Shown here: positions 1 through 64,000 of the stretch, in pieces | Layout of the letters: each line of letters opens with the position of its first letter | Position numbering within the stretch: position 1 is the stretch's first letter | Source: Clostridiales bacterium | Lineage (GTDB): Bacteria > Bacillota > Clostridia > Oscillospirales > Oscillospiraceae | Reading direction: 5' to 3' | Assembly (NCBI GenBank): GCA_021202515.1 | Contig: JAJQCW010000003.1 | Location: forward strand, 114,078-178,077 | Length of the DNA stretch: 64,000 nucleotides | Program-made: the position numbers and the translations under genes | The notes under the pieces: model-generated | Database searches by the model: none | Told to the model about the DNA's origin: nothing | The model's input: the letters and a program-made list of their open reading frames with translations, nothing else

Positions 1-443
1 AACATGCCAATGGCCAGAATGTACAATCCCACCAGCAGGGAGAGACTGCTCCGGGGGACGGGCAGCCGCCGCCGCAGGGGGAAATAGGCGGCGATGGACA
101 ACACGAATAGCAGTAAATCCACCGCCAGCAGCCGTCCGCCCAGCACCACATGATAGCTCCACGCCACGATGAGCATCCCCCCGCAGCACAGCAGAATGGC
201 GGTCAGGCCGCCGCTACGCCGCTCTTTGGAGTAAAACGCGAACTCCACCAGCAGCAGGGGCCAGAAAATGAGCTTGACGTGTTCCCAGATGCTCTCGTTC
301 ACCGGGGAGAGAAACTCCGTCAAAATGCTGGGCCAGAGGCCAAACAGTCCGTGTAACCCTATCCCAAGCGCCAGCGCCGTCCCAAAAGGCGGCAGACAGC
401 GTTTGAGTTCTGCAACGGGGCTCTGTTTCTTGATTTGTTCCAT
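1..443 (-). CDS. Membrane protein, DUF6512-like, cut by the left window edge
   Basis: Minus-strand reading frame open from the window edge, ATG at 443; translates MEQIKKQSPVAELKRCLPPFGTALALGIGLHGLFGLWPSILTEFLSPVNESIWEHVKLIFWPLLLVEFAFYSKERR..., hydrophobic segments. Confidence 0.7.
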   Translation of the reverse strand, partial: MEQIKKQSPVAELKRCLPPFGTALALGIGLHGLFGLWPSILTEFLSPVNESIWEHVKLIFWPLLLVEFAFYSKERRSGGLTAILLCCGGMLIVAWSYHVVLGGRLLAVDLLLFVLSIAAYFPLRRRLPVPRSSLSLLVGLYILAIGM

Positions 444-516
444 AGCACGCCTCCCTCTGTTCGTCTGGGATACACTATGCAATAAAACAGGAAATAGACC
501 GGCCTGACGGCAGAAA

Positions 517-552
517 ACGAGGCCCGGAACCCCGAAAGGCGCCGGACCTCGT
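517..552 (-). terminator. Hairpin terminator-like inverted repeat
   Basis: ACGAGGCCCGG...CCGGACCTCGT with flanking T/A runs. Confidence 0.55.
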
Positions 553-680
553 CTGTTTTAATGATTGGTTATCCCTTTGAATCAGCCGCGTGTCTAGTGG
601 CTAATGGTTAGCAGCTAAAAAGAGAAGTTTTCACTGAAAATTACTCATCTATAGGACAAAACCAGCAACAATCGATAAGA

Positions 681-786
681 ACCCTCCCCTCTTGCCTCCC
701 CTGAAAGGGGAGGAGGGCCGCCGCCGCAGGCGGTGGCGCAGGGAGAAGCGCAGCTTCGGAAGTGCCGCTTGACGGCGGAGGGGTTT
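681..786. repeat. Copy 1 of a modular three-hairpin intergenic repeat
   Basis: CCTCCCCtgaaaGGGGAGG + CCGCCgcaGGCGG + GAAGCgcaGCTTC ... gccgcttgacggcggaggggttt; related copies at 49109-49175 and 59031-59124. Confidence 0.8.
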
Positions 787-852
787 CTGGCTCACGCAGA
801 GTAAAGGGACAATCAGATTGATTATTACTGTACTTCGTGTCAACCAAGGTCC

Positions 853-2373
853 TTACAGCACCAGGAAGGTGCAGGTGGCGGGAGCGAAGGTGATGGGACC
901 GGCGCTCTGTGCCACAGGCTCCATGGCGGGCAGACTGTTGCCCTCGCCCAGCACCAGCGGCTGACCGTTCAGGGCCATCACCGTGGCGCGGAGCTTACCG
1001 TCCTGCCCCTCCAGGGTGTAGCGCTGAGCGTCCTTGGGCAGCTCGGCGGTGGTGGCCTCGGTGGTGGAGGTGTTGATGACCAGATAGACCACGCCGGGCT
1101 TGCCGTCCTTGCGGCTGTGTGCGAAAACGTGCGCGCCCTCCCGCACCGGCTCGCCGGTGTCGTAGACGGTGGTACCCATCAGGCGGTTCCACAGCAACAC
1201 GGCGAAGTAGTTGGGCCGGGGGTCAAAGACCTGACGGGCCAGGAAGCCGTAGTCGGAGGAGGCCAGGGTGTTGTGGAAGATGACGCCGCTGGTCACGGTG
1301 GAGAAGCTGCCCAGCTCGTTCAGGGTGCGGAACACATCCAGGAAGGTGGAGGCCCAGGCGTCGCCGCCGCCGCCGGCGTCGCCGGACTCGGTGACCCACA
1401 TCTCCGCGCCAGGAACGTACTTATCCCGCATGGGGGCGTAGGTACGGGCGAAGTTGGCGGCGGTATCCAGATATTCTTCGCACAGAGCCTCGTTGGGCTG
1501 CCAGTGGGCGGAGGGCATGACGGAGGCCAGCCGGTCAGAGACGCCGTTGTAGTAGTGATAGCTGAACACGTCCAGCGGCACCTTGGTGCCTTCCATCAGG
1601 TCGGCGCAGTTGCAGGTCTCGCTGGCGAGCTGCTCGATGCCGCCGCCGGACTTCCGGCCGAAGGTCAGGTTGTCGCCGCCAGTGGAGCTGGGACCGACCT
1701 TGATGCAGTCGGGATAGTTCTCATCCAGCCACTGGAAGAACAGGTCCTGATCCCGGCGATAGTCGGCGGGGGTGTAACCGGCGGGGAAGCCGGTGTCTTC
1801 CATCATGTTGGGTTCATTGGTGAACTCCGCCGCGTTGATGGGTACACCGTATTCCGCGCTGAGGCCGAAAATCTTCTCCGCCTCGGTGGAGGGCCAAGGC
1901 TCGTGGGCGCTGTGCAGGCCGGGGCAGTTGGCCACAGAGATGATCAGTTTGGCGTCGATGGCCTTGACGAAGTCCAGCACGCCGATCCACTGCTCTTTGG
2001 TCAGCACGTTCAAGTAGCCCTCGGGAACCTGGCCGTTGGTGGTGCCGTCGAAGTCATAATAGGTCTTGGTGGACCAGGTACCGGACACCCGCACCCATGC
2101 GGTACCCAGCTCTTTGGCCAGGGCGCGGAGCTTTTCGTTGTACAGGTCGATGGGGGGATAAACCTGCATCAGGTCCTTGTACATGGCGGCAATGCCGTCC
2201 TCAGTGGGTTCTACATAAAATTCCTCGGTGCCGGCGATCTGGCCGGGGGTGTATGCCTTCCAGAAGGTGCCGCCGGTGACCTCGGCAAACTCCACGTTGT
2301 AGGACATCATCATGGGGTTGCCCTCCCGCAGGGCGGGCAGGCCCTCGGCCTGGATTTTGATAAACTCTGCCAT
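853..2373 (-). CDS. Glycoside hydrolase, GH79 (heparanase/beta-glucuronidase)-like
   Basis: 506 aa ORF; NEPN acid/base-like motif and TESGDAGGGG nucleophile-like motif; no signal peptide. Confidence 0.65.
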   Translation of the reverse strand: MAEFIKIQAEGLPALREGNPMMMSYNVEFAEVTGGTFWKAYTPGQIAGTEEFYVEPTEDGIAAMYKDLMQVYPPIDLYNEKLRALAKELGTAWVRVSGTWSTKTYYDFDGTTNGQVPEGYLNVLTKEQWIGVLDFVKAIDAKLIISVANCPGLHSAHEPWPSTEAEKIFGLSAEYGVPINAAEFTNEPNMMEDTGFPAGYTPADYRRDQDLFFQWLDENYPDCIKVGPSSTGGDNLTFGRKSGGGIEQLASETCNCADLMEGTKVPLDVFSYHYYNGVSDRLASVMPSAHWQPNEALCEEYLDTAANFARTYAPMRDKYVPGAEMWVTESGDAGGGGDAWASTFLDVFRTLNELGSFSTVTSGVIFHNTLASSDYGFLARQVFDPRPNYFAVLLWNRLMGTTVYDTGEPVREGAHVFAHSRKDGKPGVVYLVINTSTTEATTAELPKDAQRYTLEGQDGKLRATVMALNGQPLVLGEGNSLPAMEPVAQSAGPITFAPATCTFLVL

Positions 2374-2436
2374 AAAACGCTCCTTTCATCGCGTCATGCC
2401 TGTTGCGCCGCAAAGGGCGGCGCTCTCTTATGTATT

Positions 2437-2465
2437 ATTATACATGAGACAATTTCTGTTCGCAA
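2437..2465 (-). promoter_or_regulatory. SigA-like promoter for the GH79-like gene
   Basis: Minus strand TTGCGA-17 nt-TATAAT; dyad ATGTAT-tatt-ATACAT overlaps the -10. Confidence 0.6.
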
Positions 2466-2541
2466 GCGAACTTTTACAAAAAATGCGGTAAAATCTTTGC
2501 GCTTTTGTGCAGAATTTCCGAAAGGGCAGGAGAGAGACGCA

Positions 2542-2916
2542 TTATTTTGCCTGTTTCCGCTTGTTTGCCGTCGCCTGAAAACTGGCATCCAGTAAATCGA
2601 AAATGCGCTCGTCTGATACTGTGCCGTCCAGCAGGATGCTGACCCAAGTTTTCTTATTCATGTGATAGCCAGGAAAGAAACCGGGAGATTGCCGCAGCAG
2701 GTCGGCAAACATCGGCTCACACTTCACGTCCAGAATGTCCACGACACCTGTGCCCGGTAAGCCCAGCTTCTCTCGCGGAACATCCATCACAATGCCATAC
2801 CATTTCTGATTGTCCTGGCGGCGCAAAACGGCGTAGGAAGGATATTTCAGCCACAAATATTCCGGTTCCGTGCCGTACTGTTGTTTCACATACTGAAAAA
2901 TGGCCTGTCGATCCAT
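2542..2916 (-). CDS. MmcQ/YjbR family DNA-binding protein
   Basis: 124 aa ORF with YjbR-like layout (LKYPSYAVLRRQDNQKWYGIVMDV...HMNKKTWVSILLDGTVSDERIFDLLDASF). Confidence 0.8.
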   Translation of the reverse strand: MDRQAIFQYVKQQYGTEPEYLWLKYPSYAVLRRQDNQKWYGIVMDVPREKLGLPGTGVVDILDVKCEPMFADLLRQSPGFFPGYHMNKKTWVSILLDGTVSDERIFDLLDASFQATANKRKQAK

Positions 2917-3029
2917 AATGGCCTCCTCTGAATGGTTGAGATACCACAGTATAACACGGCCCAGCGGGGGCAGGCAAGGCAGACCTTGACCGGGCGGTGG
3001 ATTCCCTTAGAAATTTCCGTTTTTTGTGG

Positions 3030-3058
3030 TTGCAATTTCTTCGGGAAACGAGTAAAAT
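3030..3058 (+). promoter_or_regulatory. Candidate mgtE promoter
   Basis: TTGCAA-17 nt-TAAAAT, ~240 nt upstream of mgtE. Confidence 0.5.
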
Positions 3059-3064
3059 ACCATA

Positions 3065-3298
3065 GGGGATGAAACGTCCCCGGTATTTTTGTGCCTTTTC
3101 CAAACGATGAGTATGAAAGGAGATGAGACAGGAATGGACGCAGGCGGTCGAAGTCGCAGAGCTGATGGCAATGACGCTCCGGTGCCCTTATGGGTCCCTG
3201 TTATCCACCGGTCTCACCCTCCCGTGAGACCGTCGGTTCTGCGAGTGTAGTGCGCAGTTCTGCCTCCCGACTTATTAGTAAGAAGGAGGTAGTTCCCA
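3065..3298 (+). promoter_or_regulatory. Long mgtE 5' leader, candidate Mg-responsive leader of unknown class
   Basis: ~230 nt leader with hairpins GGGGAtgaaacgTCCCC (3065-3081) and CGGTCTCACcctcccGTGAGACCG, plus an in-frame small ORF ending at 3250. Confidence 0.4.
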
Positions 3299-4669
3299 AT
3301 GAACATCGAAATCAACATGGAGGAGCTGAAAGAGCTTGTCAAGGACAAGGAGTTTCGCAAACTGAAATTCCTGCTGGAACGGATGAACGAGGCGGACGTG
3401 GCGGAGTTCCTGGAGGAGCTGTCCATGCAGCAGTCCGTTCTGGTGTTCCGAATGCTCCCCAAGTCCACGGCGTCGGACGTGTTCGCGTTCCTGCCTGTGG
3501 AAATTCAAAAGGAGATCATCCTGGCCATCACGGACAAGGAGTTACAGACCATCGTAGAGGACCTCTACATGGACGACGTGGTGGACATGCTGGAAGAACT
3601 CCCCGCTTCCGTGGTTCGCCGGGTGCTGGAAAATGCCACCCCGGAGACCCGCAAAACCATCAACCAGTTTTTGAATTACCCGGAAAACTCCGCCGGGAGC
3701 ATTATGACGGCGGAATACATCTCCCTGAAACGGGGGATGACGGTCAGCCAGTCCTTCGACTATATCCGCGCTCACGGGCAGGATAAGGAGACCATTTACG
3801 TCCTCTACGTCACCGACGCGGAGCGGCACCTGGAGGGCGTGGTCACGGTGAAAGACCTGTTGATGCACGGCTACGAGGTGCCCATCGAGGAGCTGATGGA
3901 CGTCAACGTCATCAGTTGCGTCACCACCGACGACCAGGAAGACGCCGCCAACCTGATGAAAAAGTACGACCTGCTCTCCCTGGCTGTGGTGGACACCGAG
4001 GACCGTCTGGTGGGCCTCATCACCGTGGACGACGCGGTGGACGTTATGCAGCAAGAGGCCACGGAGGACATGGAAAAGATGGCGGCTATGCTGCCCTCGG
4101 ACCGGGCCTACCTGAAAACCAGCGTGTTTGACACCTGGAAGGCCCGTATCCCCTGGCTGATGCTGCTGATGATCTCCGCCACCTTCACCGGGGCCATCAT
4201 CGACAGCTTCGAGGACGCGCTGGCCGTCTGCACAGTGCTGACCGGCTTCATCCCCATGCTGATGGACACCGGCGGTAACTCCGGCTCCCAGGCGTCGGTG
4301 TCGGTCATCCGCGGTCTGTCCCTGAAGGAAATCGAGTTCGACGACCTGTTTCGGGTCATCTGGAAGGAAATTCGCGTGGCGGTGCTGTGCGGCGTCACCC
4401 TGGCCTGTGTCAACTTCGTCAAAATCCTCGTGGTGGACAAAATGCTCATGGGCCGAGAGGGAATCACCCTGATGGTGGATGCGGTGGTCTGCGCCACGCT
4501 GATGCTGACCATCATCTGTGCCAAGTGCATTGGCTGTATCCTGCCCATGCTGGCCGATCGGCTGGGCTTCGACCCGGCGGTGATGGCCTCTCCCTTCATT
4601 ACCACCCTGGTGGACGCGGTCTCGCTGCTTATCTACTTCCAGCTTGCCAGCGCCGCGCTGGGGTTCTAA
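3299..4669 (+). CDS. mgtE: Magnesium transporter MgtE
   Basis: 456 aa; MgtE N domain, CBS pair, and C-terminal TM domain (PMLMDTGGNSGSQASVSVIRGL); SD aaggagg. Confidence 0.95.
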   Translation: MNIEINMEELKELVKDKEFRKLKFLLERMNEADVAEFLEELSMQQSVLVFRMLPKSTASDVFAFLPVEIQKEIILAITDKELQTIVEDLYMDDVVDMLEELPASVVRRVLENATPETRKTINQFLNYPENSAGSIMTAEYISLKRGMTVSQSFDYIRAHGQDKETIYVLYVTDAERHLEGVVTVKDLLMHGYEVPIEELMDVNVISCVTTDDQEDAANLMKKYDLLSLAVVDTEDRLVGLITVDDAVDVMQQEATEDMEKMAAMLPSDRAYLKTSVFDTWKARIPWLMLLMISATFTGAIIDSFEDALAVCTVLTGFIPMLMDTGGNSGSQASVSVIRGLSLKEIEFDDLFRVIWKEIRVAVLCGVTLACVNFVKILVVDKMLMGREGITLMVDAVVCATLMLTIICAKCIGCILPMLADRLGFDPAVMASPFITTLVDAVSLLIYFQLASAALGF

Positions 4670-4698
4670 GGCTCTGTTTCTGAAAATATCATATGCAG

Positions 4699-4740
4699 AA
4701 AGAGGAAATGCGCCGTTTGACGGGCGGGCGTTTCCTCTTT
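4699..4740 (+). terminator. Rho-independent terminator after mgtE
   Basis: AAAGAGGAAA...TTTCCTCTTT. Confidence 0.75.
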
Positions 4741-4912
4741 CTGTCCGTTCACAAAAATTTAACAAAATTCTTCCGCAGGAAAGAGGAATTTTCGCCTTTG
4801 TTTGCGTATTATTAAACTAGAAGGGTAGAATCCCATTTGTCAAGGGGAAAGTTGGCATTTTTGCCGCCTGATTCCCTCTTGCAGCGCCCGTTTTGGAGAG
4901 GAGGGGGAAGCA

Positions 4913-6651
4913 ATGGCAATTCCAGACTCGTTTTTGGACGAGGTAAACGCCCGCACCGACATTGTTGACCTGGTCTCCAGCTATGTCCAGTTGCAAAAGA
5001 AAGGCAGCCGCTACTGGGCCTGCTGCCCCTTCCACAGCGAAAAGACCCCCTCCTTCTGCGTCTCCCCGGACAAGCAGATGTACTACTGCTTCGGCTGTCA
5101 CAAGGGCGGCGGGGCTATCAGCTTCGTCATGGAGGAGGAAGGCGCCGGTTTTGTGGACGCGGTGGCGATTTTGGCCCAGCGTGCGGGGCTGCAAATGCCC
5201 GAAGCTGACGAGGACCGGGGCCGGCAGAAGCAGCGGGAGCGGCTTTACGCCCTGAACCGGGAGGCGGCGCGGTATTTCAACCAGAACCTGAGCAGCCCCC
5301 AGGCGGAAAACGCCCGGCGCTATTTGTCGGACCGGGGGCTTTCCCGGCGGACCATCACCAACTTCGGTATGGGCTACGCCTTCAACCAGTGGGACGCTCT
5401 CATCAAGGCCATGGCCGAGAAGGGGTACAGCAAAAAAGACCTGCTGGACGCCGGACTGGTGGTGGCGAACCAGAAAGGCAACATCTATGACCGCTTCCGG
5501 GGCAGGGTCATCTTCCCCATCATCGACCTGCGGGGCAACGTCATCGGCTTCGGGGGCCGGGTGCTGGACGACACCAAGCCTAAGTACCTGAACTCGCCGG
5601 ACACCCCTGTTTACAACAAGAGCAAGAACCTCTTCGCCATGAACATCGCCAAAAAATCCAAGGCGGGGCGGCTGATCCTGACTGAGGGGTATATGGACAC
5701 CATCTCCCTCCACCAGGGCGGGTTCGACTGCGCGGTGGCCTCCCTGGGTACCTCCCTGACCGAGGACCACGCCCGGCTGATGGCCAAGTACACCAAAGAG
5801 GTAGTGCTGGCCTACGACGGCGACGCGGCAGGCGTGGCGGCAGCCCAGCGGGCCATCGGCATCCTGACCCGGGTGGGGCTGGAGGTCCGGGTGCTGCACG
5901 TCACCGGGGCCAAGGACCCGGACGAGTTTATCAAGAAATATGGCAGGGCCGCCTTCCAAAAGCTGCTGGACGGCTCGGAGGGCCAGGTGGAGTATCGACT
6001 GCTGCAAATCCAGAAGAAGTATGACCTGACCGAGGACAGCCAGAAGGTGGAATACCTCCAGGAGGCCGCCCGGCTCATCGCTCAGCTCTCCAGTCCGGTG
6101 GAGCGGGAAATTTACGGTGGGCGGGCCGCCGCCGCCGCCGGAGTGGACCGGAAGGCCATGGACGACGAGGTGACCCGGCAGCGCAAGCGCTCCAACTGGC
6201 AGCAGCGCCGCCGGGAGGAACGGCGGGCCATGACCCCCACCGCCAACCTCCAGCCGGAGGAGCGCAAGCTCCGTTACCAGAATATGCGTTCCGCCATGGC
6301 GGAGGAGGGCGTCATCGCCCTGGCGCTGGTGGACAGCGACCTGCTGGCCCTGGCGGACGACCTCAGCCCGGAGCAATTCTCCTCGGAACTGCTGGGCCGG
6401 GTCTACGGCATCCTGCGGGAGCGGTGGCAGGAGGGGAAGAGCAGTACGCTGGACAACCTGACTGCGCTGCTGGCCCCGGAAGAGATCAGCCACCTGACCA
6501 AAATCATGCAGCAGCCCCAGACCCACGCCAACAACGAGCGGGCGCTGGCTGATTACATCAAAACCATTCAAACCGAATGTACCAAGCGCCAGGTCGCCGA
6601 CGACAGCGACATTCTGGCAGTTATCCAAAGAAAAACGATGGAGGAACCAAA

Positions 6652-6655
<4 letters not shown>
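4913..6655 (+). CDS. dnaG: DNA primase
   Basis: CHC2 zinc finger ([26 protein letters not shown]), TOPRIM core ([15 protein letters not shown]). Confidence 0.97.
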
Positions 6656-7905
<1,250 letters not shown>

Positions 7906-7918
7906 GCCGAAACATTCC

Positions 7919-7964
7919 CCGCCCCTTCCCGCGACCACCCGCCGGGGAGGGGCGGTTTGTTTTG
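7919..7964 (+). terminator. Terminator after rpoD
   Basis: 12-bp stem CCGCCCCTTCCC/GGGGAGGGGCGG followed by TTTGTTTT. Confidence 0.85.
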
Positions 7965-7974
7965 GGAAACCCTC

Positions 7975-8003
7975 TTGCGGGCAGGGGGAGAATTGGGTAT
8001 AAT
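7975..8003 (+). promoter_or_regulatory. SigA-like promoter of the cobalamin operon
   Basis: TTGCGG-17 nt-TATAAT, 45 nt upstream of the cbiD start. Confidence 0.75.
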
Positions 8004-8047
8004 AGTGTCCTGTGAGTTTTGCGGTTTCGGGGGAAGGAGGCGCTGTT

Positions 8048-9199
8048 GTGCAGAAATTGGAACACTACATACAGGTAGCCGGGCAGCGCCTGCGTTGCGG
8101 CTACACCACCGGCACCTGTGCCGCCGCCGCTGCCCGTGGCGCGGCAGAGCTGCTGTTGACCGGTGAGGTCCCCGACCTCCTGCGGGTGGAGACTCCCTCC
8201 GGCCTCACAGTAGAGGTGGAGGTAGAGGAGGCCCAGATGCTGGAGAACTGTGCCCGCTGCGCCGTCCGCAAGGACGCCGGAGACGACCCGGACATCACTG
8301 ACGGCGTGTTGGTTTGGGCGACGGTGGAGCGTACCGAGGTCCCTGGCGTGACCATCGACGGGGGAGAGGGCGTTGGCCGCGTCACCCGGCCTGGCCTGGA
8401 CCAGCCCCTCGGCGAGGCAGCCATCAACAGCGTTCCCCGGCGGATGATAACGGAACAATTAGAGACTGTCCTCCGAGATGCGGCGGTTGATTGCGGTATC
8501 CGGGCGGTCATTTCCATTCCCCAGGGGCGGGCGCTGGCGGAAAAGACCTTCAACCCCCGACTGGGCATCGAGGGAGGGCTATCGGTGCTGGGTACAACCG
8601 GCATCGTCCGGCCTATGAGTGAGGCGGCGCTGGTGGCCTCCATCCACGCGGAGCTGGATGTGCGCCGGGCGGAGGGGACCCTCGACCTGCTGGTCTCTCC
8701 GGGGAATTACGGGGCGGACTTCGCCCGGGATGTTTTGGGGCTGGATTTGACGCAGAGCGTCCAGTGCTCCAACTACATCGGCGACACGCTGGACTACGCC
8801 GCCGCAAAGGGCTTCCGTTCCCTGCTGCTGGTGGGACATTTGGGCAAGCTGGTGAAGTGCGCCGCCGGGGTGATGAACACCCACTCTCGGGTGGCGGACT
8901 GCCGCATGGAGACGCTGGCGGCCCACGCCGCTATATGCGGCGCGAAGCGGGAGACAGTGCGCACCATTTTGCAAGCTATTACAACGGAAGCTGCAATTTC
9001 GACGCTTCAAGAGACAGGGCTGCTGGATGAGACAATGAACAGTGTGATGGAGGCGCTCTCGCGCCACCTCCGCCGCCGGGCAGGAGAGACCCTGCGGGTG
9101 GAGGCGGTGCTGTTCACCAACCAATACGGCGTTTTGGGCGAAACCGAGGGCGCGGCAGAACTGCTGGCCCTCCACCGGAAGGGGGAACGGGAACCATGA
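8048..9199 (+). CDS. cbiD: Cobalt-precorrin-5B (C1)-methyltransferase
   Basis: LRCGYTTGTCAAAAARGAAELLL...SPGNYGADFARDVLGLD; GTG start inferred from SD ggaagg. Confidence 0.93.
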   Translation: MQKLEHYIQVAGQRLRCGYTTGTCAAAAARGAAELLLTGEVPDLLRVETPSGLTVEVEVEEAQMLENCARCAVRKDAGDDPDITDGVLVWATVERTEVPGVTIDGGEGVGRVTRPGLDQPLGEAAINSVPRRMITEQLETVLRDAAVDCGIRAVISIPQGRALAEKTFNPRLGIEGGLSVLGTTGIVRPMSEAALVASIHAELDVRRAEGTLDLLVSPGNYGADFARDVLGLDLTQSVQCSNYIGDTLDYAAAKGFRSLLLVGHLGKLVKCAAGVMNTHSRVADCRMETLAAHAAICGAKRETVRTILQAITTEAAISTLQETGLLDETMNSVMEALSRHLRRRAGETLRVEAVLFTNQYGVLGETEGAAELLALHRKGEREP

Positions 9200-9948
9200 T
9201 CCATTTCGTAGGCGCGGGGCCAGGCGCACCGGATTTGATCACCCTCCGGGGCGCGAAGCTACTGGCGGAGGCGGATGTGATCCTCTACGCCGGCTCCCTG
9301 GTGAACCCGGCGCTGTTGGAGGGCAGAAAGGCGGGCTGTCAGGTTTACAATACCGCGCACATGACGCTGGAAGAGGTTCTGGCGGTCATGGAACGGGTTG
9401 GGAACAACTGTGAAGCAGTTCGCCTTCACACAGGAGATCCCTCCCTCTACGGGGCCATCCGGGAGCAGATGGACGCGCTGGACCGCCTCAGCATCCCCTA
9501 TGACGTGACCCCCGGCGTCTCTGCCTTTTCCGGGGCGGCGGCAGCGCTCCGTGCGGAATACACCCTGCCAGAGGTCTCTCAAACGGTCATTATCACCCGC
9601 GCTGAGGGCCGCACCCCCGTCCCGGAGGGGGAAAAATTGCGGGATTTGGCCCGCCATCAGGCGACTATGGTGCTGTTCCTCTCCGCCGGGCTGTTGCCAA
9701 AGGTACAGGAAGAGTTGATGGCGGGTGGCTACCCGCCGGACACCCCAGCCGCCATTGTCTACAAGGCCACCTGGCCAGATGAAAAGGTATTTTACTGTAC
9801 AGTGGATTCTCTGGCAGAAACCGCAGAGAAAAACGGCGTCAGCCGGACGGCGCTGGTCACGGTAGGGCGGTTTTTGGAGGGGGATTACGCCCGGTCTAGG
9901 CTCTATGACCCCTCTTTCAGCCACGGCTGGCGGGAGGCGCAGGTGTGA
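9196..9948 (+). CDS. cbiF: Precorrin-4 / cobalt-precorrin-4 C11-methyltransferase
   Basis: SAM methyltransferase fold VGAGPGAPDLITLRGAKLL...TGDPSLYGAIREQMDAL...TPGVSAFSGAAAAL. Confidence 0.93.
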   Translation: MIHFVGAGPGAPDLITLRGAKLLAEADVILYAGSLVNPALLEGRKAGCQVYNTAHMTLEEVLAVMERVGNNCEAVRLHTGDPSLYGAIREQMDALDRLSIPYDVTPGVSAFSGAAAALRAEYTLPEVSQTVIITRAEGRTPVPEGEKLRDLARHQATMVLFLSAGLLPKVQEELMAGGYPPDTPAAIVYKATWPDEKVFYCTVDSLAETAEKNGVSRTALVTVGRFLEGDYARSRLYDPSFSHGWREAQV

Positions 9949-10967
9949 GCCTTGTTTTGACCGCGTTCACCCAGAGGGGAACGACGCTGGCCTGCCGCAT
10001 CGCGTCTGTGCTGGGTGGGCAGGTCTATACCCTGCCCAAGTTCCGGCGGGAGGGGATGAATACCTATTCCTCCCTCTCTCGGTGGACGGGAGAGCATTTC
10101 GCAGCAGGGGACGACATCATTTTCGTCTCGGCGGTGGGCATCGCTGTCCGGGCCGTTGCGCCTTATTTGCAAGATAAATTCACCGACCCTGCAATTTTAG
10201 CTGTGGACGAGGCGGGGCAGTTCGTTGTCCCCGTCCTCTCCGGTCACGTGGGCGGGGCCAACCGACTGGCCCGTCAGGTAGCGCAAAGCATCGGGGCCAC
10301 GGCGGTCATCTCCACTGCCACCGATGTGAACGGACGTTTCGCCGTGGACGAGTGGGCGGCAGCGCAGGGCCTCCCCATCACCGACCGTGTGGCGGCGAAG
10401 GCCATTTCCGCCGCGCTGTTGGCGGGGGAACCGGTGGGGTTTACCTCGGAGTTTTCCCATGAACCGCTGCCGGATGGCGTGACGGAGGGGAAAACGGTTC
10501 CCGGTTTCGCCCTCACCTGCCGGGAGGACGATGCGTTCCCTGTCGGGACGCTGGTGCTGCATCCCAAAGTGCTGGCAGTGGGTATTGGCTGTAAGAAGAA
10601 TCTCCCACCGGAGAGAGTGGGAGAAGCGGTGCTTGCTGTTTTCCACCGCCGGGGGCTGGCCTTGGAGAGCGTTTCCTGCCTGACATCCATTGACCTGAAA
10701 CGGGAGGACGCTGGTATCCGGCTCCTCGCGGAGCGGCTGAATGTGCCCTGTCGCTTCTACACGGCGGAGGAACTGACAGCGGCAGAGGGAGACTTCTCCG
10801 GCTCCGCCTTTGTCCACTCTGTCACTGGAGTGGGCAGTGTCTGTGACCGGGCCGCGTGTCTGGCAGCAGAAAATGGAACTCTTTTGGTGGAAAAAACAGC
10901 CTGTGACGGCGTCACCGTGGCGGTGGCCCGGCGAGACTACTTTGTACGATTCGAGGTGGGAGAATGA
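9945..10967 (+). CDS. cbiG: Cobalt-precorrin-5A hydrolase
   Basis: CbiG motifs PVLSGHVGGANRLAR and C-terminal VGIGCKKN; GTG start overlaps the upstream stop. Confidence 0.92.
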   Translation: MSLVLTAFTQRGTTLACRIASVLGGQVYTLPKFRREGMNTYSSLSRWTGEHFAAGDDIIFVSAVGIAVRAVAPYLQDKFTDPAILAVDEAGQFVVPVLSGHVGGANRLARQVAQSIGATAVISTATDVNGRFAVDEWAAAQGLPITDRVAAKAISAALLAGEPVGFTSEFSHEPLPDGVTEGKTVPGFALTCREDDAFPVGTLVLHPKVLAVGIGCKKNLPPERVGEAVLAVFHRRGLALESVSCLTSIDLKREDAGIRLLAERLNVPCRFYTAEELTAAEGDFSGSAFVHSVTGVGSVCDRAACLAAENGTLLVEKTACDGVTVAVARRDYFVRFEVGE

Positions 10968-11689
10968 AGCTCTACATTGTGGGCCTTGGCCCCGGCGGGG
11001 GCCAGGATTTGACCTTCCGCGCCAAAGAAGCGCTGGCGGAGAGCGACCTGTTGGTGGGGTACACCACTTATATCGACCTGGTGAAGGGAGATTTCCCCGG
11101 AAAACCCACCCTCTCCACCCCCATGCGCCGAGAGGAGGAGCGGTGCCGTCTGGCGCTCCAGGCGGCGGCAGAGCAGACTGTGGCCATGGTCTGTTCCGGC
11201 GACCCAGGTGTGTACGGCATGGCCTCCCTGTGCTATGAATTGGCGGGGGAGTACCCGCCTGTGGAAATTGAGGTGATCCCCGGCGTGACGGCTGCCACCG
11301 GCGGCAGCGCGGTGTTGGGCGCACCGCTGAACCACGACTTCGCGGTGATTTCACTCTCTGACCTGATGACCCCCATGGAAGTCATTGAAGAACGGCTGGA
11401 CTGTGCCGCCTGTGGGGACTTTGTTCTCTGCCTGTACAACCCCGCCAGCCACCGGAGGAAAGACCACCTGCGCCGGGCCTGCGACATCGTTTTGCGCCAC
11501 AGGTCGCCGGAGACCCCCTGCGGCTATGTGCAGAACATCGGCCGGGATGGGGAGCGGGCGGTGGTGTTGCCCCTGTCCCGGCTGCGGGAAGCAGAGGTGG
11601 ATATGTTTACCACCGTTTATATCGGCAGCAGCCAGACCAAAATCATCGGCGGCAAGCTGGTGACGCCCCGGGGGTATCTCCAGCGATGA
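10964..11689 (+). CDS. cbiH: Precorrin-3B / cobalt-factor-III C17-methyltransferase
   Basis: VGLGPGGGQDLTFRAKEAL...CSGDPGVYGMASL...NPASHRRKDHL. Confidence 0.92.
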   Translation: MKLYIVGLGPGGGQDLTFRAKEALAESDLLVGYTTYIDLVKGDFPGKPTLSTPMRREEERCRLALQAAAEQTVAMVCSGDPGVYGMASLCYELAGEYPPVEIEVIPGVTAATGGSAVLGAPLNHDFAVISLSDLMTPMEVIEERLDCAACGDFVLCLYNPASHRRKDHLRRACDIVLRHRSPETPCGYVQNIGRDGERAVVLPLSRLREAEVDMFTTVYIGSSQTKIIGGKLVTPRGYLQR

Positions 11690-12441
11690 GCGGTGAACTG
11701 CTGATTTTTGGCGGCACCAGCGAGGGAGCGGAGCTGGCCCGTCTGTTGCCCCAATGGGGCTACCGGGTCACGGTCAGCGTGGCTACGGACTACGGCGCGC
11801 TGATGCTGGCGGACTGCGCCGCAGACGTGCGGGTGGGACGGCTGGACACAGTGGAAATGGCGGCGCTGATGGCCTCCCGCCCCTTTCTGGCGGTCATCGA
11901 CGCCACCCACCCCTATGCCAACCAAGCCACAGAGAATATCCGAGCCGCAGCGGAAAAGACTGGTTTGCCTTACCGTCGGCTGCTCCGCCCGGAGGGGCAG
12001 GAGGAACCGGGATGGCTCACCGCCGCTAACGCGCAGGAGGCCGCACAGCGGTTGAATGATTTACCGGGAAATGTTTTGCTGACCACCGGCAGCAAGGATC
12101 TGGCGGCGTTCACTGCCGTGGAGGGGTATGAACAGCGGCTGTGGGTGCGCATCCTCGCCAGCGAGGAATCGCTGCACCAGGCCCTCTCTCTGGGGTATCC
12201 TCCCAACCACATCGTCGCTATGCACGGCCCCTTTTCCAAGGAGCTGAACCTGGCGTTGCTGCGGCAGTTCCAAATCCAGACGTTGGTGACCAAACGCTCC
12301 GGCCGAGCTGGGGGCTTTTGGGAAAAGGCGGAGGCCACCCAGGAGGTCGGGGCGGCGTTGCTGGTGATCCAGCGGCCCAGCCGGGAGACCGGCCTGACGA
12401 TGGAAGAATTATTGGAAGAATACAAAGGAGAGACCCTATGA
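11686..12441 (+). CDS. cbiJ: Precorrin-6A / cobalt-precorrin-6A reductase
   Basis: LIFGGTSEGAELARLL...VIDATHPYANQATENIRAA. Confidence 0.92.
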   Translation: MSGELLIFGGTSEGAELARLLPQWGYRVTVSVATDYGALMLADCAADVRVGRLDTVEMAALMASRPFLAVIDATHPYANQATENIRAAAEKTGLPYRRLLRPEGQEEPGWLTAANAQEAAQRLNDLPGNVLLTTGSKDLAAFTAVEGYEQRLWVRILASEESLHQALSLGYPPNHIVAMHGPFSKELNLALLRQFQIQTLVTKRSGRAGGFWEKAEATQEVGAALLVIQRPSRETGLTMEELLEEYKGETL

Positions 12442-13640
12442 AGGTGTACCTGATCGGCGTGGGCATGGGCAATCCCGACCTGTTGACGCGGGAGGCGGAG
12501 CGGGCCATTCAGGGCAGCGGCCTGCTGCTGGGCGCAGAGCGGCTGCTGGCGGAATTTTCCGGGCTGAACATCCCCCGAAAGCCGTTGGTGAAGCCGGGAG
12601 ACATTGCCGCCGCCCTTGCAGACTGGGACGGAGAACAGGCGTCTGTCCTGCTGTCCGGGGACATCGGATTTTACAGCGGGGCAAAAAGCCTCTACCCGCT
12701 GCTGGACGGGTATGAGGTGGTCAGTCTGCCTGGCGTCTCGTCCCTGTCCTACTTCTGCGCCCGGTGCCATATCCCCTGGCAGGATGTTTACTCCATTTCC
12801 TGCCACGGGCGGGACGGGGGCGTCGTCTCCGCCGTCCAGAGCCACGAAAAGACCTTTGCCCTCACCGGCGGGGCTTTTCGGGTGGAACAGCTCTGCCGCC
12901 AACTGATGGAAGCGGGCCTGGGACGGCTCACCGCCTGGGCGGGGGAGTGGCTCTCCTACCCCAACGAGCGGATTTTGCGCAGCACCGTGGCAGAACTGGC
13001 AGAGCAGCATTTTGAAAATCTGGCGGTGCTGCTGGTGGAGAACCCTTACCCGATACAGCCAGAATTTCAGGCCCCCGGTCTGCCGGATGATGTCTTTCTC
13101 CGGGGCAAAGTCCCCATGACCAAGGAAGAAGTCCGCGCCCTGGCGGTGTCCAAGCTCCGGCTTGGTCGGCGAGACGTGGTCTGGGACGTGGGGGCGGGCA
13201 CCGGTTCTGTCTCGGTGGAGTGCGCCCTGCGCGTACCGGAGGGTCAGGTCTGCGCCGTAGAGCGGAAAGCGGACGCGGCCCGTCTGATTTGTCAGAACCG
13301 GGACAAGTTCTGTCTCTCCAACCTCCACCTGACGGAAGGCGAGGCCCCCGCCTGTCTGGAGGACTTGCCCGCCCCGGATCGGGTCTTTGTGGGGGGCAGC
13401 GGCGGTCAGCTCCACGGCATCGTCGCCGCAGCGCTGGAGAAGAACGCCGAAGTGCGCGTCGTCGTTGCCGCCATTACACTGGAGACGCTGACCGCCGCCC
13501 TGGACGTGATGAAGCAGTTCCAGTTCCAGGAGACAGAGGTGGTGCAGGTGTCCGTCTCCAAATCTGCCCAAGTGGGCAGCTATCACATGATGCGGGCGGA
13601 AAACCCGGTCTATCTGATTTCCATGGAGCGGCCAGAATGA
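12438..13640 (+). CDS. cobL: Fused precorrin-6B C5,15-methyltransferase / C12-decarboxylase (CbiE-CbiT)
   Basis: N-terminal CbiE (VGMGNPDLLTREA) and C-terminal CbiT (VVWDVGAGTGSVSVECAL) in one 400-codon frame; start 12438. Confidence 0.92.
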   Translation: MKVYLIGVGMGNPDLLTREAERAIQGSGLLLGAERLLAEFSGLNIPRKPLVKPGDIAAALADWDGEQASVLLSGDIGFYSGAKSLYPLLDGYEVVSLPGVSSLSYFCARCHIPWQDVYSISCHGRDGGVVSAVQSHEKTFALTGGAFRVEQLCRQLMEAGLGRLTAWAGEWLSYPNERILRSTVAELAEQHFENLAVLLVENPYPIQPEFQAPGLPDDVFLRGKVPMTKEEVRALAVSKLRLGRRDVVWDVGAGTGSVSVECALRVPEGQVCAVERKADAARLICQNRDKFCLSNLHLTEGEAPACLEDLPAPDRVFVGGSGGQLHGIVAAALEKNAEVRVVVAAITLETLTAALDVMKQFQFQETEVVQVSVSKSAQVGSYHMMRAENPVYLISMERPE

Positions 13641-14998
13641 CCCCGCGGCTGCTGATCGCCGGGACGGGCAGCGGCTGCGGCAAGACCACCTTCACTTGCG
13701 GCGTATTGCAGGCGCTGGTGAATCGGGGCCTGCGGCCTATGGCCTGCAAAAGCGGGCCGGACTACATCGACCCCATGTTCCACAGCCGGGTCATCGGAGC
13801 GGAGAGCCGGAATCTGGATTTGTTCTTCTACGGGCCGGACACCACCCGCTATCTCCTGCGCCGCCACGGGGCGGGACGGGACGTGGCGGTGCTGGAAGGG
13901 GCCATGGGCTACTACGACGGCGTCGCCCTGACCAGCGACGCCTCCGCCTGGGCGCTGGCCCGGGAGACTCGGACGCCAACCGTGCTGGTGGTGGACGGAC
14001 GGGGCGGCGCAGTCTCCCTGTGCGCCACGATTTTGGGGTTTTTGCAGTTCCAGCCGGAGAGTCAAATCCGGGGTATATTGCTCAACCGGGTCTCTCCCGG
14101 CCTGTACCCCCGGCTGAAAGAGGCCATCGAGGAGCGGTGCGGGGTGCCGGTCTACGGCTACCTGCCCAGTCTGCCCCAGTGTGCCATCGAGAGCCGCCAC
14201 CTGGGGCTGCTCACCGCCGACGAGGTGGCGGGTTTGAAGGGTAAAATGTCTGTTTTGGCGACTCAGGTGGAGCATACCGTGAACTTAAACGATCTGCTGG
14301 CCCTGGCGAAAACCGCGCCCGATGTTTCAGCGGTATCCCCGGCCCTGTCGGAGCCGGTGCGGGGAAAGCCGGTCATTGCTGTGGCGCGGGACGAAGCATT
14401 TTGCTTTGTCTATCAGGACAACTTGGAGCTGCTGGAGCAGTTGGGCGGAAAACTGGTGTATTTCTCCCCCCTCCGGGACGAGAAACTGCCCCCCTGTCAG
14501 GGGCTGTACCTGCCGGGGGGCTACCCGGAGCTGTACGCTGCCCGGCTCAGCGGACAGACCGGTCTCCGGGCGGAAATTCGCCGGGCCGTGACCGGGGGTC
14601 TGCCCACTGTGGCGGAGTGCGGTGGGTTCCTCTACCTGCAACAGGAGTTGGAGGACGGCGAAGGCAACCACTGGCCCATGTGCGGCGCGCTGCCAGGGCG
14701 GGGGTATCGCACCCCCCGGCTCCAGCGGTTCGGCTATGTGACGCTGACCGCAGGTCAAGACAACCTGCTCTGTGGGGCGGGGGAGACCCTTCGCGCCCAC
14801 GAGTTCCACTACTGGGACAGCGACGCGCCCGGCGACGCTTTCCACGCCCAAAAGCCCCGCTCGAACCGGGGCTGGGACTGCACCGTTGCCAGTGAGACCC
14901 TTTACGGCGGGTTCCCACACCTGGCCTTTTACGCGAACCCCAACGCGGCGGCGCGGTTTTTGTCCAAGGCCGCAGCGTACCGGAGGAAAAGAGAATGA
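13637..14998 (+). CDS. cbiA: Cobyrinate a,c-diamide synthase
   Basis: MTPRLLIAGTGSGCGKTTFTCGVLQAL...LPGGYPEL...ECGGFLYLQ glutaminase-like domain; start 13637. Confidence 0.93.
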   Translation: MTPRLLIAGTGSGCGKTTFTCGVLQALVNRGLRPMACKSGPDYIDPMFHSRVIGAESRNLDLFFYGPDTTRYLLRRHGAGRDVAVLEGAMGYYDGVALTSDASAWALARETRTPTVLVVDGRGGAVSLCATILGFLQFQPESQIRGILLNRVSPGLYPRLKEAIEERCGVPVYGYLPSLPQCAIESRHLGLLTADEVAGLKGKMSVLATQVEHTVNLNDLLALAKTAPDVSAVSPALSEPVRGKPVIAVARDEAFCFVYQDNLELLEQLGGKLVYFSPLRDEKLPPCQGLYLPGGYPELYAARLSGQTGLRAEIRRAVTGGLPTVAECGGFLYLQQELEDGEGNHWPMCGALPGRGYRTPRLQRFGYVTLTAGQDNLLCGAGETLRAHEFHYWDSDAPGDAFHAQKPRSNRGWDCTVASETLYGGFPHLAFYANPNAAARFLSKAAAYRRKRE

Positions 14999-16053
14999 AC
15001 CTGAAGGAAATCTGTCAGAAAATTGAACCGCTCGATGCCTCCGCTATGGAACAGGCCCGGCGGAACTGGGACAGCGTGGCGAAGCCCCTCCATTCCCTGG
15101 GAAAACTGGAGGATTTGCTCGTGCAAATCGCAGGCATCACCGGCAGCGCGCAGATCGACCTGAGCCGCAAGGCGGTGGTGGCCTTCTGCGCCGACAACGG
15201 CGTGGTGGCCGAGGGCGTGACCCAGTGCGGTCAGGAGGTGACGGCACTGGTGGCGGAGAGCTTCGCCAGAGGGACCACTCCGGTCTGCCGCATGGCGCAG
15301 GTGGCGGGGGCGGACATCCTCCCTGTAGACATCGGCCTCTGCCGGGAAGTGACAGAGCCGGGGGTGCTGCAACGGGCAGTGCGCCGGGGGACCGCTGACC
15401 TCGCCCAGGAACCGGCCATGAGCCGGGACGAGGCGGTAAAGGCCATCGAGACGGGTACCTCCTTGGTCAAAGAGTGCAAGGATAAGGGCTATCGGCTCCT
15501 CGCCACCGGCGAGATGGGCATTGGCAACACCACCACCTCCTCTGCCGTCACTGCCGTTCTGCTTGGCGCGCCCGTGGAACGGGTGACGGGCCGGGGTGCT
15601 GGCCTCTCCACCGCCGGCCTGGAGCGAAAACGGGCGGTTATCTCCCGCGCCATTGAACTCCACCAGCCGGACCCCAACGACAGCATTGATGTGCTGGCGA
15701 AGGTGGGCGGTCTGGACTTGGCGGGCATGGTGGGGCTGTACCTGGGCGGCGCGGCCTATCACGTCCCCGTGGTGATGGACGGCTTCATCGCCGGGGCCGC
15801 GGCGTTGGCGGCGGTGCGGCTCTGTCCCGCCGTCCGGGACTACCTGATTCCCAGTCACCAGTCCAGCGAACCGGCGGTTGTGCTGCTGATGGACGCGTTG
15901 GGCCTTTCCCCCGTCCTCCGGGCGGAGATGTGTCTGGGGGAGGGTACCGGCGCGGTGGCGCTGATGCCCCTGCTGGACATGGCACTGGCGGTCTACCGGG
16001 ACACCCCCTCCTTTGGGGAGATGCACATGGAGGCGTACACGGAACAAGTATGA
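14995..16053 (+). CDS. cobT: Nicotinate-nucleotide--dimethylbenzimidazole phosphoribosyltransferase
   Basis: 352 aa CobT; CADNGVVAEGVTQCGQEVT, GEMGIGNTTTSSAV, GRGAGL motifs. Confidence 0.95.
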   Translation: MNLKEICQKIEPLDASAMEQARRNWDSVAKPLHSLGKLEDLLVQIAGITGSAQIDLSRKAVVAFCADNGVVAEGVTQCGQEVTALVAESFARGTTPVCRMAQVAGADILPVDIGLCREVTEPGVLQRAVRRGTADLAQEPAMSRDEAVKAIETGTSLVKECKDKGYRLLATGEMGIGNTTTSSAVTAVLLGAPVERVTGRGAGLSTAGLERKRAVISRAIELHQPDPNDSIDVLAKVGGLDLAGMVGLYLGGAAYHVPVVMDGFIAGAAALAAVRLCPAVRDYLIPSHQSSEPAVVLLMDALGLSPVLRAEMCLGEGTGAVALMPLLDMALAVYRDTPSFGEMHMEAYTEQV

Positions 16054-16571
16054 TGACATTGGTTTCCGGCGGGGCAGGCAGTGGAAAGTCCGCCTATGCG
16101 GAATCCTTAATTCTGCAATCCTCCGCCGCACCCCGCATTTATCTGGCCACCATGCAGGCGTGGGGGGAGGAAGGCCGACAGCGGGTGGAGCGTCACCGTC
16201 GTCTGCGGGCAGGAAAGGGCTTTTTGACGGTGGAGCAGCCTCTCAATTTAACCGAAGTGGAGATTCCTCAGGGCAGCGCGGTGCTGCTGGAGGACTTATC
16301 CAACCTGACGGCCAACGAGTGCTTTGGCGGCGCGGGGTTCGCCGGGGCGGAGGAACGTATTTTGACGGGCGTTGATTCCATCCGCGCCCAGGCGGGGGAG
16401 TTGGTGATTGTGACCAACGAGATTTTTTCTGACGGCGTGACCTATCCCCCGGAAACGGCACAATATTTGGATATTTTGGCCCGGTTGAACCGCCAGCTTG
16501 CGGCTCAGGCCGACCGGGTGGTGGAGGTTGCCGCCGGGATACCGATTTTCTGGAAGGGGGAAAACCCGTGA
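16050..16571 (+). CDS. cobU: Adenosylcobinamide kinase/guanylyltransferase-like protein (CobU-like copy 1)
   Basis: P-loop LVSGGAGSGKSAYAE and RVERHRRLR; C-terminal LARLNRQLAAQADRVVEVAAGIP. Confidence 0.85.
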   Translation: MMTLVSGGAGSGKSAYAESLILQSSAAPRIYLATMQAWGEEGRQRVERHRRLRAGKGFLTVEQPLNLTEVEIPQGSAVLLEDLSNLTANECFGGAGFAGAEERILTGVDSIRAQAGELVIVTNEIFSDGVTYPPETAQYLDILARLNRQLAAQADRVVEVAAGIPIFWKGENP

Positions 16572-17323
16572 ACCTGTTTCGTTCGCTGACGCTGACCTTT
16601 TCCCTCTATTCCGTCATTCCCATGCCAAATGTCCAGTGGAGAGAGGAAAGTATGCAGTGGGTGTTTCCCTGCCTGCCGGTGGTGGGCGGGGTCATCGGCG
16701 GGGCGCTGTGGCTGTGGCTGCGGCTGGCCCTGTGGCTGGACTTGGGACAGGCGCTGACCGGCGCGGTGGCGCTGCTGCTGCCCATCGCCCTCTCCGGCGG
16801 CATCCATCTGGACGGGCTGTGTGACGCCTGCGACGCCCTTGGCTCCCACCAGAGCCGGGAACGTAAGCTGGAAATCATGAAAGATTCCCATATCGGGGCC
16901 TTTGGCGTCATGGGCTGCGTGCTGTATCTGCTGCTGTTCTTTGCCGCCTGGACAGAGGTGGATTTGACAGCGGACAATCTGGTATTGCTGGCGGTCATTC
17001 CGGTGACCTCCCGGAGCTGGACGGCGCTGGCCGCCGTCACTCGAAAGAACGCCCGCGGCTCCGGCCTGCTTGCTACGTTCACTGACGCTGCCGCCACCGG
17101 CTGGAATCGACTGCTGTGCGGCCTGTGGCTGGGGATATGTCTGGCGTTCCTGCTGTGCTGGAGCACTGCGGGACGCTGGGCGGCGATTTGTGCCGCACTG
17201 GTGGCGCTGGGCTTCTACCATATGACGAAAAAGCAGTTCGGCGGTCTCACCGGCGACCTGGCGGGGTGCCAGCTCCAACTGCTGGAGCTGGGGATGGTGC
17301 TGGCGGTGGCCGTGGCCGGGTAA
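16568..17323 (+). CDS. cobS: Adenosylcobinamide-GDP ribazoletransferase
   Basis: Membrane protein with SGGIHLDGLCDACDALGSHQSRERKLEIMKDSHIGAFGVMG. Confidence 0.94.
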   Translation: MNLFRSLTLTFSLYSVIPMPNVQWREESMQWVFPCLPVVGGVIGGALWLWLRLALWLDLGQALTGAVALLLPIALSGGIHLDGLCDACDALGSHQSRERKLEIMKDSHIGAFGVMGCVLYLLLFFAAWTEVDLTADNLVLLAVIPVTSRSWTALAAVTRKNARGSGLLATFTDAAATGWNRLLCGLWLGICLAFLLCWSTAGRWAAICAALVALGFYHMTKKQFGGLTGDLAGCQLQLLELGMVLAVAVAG

Positions 17324-17334
17324 GGAGAGTGTTT

Positions 17335-17703
17335 ATGCGTCTTATCATCGGCGGTGCGGGGCAGGGCAAGCTGCCCTATGCCCTTCGTACCTACAACTGC
17401 ACCCCGGCGGACGTGGCGGAGACCTTTTCCGCCGCTCGTACCGAGCGGGTCTTTGACCGATTCCACGCCGCGGTCCGCGCCACGCTGGAGGCGGGGGAGG
17501 ACCCCCAACGGCTGACGAAAGAACTGTTGCAAGCGAACCCTGGTATTATCATTCTCTGTGACGAGGTGGGCTGCGGGGTCATTCCGGTGCAGCCAGAGGA
17601 ACGGGCCTGGCGGGAGACGGTGGGCCATCTCTGCTGTGACCTGGCGGAACAGGCGGAGAGCGTAGAGCGGGTGTTCTGCGGTCTCCCCATGCGTTTGAAA
17701 TGA
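17335..17703 (+). CDS. Short CobU-like protein (copy 2)
   Basis: 122 aa; P-loop-like IIGGAGQGK and CobU C-terminal signature CDEVGCGVIPVQPEERAWRETVGHLCCDLAEQAESVERVFCGLPMRLK; lacks the HRxxR region. Confidence 0.75.
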   Translation: MRLIIGGAGQGKLPYALRTYNCTPADVAETFSAARTERVFDRFHAAVRATLEAGEDPQRLTKELLQANPGIIILCDEVGCGVIPVQPEERAWRETVGHLCCDLAEQAESVERVFCGLPMRLK

Positions 17704-18311
17704 GGAAAGGTATGCGATTGCTGCTGCTGCGCCACGGGGCCACCCCTGGCAACCTGAAAAAGCAATACATCGGCTCCACCGACGAGCCGCTGGCCCCCCA
17801 GGGAGTGGAGCAGGCGAAGGAGCGGGCGAAGACCCTGCCTCCGGTGGAAAAAATCTGGGTCAGTCCCATGCGCCGGGCCAGGCATACGGCGGAGTTGTTC
17901 TACCCCAACGCGCCCAGAGTGTACCTGGAGGGTCTGCGGGAGATGGGCTTTGGTGACTGCGAGGGCAAGACCTGGGAGGAGATCAACGACCCCAGCATCT
18001 ACGACGGCTGGTTCGTGGAGGACCCCCAGGCCAGGTTCCCCGGCGGGGAGACGTTGAGTGACTTCGTCCAGCGTACCACCGACGCTCTGCAAACTGTGGC
18101 GGAGCAGGTAACGGCGGAGGGCATTTCCGCCGGCGCGGTGGTGGCCCACGGCGGGGTGCTGATGGCGCTGATGAGCCAGCACGGGCACCCCGCCCGGAGC
18201 AACTACTTCGACTGGCAGAGCACCAACTGCGGCGGTTTCGACACGGACTTCGACCCGGAGACCCTGACCCTGACCCTCCGCACCCAACTGGGGGAAAACA
18301 ATATATGGTGA
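17700..18311 (+). CDS. cobC: Histidine phosphatase family protein, probable alpha-ribazole phosphatase
   Basis: LLLLRHGATPGN, GFGDCEGKTWEE, VVAHGG; alternative start at 17712. Confidence 0.82.
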   Translation: MRKGMRLLLLRHGATPGNLKKQYIGSTDEPLAPQGVEQAKERAKTLPPVEKIWVSPMRRARHTAELFYPNAPRVYLEGLREMGFGDCEGKTWEEINDPSIYDGWFVEDPQARFPGGETLSDFVQRTTDALQTVAEQVTAEGISAGAVVAHGGVLMALMSQHGHPARSNYFDWQSTNCGGFDTDFDPETLTLTLRTQLGENNIW

Positions 18312-19273
18312 GGCTGTCCATCCTGCTGGCCGGGTGTCTGTTGGACGCGCTGCTGGGGGACCCCTACTCTCTGCCCCACCCCATTCGGTGGATGGGGCGG
18401 CTCATCGCCTGGCTGGAAAAAGTCCTTCGTCCGCTGTGCCCCAAAACGGCGCGGGGCGAGCGGGTCGGGGGAACGGTCATGGTTTTGCTGGTGCTGGCGG
18501 TCACGATTTGGTGTACAGCAATTTTGCTTTGCATCTGCAAAAGGTTCTCCTTTTGGCTGTGGTGGGCAGTTTCTGCCGTGATCTGCTACTATATGCTTGC
18601 GGCCCGGTCCCTGGCGGAGGAGAGTGGCAAGGTGTACCGCGCCCTGCAATCCGGCACGCTGGAGGAAGCGCGGGAGGCGGTCTCCCGCATCGTGGGACGA
18701 GACACCGCCCAACTAGACCGGGCGGGAGTGGCCCGCGCCGCCGTGGAGACGGTGGCGGAGAACACCTCCGACGGGGTCGTGGCCCCGCTGGTCTACATGG
18801 CCATCGGTGGCCCAGTGTGGGGCGCGGCCTATAAAGCGGTCAACACCATGGACTCCATGGTGGGCTACCACAATGAGAGGTACGAAAATTGGGGCCGAAC
18901 GGCGGCAAAGTTGGACGATTTGGTGAACTTCCTCCCGGCGCGGCTGGCAGGAGCGGTGATGTGCGCCGCCGCGACCCTCTGTGGGCTGGATGGGCGGAGC
19001 GCGTGGCGGGTGTTCCGCCGGGACCGTCTGAACCACAAGTCCCCCAACTCTGCCCACACCGAGGCTGCCTGTGCCGGGGCGCTGCACCTCCAACTGGGAG
19101 GAAACAGTTTCTATTTTGGCAAATTGGTGGAAAAGCCCACCATCGGAGACGATTTGCGTCTCATCCAACCAGAGGACATCCGCCGGGCCAACCGGCTGAT
19201 GTCGGTCACGGCCTGCCTGACGGCGGCGCTGGCCGGGCTGGGAATCCTGCTATGCGAGGTGCTTTTGGCTTGA
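18305..19273 (+). CDS. cbiB: Adenosylcobinamide-phosphate synthase
   Basis: LLAGCLLDALLGDPYSLPHPIRWMGRLIAWLEK; NTMDSMVGYHNERYENWGRTAAKLDDLVNFLPARL. Confidence 0.95.
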   Translation: MVRLSILLAGCLLDALLGDPYSLPHPIRWMGRLIAWLEKVLRPLCPKTARGERVGGTVMVLLVLAVTIWCTAILLCICKRFSFWLWWAVSAVICYYMLAARSLAEESGKVYRALQSGTLEEAREAVSRIVGRDTAQLDRAGVARAAVETVAENTSDGVVAPLVYMAIGGPVWGAAYKAVNTMDSMVGYHNERYENWGRTAAKLDDLVNFLPARLAGAVMCAAATLCGLDGRSAWRVFRRDRLNHKSPNSAHTEAACAGALHLQLGGNSFYFGKLVEKPTIGDDLRLIQPEDIRRANRLMSVTACLTAALAGLGILLCEVLLA

Positions 19274-20334
19274 AAGAAATCATCCACGGAGGGGACGTTT
19301 ACGCCTGGGGGAAGCGGGAAATTTTGGACTTCTCCGCCAGTCTGAACCCCCTGGGGATGCCGGACGAGGTGGCGCGTGCCGCCGTGGAGGGCGTCGCGGC
19401 CTCTGATCGCTACCCAGACCCCCGGTGCCGTGTTCTGCGCCGGGCCATCTCCGAAGCGGAAGGCGTATCCCCGGAACAAATCTTCTGCGGCAACGGGGCG
19501 GCGGAGCTGCTGGACCGGCTGACGCTGGCGCTGCGGCCCCGCCGGGCCATGGTTTTGGCTCCCACTTTCGGGGAATATGAGCGTGCGCTTCGGATGAACG
19601 GGTGTAAAGTAATTTCCCATTACCTAAAACCAGAGCGGGATTTTGACGTGACAGCGGACCTTCTGCGGGTGCTGCGGCCCGGACTGGACCTGTTCCTTCT
19701 CTGCAACCCAAACAACCCCACCGGGCGGACGATTCCGGCCCCGCTGCTGACGGAGATCTGCCGCCGCTGTCAGGCGCAAAACACAGTGCTGGTGGTGGAC
19801 GAGAGTTTTCTCACCCTGACAGATGAAAATTACCAAACCGACCTGCGGCCCCTGCTGGCAGAGTGTCCCAGGCTGGTGTTGCTGCGATCCCTGACCAAAA
19901 GCTACGCCATGCCCGGCCTACGGCTGGGGTATTTGCTCTGCGGAGACCGCGCCCTGCTGGAGCGGGTGGCCCAGGCGGGACAGCCTTGGGGGGTCTCCGT
20001 CCCCGCCCAGTACGCGGGCATCGCCGCCATGCACCGCACCGACTGGCCCCGACTGGGACGAGAAGTAGTTTTCCCTCAGCGGCAGCGTCTGACAGAGGAA
20101 CTGCGAAAACTGGGCTTCCGGGTGTGGGACAGCCGGGCCAACTATCTGCTGTTTTACTCCGCCCACTGGACAGACCTGCGGGAGTGGCTGTTGCAGCGGG
20201 ACATCCTCATTCGGGACTGCTCCGGTTTCCCCGGCCTGGGAGAAGGATATTACCGCATTGCGGTGCGGACAGAGGCAGAAAACACCCGTCTGCTCCAGGC
20301 GCTGGAAAAAGTATGTAAAGAGGGGAGAGGCTGA
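19252..20334 (+). CDS. cobD: Threonine-phosphate decarboxylase (PLP-dependent aminotransferase fold)
   Basis: IHGGDVYAWGKREILDFSASLNPLGMP; NPNNPTGRTIP; VVDESFLTL; SLTKSYAMPGLRLGYLL; start 19252. Confidence 0.9.
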   Translation: MRGAFGLKEIIHGGDVYAWGKREILDFSASLNPLGMPDEVARAAVEGVAASDRYPDPRCRVLRRAISEAEGVSPEQIFCGNGAAELLDRLTLALRPRRAMVLAPTFGEYERALRMNGCKVISHYLKPERDFDVTADLLRVLRPGLDLFLLCNPNNPTGRTIPAPLLTEICRRCQAQNTVLVVDESFLTLTDENYQTDLRPLLAECPRLVLLRSLTKSYAMPGLRLGYLLCGDRALLERVAQAGQPWGVSVPAQYAGIAAMHRTDWPRLGREVVFPQRQRLTEELRKLGFRVWDSRANYLLFYSAHWTDLREWLLQRDILIRDCSGFPGLGEGYYRIAVRTEAENTRLLQALEKVCKEGRG

Positions 20335-20336
20335 CC

Positions 20337-21824
20337 ATGGCAAAACCCATCATGGTGCAGGGCACCACGTCCAACGCGGGGAAAAGCGTCCTGTGCGCAG
20401 CCCTGTGCCGCATTTTCCACCAGGACGGCCTGCGGGTGGCCCCGTTCAAGAGCCAGAACATGGCGCTGAACTCCTTCATCACCGAGGAGGGGCTGGAGAT
20501 GGGCCGCGCCCAGGTGACCCAGGCCCAGGCCGCCGGGGTGAAGCCCTCGGTGCGGATGAACCCCATCCTGCTCAAGCCCACCACCGACGTCGGCTCCCAG
20601 GTCATCGTCAACGGGGTCAGCCGGGGGAACTACCCCGCAAAAGAGTATTTCCGTATGAAACAGTCTCTGATTCCTGACATTTTGGCGGCATATCAGTCCC
20701 TCTCGGCGGAAAACGATGTGATCGTTCTCGAAGGGGCGGGCAGTCCGGCGGAGATCAACCTGAAACAGAACGACATCGTCAACATGGGCCTTGCCGCGCT
20801 GGTGGATGCGCCGGTGCTGCTGGTGGCGGACATCGACCCCGGCGGGGTGTTCGCCTCTTTCTATGGCACCGTGGCCCTGCTGGAACCAGAGGAACGGGCC
20901 AGAATCAAAGGGCTTGTCATCAACAAGTTCCGGGGAGACGTGTCTATCTTGGAGCCGGGGCTGCGGCAAATCGAGAACCTGACCGGCGTTCCGGTGGTGG
21001 GCGTGGTGCCCTATCTGGATCTGGATTTGGACGACGAGGACTCTCTTGCACAGCGGTTCCAAAAAAACGGCGATGGAGGCCCAGTGGATATTGCCGTTAT
21101 CCGCCTCCCCCGGCTGTCCAACTTCACCGACTTCAACCCGCTGGCCCGGATGAAAGAGGTCTCCCTGCGGTACGTCCGCTCTGCGGCGGAGCTGGGCGCA
21201 CCGGATTTAATTATTTTACCCGGCACAAAAAGCACCATCTCCGACCTGCGCTGGCTGAAACAGAACGGCCTCGCCGGGGCGATCCGTCGCCACGCCGAAG
21301 CGGGCGGGGCGGTCATCGGCATCTGCGGCGGCTATCAGATGCTGGGCAAAATGGTCTCCGACCCGGCGGGCGCCGAATCCGGCGGTGCGGAGGAAGGGCT
21401 GGGCCTGTTGGACCTTGAGACGGTGTTCTGGGGCGAAAAGGCCCGCACCCGCGTCACAGGCCAGGTGACAAATGCCGCTGGTATTTTTGCACCGCTGGAG
21501 GGAGAACCCTTCCGGGGCTACGAAATTCACATGGGGCGGACAAGCGGGCAGGAGCAGCCTTTCGCCCAACTGGACAGCGGGGACGCAGACGGCGCGGCCC
21601 GTGGCAACGTCTGGGGCAGCTACGTCCACGGCATGTTTGACCGGGGGGGCTTTGCCGCGAAGCTGGTGAACTGTTTGCTGGTTGCCAAGGGGCTGGAACC
21701 CACCGCCCGAAGCGGCGACTGGAACGCTTATCAGGAGGCGCAGTTGGACAGGCTGGCCGATGCAGTCCGCGCAGCCCTGGATATGGATTTGATTTATCAT
21801 CTGATTGGACGGGATACGCCATGA
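20337..21824 (+). CDS. cobQ: Cobyric acid synthase
   Basis: MVQGTTSNAGKSVLCAALCRIFHQDG, ICGGYQMLG, SYVHGMFD. Confidence 0.96.
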   Translation: MAKPIMVQGTTSNAGKSVLCAALCRIFHQDGLRVAPFKSQNMALNSFITEEGLEMGRAQVTQAQAAGVKPSVRMNPILLKPTTDVGSQVIVNGVSRGNYPAKEYFRMKQSLIPDILAAYQSLSAENDVIVLEGAGSPAEINLKQNDIVNMGLAALVDAPVLLVADIDPGGVFASFYGTVALLEPEERARIKGLVINKFRGDVSILEPGLRQIENLTGVPVVGVVPYLDLDLDDEDSLAQRFQKNGDGGPVDIAVIRLPRLSNFTDFNPLARMKEVSLRYVRSAAELGAPDLIILPGTKSTISDLRWLKQNGLAGAIRRHAEAGGAVIGICGGYQMLGKMVSDPAGAESGGAEEGLGLLDLETVFWGEKARTRVTGQVTNAAGIFAPLEGEPFRGYEIHMGRTSGQEQPFAQLDSGDADGAARGNVWGSYVHGMFDRGGFAAKLVNCLLVAKGLEPTARSGDWNAYQEAQLDRLADAVRAALDMDLIYHLIGRDTP

Positions 21825-22462
21825 CAATGCACTTGGAACACGTCAAACCGGCGGACATCGAAGCCCGGAGCATGGAACTCATCGCCTCCGAGCTGCCCCA
21901 CCCACTGGACCCGGAGAACGAAGCGGTCATCAAGCGGGTCATTCACACCACGGCGGACTTCGACTATGTGGACAACCTGGTCTTTACTCCCGGCGCGGTG
22001 TCAAAGGGTATCGCCGCGCTGCGGGACGGCTGTTCCATCGTCACTGACACCACCATGGCCCAGGCCGGCATCAACAAGCGGACACTGGCCCGGCTAGGGG
22101 GAAGAACGTTGAACTTCATCGCCGACCCTCAAGTGGCCGCCGAAGCCAAAGCCCGCGGCGTCACCCGCTCGGCGGTGTCCATGGAGCGGGCGGCGGCGCT
22201 GGGGGAACCGCTGATTTTCGCCATCGGCAACGCCCCCACCGCCTTGATTCGCCTGTGCGAGCTGGTGCAGGCGGGGGAGATGGTCCCTCCGGCGCTGGTC
22301 ATCGGGGTGCCAGTGGGGTTTGTCAATGTGGTGGAGGCCAAGGAGCTGCTGTTGCAGACGGAGGTCCCCTCCATCGTTGCCAGGGGGCGCAAGGGCGGCA
22401 GCAACGTAGCTGCGGCCATCTGCAATGCCCTCCTGTACCAGGCTGCCGGGGCGCAGGACTGA
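21821..22462 (+). CDS. cbiC: Precorrin-8X methylmutase / cobalt-precorrin-8 methylmutase
   Basis: IHTTADFDYVDNLVFTPGAVSKGIAALRDG; GNAPTALIRL; GVPVGFVNVVEAKE. Confidence 0.94.
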   Translation: MTMHLEHVKPADIEARSMELIASELPHPLDPENEAVIKRVIHTTADFDYVDNLVFTPGAVSKGIAALRDGCSIVTDTTMAQAGINKRTLARLGGRTLNFIADPQVAAEAKARGVTRSAVSMERAAALGEPLIFAIGNAPTALIRLCELVQAGEMVPPALVIGVPVGFVNVVEAKELLLQTEVPSIVARGRKGGSNVAAAICNALLYQAAGAQD

Positions 22463-22489
22463 CTTGAGAGCGAGGAGAGGAGCGAAAGT

Positions 22490-23281
22490 ATGAAAAAGGC
22501 ATTGCTGGTGGTGTCCTTTGGCACCAGCTACCCGGAGACCCTGCGCAGGAGTATCTGCGCCATGGAAAACGAGCTGGCACGGGCTTTCCCGGACCGGGAT
22601 TTTTACCGGGCGTTCACCAGCGGCGTCATCCGGCGCAAGCTGTACCGGCGGGACCGGACGCGCATCGACGGCGTGGTGGAGGCGCTGGAGGCCCTGCGGC
22701 TGGAGGGTTACGAGGATGTACTGCTCCAGCCCACCCACATGATCAACGGCGCGGAGACCCAGCGACTGCTGGCGGAGGCCGCCCTCTACTCCCACCAATT
22801 CCCACGGTTTTCCATCGGTGCGCCGCTGCTGACCCGGCAGGAGGACTATGAGCTGCTGACCGAGGCCGTCATGGAGGAAATGCCCCCTCTAGCCTATGAC
22901 GAAGCGCTGGTGCTGATGGGCCACGGCACCGCCCACTTCGCCAATCCCGCCTATCCCGCTCTGGAGTACGTGTTTCACGCCAGAGGCTACACCAACGTCT
23001 TTGTGGGGACGGTGGAGGGCTATCCCCCCATCGGGGAGGTCATTCACCGGCTGGATGAGTGTCTGAACGCCCGCCGGGTCTACGTGGCCCCGCTGATGAT
23101 CGTGGCGGGGGATCACGCTTACAACGACATGACCGGCAGCCAGCCCACCTCCTGGACCAATCAGTTGTTGGCCCACAACTACCAACCCATGCCCATCCTG
23201 AAAGGGCTGGGGGAGTATCCCGCCGTGCGGCGTATTTTTGTGGCCCACGCCAGGGCCGCGCTGGAGGGAAAGCAGGGATGA
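22490..23281 (+). CDS. cbiK: Anaerobic sirohydrochlorin cobaltochelatase
   Basis: KALLVVSFGTSYPETLRRSICAMENELARAFPDRDFYRAFTSGVI; GHGTAHFANPAYPALEYV; VAGDHAYNDMTG. Confidence 0.94.
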   Translation: MKKALLVVSFGTSYPETLRRSICAMENELARAFPDRDFYRAFTSGVIRRKLYRRDRTRIDGVVEALEALRLEGYEDVLLQPTHMINGAETQRLLAEAALYSHQFPRFSIGAPLLTRQEDYELLTEAVMEEMPPLAYDEALVLMGHGTAHFANPAYPALEYVFHARGYTNVFVGTVEGYPPIGEVIHRLDECLNARRVYVAPLMIVAGDHAYNDMTGSQPTSWTNQLLAHNYQPMPILKGLGEYPAVRRIFVAHARAALEGKQG

Positions 23282-24006
23282 GCGGCAACAAAGGTATCCT
23301 CTACGGCGTCGGCGTGGGGCCGGGAGACCCGGAGCTGCTGACCGTCAAGGCGGTGCGGTTGCTCCGCTCTGCTGATGTCATCGCCGCGCCGGACAGCGGC
23401 GGCGAGAGCCGAACAGCGCTGAACATCGTCAAGGCGTATATCGAAGATAAGCCGGTGCTGCTGTGTCCCACCCCCATGACCCGCGACCGGGAGACGCTGG
23501 ACCGGGCCTGGGAGGACAACGCGGCGCAAATCTGCGCCCTGCTGGAGCAGGGGAAACAGGTGGTGTTCGTCACGCTGGGAGACCCCACCGTGTACTCCAC
23601 CTATTTCTACCTGCACCGGCGGGTGCTGGCGCGGGGATACCGGGCGGAAATTGTGCCGGGGGTACCCTCCTTCTGCGCGGCGGCGGCAAAGCTGGGGGTT
23701 CCCCTCTGCGAAAGCAGTCAGCGGCTGCTGGTGGTCCCCGCCTCCCACGGAGATTTGACTGACAGTCTGAACGTAGACGCAAATAAGGTGCTGATGAAGG
23801 CCGGGCGGCAACTGGAGCCGCTGAAAGAGACCCTTCGGCAGCGAGGCGAGATGGAAAACGCCTCTCTCGTGGTCAACTGCGGCTTGCCGGGGGAACAGGT
23901 GTGGCCCTCCTTCGCCCAAGCGGAGGGAGAGACCGGGTATTTCTCCCTGGTGCTGCTCCGGCAAGGGGTGCAGACCGAACACAGGAAAGCAGGTGAGGCG
24001 GAGTGA
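23278..24006 (+). CDS. cbiL: Precorrin-2 / cobalt-factor-II C20-methyltransferase
   Basis: GVGVGPGDPELLTVKAVRLLRSADVIAAP; TLGDPTVYSTYFYL; start 23278. Confidence 0.92.
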   Translation: MSGNKGILYGVGVGPGDPELLTVKAVRLLRSADVIAAPDSGGESRTALNIVKAYIEDKPVLLCPTPMTRDRETLDRAWEDNAAQICALLEQGKQVVFVTLGDPTVYSTYFYLHRRVLARGYRAEIVPGVPSFCAAAAKLGVPLCESSQRLLVVPASHGDLTDSLNVDANKVLMKAGRQLEPLKETLRQRGEMENASLVVNCGLPGEQVWPSFAQAEGETGYFSLVLLRQGVQTEHRKAGEAE

Positions 24007-25637
24007 AGCTGTGGATGTCCGGGCTGGATTACGAGCGGACAGAGATGGCGCTGCGGGAGCGGCTGTCCTTCCCAACCGAGCGGGTACGGACGCTGGACCA
24101 GGCCATTGCCGGAACAGAGGGCGTGACCGGTGCGGCGCTGCTCTCCACCTGCAACCGGACGGAGCTGTACCTGACCGCAGAGGACGATATTGCTCCGCCG
24201 GGGCAACTGCTGTGTCAAGCGGCGGGGGAGGACTGGTCGGCTTTTGCTCCCTGCTTCGTCACCCGGGAAGGGGAGGACGCGGCCCGGCACCTGCTGGAGG
24301 TGGCCTCCGGCTTGCGCAGCAAGATTTGGGGCGAGGACCAGATCATCACCCAGGTGGGGCGGGCCATCGAGCTGGCCCAGGAGGTGGAATCCGCAAACGC
24401 GGTGCTGTCCACCCTGTTCCGCACGGCGGTTGCGGCGGGCAAGGACGTGAAAACCCACGTCCGGCTGACGGCGGTGCCGTCCTCCGCCGCAGAGGAGGCG
24501 GTGGCCTTGCTCCGGCAGCGGCTGGGTGGGTTGGAGGACCGCCGGGCGGTGGTCATCGGCAACGGCGAGATGGGCCGCCGGGCGGCGCGGCTGCTCCGGG
24601 CGGCAGGCTGCCGGGTGACGGTGACGCTGCGCACCTACCGCCACGGGGAGACCGTGGTGCCCTTTGGGTGCGAGACGGTGGCCTATGACCAGCGATACAC
24701 GGCTATCGACGGGGCCGACATCCTCTTTTCCGCCACCACTAGCCCCCACTACACCGTCACGCGGGACGAACTGGAACGGCTGACCGCCCGTCCCGCCTGG
24801 GTGGTAGATTTGGCCGTTCCCAGAGACGTGGAACCAGAGGTTGGGACGCTGGAGGGTGTGACCCTCTTTAACGTGGACGACTTCTCCGGCGCTCCGCAGA
24901 CCTCAGACGCGGAAGGCCTGGCCCAGGCGGAGCAAATTGTCCAGCGGCATTTGCGGGAGTTTTACCAGTGGTGGGACTACCGGGAGTGCCTTCCCGTCAT
25001 GGCGGAAGTGAAAGCCGCCCTGGGCCGCCGGTTCGCGGCGGAGGGCGCGGAGGACTGCCAGCCTATCGTGGATAAAACGGTAGATTTATTACTGGGCGGG
25101 CTGAAAGGCCGCGTCCGGGCGGACGACCTGCGGGAATGCGCCGCCAAAATCGACGCCTTCACCCGGCCCCGCCGGGGAAACGTGGGAAAAGAGACCCCCT
25201 TCCGCTTCCCGGTGTTCACCGACCTGCGGGGCAAAAAAGTGGTCATCGTGGGCGGCGGCGCAGTGGCCCGGCGGCGCATCGACGCTCTGCGCCCCTTCGG
25301 GCCGGAGCTGGCGGTCATTGCGCCGAAACTGGAAGGGGACAGCCGAGGGTTAGACTGGCATCGGCGGCCCTACCGCCCCGGCGACCTGGATGGCGCGGTT
25401 CTGGTAATAGCGGCCTCTGACAGCCGGGAGGTAAACCGGCAGGTGGGCCAGGAGGCCCGACAGTTGGGAATCCCAGTCAGCGTGGCAGACCGGAGGGAGG
25501 AGTGTACCTTCTTTTTTCCCGCCATCTGCCAGGGAGAAACAGTGTTGGCCGGGGTGGTCTCCCGCGGAGAGGACCACCGGGCTACGGCAGCGGCGGCGAA
25601 GCGGATTCGCAGCCTATTGGAGGAGGAACAGCTTTGA
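24003..25637 (+). CDS. hemA: Fusion of glutamyl-tRNA reductase with a C-terminal precorrin-2 dehydrogenase (SirC/Met8-like) domain
   Basis: N-terminal LLSTCNRTELYL...GEDQIITQVGRAIELAQ...VIGNGEMGRRAARLL; C-terminal GKKVVIVGGGAVARRRIDAL...VADRREECTFFFPAICQGETVLAGVVS. Confidence 0.92.
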   Translation: MKLWMSGLDYERTEMALRERLSFPTERVRTLDQAIAGTEGVTGAALLSTCNRTELYLTAEDDIAPPGQLLCQAAGEDWSAFAPCFVTREGEDAARHLLEVASGLRSKIWGEDQIITQVGRAIELAQEVESANAVLSTLFRTAVAAGKDVKTHVRLTAVPSSAAEEAVALLRQRLGGLEDRRAVVIGNGEMGRRAARLLRAAGCRVTVTLRTYRHGETVVPFGCETVAYDQRYTAIDGADILFSATTSPHYTVTRDELERLTARPAWVVDLAVPRDVEPEVGTLEGVTLFNVDDFSGAPQTSDAEGLAQAEQIVQRHLREFYQWWDYRECLPVMAEVKAALGRRFAAEGAEDCQPIVDKTVDLLLGGLKGRVRADDLRECAAKIDAFTRPRRGNVGKETPFRFPVFTDLRGKKVVIVGGGAVARRRIDALRPFGPELAVIAPKLEGDSRGLDWHRRPYRPGDLDGAVLVIAASDSREVNRQVGQEARQLGIPVSVADRREECTFFFPAICQGETVLAGVVSRGEDHRATAAAAKRIRSLLEEEQL

Positions 25638-26512
25638 AAGTGAAAGTAGGAAGTCGGGCCAGTGCGCTGGCTATCGCTCAGAGCAAGCTGGTGATGGAGC
25701 AGATTCAGAAATTGGCCCCGGACGCAGAGCTGGAGCTGGTGACCATGACTACCACCGGCGACAAAATTCTGGACCGCACCCTGGACCAGGTGGGGGGCAA
25801 AGGGTTGTTCGTCAAGGAATTGGAGCGGGCGCTGTTGGACCGGGAGGTGGACTTGGTCGTCCACTCTCTGAAGGATATGCCCATGGAGCAGGACCCAATG
25901 CTGCCGCTGGCGGCGTTTTCCAAACGGGAGGACCCCAGAGATGTGATGGTGCTGCGGCCCGGCCTGGAGAAATTCCCCCTCCAGGGGGGCGTGATTGGCT
26001 GCGCCTCCCAGCGGCGGACGCTGCAAATCAAAGACTTTTACCCCACGGCAGAGGTGCGGCCCGTCCGGGGCAACCTCCAGACCAGGCTCGCCAAACTGGA
26101 CAGCGGCGAGTTTGACGGCCTGCTGCTGGCCGCCGCGGGACTAAAGCGGCTGGGGTTGGAAAACCGCATTTCCCGGTACTTTGCCACCGACCAGCTCATC
26201 CCCGCCGCCGGGCAGGGAATTTTAGGCATCCAGTGCCGGGCGGACGCCGACCTGCCCTGGATCACCCGGCTCAACGACCCGGACGCTTGCGCCTGCGCCG
26301 TGGCGGAGCGGGCCTTTGTCCGAACCCTTGGCGGCGGCTGCACCGACCCCACCGCCGCCCATGCCACCATCCGCAACGGGGTGCTGAGCATGGTGGGGCT
26401 GTACGTCACGCCCACCGGGGAAGCCCGCCGGGGAACCATCGCGGGACGGTCTGTCCGGGCGGCTCAACTGGGGGAGAACCTGGCCAACCGCCTCAAGGAG
26501 CCGACCCAGTGA
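25634..26512 (+). CDS. hemC: Porphobilinogen deaminase
   Basis: VGSRASALAIAQSKLV; HSLKDMP; GCASQRRTLQIK; LGGGCTDPTAAHA; TTG start inferred from the overlap. Confidence 0.95.
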   Translation: MKVKVGSRASALAIAQSKLVMEQIQKLAPDAELELVTMTTTGDKILDRTLDQVGGKGLFVKELERALLDREVDLVVHSLKDMPMEQDPMLPLAAFSKREDPRDVMVLRPGLEKFPLQGGVIGCASQRRTLQIKDFYPTAEVRPVRGNLQTRLAKLDSGEFDGLLLAAAGLKRLGLENRISRYFATDQLIPAAGQGILGIQCRADADLPWITRLNDPDACACAVAERAFVRTLGGGCTDPTAAHATIRNGVLSMVGLYVTPTGEARRGTIAGRSVRAAQLGENLANRLKEPTQ

Positions 26513-28002
26513 CCGGCAAAGTGACGCTGGTGGGAGCGGGGCCGGGAGACCCCGGCCTGCTGACCCGAAAAGGGGAGGCGGCGCTGCGAGCGGCGGAGGT
26601 AGTGGTCTTTGACCGGCTCATCGCGCCGGAGCTGTTGGAGCTGCTGCCCCCCACGGCGGAGCGCATCGACGTAGGCAAGGAGGCCGACCACCACCCGGTC
26701 CCCCAGTGGCGCATCAACGAGATTTTGTTGGAGAAGGCCCAGGAGGGCAAAAATGTGGTGCGGCTCAAGGGTGGCGACCCCTTCCTCTTTGGCCGGGGTG
26801 GGGAGGAACTGGACCTGCTGGCGCAGCATCACATCCCCTTTGAGGTGGTACCCGGCGTGACCTCCGCTCTGGCGGTCCCCGCATACGCCGGCATCCCCGT
26901 GACCCACCGGGACCATGCCTCATCTCTGCACATCGTCACCGGCCACGCGAAGGCCGGTTCCCCACTGCAAATCAACTTTCGTGCCCTGGCAGAGGCCGGG
27001 GGGACCTGCGTGTTCCTGATGGGGGTCTCCGCCCTGGAGCGCATCTGTGAAGGTCTGCTGAGCGCGGGCATGGCTGCAGAGACCCCCGCCGCCGTGGTGG
27101 AGCGGGGGTCTCTGCCAGGACAACGGAAAATCGTTTCTACCCTGGGTCATCTGGCGGAGGAGACCCGCCGGGCGGACCTCCACAGCCCCGCCGTCATCGT
27201 GGTGGGGGAGGTCGCGGCCCTGTCGGACCGGTTTGACTGGTTCGATGCTCTGCCGCTGAAAGGGCGCACTGTCGTCGTCACCCGGCCCAAACGCCGGGCT
27301 GGGGCACTGCGAAGCCGTCTGCGGGAGTTGGGGGCGGACGTGGTGGATTACCCCTGCATCGAGACAGTGCCCCGGAGTGAGAACCCATTGCTGGAACAGT
27401 GCCTCGCCCAAATCAGCCAGTATGACTGGGTGGCGTTCACCAGCTCCGCCGGGGTGGAGGTGTTTTGCGACGCCCTCTGGCGGCTGGGGCTGGACAGTCG
27501 CGCCCTGGGCGGCTTGAAACTGGCTGCCATCGGCCCCTCCACCGCTCAGGCGCTGGAAGCGCGACATCTCCGGGCGGATTTCATGCCCACGGTCTATGAC
27601 ACGGAACACCTGGCCCTGGGCCTTGCCCAGCGGACGAACGGGCCGGTGTTGTTGCCGCGGGCGGCGCTGGGCAGCCCTATTTTGCCTCGTGTGTTGGAGG
27701 AACAAGGGGTGGCGTTCACCGATGTACCGGTCTACGACACCGTTTTCCCCGGCGAGCACGCCGATGCCCTGCTGCCGCTGCTCGCGGCAGGGGAGACGTG
27801 GGTCACGTTTACCTCGGCCTCCACAGTGCGGGGGTTTGTTGGCTCTCTGCCGGAGGGAACTGATTTGAGCCGGGTTTTGGGGCTGTGCATCGGCCCCCAG
27901 ACGGCGGCGGAGTGCGCCCGCCACGGTATCCGCACCCGCGTTGCGCGGGAGGCAACGGTCCCCGCCCTGGTGGAGCTGATTTTAAAGGTTGCAGGAGAAT
28001 AA
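26509..28002 (+). CDS. cobA: Uroporphyrinogen-III C-methyltransferase / uroporphyrinogen-III synthase fusion
   Basis: VTLVGAGPGDPGLLTRKGEAALR...RLKGGDPFLFGRGGEE then HemD domain LKGRTVVVTRPKRRAGALRSRLRELGADVVDYPCIET; GTG start 26509. Confidence 0.94.
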   Translation: MTGKVTLVGAGPGDPGLLTRKGEAALRAAEVVVFDRLIAPELLELLPPTAERIDVGKEADHHPVPQWRINEILLEKAQEGKNVVRLKGGDPFLFGRGGEELDLLAQHHIPFEVVPGVTSALAVPAYAGIPVTHRDHASSLHIVTGHAKAGSPLQINFRALAEAGGTCVFLMGVSALERICEGLLSAGMAAETPAAVVERGSLPGQRKIVSTLGHLAEETRRADLHSPAVIVVGEVAALSDRFDWFDALPLKGRTVVVTRPKRRAGALRSRLRELGADVVDYPCIETVPRSENPLLEQCLAQISQYDWVAFTSSAGVEVFCDALWRLGLDSRALGGLKLAAIGPSTAQALEARHLRADFMPTVYDTEHLALGLAQRTNGPVLLPRAALGSPILPRVLEEQGVAFTDVPVYDTVFPGEHADALLPLLAAGETWVTFTSASTVRGFVGSLPEGTDLSRVLGLCIGPQTAAECARHGIRTRVAREATVPALVELILKVAGE

Positions 28003-28052
28003 AAATGCCCCTCTCCGTCGGGAGAGAGGCAGAAATTTGCCTGTAAAAGCAG

Positions 28053-28095
28053 AAACATGCCGTACCGGACACAGTTCCTCCGGTACGGCATGTTT
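28053..28095. terminator. Bidirectional terminator
   Basis: 17-bp perfect stem AAACATGCCGTACCGGA/TCCGGTACGGCATGTTT between convergent genes. Confidence 0.85.
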
Positions 28096-28111
28096 GTCAT
28101 TGCGAAGAGGT

Positions 28112-28591
28112 TCAGCGGCGGTTTAGCTCCGCCTCCATGCTTTTCGTCAGCTTCTCCTGGGTGGGGAGCATGGGCTTGTACGCTGCCCGGTAGTCCTTCA
28201 GGGCCTGCTCCAGCCGAGGACGGGAGAGGTAGGGCAGCAACGGCTCCAGCATCAGCTCCGCCGCCATCCGGCTCCACTCCGCCGCGTCGCCACTTTTGCC
28301 GGAGCGAAGCACCAGCAGGATATCGGCAGCCTGGTCTGCCCACTGGTCGGGAGCCTCCAACTGCTCCAGCACTTCGGCCAGCTCTTGGGTCAACTGACCA
28401 ATCTGCTCAATGAACTCCTTGTGCATCGGGTCGTTGGAAATGCTGTTGCCGGAAAAGTAGCTTCGCAGCGCACCGAACAGGCCGCTTTCCTGCTTGAGAG
28501 CCAGATAGTCCGTTTCGTATTTACTGTACGCCTGCCGCAGGCTGACCAGAAGCTGGTCGGCCTGATAACTCGCCTGATTGTTTTCGCTCAT
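28112..28591 (-). CDS. Conserved-looking hypothetical protein, helical
   Basis: 159 aa ORF, normal codon usage, no recognised family. Confidence 0.6.
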   Translation of the reverse strand: MSENNQASYQADQLLVSLRQAYSKYETDYLALKQESGLFGALRSYFSGNSISNDPMHKEFIEQIGQLTQELAEVLEQLEAPDQWADQAADILLVLRSGKSGDAAEWSRMAAELMLEPLLPYLSRPRLEQALKDYRAAYKPMLPTQEKLTKSMEAELNRR

Positions 28592-28686
28592 TGTCGCCGC
28601 CGCCTTTTGTTGATATTACTGTTATTTTACCATCTTGTCCGCAAAATCGCAACCATAAATGAGAAAAAGCAGGAATTTGCGGCTTT

Positions 28687-29214
28687 TTACCGTTTCACGG
28701 CCACCTGACAGCTTTCCATGACGTTCAGCGCCGCCTCATGCTTTTCCGGGGTGACGCCCGCGCAGCAGGTGGCGTCCACCGACACCGGGACCTCCGGCAT
28801 GGCCGCCTTGAGCAGGAGCGCGTTGGACACCACGCAAATGTCCGTGCAAAGCCCCACCAGTTCCACGGAGTCCACGCCGCCTTTCGCGTTCAGCGCCGCC
28901 AGGTCTGCGGCCAGCGCGGTGCTGCCGAAGCAGGGCTTTTCGTAGACCTTCGCCCCACGGACGGCGGGGAGAGCCAACAGGGAAGGGGCCAGTTGCCAGC
29001 CCTCCGTGCCCTTGATGCAGTGGGGGACGGGCAAATTTCTGCCCTCCTGGGTGTCCATGTAATCTGCGCCGTGGGTGTCCTTGGTCACCAGCAGCGTTCC
29101 CTCAAACTGCCGCACCTTTTCGACCAGACGAGGCAGCATCTCCTGGGCCTCGGCGGTGCCCAGCGCGCCGTCCACGAAATCGTTCTGTACGTCCACAAGG
29201 ATGAGATAGTTCAT
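28687..29214 (-). CDS. Isochorismatase-family hydrolase, nicotinamidase-like
   Basis: MNYLILVDVQNDFVDGALGTAEA...TKDTH...HCIKGTEGW...VELVGLCTDICVVSNALLLKA; start 29214. Confidence 0.88.
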   Translation of the reverse strand: MNYLILVDVQNDFVDGALGTAEAQEMLPRLVEKVRQFEGTLLVTKDTHGADYMDTQEGRNLPVPHCIKGTEGWQLAPSLLALPAVRGAKVYEKPCFGSTALAADLAALNAKGGVDSVELVGLCTDICVVSNALLLKAAMPEVPVSVDATCCAGVTPEKHEAALNVMESCQVAVKR

Positions 29215-29317
29215 ACTCTGTACCAACCTTTCTGATAGGGTGGGATGGTCTGTCAAGTTGACATCTATTTTATCCTGTCCGGCGGCAAAATGCAACCCGC
29301 AGCCGCCAGGTTTCCCC

Positions 29318-29346
29318 TTGACAGGCCAAAGGATAGATGGTATCAT
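29318..29346 (+). promoter_or_regulatory. SigA-like promoter for the lipoprotein gene
   Basis: TTGACA-17 nt-TATCAT. Confidence 0.7.
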
Positions 29347-29390
29347 GTGGATACTGTAGGAGTGCAATCAAAACAGTGGAGGTGAATACT

Positions 29391-30497
29391 ATGAAAAAAA
29401 GATGTCTTTTCCTGGCGGCGGCGCTGCTGTTCCTCCTGTCCGGCTGCGGGGGCAGCAGCGAGACCAATGCGGATTATATCGCGCTTTCCGGGACAGTGAG
29501 CAGCGTTTCGGAACACGAGCTGATGATCGACGTGACAGAGGGAGAGGTCCTTACTTCTGGCGCGGTGATCGCCATTTTCCCGGACGCCATAGAGCTGGAG
29601 GTGTCCGAAGGGGACGTGGTCCAGATTTGGTATGACGGGGAAATGATGACCAGCGAACCGCCCCAGGTCAACGCGGTCAGCTACGAGATTTTGCAGGAGG
29701 GGGCCGCGGGAGACGAATCCATGGCGGAACCGGAGACGGCGGAGGAGTCCACCACCGTCCAGGTGCTGGAGGAGCCGACATTCGCGGCAACGGCCACGGA
29801 GTTGACGCCTGACGAGGCGATGGAGTGGGAACTGTCCACCGGCGTTGCCCAGGTGCTGGTCAACACAGCGGAGGTGAACGGGAACGTCTCCATTTCCCTG
29901 TGCCTGGACGATATGGTGGTGGAAATCGGCGAGTTTGGCCGCCTGGGGAATGCTTACCTGCTGGGCCTTGCTGATGGCCGCAGCTTTGTGCTGCTGGATG
30001 CGGATTATGCCTCGGACGACTACGTTACCTTCCTGTTTGAAATCACAGACGGGGAACTCGTGGAGCAGAGCCGGTTGGAGGACGTGAGCCTGCAATCCGC
30101 TACCGTGAGCGCAGAGCAGCTCAACCTCCGGGTCCATGTGGACGTGTTGGGCAGCTACGATTCCTATATGGACTACGTCATCGACGACGCTGGGTCGCTG
30201 CAAGCCACAAGCGATTTCTACGAAATTCCCACGGACGACAGTGACTGGCACCTGATCACCGTGTCGAATGAAGTTCCAGTGACGATAGACGGGCAGAAGG
30301 TCACGCTTTCCGTTGGCACCCAAATCCGCATTACGGGAACAGACAATCAGGAAACGGCTTATTTCCGCGTGGAGGACACCGGTGTGGAAGGCAGCGTCAC
30401 CTATGTGCGGGGAGACGGCGAAGATGACGCATATACGCTGTACATCGACGGGATTTCCGAGTACGATTATTTTGAGATGCTGCCCTATGCGGGATAA
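29391..30497 (+). CDS. Hypothetical lipoprotein
   Basis: MKKRCLFLAAALLFLLSGCGGSS signal and lipobox; SD ggaggtg. Confidence 0.8.
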   Translation: MKKRCLFLAAALLFLLSGCGGSSETNADYIALSGTVSSVSEHELMIDVTEGEVLTSGAVIAIFPDAIELEVSEGDVVQIWYDGEMMTSEPPQVNAVSYEILQEGAAGDESMAEPETAEESTTVQVLEEPTFAATATELTPDEAMEWELSTGVAQVLVNTAEVNGNVSISLCLDDMVVEIGEFGRLGNAYLLGLADGRSFVLLDADYASDDYVTFLFEITDGELVEQSRLEDVSLQSATVSAEQLNLRVHVDVLGSYDSYMDYVIDDAGSLQATSDFYEIPTDDSDWHLITVSNEVPVTIDGQKVTLSVGTQIRITGTDNQETAYFRVEDTGVEGSVTYVRGDGEDDAYTLYIDGISEYDYFEMLPYAG

Positions 30498-30540
30498 AAC
30501 AGCCGTTAAAATTGCCAGTTGATTTGGCTGACGCAGAACG

Positions 30541-30590
30541 AACCCCCTCTTGAACCTGGCTTATGCCGGGCAAGAGGGGGTTGTTTGTTA
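30541..30590. terminator. Terminator between convergent genes
   Basis: AACCCCCTCTTG...CAAGAGGGGGTT then GTTTGTT. Confidence 0.85.
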
Positions 30591-30618
30591 GAGAATCTTA
30601 ACCTTTAACGTTGGGATT

Positions 30619-33600
30619 TTATTTTTTGATGGTCACAGTCTTGACCTTGCTCCAACCGGCGTAAGAGGTCACGCTGCGGTCGGTCTTGTAGGGCCGCATA
30701 CGGATGTAGTACTTCTTACCCTTAGTCAGGTTCTTCAAAGTGGTGGTAACGTTCTTGTTGCCCTTGACCGTGACGGTCTTGGCACCGGAGAAGTCGCTGG
30801 AAGTGGAATACTCGATGATGTAGCCGGTGGCCTTGGTGTTCCGGGTCCACTTGAGGCTGATCTTCTTGCTGCTGACGTTTTTAGCACGAGTGAACTTCTT
30901 GGCGGTCAGACGGTAGATGGTCTCAGTGGCGGAAGCCTTGCTCTTGCCGGCCTCGTTCACTGCATACACCTTGTACTGATACTTGGTGCCGTTCTTGGTG
31001 GCGGCGGTATCCGTCCAGGAGGTGCTGGAGGTGGTCTTGACCTTCTTCCAACTGCCGCTGCCGATTTTACGATAAACCTGGTAGCTGGTGGCGTTGTCCA
31101 CAGCGTCCCAAGTGAGTTTAATGCCGTTGGCCTTATTTACTACGGAGGTGATTTCCGTGGCGGCGGGAACGGTGACTTTCTCTTCCAACGCGTCAATGGC
31201 GCTGGTCAGAGCGGCGGCGGCCTCATCCACCTCTGTCTGGGCGGCGGAATCGTTGGCTGCGACTGCTTTGGCAGTCTCCAACGCGGCCTGCATTGCGGCC
31301 CAACTGTCAGCGGTATAATCGCTTTCGGTCAGGGTCTCGGCTTTTTCGATGGCGGCGGTCAGAGCGGCGGTGTCAACCGTTTCGCCTTCCGCATTCATCG
31401 CTTTCAGGAAGTGCTCGCTGTGCATGATCATGGAGCGGTCCAGGGAAGCCATATAAAATGCGCTGTTATGTCCGCCGTCACGAAGATCGTAGCCGTGTTC
31501 AATGCCCATGCTTTCCAGGTATTCGTGAATGGCAACCGTGCCCTGGTAATCGACCATCGTATCCTGGAGACCACAGTCGATGTAAAAGTCGTAGTTGGCC
31601 AGCTCTTCTGCGGACAAGGATTTCAGGCTCTCCAGGGCATCCTCCGGCAGGTATCCCATATGACTGGCAATGGAAGAATACAATTCGGGGAACGAGGTGC
31701 CAATCGTCATGGCGCCGTAACCGCCCATGGAGATACCGGTCAGCCCCCGGTATTTTGCGTCGCTGAGGATGCGGTAGGTACTTTCCGCCTCTTCGCGGAT
31801 CTCCGTTGTGATATGGGTCTGCCACGGGCCGGTGGAGTCGGTATTCGACGCGTCAAGCTCCGTATCGCGGTAGAAGCTGTTTTTGCCGGAATCGGGCATG
31901 ATGACGATCATGTCAATGATTTGACCGCTGCTGATCAGGTCGTCCATAAAGGATTCGATTCCGTCTACGTTGATGAAAGAACTGCTGCTGGAGTTAATGC
32001 CGTGAAGCAGGTAAACGACAGGATAATACTGGTCCGTGTTCTCATAATAGGAGGGCGGCAGGTAGACGCTGTAGGTCAGTTCTGTGGAAAACAGCGTGGA
32101 ATCATATGTGACGGTATAGCAACGGCTGTAGTTGCCGCGCTCGTACATGACATCCTCAATGAGGGTATAGCACTGTTCGATATCTTCGGAGAAAATGGTT
32201 TCTGCCGTATCGGAATCAGCGGCGACGCCGGTGATGGTGCGAATGGCGTGGTACCAATAAGCGCCGTCGTCGTCCACATAATAGCCTACGTCTTCGTCTG
32301 TCACCTGAATGTTGCTATAACCGTCCAGGACTGCGGCGATTTCCGCAACGCGGCCTTCCTTGTCCACGCCGTCATTGTTATAGGCGTCATAAACCGTAGC
32401 CGCATAGTCGTCCATATTCTGAGATTCGATTGCAGCGACCTGCTGTTCGATCACCTGCCGGAAAGAGTCCAGGTCTACGGTTTCCGTTGCAAGCCCTTTG
32501 GCGGCGCGAACCGCCGTGTCATTGCCGCAAATCGCGTAGACATTGCCGGAGTAGAAGCCTCCGTAACCGTTGTTGTTATAGAGACGAATACAGATTTCAT
32601 TGGTCCCGCCGAGGTTCAGGTACTCCGTCGGGATCTCATACTCTCTGGAAACCTCCCAGTATGACTTTTCAAATTTTACCTGGGATTCAGCGGATACGCT
32701 GCTGTCGTACACAAATCCGCCTGTTTCCGCAATGGCTGTCGTTGCGTTGCCGCTGCCATCCATAAAACCGCTGGCCGCGACCAGATGGCCGTTGATATAA
32801 ACAACGTCCAGATCGTCGATAATGCCGAGCAGCAAAGTGACCGTTTCCTCTTCTGTAAAATCGGAGGGCAGCTCAAAGGTCCGGCAGACCCACGCCTCAG
32901 ACCAACTCGGCAGCATCACCGACATGGGGTCGAAGGTATCTTCCTCTTCGCTTTCGGTATCGCTGGCCGTGACCAGGGCAGCGTCAGCGTCCGACTCGTC
33001 AGCGGAGACATCAGCCTGTGTTTCTTCTCCGGCGTCAGCGCCGGTTTCTTCGGCAGGGACAGCCTCGTCGGAATTGGTATCAGCACTTTCAGCAGCATCC
33101 TCAAAAGGTTCTGCCTCTTCCTCGGCGTCGTTCTCAATCTCTGCTGACTCTGCCTCACCAGCGGTACCGTCATCGGCGGGTTCTGCTTCGTCAGCAGCGC
33201 CGTCGTCGGAAGCTGCTGGTTCATCCGTCACTTCCCCGGCGGAATCATCGTTGGACGCGGCCGCCTCGTCATCAGCGCTGTCATCAGTGGCTTCTGTTTC
33301 GTCAGCAGCGGCATCGTCGGCAGCCACAACTTCCTCAGCAACACCCGCGTCAGAAACCACAGCTTCTTCCACCGAGGCAGTGTCGGAAGCCGCCGCGCTG
33401 CTCTCTGTCTCTTCCGTGGTTTCCCGCTCCAGGGGCAGGAGACCGCCGGTCGTGATGTCGTCATAGGGCATAGACACGGTTTCCCACGTGCTAAAGTCTG
33501 AGACACTGGGAAGCAGCGCAGTTTCATTGTCCTCCCACGTGATCTCCACCATGTTGTACGGAAGGTATTGGAACATTCTGCTATAGGTGCGGTACAGCTT

Positions 33601-33738
33601 GAAATTCCATTCGCCGTCCAGGTTGACGTACTGGTTCGCGTCATCGCTTTCGACGCTTTCCGCAGCAAGGGCAGAAAACGGCGTCACGGTTGTGAAAACC
33701 AACGCTATTGCCAACAGATACGCACACAATCTTTTCAT
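30619..33738 (-). CDS. Secreted multidomain esterase: split sugar-binding-like N-terminus with acidic insertion, alpha/beta-hydrolase esterase, FIVAR-like, C-terminal Fn3-like repeats
   Basis: Signal peptide MKRLCAYLLAIALVFTTVTPFSALA; YPVVYLLHGI, GISMGGYGAM, DGGHNSAFY; C-terminal Fn3-type TEITSVVNKANGIKLTWDAVDNATSYQVYRK. Confidence 0.8.
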   Translation of the reverse strand: MKRLCAYLLAIALVFTTVTPFSALAAESVESDDANQYVNLDGEWNFKLYRTYSRMFQYLPYNMVEITWEDNETALLPSVSDFSTWETVSMPYDDITTGGLLPLERETTEETESSAAASDTASVEEAVVSDAGVAEEVVAADDAAADETEATDDSADDEAAASNDDSAGEVTDEPAASDDGAADEAEPADDGTAGEAESAEIENDAEEEAEPFEDAAESADTNSDEAVPAEETGADAGEETQADVSADESDADAALVTASDTESEEEDTFDPMSVMLPSWSEAWVCRTFELPSDFTEEETVTLLLGIIDDLDVVYINGHLVAASGFMDGSGNATTAIAETGGFVYDSSVSAESQVKFEKSYWEVSREYEIPTEYLNLGGTNEICIRLYNNNGYGGFYSGNVYAICGNDTAVRAAKGLATETVDLDSFRQVIEQQVAAIESQNMDDYAATVYDAYNNDGVDKEGRVAEIAAVLDGYSNIQVTDEDVGYYVDDDGAYWYHAIRTITGVAADSDTAETIFSEDIEQCYTLIEDVMYERGNYSRCYTVTYDSTLFSTELTYSVYLPPSYYENTDQYYPVVYLLHGINSSSSSFINVDGIESFMDDLISSGQIIDMIVIMPDSGKNSFYRDTELDASNTDSTGPWQTHITTEIREEAESTYRILSDAKYRGLTGISMGGYGAMTIGTSFPELYSSIASHMGYLPEDALESLKSLSAEELANYDFYIDCGLQDTMVDYQGTVAIHEYLESMGIEHGYDLRDGGHNSAFYMASLDRSMIMHSEHFLKAMNAEGETVDTAALTAAIEKAETLTESDYTADSWAAMQAALETAKAVAANDSAAQTEVDEAAAALTSAIDALEEKVTVPAATEITSVVNKANGIKLTWDAVDNATSYQVYRKIGSGSWKKVKTTSSTSWTDTAATKNGTKYQYKVYAVNEAGKSKASATETIYRLTAKKFTRAKNVSSKKISLKWTRNTKATGYIIEYSTSSDFSGAKTVTVKGNKNVTTTLKNLTKGKKYYIRMRPYKTDRSVTSYAGWSKVKTVTIKK

Positions 33739-33775
33739 ATAATTCTCCTTTTTGCAAACTGGTTAAAAAAGCGTT

Positions 33776-33881
33776 AAAAAAACAATTCCAACACGCTCGG
33801 TCTATTTGGCAGGAAGCTGCCCAATAGGACAATGAACGATTTGACTATTGGGCAGCTTTATAAACGAAGGAGTTGGAATTG
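33776..33881 (-). promoter_or_regulatory. Nested inverted repeats ending in a U-tract (terminator or attenuator candidate)
   Basis: Outer 10-bp CAATTCCAAC/GTTGGAATTG and inner 14-bp AAGCTGCCCAATAG/CTATTGGGCAGCTT; on the minus strand the outer arm is followed by T7. Confidence 0.6.
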
Positions 33882-33922
33882 AAGCAAACATGCTCCGGGG
33901 AACCCAGAGATTGTAATGTGGT

Positions 33923-35041
33923 TTATCGCATGGACTGGTACATCTCGTCCAGCATGGCGTCGGTGATCTCAACAGGGTTGTTGTACAGGTTAGGGTGGCG
34001 GCTGATGCGGACCAGGTCGGCCACCTGCTCGTCGGTCAGGTTGTACTCCTTCAGGTCGGTGCGCAGGCCCACGTCCACCTTGAGCTGGTGAATGGCGTCG
34101 GCCATGTCGTACATATCCTTGAAGCCCAGCTCACGGGCAAAGGCGTGGATGCGCCCGTCCTGAGCGTCGGCGTTGATGCGGGCGAAATAGTCCAGGGTCA
34201 GGCCGCAGGCTTCGCCGTGGGGGATGTGCAGCAGGTTGGTCAGCGGGAAGGAGCAGGCGTGGGAGCTGGTGGTCTTGGGCAGAGTGAACGCCAGACCAGC
34301 GATGACCGACGCCTCGGCCATCTTGGACCGGGCCTCCTGGTTCTGCGGCTCCTTAACGGCGGTGCGCAGGGTCTCAAAGACGATTTTTGCCGCGTGGAGC
34401 GCCAGCGCGTCGCAGATGGGCTGGTGGCCCTTGCTCCAGAAGCCCTCCACCGCGTGGCACAGCACATCGATGCCGGTGCTGGCAGTCATGTAGGGGGGCA
34501 GGGTGTAGGTCAACTCCGGGTCGATCAGGGCGATGGCGGGGTAAAAGGCGTTGGAGTTGATGGGGCCTTTCTTGCCCAGCGCCTTGTCGCTGAGGACGGA
34601 GACGCAGGTGACCTCGCTGCCGGTGCCGGCTGTGGTGGGGATGGCCACCAGGGGCAGATGCTCCTGGGGCATGGGGACGCCGGTGCCGTGGTACTTGCGG
34701 ATGGAGTCCTCAGTGAAGCAGACAGAACCGGCAGCTTTGGCGCAGTCCAGGGCGCTGCCGCCGCCCAGGGCCACCAGGAAGTCGATGTTATTCTCCCGGA
34801 TCTGCTGGGCGCAGGCGTCCACCTCGGTGACCTCCGGGTTGGGGGAGACCTGGCTGTAAATGCCCACCAGCGCGCCGTCGCTGGCGGCGACGATCTGCTC
34901 CGCCAGACCGCTCTTCATAAAGAAGGGGTCGCTGACCAGCAGGCCCCGGTCACAGTGGAGAGATTCTGCAACGTTTTTCAGCTCTTTCACGATACCCGCG
35001 CCAAAGCGGATGGTAACTGGCTGTAAATATTCCCATTCCAT
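33923..35041 (-). CDS. Iron-containing alcohol dehydrogenase
   Basis: IRFGAGIVKEL, VALGGGSALDCAKA, IPTTAGTGSEVT, GIDVLCHAVEGFWS, HGEACGL. Confidence 0.92.
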   Translation of the reverse strand: MEWEYLQPVTIRFGAGIVKELKNVAESLHCDRGLLVSDPFFMKSGLAEQIVAASDGALVGIYSQVSPNPEVTEVDACAQQIRENNIDFLVALGGGSALDCAKAAGSVCFTEDSIRKYHGTGVPMPQEHLPLVAIPTTAGTGSEVTCVSVLSDKALGKKGPINSNAFYPAIALIDPELTYTLPPYMTASTGIDVLCHAVEGFWSKGHQPICDALALHAAKIVFETLRTAVKEPQNQEARSKMAEASVIAGLAFTLPKTTSSHACSFPLTNLLHIPHGEACGLTLDYFARINADAQDGRIHAFARELGFKDMYDMADAIHQLKVDVGLRTDLKEYNLTDEQVADLVRISRHPNLYNNPVEITDAMLDEMYQSMR

Positions 35042-35118
35042 GAGTGCTATCCTCCTAAAAATTCAGATTTAGCGAATCCGGCCCGCAGGAAAAACCGCGG
35101 ACCGGATGGATACAGTGT

Positions 35119-36084
35119 TTATTTCCGGGCGAGGACCTTCTTGGTCTTGGAGACGATTTCGTCAGCGGTCAGCTTGAAGCGCTGAGCCAGGTAATCCACC
35201 TGTCCCACTTCGCCGAACTCGTCCTGGACGCCCACCATCTCCAGAGGAGCAGGGCAGTTCAGCGCCAGGGTGGAGGCCACGGCGGAGCCGAGGCCGTTGC
35301 GGATGTTGTGGTTCTCGGCGGTGACGATGGCGCCGGTCTCCTTGGCAGCGGCCACCACAGCGGCCTCATCCAGGGGTTTCAGGCACCACATATCCACCAC
35401 GCGGGCGGAGATGCCTTCGGCGGCCAGCATATCGGCGGCCTTCAGCGCTTCGGCCACCAAATAGCCGATGGCAAAGATGGTCACGTCGGTGCCCTCCCGC
35501 AGCAGGCAGGACTTGCCCACGGCGAACTCGCTCTCCGCCTCGTAGATGACGGGGGCGGGCTTCCGGTGCAGACGGATGTACCAGGTGCCGTAGGTCTCCT
35601 TGGCCAAACGGACGATTTTGCCCAGGGAGACGGCGTCGCAGGCTTCCACTACGGTCATTTCGGGGATGGTGGACATGATGCCCAGGTCCTCAAAGGGCAT
35701 ATGGGTGCCGCCGTTCAGGGCGGCGGTGATGCCGGGGTCGGAACCCACCACCTTCACGTTCTGCTTGGCGTAGGCGCAGGACATGAAGATCTGGTCGCAG
35801 GCACGACGGGAGGCGAAGGGGCCAAAGGTGTGGGTGAAGGGGATGAAGCCGCGGGAGGACAGGCCGGCGGCCACACCGATCATGTTGGCCTCCTGCACGC
35901 CGCAGTCAAAGGTCCGTTCGGGATACGCCGCACGGAAGGGCTTGGTGCCCGCCGCGTTCATCAGGTCGGCGTCCAGCACCACGACGCGGTTATCTTCTCC
36001 GGCCATCTCCAGCAGGGTGTCGCAGAACACCTTGCGCAGCTCGACCTTGCCCATCTCATGGGTGGCAGCAACTTTTACGCTCAT
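35119..36084 (-). CDS. Transketolase C-terminal subunit
   Basis: 321 aa; RKVFCDTLLEMAGEDNRVVVLDADL...TFDCGVQEANMIGVAAGLSSRG...VTAENHNIRNGLGSAVA. Confidence 0.92.
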   Translation of the reverse strand: MSVKVAATHEMGKVELRKVFCDTLLEMAGEDNRVVVLDADLMNAAGTKPFRAAYPERTFDCGVQEANMIGVAAGLSSRGFIPFTHTFGPFASRRACDQIFMSCAYAKQNVKVVGSDPGITAALNGGTHMPFEDLGIMSTIPEMTVVEACDAVSLGKIVRLAKETYGTWYIRLHRKPAPVIYEAESEFAVGKSCLLREGTDVTIFAIGYLVAEALKAADMLAAEGISARVVDMWCLKPLDEAAVVAAAKETGAIVTAENHNIRNGLGSAVASTLALNCPAPLEMVGVQDEFGEVGQVDYLAQRFKLTADEIVSKTKKVLARK

Positions 36085-36103
36085 GACAGTCGTCCTCCTT
36101 CGC

Positions 36104-36934
36104 TCAAAGGGCCTGGAGCTGGGCGTCCAGCTCGGCCAGGGCCTCGTCCACCATTTCGGCGGAAACAGGCATATTGTGGGAACCCAACGCGCCCTCGATC
36201 TTGCTGTAGCCCTTGCCCTTGACGGTGCTCAGCACGATGACGGAGGGCTTGTCGCTCTGGGCCTTGGCGTTGGCAATGGCCGCGGCGATCTGCTCCACGT
36301 CGTTGCCGTCCTCAACGGTCTGGGCGTACCAGCCGAAGCTGTCGAACTTCTGGGCGATGTCGCCCAGGGCGCACAGATTCTGCACGTAGTCGTCGATCTG
36401 GCACTTGTTGTAGTCCACGAAGGCGATGACCTTGGTGAGCTTCTTCGCGGCGGCGAAGAGCGCGGCCTCCCAGACCTGGCCCTCTTCGATCTCGCCGTCG
36501 CCCATAATCAGGTAAGTATAGTTGTCATACCCCTTGAGGCGGTTGGCGCAGGCGATGCCCATGGCGGAGCTGGCGCCCTGGCCCAGGGAGCCGGTGGTCA
36601 TGTCGATGCCGGGAGTGCGGTTCATGTCGCAGTGGCTGGGCAGGTTGGTGCCGGGCTTGTTCAGGGTGCTGAGCATTTCCATGGGGAAGTAGCCCTTCAA
36701 AGCCAGGGTGGAATAGACGGCGGGTCCGGCGTGGCCCTTGGAGACCACCAGCATATCCCGGTCGTCCTTCTTGGGGTTGCTGGGGTCGATGTTCATCTCA
36801 CCGCTGTACAGCACAGCCAGCACGTCCACGATGGACAGCGCACCGCCGATGTGGCCCACGCCCAGGTTGCCGATGCACTTGATGGTTTCCTTGCGAATGT
36901 CGATCGCAAATTTTTTGACTTCGTTCACATTCAT
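36104..36934 (-). CDS. Transketolase N-terminal subunit
   Basis: GNLGVGHIGGALSIVDVLAVLY...GSLGQGASSAMGIA...MGDGEIEEGQVWEAALFA; start 36934. Confidence 0.92.
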   Translation of the reverse strand: MNVNEVKKFAIDIRKETIKCIGNLGVGHIGGALSIVDVLAVLYSGEMNIDPSNPKKDDRDMLVVSKGHAGPAVYSTLALKGYFPMEMLSTLNKPGTNLPSHCDMNRTPGIDMTTGSLGQGASSAMGIACANRLKGYDNYTYLIMGDGEIEEGQVWEAALFAAAKKLTKVIAFVDYNKCQIDDYVQNLCALGDIAQKFDSFGWYAQTVEDGNDVEQIAAAIANAKAQSDKPSVIVLSTVKGKGYSKIEGALGSHNMPVSAEMVDEALAELDAQLQAL

Positions 36935-36963
36935 AGCAATGCGTCCTTTCCGATGTTGCGGCC

Positions 36964-37452
36964 TCAGCCGTAAATCTCCTGCTCCACAGCCTGAACCTTC
37001 TCCTTCGCGCCCTTCAGGAACTCCTGACGCCAAGGCTCCAGGTCCTGTCCAAACTCGGTGGTCAGGAAGGTGTCCACCATCTGGAGCGGCATGGACAGGG
37101 CGCTGTCGTCACAGGTGAGCTTGCAGCCGCCCATGGTCATGATGTTGGCGTCGTTGATGGCGCGGCACATCTTGGCGTCGTAGGTGTCGCCGCAGAGAAC
37201 GGCGTAGACGCCCTTGTACTTGTTGGCCAGGATCTCCATGCCTGCGCCGGTGCCGCAGATCAGGATGCCCCGCTCAAATTCACCGCTGGAGACGCGGGAA
37301 GCCACGGCAGGCGCCGTCACGAAGAAGGGCTTCACATGATCCAGGTCCTGGGTGCCGCCGTCCTCCACTTCGTACCCCTGGGCGATCAGGTGGGCCTTGA
37401 CCGTCTCTTTCAGGGTAAAGCCGGACTTGTCCGAGCCGATGATCACTTTCAT
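36964..37452 (-). CDS. RpiB/LacAB-family sugar isomerase, divergent
   Basis: MKVIIGSDKSGFTLKETVKAHLIAQGYEVEDGGTQ...GILICGTGAGMEILANKYKGVYAVLC. Confidence 0.88.
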   Translation of the reverse strand: MKVIIGSDKSGFTLKETVKAHLIAQGYEVEDGGTQDLDHVKPFFVTAPAVASRVSSGEFERGILICGTGAGMEILANKYKGVYAVLCGDTYDAKMCRAINDANIMTMGGCKLTCDDSALSMPLQMVDTFLTTEFGQDLEPWRQEFLKGAKEKVQAVEQEIYG

Positions 37453-37482
37453 AACACATTCTCCTTTTCCGCTTAAAAATTC

Positions 37483-38445
37483 TTATTCTTCCACTGGCGC
37501 GGCTTCATGCCGGTTTTCCAGTAAAATACCAACTGCTCCGGCCAGCACCACCGCCATGCCCAGGTACTGGGAGGGCACCATCACCTCGCCAAACAGGACG
37601 AAGGTGATCAGCGTCGCCACCACCGGCATCAGCAACAGGAAGGTCTTGACCAGCCAAACGGGATAGTTCCGCAAGTTATAGTAGTACACCACATAAATGA
37701 GCGTCTGCCCCAGGCCAGCCAGCGCCAGGGCCAGGGCCGCGTAGGGGTCGGTCAGCACCACGCTGAACTGCCCCAGCGTTCCCATCACCAGCGAGGTGAT
37801 GAGGAAAAAGATCAGGGTAACGAAGTTGTTGTAGTAGGCCACCACGTCGTCGCAGACGGGGTTGACCTTGTCCAGCTCCACGCTTTTGATGACAAAGGCG
37901 TTGCAGGAGACAAAAAAGGCGCTGAGCAGGAAGAAGATGTTGCCGGGGTCGGTGATACTGAAGGAGGCGAAGTCGAACCCCATCACCACGAACACCCCCG
38001 CCAGCATGACGAAGGTACACACCCACGCCCGCAGAGTGAACCGCTGCTTATAGATAAAGACGGACATCACATTGACCATCAGCACGTCGCATTTCAGCAG
38101 CGCGGTGCCGCTGGCCGCCGAGGACAGGGACAGGCCGATGAACGCCGTGAAGTCCAGCAGAAAGCCCAGCGTGCCGATGAGCAGCAGGCGGGGGAGGACC
38201 CCATGCACCTGCTTCAAGAGTGGAAATTCCTTCCGTTTCAGCATGATAATGGTCAGCAGCACCAGCGTGACCAATCGGATACCCACCCCAGAGGTGAAAA
38301 CCGAGGTGTAGCCCACCCACTGCTGGCTGGCCACATAGTAGCTGCCCCAAATCACCGGCAAAATCAGCAGGGAGGTCAGGGAGTTCTTGGATGTTTCCAT
38401 CTTGCGCACCATCCTTATTTGACGCCTTTGGAAAAACCCTTCCAT
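37483..38445 (-). CDS. EamA/DMT-family transporter
   Basis: Multiple TM segments, DMT-like duplication; more likely start at 38400 or 38412. Confidence 0.8.
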   Translation of the reverse strand: MEGFFQRRQIRMVRKMETSKNSLTSLLILPVIWGSYYVASQQWVGYTSVFTSGVGIRLVTLVLLTIIMLKRKEFPLLKQVHGVLPRLLLIGTLGFLLDFTAFIGLSLSSAASGTALLKCDVLMVNVMSVFIYKQRFTLRAWVCTFVMLAGVFVVMGFDFASFSITDPGNIFFLLSAFFVSCNAFVIKSVELDKVNPVCDDVVAYYNNFVTLIFFLITSLVMGTLGQFSVVLTDPYAALALALAGLGQTLIYVVYYYNLRNYPVWLVKTFLLLMPVVATLITFVLFGEVMVPSQYLGMAVVLAGAVGILLENRHEAAPVEE

Positions 38446-38478
38446 AATTGATTAAAACGTCAAATTAATTATAGTCAG

Positions 38479-38507
38479 ATAATAGCGCATTGGAGGAAAA
38501 TTGTCAA
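38479..38507 (-). promoter_or_regulatory. SigA-like promoter of the transporter-RpiB-transketolase-ADH operon
   Basis: Minus strand TTGACA-17 nt-TATTAT. Confidence 0.7.
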
Positions 38508-38572
38508 CCACCTTGACGAAAGAATTTCTAAAATTTATCCGCTGAGGAGGAAACAGGGGCTCGATTTGCCAA

Positions 38573-38602
38573 CAAACCCCCGGTTGACCGACCAGGGGTT
38601 TG
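38573..38602. terminator. Terminator after the NIF3 gene
   Basis: CAAACCCC...GGGGTTTG. Confidence 0.65.
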
Positions 38603-38614
38603 CTTATATTTCTA

Positions 38615-39412
38615 TTATATGGTATACGACAGTGCCTCCCGGTGGCGGCGGGAGGGCAACACTTCCACGTCGGGGAACGCTTCCCGCAGCCACGCCGTTA
38701 CACGCTCCATCACCGGGTTCTCGGTGGGGTAGTGACCGGCGTCGATGAGGTTGACGCCGTAGTCCTTGGCGGCCAGGAAGTGGTCATATTTCAGGTCGGC
38801 GGTGACGAAGGTGTCGCACCCGGCTTGCACCGCCAAGTCCAGCATACTGCCGCAGGAGCCGCCGCCTACGGCCACCTGTTCCACAGGCCGCCCAGCGTCG
38901 TAATACCGCAGCCCGTTGGGGTGGAGCGCCTCTTTCAGCCGCTGCAAATAGTCCGCCAGCGACACCGGGGCGGGGAGCCGTCCCACCCGGCCAATGCCGT
39001 AGGGCCGTCCCTGGCTGTCGGTTCCCATCTGCTCCAACTGGCCCACATCGGTCAGGCCGCAAAGCTCCGCCAGCACGTCGTTGACTCCGCCGGGGCAGGC
39101 GTCCAGGCAAGTGTGGCAACAGATGGCCGCAATGTGGTTCTCAGCCAGCAGCAGCAGGCGTTTGCCCGTGTAATTGCCGTCCTCGGCCCGCTTCACCGGG
39201 TCAAAAATCACCGGATGATGGGAGACGATGAGCTGGCAGCCCAGTTCCGCCGCCTCCTGGATGGTCTCCGGGGTGATGTCCAAACAGGTCAAAATGCGCT
39301 CTACCGGGGCCTCCCGGTGGCCCACCAGCAGGCCGGAGTTGTCCCACGGCTCCTGCATCTGAAAGGGGGCGCGCCGGTCCATCAGCTCATACACCGCCTG
39401 TACCGTCGTCAT
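38615..39412 (-). CDS. NIF3-like dinuclear metal center protein
   Basis: EPWDNSGLLVG, LIVSHHPVIFDPVK, GGGSCGSML, GHYPTENPV; start 39412. Confidence 0.9.
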   Translation of the reverse strand: MTTVQAVYELMDRRAPFQMQEPWDNSGLLVGHREAPVERILTCLDITPETIQEAAELGCQLIVSHHPVIFDPVKRAEDGNYTGKRLLLLAENHIAAICCHTCLDACPGGVNDVLAELCGLTDVGQLEQMGTDSQGRPYGIGRVGRLPAPVSLADYLQRLKEALHPNGLRYYDAGRPVEQVAVGGGSCGSMLDLAVQAGCDTFVTADLKYDHFLAAKDYGVNLIDAGHYPTENPVMERVTAWLREAFPDVEVLPSRRHREALSYTI

Positions 39413-39425
39413 ACGTTCACGCTCC

Positions 39426-40121
39426 TTATCCCACGTTCCACTTGTACCCAAATCCCCAGACGGTGGTGATGTAACTGGGGTTGGTGGGGTCGTCCTCCAC
39501 CTTTAAACGCAGGCGGCGGACGTTCACATCGACGATTTTCACCTCGCCGTAGTACTCCCGGCCCCAGATGCGGTCCAAAATCTCCTCCCGGCTGATGGGC
39601 TGGCGGGGATTGGTCATAAACAGGTGCATGACGGAGTATTCCACCTGGGTCAGCTTGATGCGCTTGCCGTTTTTGAAGAGAACGCGGTTGTGGCAGTTCA
39701 GCAGGAACGGGGGCTGGGAGATTTCGTCGCCGTTGGAGGCGGGGGCGCTCTCCCCACCCAGGCGGCGATAAAGGGCGTCCACCCGGGCGGTCAGCTCGGC
39801 AGGGGAGAATGGTTTGGTCACATAGTCGTCCGCGCCGGTCATCAGACCGGTGACCTTGTCCATCTCCTGGGTGCGGGCGGTGAGCATGATAATGCCCACC
39901 TTGCTGTCGCTGGCGCGGATCTGGCGGCAGACCTCAAAGCCGTCGATGCCGGGCAGCATCACATCCAGCAGCGCCAGGCGGATGTCCGGGTTCTGTTTCA
40001 ACTTCTCCAGAGCCTCTTCGCCGCTGGAGGCTTCCACCGTTTCGTATCCGGCGCGGTTCAGGTTCAGCACCACAAAGGAGCGGATGCTGTCCTCGTCTTC
40101 CAGTACAAGCACTTTTCTCAT
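39426..40121 (-). CDS. OmpR-family response regulator
   Basis: Receiver domain (EDED, LLDVMLPGIDGFEV, K in TKPF) plus winged helix (EEILDRIWGREYYGEVKIVDVNVRRLRLKVE). Confidence 0.93.
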   Translation of the reverse strand: MRKVLVLEDEDSIRSFVVLNLNRAGYETVEASSGEEALEKLKQNPDIRLALLDVMLPGIDGFEVCRQIRASDSKVGIIMLTARTQEMDKVTGLMTGADDYVTKPFSPAELTARVDALYRRLGGESAPASNGDEISQPPFLLNCHNRVLFKNGKRIKLTQVEYSVMHLFMTNPRQPISREEILDRIWGREYYGEVKIVDVNVRRLRLKVEDDPTNPSYITTVWGFGYKWNVG

Positions 40122-40321
40122 GAAATTACCTCGTCAAAATCGGGCTTCGATTTGCCGCTCAACAGGGAAATCAATTTTACGAATCAATCACTATGTTTCG
40201 GTTTATTTAGCCCATTACTCGAACATTTATTTTTGAAATCATTTTTTCATATGACGGCAGACGGCTGGTTTACCTCTTAATTGCACATTGCACATTGCTA
40301 ATTGCAAATTGCCAAGGCTGC

Positions 40322-41695
40322 TCAGTCCGTGGACCAGTCGGCGGTGATCAGGTGAAAGCGGTCCAGCAGGTCCCCGGCGGACTCCACCTGGTCGTAGGCG
40401 GAGCCAAACAGCTCCAGGGAATAGATGGCGTCGCTGCTGCGGAGCAAAATCATCCGGTCCCCGGAGGTGGCGTTCCGCTCCCGATAGGTGCCGGTGTTCT
40501 TGTAAATGCCCAGGAAGGGGGTGTCAGCGTCGTCGCTGCCGTCGTTGTAGTAAAACAGGATGCCCCGCTCGTTGCTGCCGCTCTGGGAGGTGTCCTGGCG
40601 GGCCAGTTCCAGGCAGTCCAACCATTCCTCCGGCAGCTCCAGATACCAGCCGTCGGTGCTGTTATAATAGGTGATGGACACCACCGTATAGGAGCCGTCA
40701 GCGGCGTACTGCCGCCAGTCCACCGCGTAAAACAGGTCGGAGGAGCTGCTGTCGTAGTTGGTGAGGAGATAGGGGGTGGGAATTTCTGTCACGCCGTCCC
40801 CGTTGATGTCCTGGTTGGAGGTCAGGCTGTAGCGGATGGTGTCGGTGCTGTTCTGCCCGTCCTCATCTAAAGTGATGTTGCACAGCGCGCCGTCCCGGAG
40901 CAGCAAAATGTCCGTCAGTTGATAGGAGGCGCTGGAGTTGACATCCTGCACCGCCCCGGTGACATAAAGAGCGGGGGTGCCGTCTGCCAGCAGCCCGTCG
41001 CTGGTCTTGTCGATGGAGGACAGCCGGGTAGACAGATTGGCGGTGCTGACCGGTTCCAGCACGCCGTCCACGTTGTCGTAGTAAACAGCGGTGCTCATGT
41101 CGCTGTCGGAGTTGCGAACCGTCATCAGCACCAGCTCCTGTTCCTCGTCGCCGTCCAGATCCACCGCGCTGTAGCGGGTGTAGGAGGTCTGAGTCATCAG
41201 GGTGATGGGGGTGTACTCCTCGATGGAATAGGCCGAGAGGGTGTACAGGGCGCTGGACACCTGCCAGGCCACCACCAGCTCGTAAACAGTACCTTCGTCC
41301 CCCAGAAGCTGGCAGATGAGGACAGAGTTAATGTCGGTTCCGTCCCCGGCGATGACGCAGGCCACCTCATATAGCCCCTCATCGTCTTTGGTAAAGATGT
41401 AAATTTTCAGTGGGGTCTCCGTGGCGGAGCTTTCCCGGAAGAAGGCCAGGGCCTCCTGCTCCCCATCGCCGTCCAGGTCCTGGAGTTGGACCGGCTGGGT
41501 GTTGGAGCCGGACAGGGGCGGGGCGTATTCCAGCCCGGAGTCCAGCAGACTTTGCAGATTCTCCTCCAGAGAGGTATATTCTTCGGAAGCTTTGGGCAGC
41601 GCGTACAATTCGTCGGTGGATTCCAGCACATTGAAGCTGCAACCGGACAGAACCAGCATGGACAGCGCGCACAGCGCGGCGAGCAGCCGTTTCAT
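40322..41695 (-). CDS. Lipoprotein with VCBS/FG-GAP-like acidic repeats
   Basis: MKRLLAALCALSMLVLSGCSF lipobox; LQDLDGDGEQEALAFF, VDLDGDEEQELVLM, DINGDGVTEIPT. Confidence 0.75.
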   Translation of the reverse strand: MKRLLAALCALSMLVLSGCSFNVLESTDELYALPKASEEYTSLEENLQSLLDSGLEYAPPLSGSNTQPVQLQDLDGDGEQEALAFFRESSATETPLKIYIFTKDDEGLYEVACVIAGDGTDINSVLICQLLGDEGTVYELVVAWQVSSALYTLSAYSIEEYTPITLMTQTSYTRYSAVDLDGDEEQELVLMTVRNSDSDMSTAVYYDNVDGVLEPVSTANLSTRLSSIDKTSDGLLADGTPALYVTGAVQDVNSSASYQLTDILLLRDGALCNITLDEDGQNSTDTIRYSLTSNQDINGDGVTEIPTPYLLTNYDSSSSDLFYAVDWRQYAADGSYTVVSITYYNSTDGWYLELPEEWLDCLELARQDTSQSGSNERGILFYYNDGSDDADTPFLGIYKNTGTYRERNATSGDRMILLRSSDAIYSLELFGSAYDQVESAGDLLDRFHLITADWSTD

Positions 41696-41817
41696 AGGGA
41701 TGTCGGCCTCCTTTCAGATGAACATTCACCATTACAGTATACCATACAATCGGGGAAAAGCCCACCAAAATTTTTGCGCCGCGGAGACTTTTTGCGTTTC
41801 ACGCCGATGGGACGCTA

Positions 41818-42876
41818 TCACTCCACCAGCTTTTCCATCACGGTGCAGAAGGTGTCCATATCGGCGTCGGTGCCGATAGTCACCCGGAGGAAGTTGTCGA
41901 TGCGGGGCTTGTCGAAATAGCGCACCAGAATGCCCTCCTGCCGCAGCCGGGCGAAGAGGGTCCGGGCGGGGACTTTTTCGTGGCTGATGAAGATGAAATT
42001 TGCCTTGCTGGGAAGGACGGTGAAGCCCATTGCTTGCAGTCTGCGCACTGTGACCTCTCGCGTGGCGGCCACCTTCGCGCAGCTCTCAGCGAACCATGCC
42101 CGGTCCTGCACTGCCGCCGTGCCGCCCGCGATGGCCAGCCGGTCCAGCGTGTAGGAGTTGATGGAGTTCTTCACGCAGTTCACCGCCTGAATCAGGTTCT
42201 CGCTGCCAAAGGCGAAGCCCACCCGCAGCCCCGCCAGGGAGCGGGACTTGGACATGGTCTGAACCACCAGCAGATTGGGGTACTCCTCCAGCAGCGGCAG
42301 AGCGGAGGTGCCGCCAAAGTCCACATAGGCTTCATCCACGATGACCGCCACGTCCGGGTTGCCCTCCAGCACCCGGCGGAGCTGGCTTTGAGGCAGCTCG
42401 ATGCCGGTGGGGGCGTTGGGGTTGGTGATGACCACGCCGTTGTTGCCGCCGATGAGCCCCTCCACCGGCATGGTGAAGTCGTCGTTCAGGGGAACGATTT
42501 TGCAGTTGATGCCGAACATCTCCGCGTAGACGGGATAAAAGCTATAGGTGATGTCCGGGAAAGCGACGGTGTCCCCCACGCCGAAAAACGCCTGAAACGC
42601 GAACGCCAGCACCTCGTCGGAGCCGTTGCCCACAAAGATCTGGCTCTCCTTGACGCCGTAGACCTCCGCCAGCGCAGCGCGCAGGGCGGTCCCCTCCGGG
42701 TCGGAGTAGAGCCGCAGACTCTCGTTGGTGTTGTCCCGGATGGCCTCCAGCGCCCTGGGCGAAGGGGGATAGGGGTTTTCGTTGGTGTTCAGCTTGATAA
42801 ACTTCCGATCTTTGGGCTGCTCCCCCGGGGTGTAGGGGATCAGATTCCGGATACGGCTGCTCCAAAACTCTTTCAT
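41818..42876 (-). CDS. hisC: Histidinol-phosphate aminotransferase
   Basis: KLNTNENPYPPSP, NPNAPTG, VDEAYVDFGG, MSKSRSLAGLRVGFA. Confidence 0.93.
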   Translation of the reverse strand: MKEFWSSRIRNLIPYTPGEQPKDRKFIKLNTNENPYPPSPRALEAIRDNTNESLRLYSDPEGTALRAALAEVYGVKESQIFVGNGSDEVLAFAFQAFFGVGDTVAFPDITYSFYPVYAEMFGINCKIVPLNDDFTMPVEGLIGGNNGVVITNPNAPTGIELPQSQLRRVLEGNPDVAVIVDEAYVDFGGTSALPLLEEYPNLLVVQTMSKSRSLAGLRVGFAFGSENLIQAVNCVKNSINSYTLDRLAIAGGTAAVQDRAWFAESCAKVAATREVTVRRLQAMGFTVLPSKANFIFISHEKVPARTLFARLRQEGILVRYFDKPRIDNFLRVTIGTDADMDTFCTVMEKLVE

Positions 42877-42904
42877 AGGATTTTTGCCTCTCTCTCACGG
42901 ATTT

Positions 42905-43105
42905 TCACGATTTTTCCGCCGACTGACCGGCGGGCAGGATTTTTTTCACGCTTTTTTCCGCCTTGCTGCGGGGGATCATCATCTCCCTGCCACAACCCTG
43001 GCAGCGCAGGCGGAAGTCCATGCCGATGCGCAGCACCAGCCACTCCCGGCTGCCGCAGGGGTGCGGTTTTTTCATCAGCAGTACATCGTTGACATGGATA
43101 TCCAT
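42905..43105 (-). CDS. DUF951 small zinc-ribbon-like protein
   Basis: MDIHVNDVLLMKKPHPCGSREWLVLRIGMDFRLRCQGCGREMMIPRSK. Confidence 0.85.
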   Translation of the reverse strand: MDIHVNDVLLMKKPHPCGSREWLVLRIGMDFRLRCQGCGREMMIPRSKAEKSVKKILPAGQSAEKS

Positions 43106-43221
43106 AAAAATGCTCCTTCACTTTAGTTCGCTAATACGCTAACACAACACGCCCCGTCTGTCAAGCACGAGTTTGGCATATCCCTATTGTTGCAGTTTTT
43201 CGGGCAAATGTCAATTCCTCG

Positions 43222-43250
43222 TTGCAATTCCATTCGGAATCGGCTATACT
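43222..43250 (+). promoter_or_regulatory. SigA-like promoter of murD
   Basis: TTGCAA-17 nt-TATACT. Confidence 0.65.
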
Positions 43251-43290
43251 ATTTCTGCTATGTTTACCACTTTTTTGGGAGGAAATTGAA

Positions 43291-44679
43291 ATGACCTTTG
43301 CGGAGTATCTGACTTCCTTACAGAATAAATCCGTCGCCATCATCGGTATCGGCGTCAGCAACACCCCCTGGCTCAAGCTGCTGCTGCGCCGGGGCATTGC
43401 GGTGACCGCCTGTGACCGGGCCACGAGAGAGAAATTTGGCAACGACGCCCTGCTGGACGAGCTGGAGGCCATGGGTGCGACGCTGAAGCTGGGGCCGGAC
43501 TACCTGGACGGGCTGGACCAGGATATCATCTTTCGGTCCCCCGGCATCCGCCCGGACATTCCCGCCTTTGAAGCGGCCAAGGCCCGCGGCAGCCTGGTGA
43601 CCTCCGAGATGGAGGTGTTTTTCCACGTCTGCCCCTGCAAGAAAATCGCCGTCACCGGCTCCGACGGCAAAACCACCACCACCACCATCATTGCCAAGGT
43701 GCTGGAGGCGGCGGGGTACACCGTCCACCTGGGGGGCAACATTGGTCGCCCGCTGCTGCCGGACACGGAGCAGATGCAGCCAGAGGACGTCGCCGTGCTG
43801 GAGCTGTCCTCCTTCCAGCTATTGACCATGGACGCCAGCCCGGACATCGCCGTGGTCACCAACCTGGCCCCCAACCACCTGGACATCCACAAGGGCATGG
43901 AGGAGTATGTGGCGGCCAAGAAAAACATCTTCCGTTACCAGGCCGCTGACCAGAAGGTGGTGCTGAACCGGGACAACGCCATCACCAACGGCTTTGCGGC
44001 GGAAGCACCCGGCCAGGTGACACTGTTTTCCCGGCAAAACCCTTTGGACGAGGGTGTGGTGCTGGAGGACGGCGTGATTTGCGTCAAAAAGGCGGGGGAG
44101 ACCCGGCGGGTGCTTCCCGTGAAAGACATCCTCATCCCTGGCGTCCACAACGTAGAGAACTACATGGCGGCTGTGGCCGCGCTGGATGGCCTGGTGGAGG
44201 ACGATGTGTTTCGTCAGTTCGCCGCCAGCTTCGGCGGGGTGGAGCACCGCATCGAGCTGGTGCAGGTGCGCAACGGGGTGAAGTATTACAACGACTCCAT
44301 CGCCTCCAGCCCCAGCCGCACCATCGCCGGGCTGCGCTCCTTCCACCAGAAGGTGATTTTGATTGCCGGCGGCTACGACAAGCACATCCCCTACGACGTG
44401 CTCGGCCCCGACCTGGTGGCCCACGTCAAGCAGATGGTTCTCACCGGCGCCACCGCCGGAAAAATTCGCGCCGCGGCGGAGAACGCCCCCGGCTACGACC
44501 CGGAACAGTTGCCCATCTGCGAGACCGAGAACCTGGCCGCCGCCGTTCAAAAGGCGGCAGAGCTGGCCCAGCCGGGGGACATCGTGATTTTGTCCCCGGC
44601 CAGCGCCTCCTTCGACCAGTTCAAGAACTTTATGGTGCGGGGCAACGTGTTTAAGCAGTTGGTGAATGAGCTGCCGTGA
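43291..44679 (+). CDS. murD: UDP-N-acetylmuramoyl-L-alanine--D-glutamate ligase
   Basis: AVTGSDGKTTTTTIIAKVLEAAG, LNRDNAIT, NDSIASSPSRTIAGL; start 43291 with SD ggagg. Confidence 0.95.
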   Translation: MTFAEYLTSLQNKSVAIIGIGVSNTPWLKLLLRRGIAVTACDRATREKFGNDALLDELEAMGATLKLGPDYLDGLDQDIIFRSPGIRPDIPAFEAAKARGSLVTSEMEVFFHVCPCKKIAVTGSDGKTTTTTIIAKVLEAAGYTVHLGGNIGRPLLPDTEQMQPEDVAVLELSSFQLLTMDASPDIAVVTNLAPNHLDIHKGMEEYVAAKKNIFRYQAADQKVVLNRDNAITNGFAAEAPGQVTLFSRQNPLDEGVVLEDGVICVKKAGETRRVLPVKDILIPGVHNVENYMAAVAALDGLVEDDVFRQFAASFGGVEHRIELVQVRNGVKYYNDSIASSPSRTIAGLRSFHQKVILIAGGYDKHIPYDVLGPDLVAHVKQMVLTGATAGKIRAAAENAPGYDPEQLPICETENLAAAVQKAAELAQPGDIVILSPASASFDQFKNFMVRGNVFKQLVNELP

Positions 44680-45725
44680 GTGTGAGGAGAGATACTTTGA
44701 GTGCATTTGAACAACTTGTTCAGTTGACCCAGTCCCCCGGCCCCACCGGGTTCGAGGGAGCAGCGGCGCAGACCGCCGCAGAGCTGCTTCGTCCACTGGC
44801 GGACGAGGTCTGGACGGACGCCATGGGCAGCGTTCTGGGCGTGAAGCGCTGCGGCAAAGCCGGGGCGAAAAAAATTCTCCTGGACGCCCATCTGGACGAG
44901 GTGGGGTTAATTGTCACTGGCCACGACCGGGGGTATCTGCGCTTTTCCACCCTGGGGGGCATCGACCCCCGTATATTGCCCAACCGGGAGGTCACGGTGT
45001 TGACCACGCCGCCTCTGACCGGCATTGTCTCCGGGGCGCTGCCGGAGGACGGTGACAAGGCGGCGGCTATGTCCGACTTGCGCATCGACGTGGGGCTGTC
45101 TCAGCAGGAGGCTCAGGCCCGCGTCCCGGTGGGAACGCCGGTTGCCTATCGGGAGAGCACCTTCCGTTTGGGAGAAACCCGCGTGGCCGGGAAGTCTTTG
45201 GACGACCGTTCCTGCTTTTACCTGCTGCTGCGGACGCTGGAGCTGCTCCGGGAGCGGGAGCTGGACGTGGATGTCTACGTCCTCGGTTCCGTGGGAGAAG
45301 AGGTGGACAGCCGGGGGGCGATTACTGCCACCTACGGCATCGCGCCGGACTGCGCCGTGGCGGTGGACGTGACTTTCGGCAGCAGCGCCGACTGCTCCGG
45401 GGACGAGTGTTTTCCGCTGGGGAGCGGCCCGGTCATCGGCGTGGGGCCGAACATCGCCCAGTGGATGTTCCGACGGATGAAAGCGAAAGCGGAGGCCGAG
45501 GAAATCCCCTACTCCGTTGAGGTCATGGCCGGTTCCACCGGCACCAACGGCTGGGACATCCAAATCCTGCGGGAGGGTATCCCCACCGCCATCCTTAGCC
45601 TCCCCCTGCGGTATATGCACACGCCGCTGGAGGTCATCGACCTGGGGGACGTGGAGCAGTGCGCCCGGCTGCTGGCGGCCTTCGTGGGGCGCATCGGAGA
45701 GGAGGCGCTGTCATGCGGGAATTGA
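44676..45725 (+). CDS. M42 family metallopeptidase 1
   Basis: LLDAHLDEVG, KSLDDRSCFYLLL, GEEVDSRGA, AVDVTFG, YMHTPLEVI; alternative TTG start 44697. Confidence 0.9.
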   Translation: MSVRRDTLSAFEQLVQLTQSPGPTGFEGAAAQTAAELLRPLADEVWTDAMGSVLGVKRCGKAGAKKILLDAHLDEVGLIVTGHDRGYLRFSTLGGIDPRILPNREVTVLTTPPLTGIVSGALPEDGDKAAAMSDLRIDVGLSQQEAQARVPVGTPVAYRESTFRLGETRVAGKSLDDRSCFYLLLRTLELLRERELDVDVYVLGSVGEEVDSRGAITATYGIAPDCAVAVDVTFGSSADCSGDECFPLGSGPVIGVGPNIAQWMFRRMKAKAEAEEIPYSVEVMAGSTGTNGWDIQILREGIPTAILSLPLRYMHTPLEVIDLGDVEQCARLLAAFVGRIGEEALSCGN

Positions 45726-46744
45726 TCGAAGCGCTGTGCGCCTGCTCCGGCGTGTCCAGCCGGGAGGACGAGGTGCGTGCGCTTATCCAAACCCAGGCGG
45801 AGCCCTATGTGGACAGCCTGCGGGTGGATAACCTGGGAAATTTAATTGTGTTCAAGCGTGGCCGGAAGTCCACGGGGAAACGGGTGCTGCTGGACGCGCA
45901 CATGGACGAAACAGGTGTAATGGTATCCGGCTTTACAGATGACGGTTGCCTGCGGTTCCAGACCGTGGGGCCGGTGGACCGCCGAACGCTCATCGGCAAG
46001 CGGGTCTATCTGGGTGAAAAACGTATCCCCGGTGTGATTGGCATGAAACCCATCCATTTGACCACAAAATCGGAACGAAACAATCTTCCAAAGCTGAAAG
46101 AACTCTATATCGACATCGGCGCGAAGGACAAGGCGGTGGCGAAAACACAACTCTCTCTGGGAGACGTGGGCGTTTTTGCCTCCGAATTTGCCTCATTTGG
46201 AACGAAAAAATTGTGTAAAGGAAAAGCGCTTGACAGCAGAATTTCCTGCGCCGTCCTGCTGAAGCTGCTCCAGGAGGAGCTGCCGGTGGACTGCACCTTT
46301 GTCTTTGCCGCCCAGGAGCTGGTGGGGATGCGGGGGGCCTTTGGCGCGGCCTTCGCGGAGAAGCCGGACATCGTCCTCTGTCTGGACGGCGTGGCGGCGG
46401 AGGACGGCCCGGAGCGAACCGAGGACAAGGTGGGTATTACCCCCGGCGGTGGTGTAGTGTTGCCGGTGTCGGACCGGTTCACCATTTACGACCGGGCGCT
46501 ATTTCTCCGCCTGCGGGAACTGGCGGAGCGCGAAAACATCCCCTGGCAGTTGAAGGCGGCGGACGGCGGACAGTCGGACGCCCGCAGCTACCAGCGCAGC
46601 CGGTGCGGTGCGCAGGTGGCGGGGCTGGCCCTGCCGGTGCGATATCTCCACTGCCCCACCGAGGTCGCCAGCCTGGAGGACGCGGAGGGGATGCTGCGGC
46701 TGACCCGCGCCTTTTTACAGTCACTGGAGGAGGAAGAGCAATGA
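45713..46744 (+). CDS. M42 family metallopeptidase 2 with altered active site
   Basis: LLDAHMDETGVM, KALDSRISCAVLL, AAQELVGMRGA (EE to EL), YLHCPTEV. Confidence 0.88.
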   Translation: MRELIEALCACSGVSSREDEVRALIQTQAEPYVDSLRVDNLGNLIVFKRGRKSTGKRVLLDAHMDETGVMVSGFTDDGCLRFQTVGPVDRRTLIGKRVYLGEKRIPGVIGMKPIHLTTKSERNNLPKLKELYIDIGAKDKAVAKTQLSLGDVGVFASEFASFGTKKLCKGKALDSRISCAVLLKLLQEELPVDCTFVFAAQELVGMRGAFGAAFAEKPDIVLCLDGVAAEDGPERTEDKVGITPGGGVVLPVSDRFTIYDRALFLRLRELAERENIPWQLKAADGGQSDARSYQRSRCGAQVAGLALPVRYLHCPTEVASLEDAEGMLRLTRAFLQSLEEEEQ

Positions 46745-47733
46745 CAGATTTGAACCTGCTGGAGCGGCTGACCCGCGCCTTTGGCGTCTCCGGGGACGAG
46801 GGGGAAATTCGAGACCTCATCCGCCGGGAGGCCGAACCATACGCCGACGATATCACCGTTGACCCCATGGGGAATCTGCTGGTCCACCGGGCAGGGCCGG
46901 GGCCGAAGGTGCTGCTGGCCGCCCACATGGACAGCGTGGGGGTCATGGTCACCCACTACGAAAAAGAGGGTGTGCTGCGCTTTGCACCGGTGGGCGGGCT
47001 GGACCCGGCCACGATGCTGCAAACGCCCGTGCGTTTCAAGAACGGCCTCCGGGGTCTCATTTCCTGCGACGACAACAAGCTGGGCAAGGAACTGAAATGC
47101 GCCGACCTGTTTTTGGACATCGGCGCGAAGGACAAAACCGAGGCGGAAACGCTGGTATCCCCTGGCGATACCGCCGCCTATGATGCGCCCTTTTTCCAGA
47201 CGGGGAACCGGGTCGTCTCCCCCTATCTGGACGACCGGGCGGGGTGCGGCGCGTTGCTGGCCGTCCTCCGCGCGCTGGGCGAGCGGAAAAACGACCTGTA
47301 CTTTGCCTTCACCACTCAGGAAGAAGTAGGCACTCGCGGCGCGGGGCCTGCCGGGTTCGCTGTGCGGCCTGACTACGCCATCGTGGTGGACGTGACCTGC
47401 CCCGACGACATCCCCGGCGCGCTCCACGAGGGCACAACCGCCTTGGGCAAGGGCGCGGCGGTCAAGGTGATGGACCACAGCGTCATCTGCCACCCGGAGG
47501 TGGTGGAGCGGCTGTGCCGTTTGGCCGAAGAAAAGAACATCCCCGCCCAGCGGGACGTGCTGACTTGCGGCGGCACCGACGGCGGCCCCATCAGCCGCAG
47601 TCGCACCGGAATCAAGACGGGCGGCGTATCCATCCCCTGCCGCTACACCCACGCCCCCACAGAGCTGATAGATTTGGACGATTTTTCCGCCTGCGTGGAC
47701 TTGATTACTGCTTTTTGTGAAAGTGAGCTGTAA
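46741..47733 (+). CDS. M42 family metallopeptidase 3
   Basis: LLAAHMDSVGVM, PYLDDRAGCGALL, TTQEEVGTRGA, VDVTCPD, YTHAPTELID. Confidence 0.9.
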   Translation: MTDLNLLERLTRAFGVSGDEGEIRDLIRREAEPYADDITVDPMGNLLVHRAGPGPKVLLAAHMDSVGVMVTHYEKEGVLRFAPVGGLDPATMLQTPVRFKNGLRGLISCDDNKLGKELKCADLFLDIGAKDKTEAETLVSPGDTAAYDAPFFQTGNRVVSPYLDDRAGCGALLAVLRALGERKNDLYFAFTTQEEVGTRGAGPAGFAVRPDYAIVVDVTCPDDIPGALHEGTTALGKGAAVKVMDHSVICHPEVVERLCRLAEEKNIPAQRDVLTCGGTDGGPISRSRTGIKTGGVSIPCRYTHAPTELIDLDDFSACVDLITAFCESEL

Positions 47734-47736
47734 ACC

Positions 47737-49005
47737 ATGAACAACGAAAACCCACTGGGCATCTCGGACCGGGTGCGCGACCTGGCCCGGCAAGCCCAGG
47801 AGGACATCAGCGCCCAGTTTGCGCGCATTGACGAAATCGCGGAGTACAACACCCAGAAGGTGCTCTCCGCCTTCCAGACCCACCGGGTCGCGGAGAGCTA
47901 CTTCGCCGGAACCACCGGCTACGGCTACGACGACCAGGGCCGGGATGAACTGGATAAAATTTACGCGGATATTTTCGGCACCGAGGACGCGCTGGTGCGC
48001 ATCCAGTTCGTCAACGGCACCCACGCCATCGCCTCCGCCCTCTACGGGGCCTTGAAGCCCGGAGAAACGCTGGTCAGCGCGGTGGGCGCGCCCTACGACA
48101 CCCTTTTGGGGGTCATTGGCGTCACCGGGGAGGAGCCGGGCAGCCTGAAAAGCTACGGCATCGGCTACCGCCAGGTGGACATCACCCCCGACGACCAACC
48201 GGACCGGGCGGGCTTGGCTCAGGCGGTGCGGGAGCCGGGCGTGAAGGCGGTGCTGATCCAGCGCAGCAAGGGCTACTCCACCCGCGCCACCCTGTCAGTG
48301 GCGGAAATTGGCGAGCTGATTTCCATTGTGAAAGAGAATAACCCGGACGCCGCTGTTATCGTGGACAACTGCTATGGTGAGTTCGTGGAAACTGTTGAAC
48401 CCAGCCAGGTTGGGGCCGATTTAATTGTGGGCAGCCTCATCAAAAACCCCGGCGGCGGTCTGGCCCCCACCGGCGGCTACATCGCCGGGCGGCACGACCT
48501 GGTGGAGGCGGCGGCCATGCGGCTGACCGTCCCCGGCATTGGTCGGGAGTGCGGCAGCACCCTGGGCAACAACCGCGCCCTGTATCAGGGGCTGTTCCTG
48601 GCCCCCCACACGGTTGCTCAGGCGGTGAAAACCGCCGTCTTTGGGGCCAGAATGATGGAGTTGATGGGCTACGACACGGAACCCACCTCCCAGCAGACCC
48701 GCCACGACATCATTCAAATGGTGTCGCTGCACACGCCGGAGGCGGTGGAACGGTTTTGCCGGGGCATCCAGTCCGGTTCCCCGGTGGACAGCTTCGTGAC
48801 CCCCATCCCCTGGGATATGCCCGGCTACGACTGCCCGGTCATCATGGCGGCGGGGGCGTTCATCCAGGGTGCCTCCATCGAGCTTTCCGCTGACGCACCC
48901 ATGCGCCCGCCCTATACGGTCTATCTGCAAGGGGGGCTGACCTACCCCTCCGGCAAGACCGGCATTATGCTGGCGGCAGAGGAACTGCTAAAAGCGGAGC
49001 AGTAA
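47737..49005 (+). CDS. Methionine gamma-lyase / aluminum resistance family protein
   Basis: TTGYGYDDQGRDELDKIYADIFGTEDALVR; DNCYGEFVE; LIKNPGGGLAPTGGYIAGR. Confidence 0.9.
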   Translation: MNNENPLGISDRVRDLARQAQEDISAQFARIDEIAEYNTQKVLSAFQTHRVAESYFAGTTGYGYDDQGRDELDKIYADIFGTEDALVRIQFVNGTHAIASALYGALKPGETLVSAVGAPYDTLLGVIGVTGEEPGSLKSYGIGYRQVDITPDDQPDRAGLAQAVREPGVKAVLIQRSKGYSTRATLSVAEIGELISIVKENNPDAAVIVDNCYGEFVETVEPSQVGADLIVGSLIKNPGGGLAPTGGYIAGRHDLVEAAAMRLTVPGIGRECGSTLGNNRALYQGLFLAPHTVAQAVKTAVFGARMMELMGYDTEPTSQQTRHDIIQMVSLHTPEAVERFCRGIQSGSPVDSFVTPIPWDMPGYDCPVIMAAGAFIQGASIELSADAPMRPPYTVYLQGGLTYPSGKTGIMLAAEELLKAEQ

Positions 49006-49108
49006 GGTTCTAGTGGATAGTGGTTAGCAGACAGCGTTTGACATCCGTTCGCAGTTTTGCCCAGTTATGGCATGGTTTTTATATAAAAAACTGCCGTATT
49101 GTAACCGA

Positions 49109-49175
49109 CCACCCCTCTTGCCTCCCCTGAAAGGGGAGGAGGGCCGCCGCCTTTAGGCGGTGGCGGAGGGGTTTT
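49109..49175. repeat. Copy 2 (short form) of the modular hairpin repeat
   Basis: CCTCCCCtgaaaGGGGAGG + CCGCCtttaGGCGGtggcggaggggtttt; lacks the third hairpin module. Confidence 0.8.
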
Positions 49176-49262
49176 AGCGCACGGTTGAAAATGCTAAAAT
49201 CTAAGAGCTATTTCGCACAGGGACACGCCCTCCCGCATAGACTAGGCGAGGGGGTGGTGACC

Positions 49263-51949
<2,687 letters not shown>

Positions 51950-51959
51950 GAATTGCCTC

Positions 51960-51988
51960 TTGCATAATCCGCCGCCGTTCGATATAAT
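51960..51988 (+). promoter_or_regulatory. SigA-like promoter of nfnAB
   Basis: TTGCAT-17 nt-TATAAT. Confidence 0.75.
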
Positions 51989-51992
51989 AAAG

Positions 51993-52142
51993 GGTACGCA
52001 CGCTGTTTTTTTTGACGGCGCGCCCGGCGGCGGCTCTGCGGAGCGCCGTTTGAAACGTTTTGTTATTCAGTCTGCAACGGAGGCTCCCAAACTTGCAGAG
52101 GGGATATATCGTACCATCGTACCAATGAGGAGGAACTTGGAC
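51993..52142 (+). promoter_or_regulatory. Structured ~150-nt leader of nfnAB
   Basis: GGTACG near the predicted 5' end can pair with either of two tandem CGTACC words (52110-52115, 52118-52123); TCTGCAA/TTGCAGA hairpin. Confidence 0.4.
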
Positions 52143-52997
52143 ATGTATAAAATCGTGCGAAAAGAAGTGCTGAATCCTACCATCGCGCTTCTGGAGGTGG
52201 AGGCGCCTTTCGTGGCCCGGAAAGCGCAGCCCGGTCAGTTTATCATCCTGCGCATCGACGAAAAGGGCGAGCGGCTGCCCCTGACCATCGGCGGGTTTGA
52301 CCGGGAGAAGGGAACCATCACTATTATCTTCCAGCTCGTGGGCCTGACCACCCGCGCTCTGGCCCAGATGAACGAGGGCGACTACCTGCTGGACTTCGTC
52401 GGCCCCCTGGGCAAACCCACGGAGATGGAGGGCGTCAAGTCCGCCTGCGTTATCGGCGGCGGCCTGGGTACCGCCATCGCTTACCCGGTGGCCAAGGGCT
52501 TCCACGATGCCGGGGTGGAGACCGATGTCATCGTCGGCTTCCGCAACAAGGACCTGGTCATCCTGGAGGACGACTTTAAGAACGCCTGCGACAACTTCTA
52601 CATTATGACCGACGACGGCTCCTATGGCGAGCACGGCTTCACCACCACCAAGGAGCAGCAGTTGCTGGAGAGCGGCAAGAAGTATGATGTGATCATCGCC
52701 ATTGGCCCCGTCCCCATGATGAAGTTCGTGGTCAAGACGGCGGAGCCTTTCGGCGTCCCCTGCCGGGTCTCTCTGAACCCCATCATGATTGACGGCACCG
52801 GCATGTGCGGCGGCTGCCGGGTCAGCGTGGGCGGCAAGATGAAGTTCGCCTGCGTGGACGGCCCGGAGTTCGACGGCTACGCCGTGGACTTCGACGAGCT
52901 GATGAACCGCAACGGCACTTACCGGGAGCAGGAGGCCGAAATGGCCCGCGACCATATGTGCCGCTTTGAAAAGCTGGGCAAGGACCTGATTCAGTAA
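52143..52997 (+). CDS. nfnA: Sulfide/dihydroorotate dehydrogenase-like FAD/NAD-binding protein (NfnA subunit)
   Basis: AQPGQFIILRIDEKGERLPLTIGGFD, VIGGGLGTAIAYPVAKGF, GTGMCGGCRVSVGGKMKFACVDGPEFDGYAVDF; start 52143. Confidence 0.88.
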   Translation: MYKIVRKEVLNPTIALLEVEAPFVARKAQPGQFIILRIDEKGERLPLTIGGFDREKGTITIIFQLVGLTTRALAQMNEGDYLLDFVGPLGKPTEMEGVKSACVIGGGLGTAIAYPVAKGFHDAGVETDVIVGFRNKDLVILEDDFKNACDNFYIMTDDGSYGEHGFTTTKEQQLLESGKKYDVIIAIGPVPMMKFVVKTAEPFGVPCRVSLNPIMIDGTGMCGGCRVSVGGKMKFACVDGPEFDGYAVDFDELMNRNGTYREQEAEMARDHMCRFEKLGKDLIQ

Positions 52998-53011
52998 GGA
53001 GGAAGAGAACA

Positions 53012-54421
53012 ATGGCTAATATGTGTCCCACCAAGACTCCCATGCCTACCCAGGAGCCTGATGTCCGCAATAAGAACTTTGAAGAGGTAGCCACCGGCTA
53101 CACGCTGGAAATGGCCCAGGGCGAGGCCGCCCGGTGCCTGCACTGCAAAAATATGCCCTGCGTCTCCGGCTGCCCGGTGAACGTGCAGATCCCTGATTTC
53201 ATCAAGAAGATCGTAGACGGCGACCTGGAGGGGGCCTATCAGGTCATCTCCTCCACCAACGCTCTGCCCGCCATCTCCGGGCGCGTCTGCCCCCAGGAGA
53301 GCCAGTGTGAGAGCAAGTGCGTCCGGGGCATCAAGACCGAGCCGGTGGGCATTGGCCGCCTGGAGCGGTTCGTGGCCGACTGGCACCGGGAGAACGTGGA
53401 AGAACAAATGGAAAAGCCCGCCTCCAACGGCCACAAGGTGGCTGTTGTGGGTTCCGGCCCCTCCGGTCTGACCTGCGCCGCCGACCTTGCCAAGCAGGGC
53501 TATCAGGTGACGGTGTTTGAGGCGTTCCACACCGCAGGCGGCGTGCTGGTCTATGGCATCCCGGAGTTCCGTTTGCCCAAGGCCATCGTCGCCGGTGAGG
53601 TGGACAAGCTCAAGGCGCTGGGCGTGGAGATCATGACCGACATGGTCATGGGCAAGGTCCTCTCCATCGACGAGCTGATGGACGACATGGGCTATGAGGC
53701 CGTGTTCATCGGCACCGGCGCGGGCCTGCCCCGGTTTATGAACATCCCCGGCGAGGGGCTGGCTGGCGTCTGCTCCGCCAACGAGTACCTGACCCGCATC
53801 AATCTGATGAAGGGCTACCTGCCCGAATACGACACCCCGGTCATCCAGTCCAAAGCGGTGGCCGTGGTGGGCGGCGGCAACGTGGCTATGGACGCCTGCC
53901 GCTGCGCCAAGCGCATGGGCGCGGAACACGTTTACATCGTCTACCGCCGGGGCGAGGCGGAAATGCCCGCCCGGAACGAGGAGATCGAACACGCCAAGGA
54001 GGAGGGCATCGAGTTCCTGACCCTGTGCAACCCGGTGGAGATCCTCGGCGGCGTGCGGGAGGACGGCAAGCCCTCCGGCCGCGTGGCGGGCTGCAAGTGC
54101 ATCCGCATGGAGCTGGGCGAACCGGACGCCTCTGGTCGCCGCCGCCCCATCGAGGTCCCCGGCAGCGAGTTCGTGCTGGACGTGGACACCGTCATCATGG
54201 CGCTGGGCACCTCTCCCAACCCCCTCATCCGCTCCACCACCCCCGGCCTGGAGGCCAACCGGCGGGGTTGCCTGGTAGTCGGTGAGGACGACGTCTCCAC
54301 CACCCGCACCGGCGTGTTCGCCGGAGGCGACGCCGTCACCGGCGCGGCCACGGTCATCCTGGCCATGGGCGCTGGCAAAAAGGCGGCTGCGGCGATGGAC
54401 AAGTATATTCAGAGCAAATAA
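53012..54421 (+). CDS. nfnB: NADPH-dependent glutamate synthase-like subunit (NfnB)
   Basis: AARCLHCKNMPCVSGCPVNVQIPDFI, VGSGPSGLTCAADLAKQGYQVTVFEAF, VVGGGNVAMDACRCAKRMG. Confidence 0.88.
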   Translation: MANMCPTKTPMPTQEPDVRNKNFEEVATGYTLEMAQGEAARCLHCKNMPCVSGCPVNVQIPDFIKKIVDGDLEGAYQVISSTNALPAISGRVCPQESQCESKCVRGIKTEPVGIGRLERFVADWHRENVEEQMEKPASNGHKVAVVGSGPSGLTCAADLAKQGYQVTVFEAFHTAGGVLVYGIPEFRLPKAIVAGEVDKLKALGVEIMTDMVMGKVLSIDELMDDMGYEAVFIGTGAGLPRFMNIPGEGLAGVCSANEYLTRINLMKGYLPEYDTPVIQSKAVAVVGGGNVAMDACRCAKRMGAEHVYIVYRRGEAEMPARNEEIEHAKEEGIEFLTLCNPVEILGGVREDGKPSGRVAGCKCIRMELGEPDASGRRRPIEVPGSEFVLDVDTVIMALGTSPNPLIRSTTPGLEANRRGCLVVGEDDVSTTRTGVFAGGDAVTGAATVILAMGAGKKAAAAMDKYIQSK

Positions 54422-54432
54422 GTAGCTTCAAG

Positions 54433-54472
54433 AAAGGGCAGGACAAGACATAGCGTCGTGTCCTGCCCTTTT
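54433..54472 (+). terminator. Terminator after nfnB
   Basis: 13-bp stem AAAGGGCAGGACA/TGTCCTGCCCTTT. Confidence 0.85.
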
Positions 54473-54509
54473 GAATCTGTTATAATTAGGGATTAAAGGA
54501 GATATTTTT

Positions 54510-55526
54510 ATGAAAAGAGTCCTGTCTTTAATTCTGGCCCTTATTATGGTCATTGCTCTGACAGCTTGCAACAGTTCCTCCGGTAAAGTTGAAACATCTG
54601 ATTCCGATAGCGAAAATTCTGAAATGTCAGAACAAGCGGAAATTGAAATTCCTGAGGAAAGTTCTATAAATGATGTTATAGAAGATTCTTCGACCTCATA
54701 TTCTTCCACTTCTTCCACTGAAGAAACTGATGGCGAACCGTTATTATTTAGCGAATTGCTAAATTCCGTTTTTGAAGATTTGAGTTCACAAGTTGATGTT
54801 ATAACCTTTGAAGATTGTATAGCATACTTGGATACATTATCTTTTGACTATTCGAGCATCCAACCGGATTCTGATGTGATGGGGCAAATTACAGTCGATG
54901 ACGATAATGGTTTTTCATTGTATGCTCATTTCTACCCGAATGGCATTGAAGGCCAATACACCTTAACATTATTGTCGTATTCAAATGGAAACTTTGGAGG
55001 AACGGTCTCTGATGATTTACACACGGGAGATGTGTCCTTCACCACTTATGACTATTTTTCGGAACCCCAAAGTACGGTTGTTTCCTCTGTAGAAGATATT
55101 GTTTCGTTTATGGAAGAAGAAGTTCCTTCAAAAGTAGCGGAATATGAGGCATCTATCTCAGAAAATGAGGAGATCAATGTTGAATTTGACGTTTCATATG
55201 AAATTATTGATAAAAAAGTTTATTTTACAATAAACACTAATCTTCCTGATAATGCAGTCTTAATGCTTACCTTATCCGATGGAAATTATAAAGGGCAAGC
55301 AAAAGTTACTGTGAACAATGGAGTTGCAATTAGTGAAGGCTTTGGTCGAAGCGGTGCAGATTTCAGTGGAACGTACACATTGACCGTAAGTATGTCAATG
55401 GCGAGATTGCAAGATGATTCTGTTATTGCCGTAATTGGAACACAAGGAGAGTTTTTGACTGGCGAGTATGTTCAATCATCTGAGAGTGGAAATTACTTAT
55501 CAGGCACATTTGAGGTAAATTTTTAG
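54510..55526 (+). CDS. Low-GC hypothetical lipoprotein
   Basis: MKRVLSLILALIMVIALTACNSSSG lipobox, Ser/Glu-rich linker, AT-rich codon usage unlike neighbours. Confidence 0.8.
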   Translation: MKRVLSLILALIMVIALTACNSSSGKVETSDSDSENSEMSEQAEIEIPEESSINDVIEDSSTSYSSTSSTEETDGEPLLFSELLNSVFEDLSSQVDVITFEDCIAYLDTLSFDYSSIQPDSDVMGQITVDDDNGFSLYAHFYPNGIEGQYTLTLLSYSNGNFGGTVSDDLHTGDVSFTTYDYFSEPQSTVVSSVEDIVSFMEEEVPSKVAEYEASISENEEINVEFDVSYEIIDKKVYFTINTNLPDNAVLMLTLSDGNYKGQAKVTVNNGVAISEGFGRSGADFSGTYTLTVSMSMARLQDDSVIAVIGTQGEFLTGEYVQSSESGNYLSGTFEVNF

Positions 55527-55560
55527 CAACGTAAACACTTGTACATAGGAGAGATTTTTT

Positions 55561-56316
55561 ATGGGTTCAGAGAAAAATATGCCGCCAGAAAACCCACCTT
55601 CTGATACTGTATCAGAAGATAGCGTTGTTATTTTAGATGACCAGCCTCGGATGGTGCGCCTTCTGGTGCGACTGCCACAGGCGGCGGTGGCGGGTATCCT
55701 TGCCGTTGCTATGCTGGTTGTCTTTGGCTTGGGGTACGGTGCCGCCAATTATAACGTACAGAACCGTCTTGTTGCCGCCCAATCCGCCGGGTACGACACC
55801 GGTTATGCAGAAGGGCAAACGGCTGGATATGATACAGGGTACAGCGAGGGGAATGCTTCTGGATACGATTCCGGTTATGACGATGGTACATCGGACGGAT
55901 ATAGCTCTGGATACGAGGAAGGGGCTGTTGCCGGATATGATTCTGGCTATGACGCTGGGGTTGCTGTAAGTTATGACACGGGGTATGAGGAGGGGTACTC
56001 CGCCGGAACGACAGACGGCTATGATTCCGGCTATTCAGAGGGCCAGACCGCTGGACATGACGCAGGATATGAGGAGGGTTACAGTGCTGGAAAGGCAGCG
56101 GTAACTTCATCTTCGTCCAGTTCCACAAGTTCCAGCGATTCCGGTAATTCTTACACCTATTCCAATTCTGTGGCGGACAGTACCACAGTCTATGTCAGCA
56201 AAAGCGGTCATAAAATTCATCTTCGTTCTAATTGCAGCGGCATGAAATACTACACGGAAATGACCTACGCCACCGCCAAATCGAAGGGCTACGAGGAGTG
56301 CAAGAACTGCTTCTAA
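55561..56316 (+). CDS. Membrane-anchored protein with GYxxGYxxGxxx repeats and a C-terminal Cys-containing module
   Basis: TM segment, eight repeat units, Ser linker, C-terminal VYVSKSGHKIHLRSNCSGMKYYTEMTYATAKSKGYEECKNCF. Confidence 0.75.
   Translation: MGSEKNMPPENPPSDTVSEDSVVILDDQPRMVRLLVRLPQAAVAGILAVAMLVVFGLGYGAANYNVQNRLVAAQSAGYDTGYAEGQTAGYDTGYSEGNASGYDSGYDDGTSDGYSSGYEEGAVAGYDSGYDAGVAVSYDTGYEEGYSAGTTDGYDSGYSEGQTAGHDAGYEEGYSAGKAAVTSSSSSSTSSSDSGNSYTYSNSVADSTTVYVSKSGHKIHLRSNCSGMKYYTEMTYATAKSKGYEECKNCF
55789..56088 (+). repeat. ~36-bp coding repeat array
   Basis: Units GYDTGYAEGQTA, GYDTGYSEGNAS, GYDSGYDDGTSD, GYSSGYEEGAVA, GYDSGYDAGVAV, SYDTGYEEGYSAGTTD, GYDSGYSEGQTA, GHDAGYEEGYSA. Confidence 0.85.
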
Positions 56317-56503
56317 GGCAATTTTCCCAATGTAAATCTGACCCGCCAAAGAGGAGACGGGTACCAATGTCACTTTTGTTTGTTCCCTTCCCGTCAGAAA
56401 CATCCCGCCTTTTTTGTGCGTTATCTGTGGACTTTGTGAATTGACCGAAAAGAAAAAAAGTGATAAAATACAAATAAAAAAGGCGGAAAAAGAGGGAAGA
56501 GAA

Positions 56504-59020
56504 ATGTTGAACGAACAAAATTCCAACCGATTCTGCGCCCTGCGGCGAAGCGTCATCGCGCTGGACTACCAAAACCTGAACCCGGAGCAGCGGGAGGGCG
56601 TTCTGACCACCCAGGGGCCGCTGCTGCTGCTGGCGGGAGCTGGCAGCGGCAAGACCACGGTCCTCATCAACCGCATCGCCAACCTCATCAAGTACGGCCA
56701 GGGCAGCGACTCTTCCGAGGTGCCCGACTGGGTGACGGAGGAGGACGTGGCTTTTCTGGAGGACTATCTGAACGCCCCCAACGAGGCCGACCGCTCCCGT
56801 GCGGAAATGCTCTGCAAGCTGCGTCCTGCGGCCCCCTGGTCCATCATCGCCATCACCTTCACCAACAAGGCGGCGGGGGAGCTGAAATCCCGGCTGGAGG
56901 CCATGCTGGGGCCGGAGGGCCAGGACGTGTGGGCGTTTACCTTCCACTCCGCCTGCGTCCGCATCCTGCGGCGGGACATCGACAAGCTGGGCTACCGCAC
57001 CGCCTTCACCATTTACGACACCGACGACTCCCTCCGGGTCATCAAAGAGATTTTGAAGGCCCAGAACGTGGACGACAAGATGTTCCCGCCCCGGATGGTC
57101 CTCAGCAATATCTCCAGAGCCAAGGACAACATGCAGTTGGCGGCGGATTACCTGGCGGAGAGCCAGAAGTCCGGCGATATCCGGCAAATTCAAATCGGCA
57201 AAATTTACGTGGACTATGAAAAGCGGCTCCGGGAGGCCGACGCGCTGGACTTCGACGACCTGATCCTCCAGACCGTCCGGCTGCTCCAGTCCAGCCAGGA
57301 GGCCAGAGACTACTGGCAGCGGAAGTTCCGTTATGTGCTGGTGGACGAGTACCAGGACACCAACCACCTGCAATATCTGCTGGCGGCGCTGCTGGCGGGA
57401 GAGCGCAAAAACATCTGCGTGGTGGGGGACGACGACCAGTCCATCTACCGGTTCCGGGGAGCCACCATCGAGAACATCCTGGACTTCGAGAGCCAGTACA
57501 AGGGGGCGCGGGTCATCCGGCTGGAGCAGAACTACCGTTCCACCCAGAACATCCTGAACGCCGCCAACGCCGTCATCCGCAACAACACCGGGCGCAAGGG
57601 CAAGAACCTGTGGACCCAGCACGAGGGTGGCGACAAGGTCAAGGTCTACACCGCCATGAACGAAAACGACGAGGCCCAGTACGTGGCCGCCCAGGTGCTG
57701 GCGGGCATCAGCAAGGGCCGGGACTGGAAGGACTTCGCCGTCCTCTACCGGATGAACGTTCAGTCCAACCAGCTTGAGTATGCCTTCAAGCGCAACGCCA
57801 TCCCCTACAAAGTCGTGGGCGGCACCAAGTTCTTTGACCGGGCGGAGGTCAAGGACATGCTGGCCTATCTCTGCGTCATCAACAATCCGGCGGACGACCT
57901 GCGGCTGCGCCGCATCATCAACACCCCCGCCCGCGGCATCGGCAACCGCACCATCGAGATCGCCACGGGCATCGCCCAGCAGTTGGGCCTCCCTCTGTAT
58001 GAAGTGGTCAGCCACGCCGCGGACTACCCCATGCTGCAAAAGAGCCTGCCCAAGCTCCAGGCGTTTGCGGACATGATGGAGGGCCTGCGGGAGAAGGCGG
58101 AGACCATGGCGCTGACCGACTTCTATGACGAGGTCATCGCCGCCACCGGCTATGTGGCCGCGCTGGAGGCCAAAAAGACCGTGGAAAACCGCACCCGTGT
58201 GGAGAACGTCCACGAGCTAAAATCCTCTATCCAGGGCTACCTGGAAAACGCCGTTGACGGCACGCTGGAGGGCTTCTTGGACGAGGTCGCCCTCTACACC
58301 GACCTGGACAGCGTGGACGAAAAGGAAAACGCCGTGGTCATCATGACCATGCACGCCGCCAAGGGGCTGGAGTTCCCGGTGGTGTTCGTGGTGGGCATGG
58401 AGGACGGCCTGTTCCCCGGTATGCGCTCCATCGGCGACACCGAGGAGATGGAGGAGGAGCGCCGTCTGTGCTATGTGGCGCTGACAAGGGCCAGAGAGAC
58501 CCTGTGCCTGTCCTGCGCCCGGCAGCGAATGCTCTTCGGCCACACCACCAGCAACAAGCCCTCCCGTTTCCTGGAAGAAATTCCGGAGGAGTACATCGAG
58601 AAGTCGGGCCGCAGTCTCACCGAAGAAAACCGGGAGTACGGCGGACGCTGGAAGGACAGCAGCCAGAGCGAAAACGGCGAGCGTCCCCGCTATGCCGGGC
58701 GCACTGGAGGACGGGGAAGCTACGGCGCTCGTCCCCGCCGTCCCCGCCGGGACGACGGCAAGCCTCTGGGCGGCGGCATCAGCGTCAGCCATGCGGTGGC
58801 GCCCACCGGCCAGCGGGCGGTGCAAGCCACGTTTAACCTGCTCAGCCAGTTCAAAAAGGGCGACATGGTGGACCACTCCGCCTTCGGCAAGGGGATGATC
58901 GTCAGCATCCTGCCCATGGGCGGCGACGCCCTGGTGGAGGTCGCCTTCGACGGCGTGGGCAACAAGAAGCTGATGCTCAAGGCCGCGTCCCAGCATATGA
59001 AAAAGGTGGAGAGTTTGTAA
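56504..59020 (+). CDS. pcrA: UvrD/PcrA-type ATP-dependent helicase
   Basis: LLLLAGAGSGKTTVL, VDEYQDTN, VVGDDDQSIYRFRGA, TMHAAKGLEFPVVFVVGMEDGLFP; start 56504. Confidence 0.92.
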   Translation: MLNEQNSNRFCALRRSVIALDYQNLNPEQREGVLTTQGPLLLLAGAGSGKTTVLINRIANLIKYGQGSDSSEVPDWVTEEDVAFLEDYLNAPNEADRSRAEMLCKLRPAAPWSIIAITFTNKAAGELKSRLEAMLGPEGQDVWAFTFHSACVRILRRDIDKLGYRTAFTIYDTDDSLRVIKEILKAQNVDDKMFPPRMVLSNISRAKDNMQLAADYLAESQKSGDIRQIQIGKIYVDYEKRLREADALDFDDLILQTVRLLQSSQEARDYWQRKFRYVLVDEYQDTNHLQYLLAALLAGERKNICVVGDDDQSIYRFRGATIENILDFESQYKGARVIRLEQNYRSTQNILNAANAVIRNNTGRKGKNLWTQHEGGDKVKVYTAMNENDEAQYVAAQVLAGISKGRDWKDFAVLYRMNVQSNQLEYAFKRNAIPYKVVGGTKFFDRAEVKDMLAYLCVINNPADDLRLRRIINTPARGIGNRTIEIATGIAQQLGLPLYEVVSHAADYPMLQKSLPKLQAFADMMEGLREKAETMALTDFYDEVIAATGYVAALEAKKTVENRTRVENVHELKSSIQGYLENAVDGTLEGFLDEVALYTDLDSVDEKENAVVIMTMHAAKGLEFPVVFVVGMEDGLFPGMRSIGDTEEMEEERRLCYVALTRARETLCLSCARQRMLFGHTTSNKPSRFLEEIPEEYIEKSGRSLTEENREYGGRWKDSSQSENGERPRYAGRTGGRGSYGARPRRPRRDDGKPLGGGISVSHAVAPTGQRAVQATFNLLSQFKKGDMVDHSAFGKGMIVSILPMGGDALVEVAFDGVGNKKLMLKAASQHMKKVESL

Positions 59021-59030
59021 AGATGTTTGA

Positions 59031-59124
59031 AACCCCTCCACCATGCTTCGCATATGCCGCCTTCAGGCGGTGGCGCAGGGAGGGGCAAAGCCCCGGAAGT
59101 GCCGCTTGACGGCGGAGGGGTTTT
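59031..59124. repeat. Copy 3 of the modular hairpin repeat
   Basis: AACCCCTCC...CCGCCttcaGGCGGtggcgcagggaGGGGCaaaGCCCCggaagtgccgcttgacggcggaggggtttt. Confidence 0.8.
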
Positions 59125-59217
59125 CCGCACCACTAAATAAACAAAATCCCCTATTACACACGACACCTCAAGGCGACGGCAGCACAGCCGCCGCCTTTTT
59201 TGTAGTTCGTTGCCCGT

Positions 59218-59805
59218 TCACACGCGGCCCAGCAGCACCGGCTGGAGCTGCTGCCCCTCCACCGCGGCCTCGACGGTCTGGGGGATGAGGCTCATCTCCG
59301 CCACCAGCGAAGCGGGCTTCCCCTCCGGGTCGTCCTGGCGGAAGGGCACCAGATAGACGTTTTTCCGGCAGCTTAGCTCCCCCAGGTTCCGCAGGGAGAC
59401 GGTCAGCCCATCGTTGGTGGACACAGCCAAAATCAAGGGCCGCCCGTTGCGGAGATGGGCCTTGGCCGCCATGGTGACGGTGGTGTCGGTGATGCCCCAA
59501 GCCAATTTAGCCAGGGTGTTCCCCGTGCACGGAGCGATGACCAGGGCGTCCAGCAGCTTTTTGGGGCCGATTGGCTCCGCCTGGGGGATGGTCAGAATGG
59601 GCGGACAGCCGCAGATGCGCTCCACCTCCCGGCGGAGGTCCGCAGCGCTGCCGAAGCGGGTGTCGGTGGCGGCGCAGTTCTCTGACAGCAGCGGCGTCAC
59701 CGCGCCGAAGCGCTCCTTCACCGCCTCCAGCGCTGGGAGGACCTTGTGGAGGGTGCAGAAGGACCCGGTCAGCCCAAAGCCCACCCGAATTTGTGCCCCG
59801 CTCAC
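59218..59805 (-). CDS. dpaB: Dipicolinate synthase subunit B
   Basis: Flavoprotein-like VGFGLTGSFCTLHKVLPALEAVKERFG...DALVIAPCTGNTLAKLAWGITDTTVTMAAKAHLRNGRPLILAVSTNDGL; GTG start overlaps the dpaA stop. Confidence 0.92.
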   Translation of the reverse strand: MSGAQIRVGFGLTGSFCTLHKVLPALEAVKERFGAVTPLLSENCAATDTRFGSAADLRREVERICGCPPILTIPQAEPIGPKKLLDALVIAPCTGNTLAKLAWGITDTTVTMAAKAHLRNGRPLILAVSTNDGLTVSLRNLGELSCRKNVYLVPFRQDDPEGKPASLVAEMSLIPQTVEAAVEGQQLQPVLLGRV

Positions 59806-60674
59806 AGCGCCACCTCCTGCAAGATGTGGTAAACCGTATCCCGGATGATCTTCCCGGAGGTCACAGGGGCCACCTTCCCCGGCAGGGACAGCGCCCAAAT
59901 GACCTTGACCCCCAGATTGGCCGCGGCCTCCAGGTCCACGCCGCCGGGCTTGGAGGCCAGGTCGATGACCAGCGTCCCCGCGTCCAGGTCGTGGAGCCTG
60001 GCCCCGTCCAGCACCTGTGCGGGAACGGTGTTGACGACCAGTTGATAACCCCCCAGCCAGCCGTCGAGCTGGTCTGTATGTTCCGACCAGTAGCCGTAGG
60101 ATTCGATCCAGGCCAGGTCCGCGAAGTTCCGGGCGGAGACCGTCACCCTGGCCCCCAGGCCCTTGAGCCGGTGGGCCAGCAGCTTGCCCAGCCGTCCGAA
60201 CCCGATGACCAGCACCCGCGCCCCAAACAGGGTGGTGGGCAGCTCCTCCATGGCGATTTGAATGGCCCCCTCCACCGTGGGGACGGCATTCTTGATTTCC
60301 AGCTCCTCCCGTGCGAAGTAGTCCTGTAGGTTCAGCCCCTTGCTCTGGGCGTAAGCGGTCAGTTCCGGGGAGACCCGCCCCGCGCAGACGAGCTGTCCCG
60401 GGCGCAGGGCGTCCAGCACCGTTTTGACGGGTATCTTCTGGTCGGAGAGGGGCGCGTTCAGCACGCCGTCGTCCACCGTCACCGGCAGGGGAAGAATGAC
60501 GCACTGGGCGCGCTCGATGCCCCGCAGGGTGTCGGAACCGGGCAGCGTGTTGGGGTCGGGCCGCCGCTCCATGGCGTAGGTCTGGACCCAGTGACCGTCG
60601 TCGGTCAGCAGTTGGGCCAGCTTCACCTGGCGCAGGTCGCCGCCCACCACCCAGATATTCAGTTCCTGTCGCAA
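59802..60674 (-). CDS. dpaA: Dipicolinate synthase subunit A
   Basis: WVVGGDLRQVKLAQLL; NAVPTVEGAIQIAMEE; VLVIGFGRLGKLLAHRLKGLGARVTVSAR; DLASKPGGVD. Confidence 0.93.
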   Translation of the reverse strand: MRQELNIWVVGGDLRQVKLAQLLTDDGHWVQTYAMERRPDPNTLPGSDTLRGIERAQCVILPLPVTVDDGVLNAPLSDQKIPVKTVLDALRPGQLVCAGRVSPELTAYAQSKGLNLQDYFAREELEIKNAVPTVEGAIQIAMEELPTTLFGARVLVIGFGRLGKLLAHRLKGLGARVTVSARNFADLAWIESYGYWSEHTDQLDGWLGGYQLVVNTVPAQVLDGARLHDLDAGTLVIDLASKPGGVDLEAAANLGVKVIWALSLPGKVAPVTSGKIIRDTVYHILQEVAL

Positions 60675-60706
60675 AATCGCAGCACCTTCCTTGTTTGTGG
60701 TACCCC

Positions 60707-60734
60707 ATCCTATGCGGAGAAGGCGGAAAGGTGC
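60707..60734 (-). promoter_or_regulatory. SigK-like promoter candidate for dpaAB
   Basis: Minus strand AC-16 nt-CATAGGAT, matching the mother-cell AC...CATAnnnT pattern. Confidence 0.4.
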
Positions 60735-60747
60735 GACCTGGCGAGGC

Positions 60748-61383
60748 TCAGTCCTCCCAGTTGGCGGCGGTCAAAATCTCTATCTGTGGCTGTGGCTTTT
60801 GGGGCCTGTTGCTCTCGTTTTTCTGCCAGGTGCGAACGCAGGCCCTCCAGTCTTTGATTTTGGTTTTCCCTCGCATCCAGCCGCTGGCCTCGTAGAATTC
60901 CACAAACTGCCCGGCGTCCAACCGGTAGCCCTTCTCGTTGCAGTATTCCTGTACCTCCGCAACCGTAGGGGGAATAAATTTGGTTTGACGCTTTTTTGAA
61001 GGCGCGTCAGCGCACCCTCGCGTGTTTGTTTTGGTTTCATTCTCCGTTTCAGTTACATTCTCAGTTTCATTTTCAGTTTCATTAGGTTCTGAACCGGCAA
61101 ACCGGCGGTTTTCCTCTTCCAAACCATTGGTTTCTTCCGGCGGAACCATCGGTTCCTTGGAGCGTCCGCCCCGCTTTCCGTTTACGCGCCGCTGTTTGTT
61201 CGCGTCCAGATTCGCCCGCATAACGGGAAACACGGCGCGGGTCATGGCGGAGGCAAGCTCCGGTTCCTTATCCTCCAGCGCATAGCGGACGATTGCCCAA
61301 AAGGTTGCAAGCTGATCCTTGGGCCGCATCTCCGCGATGGATTCCATAAAACTCCGATAAAAAACAAACGATTCAACTGCCAT
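60748..61383 (-). CDS. DUF6291-like phage/mobile-element protein
   Basis: MAVESFVFYRSFMESIAEMRPKDQLATFWAIVRYALEDKEPE, C-terminal KIKDWRACVRTWQKNE; start 61383. Confidence 0.7.
   Translation of the reverse strand: MAVESFVFYRSFMESIAEMRPKDQLATFWAIVRYALEDKEPELASAMTRAVFPVMRANLDANKQRRVNGKRGGRSKEPMVPPEETNGLEEENRRFAGSEPNETENETENVTETENETKTNTRGCADAPSKKRQTKFIPPTVAEVQEYCNEKGYRLDAGQFVEFYEASGWMRGKTKIKDWRACVRTWQKNESNRPQKPQPQIEILTAANWED
61036..61086. repeat. Short degenerate tandem repeat inside the DUF6291-like gene
   Basis: Iterated (c)agtttcattctc-type units encoding NETENETENVTETENETKTN. Confidence 0.7.
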
Positions 61384-61742
61384 AGTATTCCTCCTCCTGT
61401 CGTACGGTTCGTGAGCGGCCCTCGGCGGCCCCTTTTTCCATACCCCTATTATACCACAAAATCGCCCAAATTGCAAGATATACTTTTATAACGTGGTATA
61501 TAAGCTGATTCTGCCGAATAAAACGCCATCTAACCACGGAATACAACGCTCTGCCACGCCCAGCAGTCGCCGTCCCCGCCAAAGCCTGAACAAACTGTGA
61601 ACAGAGCGCCTTTTTTCGGGGGTTTTAAGGTAGCTTTAAGTCTGTATCCCTTGCGGCACAAGGCTTTTTCGTCTTTTAGTCAGCAACCGGTCAGCAACCG
61701 CTTTTAGAATCCCAAAATCAAAGATTGAACATTTGCACACAA

Positions 61743-61777
61743 AAAGGCCACACCGGGACGAACCCGATGTGGCCTTT
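61743..61777 (-). terminator. Terminator after the endolysin gene
   Basis: AAAGGCCACACCGGG/CCCGATGTGGCCTTT; minus strand followed by a T-run. Confidence 0.75.
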
Positions 61778-61850
61778 ACACGTTGTTGCGACTAACTTAT
61801 GCTTTCTTACACACGCGGCGCGTGTTAGTTGGTGTATCAGTTGGTACGAA

Positions 61851-62528
61851 TCAGCCGCAATCAGCCAGCAGCGCGGCCCAGGTCAGCGGCCCACAGATGC
61901 CGTCGGCATCCAGCCCCTTGGCCGTCTGGTAGTCCTCTACGGCGGTCAGGGTCTTGGTGCCAAACTTGCCGTCGGCGTCCAGGTTGCGCTGGATGGCGGC
62001 GTTCAGCAGGATTTGCAGCACCGTGACCTGCTGGCCCTCATCGCCCTTTTGCAGTGTACTCATGTCTTTCGTCACCTCCGTCAAATAAAGTTCACGCTCT
62101 GCCTTCCGGCGGCTGGTCAGGCCGGAATTGACCTTCTTTACGCCGTTTACCGTGACCTTGTTGTACAGCGGCAGCGCCTCCCCGATCTCCGCGATGGTGC
62201 GGTCCGCGCACAGAATTTTCAGGTTCGACTGCCCGCAGTTGAAGGCAAAGCTGGTCAGTGCAGCGAGCTGGTTCTCGTTCATGGAGGCGGTCAGCGGCAC
62301 ATAGGCGCTGTTGTTGGCGTAGGCCCAGAATTTTGCCACGTCCGAGGTCAGCAGGCTGTCGGCCTTGCTCTGGGTAATGGTCATGCCCTTACAGACGCTC
62401 TTGCCGTCCACCTTTCCGGTGTGGCCATACCCGATGGTCCACACCCCCACGCTGTCCTGATAGGCGGTCAGCTTACAGCCCTCGAATTTCTTGATGAGGG
62501 CAAGGCCCGCCGCGTTGATGGTACTCAT
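61851..62528 (-). CDS. Phage endolysin: GH24-type lysozyme plus peptidoglycan-binding domain
   Basis: LIKKFEGCKLTAYQDSVGVWTIGYGHT; C-terminal LQKGDEGQQVTVLQILLNAAIQRNLDADGKFGTKTLTAVEDYQTAKGLDADGICGPLTWAAL. Confidence 0.93.
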   Translation of the reverse strand: MSTINAAGLALIKKFEGCKLTAYQDSVGVWTIGYGHTGKVDGKSVCKGMTITQSKADSLLTSDVAKFWAYANNSAYVPLTASMNENQLAALTSFAFNCGQSNLKILCADRTIAEIGEALPLYNKVTVNGVKKVNSGLTSRRKAERELYLTEVTKDMSTLQKGDEGQQVTVLQILLNAAIQRNLDADGKFGTKTLTAVEDYQTAKGLDADGICGPLTWAALLADCG

Positions 62529-62549
62529 TTGTGTATCACTCCTTTTGCC

Positions 62550-63053
62550 TCACATCACAAACCAGCGTACGGTTGTCCCTGCGGGCCAGACCACATTGCC
62601 ACTGGAAGAGGTCAAATCCATAGTTGTATCCGTTATATTTCCTACGGCAGTGCCACCACTTGATCCGCCAATTGTCCCGTCCTTGCTTGTGCGGACAACG
62701 TTGGAATAGGTATCCATCCCCATAGCCACCGCAAGCGCGCCGCTGGCATTGATATATGCGCCACAATTGATGGTGTAGTTGTAAGACGTGTCGATTGCCC
62801 ATCCGTCCACCGCCGCAGCAAATACAAAAGATGGCATCCTGCCCAAGTCATGGGTGACAGTCAGCGCATTGGTGGAGTACACAGTCCGCTCCAGCGTCAC
62901 CGTCCCAGTGGCATATGCACCGCCGGTGGTATCCAGGGCCGCAATCGCCGCTGCCATTTCGCCAGGCTTATAGGTTGTCTCTTCGCCATTTTGCATTCGG
63001 ATGGCGTCTGCAATGGCAGATAGGTGGGTCTCCGTTACCAACACTTTCCCCAT
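62550..63053 (-). CDS. Phage tail/baseplate-associated protein
   Basis: 167 aa; ETHLSAIADAIRMQNGEETTYKPGEMAAAIAAL N-terminal pattern common in phage tail proteins; adjacent to the lysis genes. Confidence 0.65.
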   Translation of the reverse strand: MGKVLVTETHLSAIADAIRMQNGEETTYKPGEMAAAIAALDTTGGAYATGTVTLERTVYSTNALTVTHDLGRMPSFVFAAAVDGWAIDTSYNYTINCGAYINASGALAVAMGMDTYSNVVRTSKDGTIGGSSGGTAVGNITDTTMDLTSSSGNVVWPAGTTVRWFVM

Positions 63054-63496
63054 CAGTAACTCACCCCATCTCCGTCCGTCAGATTTTCGGCGATGGTTTC
63101 CTTAACCGTTGCTTTCACCGATTCCAACAGCTCTGCCACCCATCCCGTCTCCGGATCAGGCGCTTCTCCTGCCTCTTCCAGCCCTGCCAGCGTCACCGTG
63201 GTAAATGTGTGGGATTTCACCACCACATCATCCACCACATATTGCAGCTCCGCTTTGCCCTTGCCGGCTACGGCGTTGTCGGCGCTGGTGACTGCCCAGG
63301 TCGCCACCCCGTCCCCCTGCGTGATGGTGCAGGGGTAGGGAGCGGCATCACCCTTGCGCTGGTGGAGCAGGACGGCGGTGCCGTCCCCGAACTCCTCCAC
63401 CCACTTGGAGATGTCAAAGGCAAACGCACGGGCGAGGTTTTCGCCTTGCTTGCCCAGGGCCAGGGCGGACGTGCTGGGCGCGACGTTAATTGTCAT
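63053..63496 (-). CDS. Phage structural protein, baseplate-upper-protein-like
   Basis: 147 aa; AVLLHQRKGDAAPYPCTITQGDGVATWAVTSADNAVAGKGKAELQYVVDDVVVKSHTFTTVTL. Confidence 0.6.
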   Translation of the reverse strand: MTINVAPSTSALALGKQGENLARAFAFDISKWVEEFGDGTAVLLHQRKGDAAPYPCTITQGDGVATWAVTSADNAVAGKGKAELQYVVDDVVVKSHTFTTVTLAGLEEAGEAPDPETGWVAELLESVKATVKETIAENLTDGDGVSY

Positions 63497-63827
63497 CCCC
63501 GCCCCCCTTCAAACTGGCGAAGAACCCAGTCAGCTTGTCCGGCATGATCTCCGGGTTGATTTTGCACACATTCTCGATGATGCTGCCGACTTCCATCAGA
63601 CAGATATAGGCACAGATAGCCCCGGCGACGGGGACAGTAACGCCCAGGTCCACGAACCCCTGGGCGTAGTCCACCAGCAGGCCCAGGACAACGCACAGGA
63701 CCGAACCGACCTTGTGAAACAGTCCCTCTCGCATGACGGAGGACGCGAAGGTTTTGGTGGCGATGGCCTGCACCAGGCCGGTGATAAAGTCCAGCGCGAT
63801 AAACGCGCAGGTGAAGAGATAGGTCAT
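63486..63827 (-). CDS. Phage holin family protein
   Basis: 113 aa with TM segments; FIALDFITGLVQAIATKTFASSVMREGLFHKVGSVLCVVLGLLVDYAQGFVD; start 63827. Confidence 0.85.
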   Translation of the reverse strand: MTYLFTCAFIALDFITGLVQAIATKTFASSVMREGLFHKVGSVLCVVLGLLVDYAQGFVDLGVTVPVAGAICAYICLMEVGSIIENVCKINPEIMPDKLTGFFASLKGGGDDN

Positions 63828-63841
63828 AAAAATCCATCCTT

Positions 63842-64000
63842 TCAATAGGTCATTTCCACATATCCGTAGGTATAATCGTCTGTGGTTTTCCGGCTCTTCC
63901 GCTTGCAAACATTACTGTCGTTGTAGTTGATGGTGTTCAGGGTGGTGCCGTTCACACTGGCCAGCAGCTCGGTGTGGGTGGCGCTGGACTTCCCGGACGC
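63842..64000 (-). CDS. C-terminal part of a phage protein, cut by the right window edge
   Basis: Open minus frame ASGKSSATHTELLASVNGTTLNTINYNDSNVCKRKSRKTTDDYTYGYVEMTY*. Confidence 0.55.
   Translation of the reverse strand, partial: ASGKSSATHTELLASVNGTTLNTINYNDSNVCKRKSRKTTDDYTYGYVEMTY

Follow-up and report, generated by a model that had tools for sequence, protein, structure and literature searches.

A predicted sulfo-transketolase operon in an Oscillospiraceae-type gut bacterium, with candidate upper-pathway genes elsewhere on the same contig

Does an operon that combines a permease, a protein of the RpiB family, a split transketolase and an iron-dependent alcohol dehydrogenase (Fe-ADH) serve ordinary pentose metabolism, or the cleavage of a sulfonated sugar? 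Green plants supply sulfoquinovose (SQ) as an abundant sulfonate, and the isethionate to which it is converted feeds gut bacteria that produce hydrogen sulfide, such as Bilophila. The genes in question lie in the window, the whole stretch of 64,000 nucleotides that was analysed (C60:114078-178077). We consider it highly probable that they encode the C-C-cleaving, C2-forming half of the sulfo-transketolase (sulfo-TK) pathway of SQ breakdown in an Oscillospiraceae-type gut bacterium, the catalysis being predicted from sequence. The pathway is already known: descriptions exist for Clostridium (review: PMC9594981), for Faecalicatena (PMC11659671), for rumen bacteria including Oscillospiraceae (PMC13219744) and for six mouse-gut Oscillibacter MAGs (PMC12330013). 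What is new here is modest and consists of a split locus, a TctABC partner as candidate sulfosugar importer, and residue marks in SqwI and SqwH.

The five open reading frames are intact, lie on the minus strand with intergenic gaps of 19-77 bp and form a transcription unit spanning 33923-38445. Their Pfam matches are all far above the cut-offs and comprise EamA (PF00892), LacAB_rpiB (PF02502), Transketolase_N, Transket_pyr with Transketolase_C, and Fe-ADH. The genes follow one sigma-70-type promoter, TTGACA-17-TATTAT (38507-38479, minus strand), which agrees with the consensus at 11 of 12 bases and is the top one of five promoter-like matches in the stretch (1.6 expected). It is conserved in two near species (L041 and L042), whose DNA is ~91-95% identical to the operon. 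The first-pass annotation had described exactly this arrangement of five minus-strand genes behind one promoter, and its gene coordinates stand, but the range that it gave for the locus (36104-38445) covers only three of the genes. In addition, the EamA gene probably starts at the ATG at 38400 and not at 38445, to which its reading frame is open, as judged from the alignment with L043. A terminator-like hairpin with a 7-pair stem and a T-rich tail is located 3' of the Fe-ADH gene (33909-33893, minus strand); this is a weak signal, since chance alone would give 4.7 such sites in the stretch and fewer are seen. Directly after the operon follows a 3.4 kb stretch (30499-33921) with a single minus-strand gene (30619-33738), whose secreted-looking product of 1039 aa carries esterase, FIVAR and fibronectin type III domains. 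This 3.4 kb stretch is missing at the corresponding place in L041 and L042.

The second gene (36964-37452, minus strand) encodes a PF02502 protein of the RpiB/LacAB family that is predicted, from its clade and residues, to be an SqwI-type 4-deoxy-4-sulfoerythrose isomerase. It scores below every equivalog cut-off for RpiB, LacA, LacB and erythrulose-phosphate isomerase. In 298 genomes of the order, three proteins with 45-50% identity to it (L003-L005) ranked above the canonical RpiBs, and 80 loci were recovered from 85,488 species genomes that were scanned, the best with 99-100% and 72-78% identity and the weakest with ~48%. In a tree of 93 rows, including 25 RpiBs of the order and E. coli RpiB, the window protein groups with proteins from sulfo-TK clusters, and the branch that separates it and its SqwI relatives from the canonical RpiBs has an SH-aLRT of 100. 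Phylogeny thus bears out the divergence of the RpiB-like protein that had been claimed earlier, and the clustering with canonical RpiB that had been named as counterevidence did not occur.

The window protein shares with E. coli RpiB the fold family and the catalytic Cys66 and Thr68, which are kept in all members of the tree. However, of the residues that define canonical RpiB, namely the ring-opening His99 and the phosphate-binding His10, Arg133 and Arg137, only Arg137 is retained, with His99 being replaced by Ile, His10 by Lys and Arg133 by Leu. All 25 canonical proteins carry His99, and the 64 SqwI-type proteins, the window's counted, carry Ile (61) or Val (3) at this position. In RpiB, opening of the sugar ring precedes isomerisation. 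The H99N exchange lowers the kcat of the E. coli enzyme 26-fold (PMC4783025). The loss of His99 would fit the predicted substrate, since 4-deoxy-4-sulfoerythrose has no 4-hydroxyl and should be unable to form a furanose ring. Tree and residues strongly support the assignment of the window protein to the SqwI type rather than to canonical RpiB, and the His99 pattern offers a testable reason for the specificity of SqwI, an enzyme whose activity lacks direct demonstration (PMC9594981).

The next two genes encode the N-terminal, thiamine diphosphate subunit SqwG (36104-36934, minus strand) and the C-terminal subunit SqwH (35119-36084, minus strand) of a putative split sulfofructose transketolase. 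SqwG is assigned by its Transketolase_N domain and by its identities, which amount to 79-99% within the clade, 52-58% to most other sulfo-TK loci and 41-42% to its own paralogues. For SqwH the assignment comes from the residues around the substrate: the phosphate is oriented by RSFHR in canonical transketolases, while sulfofructose transketolases carry RAFDR (Borusak et al., PMC11659671). The window SqwH (P0003) has RAFDR as R17, A44, F87, D116 and R174. Canonical transketolases are marked by His461 and Asp469 (E. coli TktA numbering), in place of which P0003 has Asp116 and Asn124. His461 is replaced by Asp in 66 of 66 related SqwH-type proteins and Asp469 by Asn likewise in 66/66; the genome's two other split transketolases, on contigs C22 and C79, retain the equivalents of both residues. 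Furthermore, the window transketolase falls below the cut-off of all transketolase equivalog models and is, by these sequence features, of the sulfofructose type. The D469N exchange of the sulfo-type SqwH subunits is an addition to the published RAFDR motif. An SqwI without His99 and an SqwH with the Asp/Asn pair tell sulfo-type from ordinary enzymes by sequence alone.

These residues bear directly on the possibility of an ordinary pentose-phosphate or pentose-utilisation operon, composed of a true RpiB, a housekeeping transketolase and an unrelated alcohol dehydrogenase and permease. The Pfam families would be identical, and the assembly (97.55% complete) contains only one PF02502 gene, that of the window, with neither a canonical RpiB nor an RpiA, which could in theory make the window protein the sole ribose-5-phosphate isomerase. 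However, a separate canonical RpiB is present in the near species G298 and G299 and in G263 of the same genus, and the one canonical RpiB that was read from these near-species and same-genus genomes has the equivalents of His10 and His99. The 4 kb around the RpiB of G299 have no counterpart anywhere in this assembly, and the absence of the whole region suggests an assembly gap rather than a dual-function enzyme. Since the window protein also lies outside canonical RpiB in the tree and has lost His99, His10 and Arg133, since the transketolase carries H461D and D469N, since both score below all RpiB and transketolase equivalog cut-offs, and since sulfoglycolysis genes are their partners, a canonical pentose-phosphate operon was rejected on tree, residues and neighbours as very improbable.

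No SQ isomerase or sulfoquinovosidase is visible in the window, as had been remarked in the first-pass annotation, and both were found on the same contig. A second locus at 72.6-80.5 kb of C60, about 68-70 kb from the operon (~148.0-152.5 kb), contains SqvB, YihQ, TctC, TctB, TctA and SqvD on one strand. SqvB (C60:72747-73355) is a DUF4867 protein with a score of 253 bits. The sulfoquinovosidase YihQ (C60:73421-75424) has 51% identity to its E. coli counterpart YihQ and retains Gln288, Arg301, Trp304, Asp405, Asp472 and Tyr508, of which Arg301, Trp304 and Tyr508 are the sulfonate-binding residues of YihQ; two other GH31 proteins of the genome are devoid of Gln288, Arg301, Trp304 and Tyr508. 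The SQ isomerase SqvD (C60:79165-80499) matches the SqvD alignment with an E value of 8e-210 and is 79% identical to the L043 SqvD, and its sole NCBIfam match is the SQ isomerase SftI with 410 bits, below the 700-bit equivalog cut-off. No transaldolase adjoins the window genes or occurs within the upper locus. Comparison of the upstream regions of the two halves gave no convincing common motif that could act as a shared operator; A/T-rich repeats immediately follow the operon's -10 box and also lie ahead of sqvB. No regulator is linked to the loci, the nearest ROK homologue being on a different contig. A second DUF4867 protein is encoded on contig C53 of the same genome (L128 8820-9503) in a separate gene cluster, together with a GPH-type symporter fragment, a short-chain dehydrogenase, a LacI-like regulator and an ABC transporter, which suggests that DUF4867 is not limited to sulfosugars. 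Taken together, the SqwI clade, the RAFDR motif and the presence of SqvD and YihQ in the genome strongly support the earlier proposal of a sulfo-TK pathway, as far as sequence can do so.

Reduction of the C2 sulfonate and its export are predicted for the outer genes of the operon. The Fe-ADH gene (33923-35041, minus strand) encodes an SqwF-like protein with Fe-ADH domains, a candidate NADH-dependent sulfoacetaldehyde reductase whose substrate is deduced from context. Its identity is 76-98% within the clade and 35-54% to other sulfo-TK loci, with 39-40% to the Fe-ADHs of the Faecalicatena and C. sporosphaeroides clusters, and against the SarD model NF050025 it reaches 212 bits, below the equivalog cut-off of 700. 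The candidate role as SqwF is the least certain assignment and the weakest link of the scheme. The EamA/DMT-family permease (37483-38400, minus strand), with two EamA stretches in Pfam, is a candidate SqwE-like exporter that would move isethionate outward. A drug/metabolite permease is also included in the SQ cluster of Faecalicatena (PMC11659671). Heading the operon, the EamA gene may take the role that TauE has in the Oscillibacter loci L045 and L046.

The gene set, its intact frames, the family placement, the diagnostic residues and the presence of the whole set in the genome are read from the DNA, and from them we infer all catalytic steps, the directions in which the two transporters work and a co-regulation of the two loci. 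In the proposed pathway, TctCBA would import SQ or an SQ glycoside, YihQ would release SQ from the glycoside and SqvD would convert SQ to sulfofructose. SqwGH would then transfer a two-carbon ketol from sulfofructose to glyceraldehyde-3-phosphate, yielding xylulose-5-phosphate and 4-deoxy-4-sulfoerythrose, which SqwI would isomerise to 4-deoxy-4-sulfoerythrulose. A second ketol would be taken off the latter by SqwGH to give sulfoacetaldehyde, which the Fe-ADH would reduce to isethionate with regeneration of NAD+, and isethionate would leave through the EamA permease. A kinase would be unnecessary because the sulfonate replaces the phosphate. A more tentative idea, to which we give slightly less than an even chance, is that the clade imports its sulfosugar by TctABC and that SqwI has become dedicated to isomerising an acyclic sulfotetrose, having lost the ring-opening His because a substrate that lacks the 4-hydroxyl forms no ring.

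A lower pathway of the sulfo-TK type could also act on another sulfonated sugar or polyol. This may hold for loci of Agathobaculum massiliense (L047), Acetanaerobacterium elongatum (L048), Anaerotruncus massiliensis (L049) and Blautia sp. An249 (L098), in which SqwI and a split SqwGH-type transketolase are paired with an SsuA-like sulfonate ABC transporter and a zinc-dependent dehydrogenase. No close SQ isomerase or YihQ was found in these four genomes, and they may represent a sulfo-TK variant that is entered from a different sulfonate; L047 has a transketolase with 72% identity to that of the window. However, the genome of the window has SqvD, SqvB and YihQ, and in the relatives with 72-73% SqwI identity these are contiguous with the operon genes, which makes a substrate other than SQ very unlikely here. 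A route for erythritol, apiose or another polyol, non-phosphorylated and with no sulfonate link, to which erythrulose-4-phosphate as an RpiB-family substrate and a weak match to the model of its isomerase (88 bits against a cut-off of 240) might point, is hardly credible given an operon without a kinase, a transketolase with sulfonate-type residues and a genome with orthologues of YihQ and SqvD.

Sulfo-TK cleavage of SQ as the preferred reading agrees with the company that SqwI keeps in other genomes. In a clustering of ORFs that also included the window and three additional loci, and in which contig ends depress the counts, its partners are the C-terminal transketolase part (66 loci), Fe-ADH (61), SqvD-like proteins (60), the N-terminal transketolase part (57), EamA (48), a ROK regulator (46), GH31 (42) and DUF4867 (41); by tblastn, 61 of the 80 loci have SqvD, 43 have SqvB and 43 have YihQ. 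Faecalicatena contorta (L057), Faecalispora jeddahensis (L050) and Clostridium sporosphaeroides (L051) are among the named hosts. The gene order of L050 and L051 agrees with the numbering that has been given to the genes of Clostridium sp. MSTE9, the archetype, in which (last digits) SqvD is 426, SqwG 430, SqwH 431, SqwI 432 and the ABC permease 437; gene 434, there named SQ mutarotase, corresponds by position to SqvB. Enzyme families and steps of MSTE9 (SqvD, SqwGH, SqwI, SqwF, SqwE) are the same as those assigned here, whereas the window locus differs in being split from the upper half, in its EamA-type exporter and in having TctCBA instead of a sugar ABC transporter. The window Fe-ADH is ~39% identical to the Fe-ADH of the MSTE9-like loci L050 and L051.

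The closest relatives with a joined locus are the Oscillibacter loci L045 and L046, with identities of 72-73% for SqwI, 85-86% for SqwG, 83-84% for SqwH and 83-84% for SqwF. Like the genome of the window they have TctCBA and SqvD, but all genes form one contiguous cluster on a single contig (SqwI-SqwG-SqwH-Fe-ADH-SqvB-YihQ-TauE-TctC-TctB-TctA-SqvD), with TauE instead of EamA and an adjoining ROK regulator. In G298 and G299, two near species, the operon does not share a contig with SqvD or YihQ. Sulfo-TK gene sets can thus sit in distant halves, and surveys that demand one cluster will miss such carriers. The bifurcated sulfo-TK/sulfo-TAL cluster of Faecalicatena (PMC11659671; L057) shares SqwGH, SqwI, Fe-ADH, a DMT permease and RAFDR with the window, but a transaldolase is missing both beside the window genes and from the upper locus. 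Rumen Ca. Limivicinus and Caproiciproducens share SqwG, SqwH, SqwI, SqwF, SqwE and DUF4867, and isethionate is a product in rumen microcosms (PMC13219744). The Oscillospiraceae rumen loci that were fetched differ in gene order, and uptake in the rumen systems is via SmoEFGH-type or other transporters.

Most other clusters use a GPH symporter or an ABC transporter for sugars, and of the 80 loci that were fetched only 3 have relatives of TctA. The literature searched held no link between the tripartite tricarboxylate transporter TctABC and sulfoquinovose, the one match concerning a taurine-respiring bacterium. TctC-, TctB- and TctA-like genes also occur in L036 (7048-9960), next to those for a divergent SqwI-like protein and the C-part of a transketolase, and its genome (G195) gave no match to SQ isomerase or YihQ; this set possibly belongs to another sulfonate or sugar-acid route. 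Finally, five sulfo-TK clusters from Erysipelotrichaceae and unclassified Firmicutes MAGs (L099, L100, L102, L104 and L105) carry genes for an aldehyde dehydrogenase and for SucC/SucD-like proteins behind SqwI, in keeping with the variant that forms sulfoacetate (SqwD, SqwKL).
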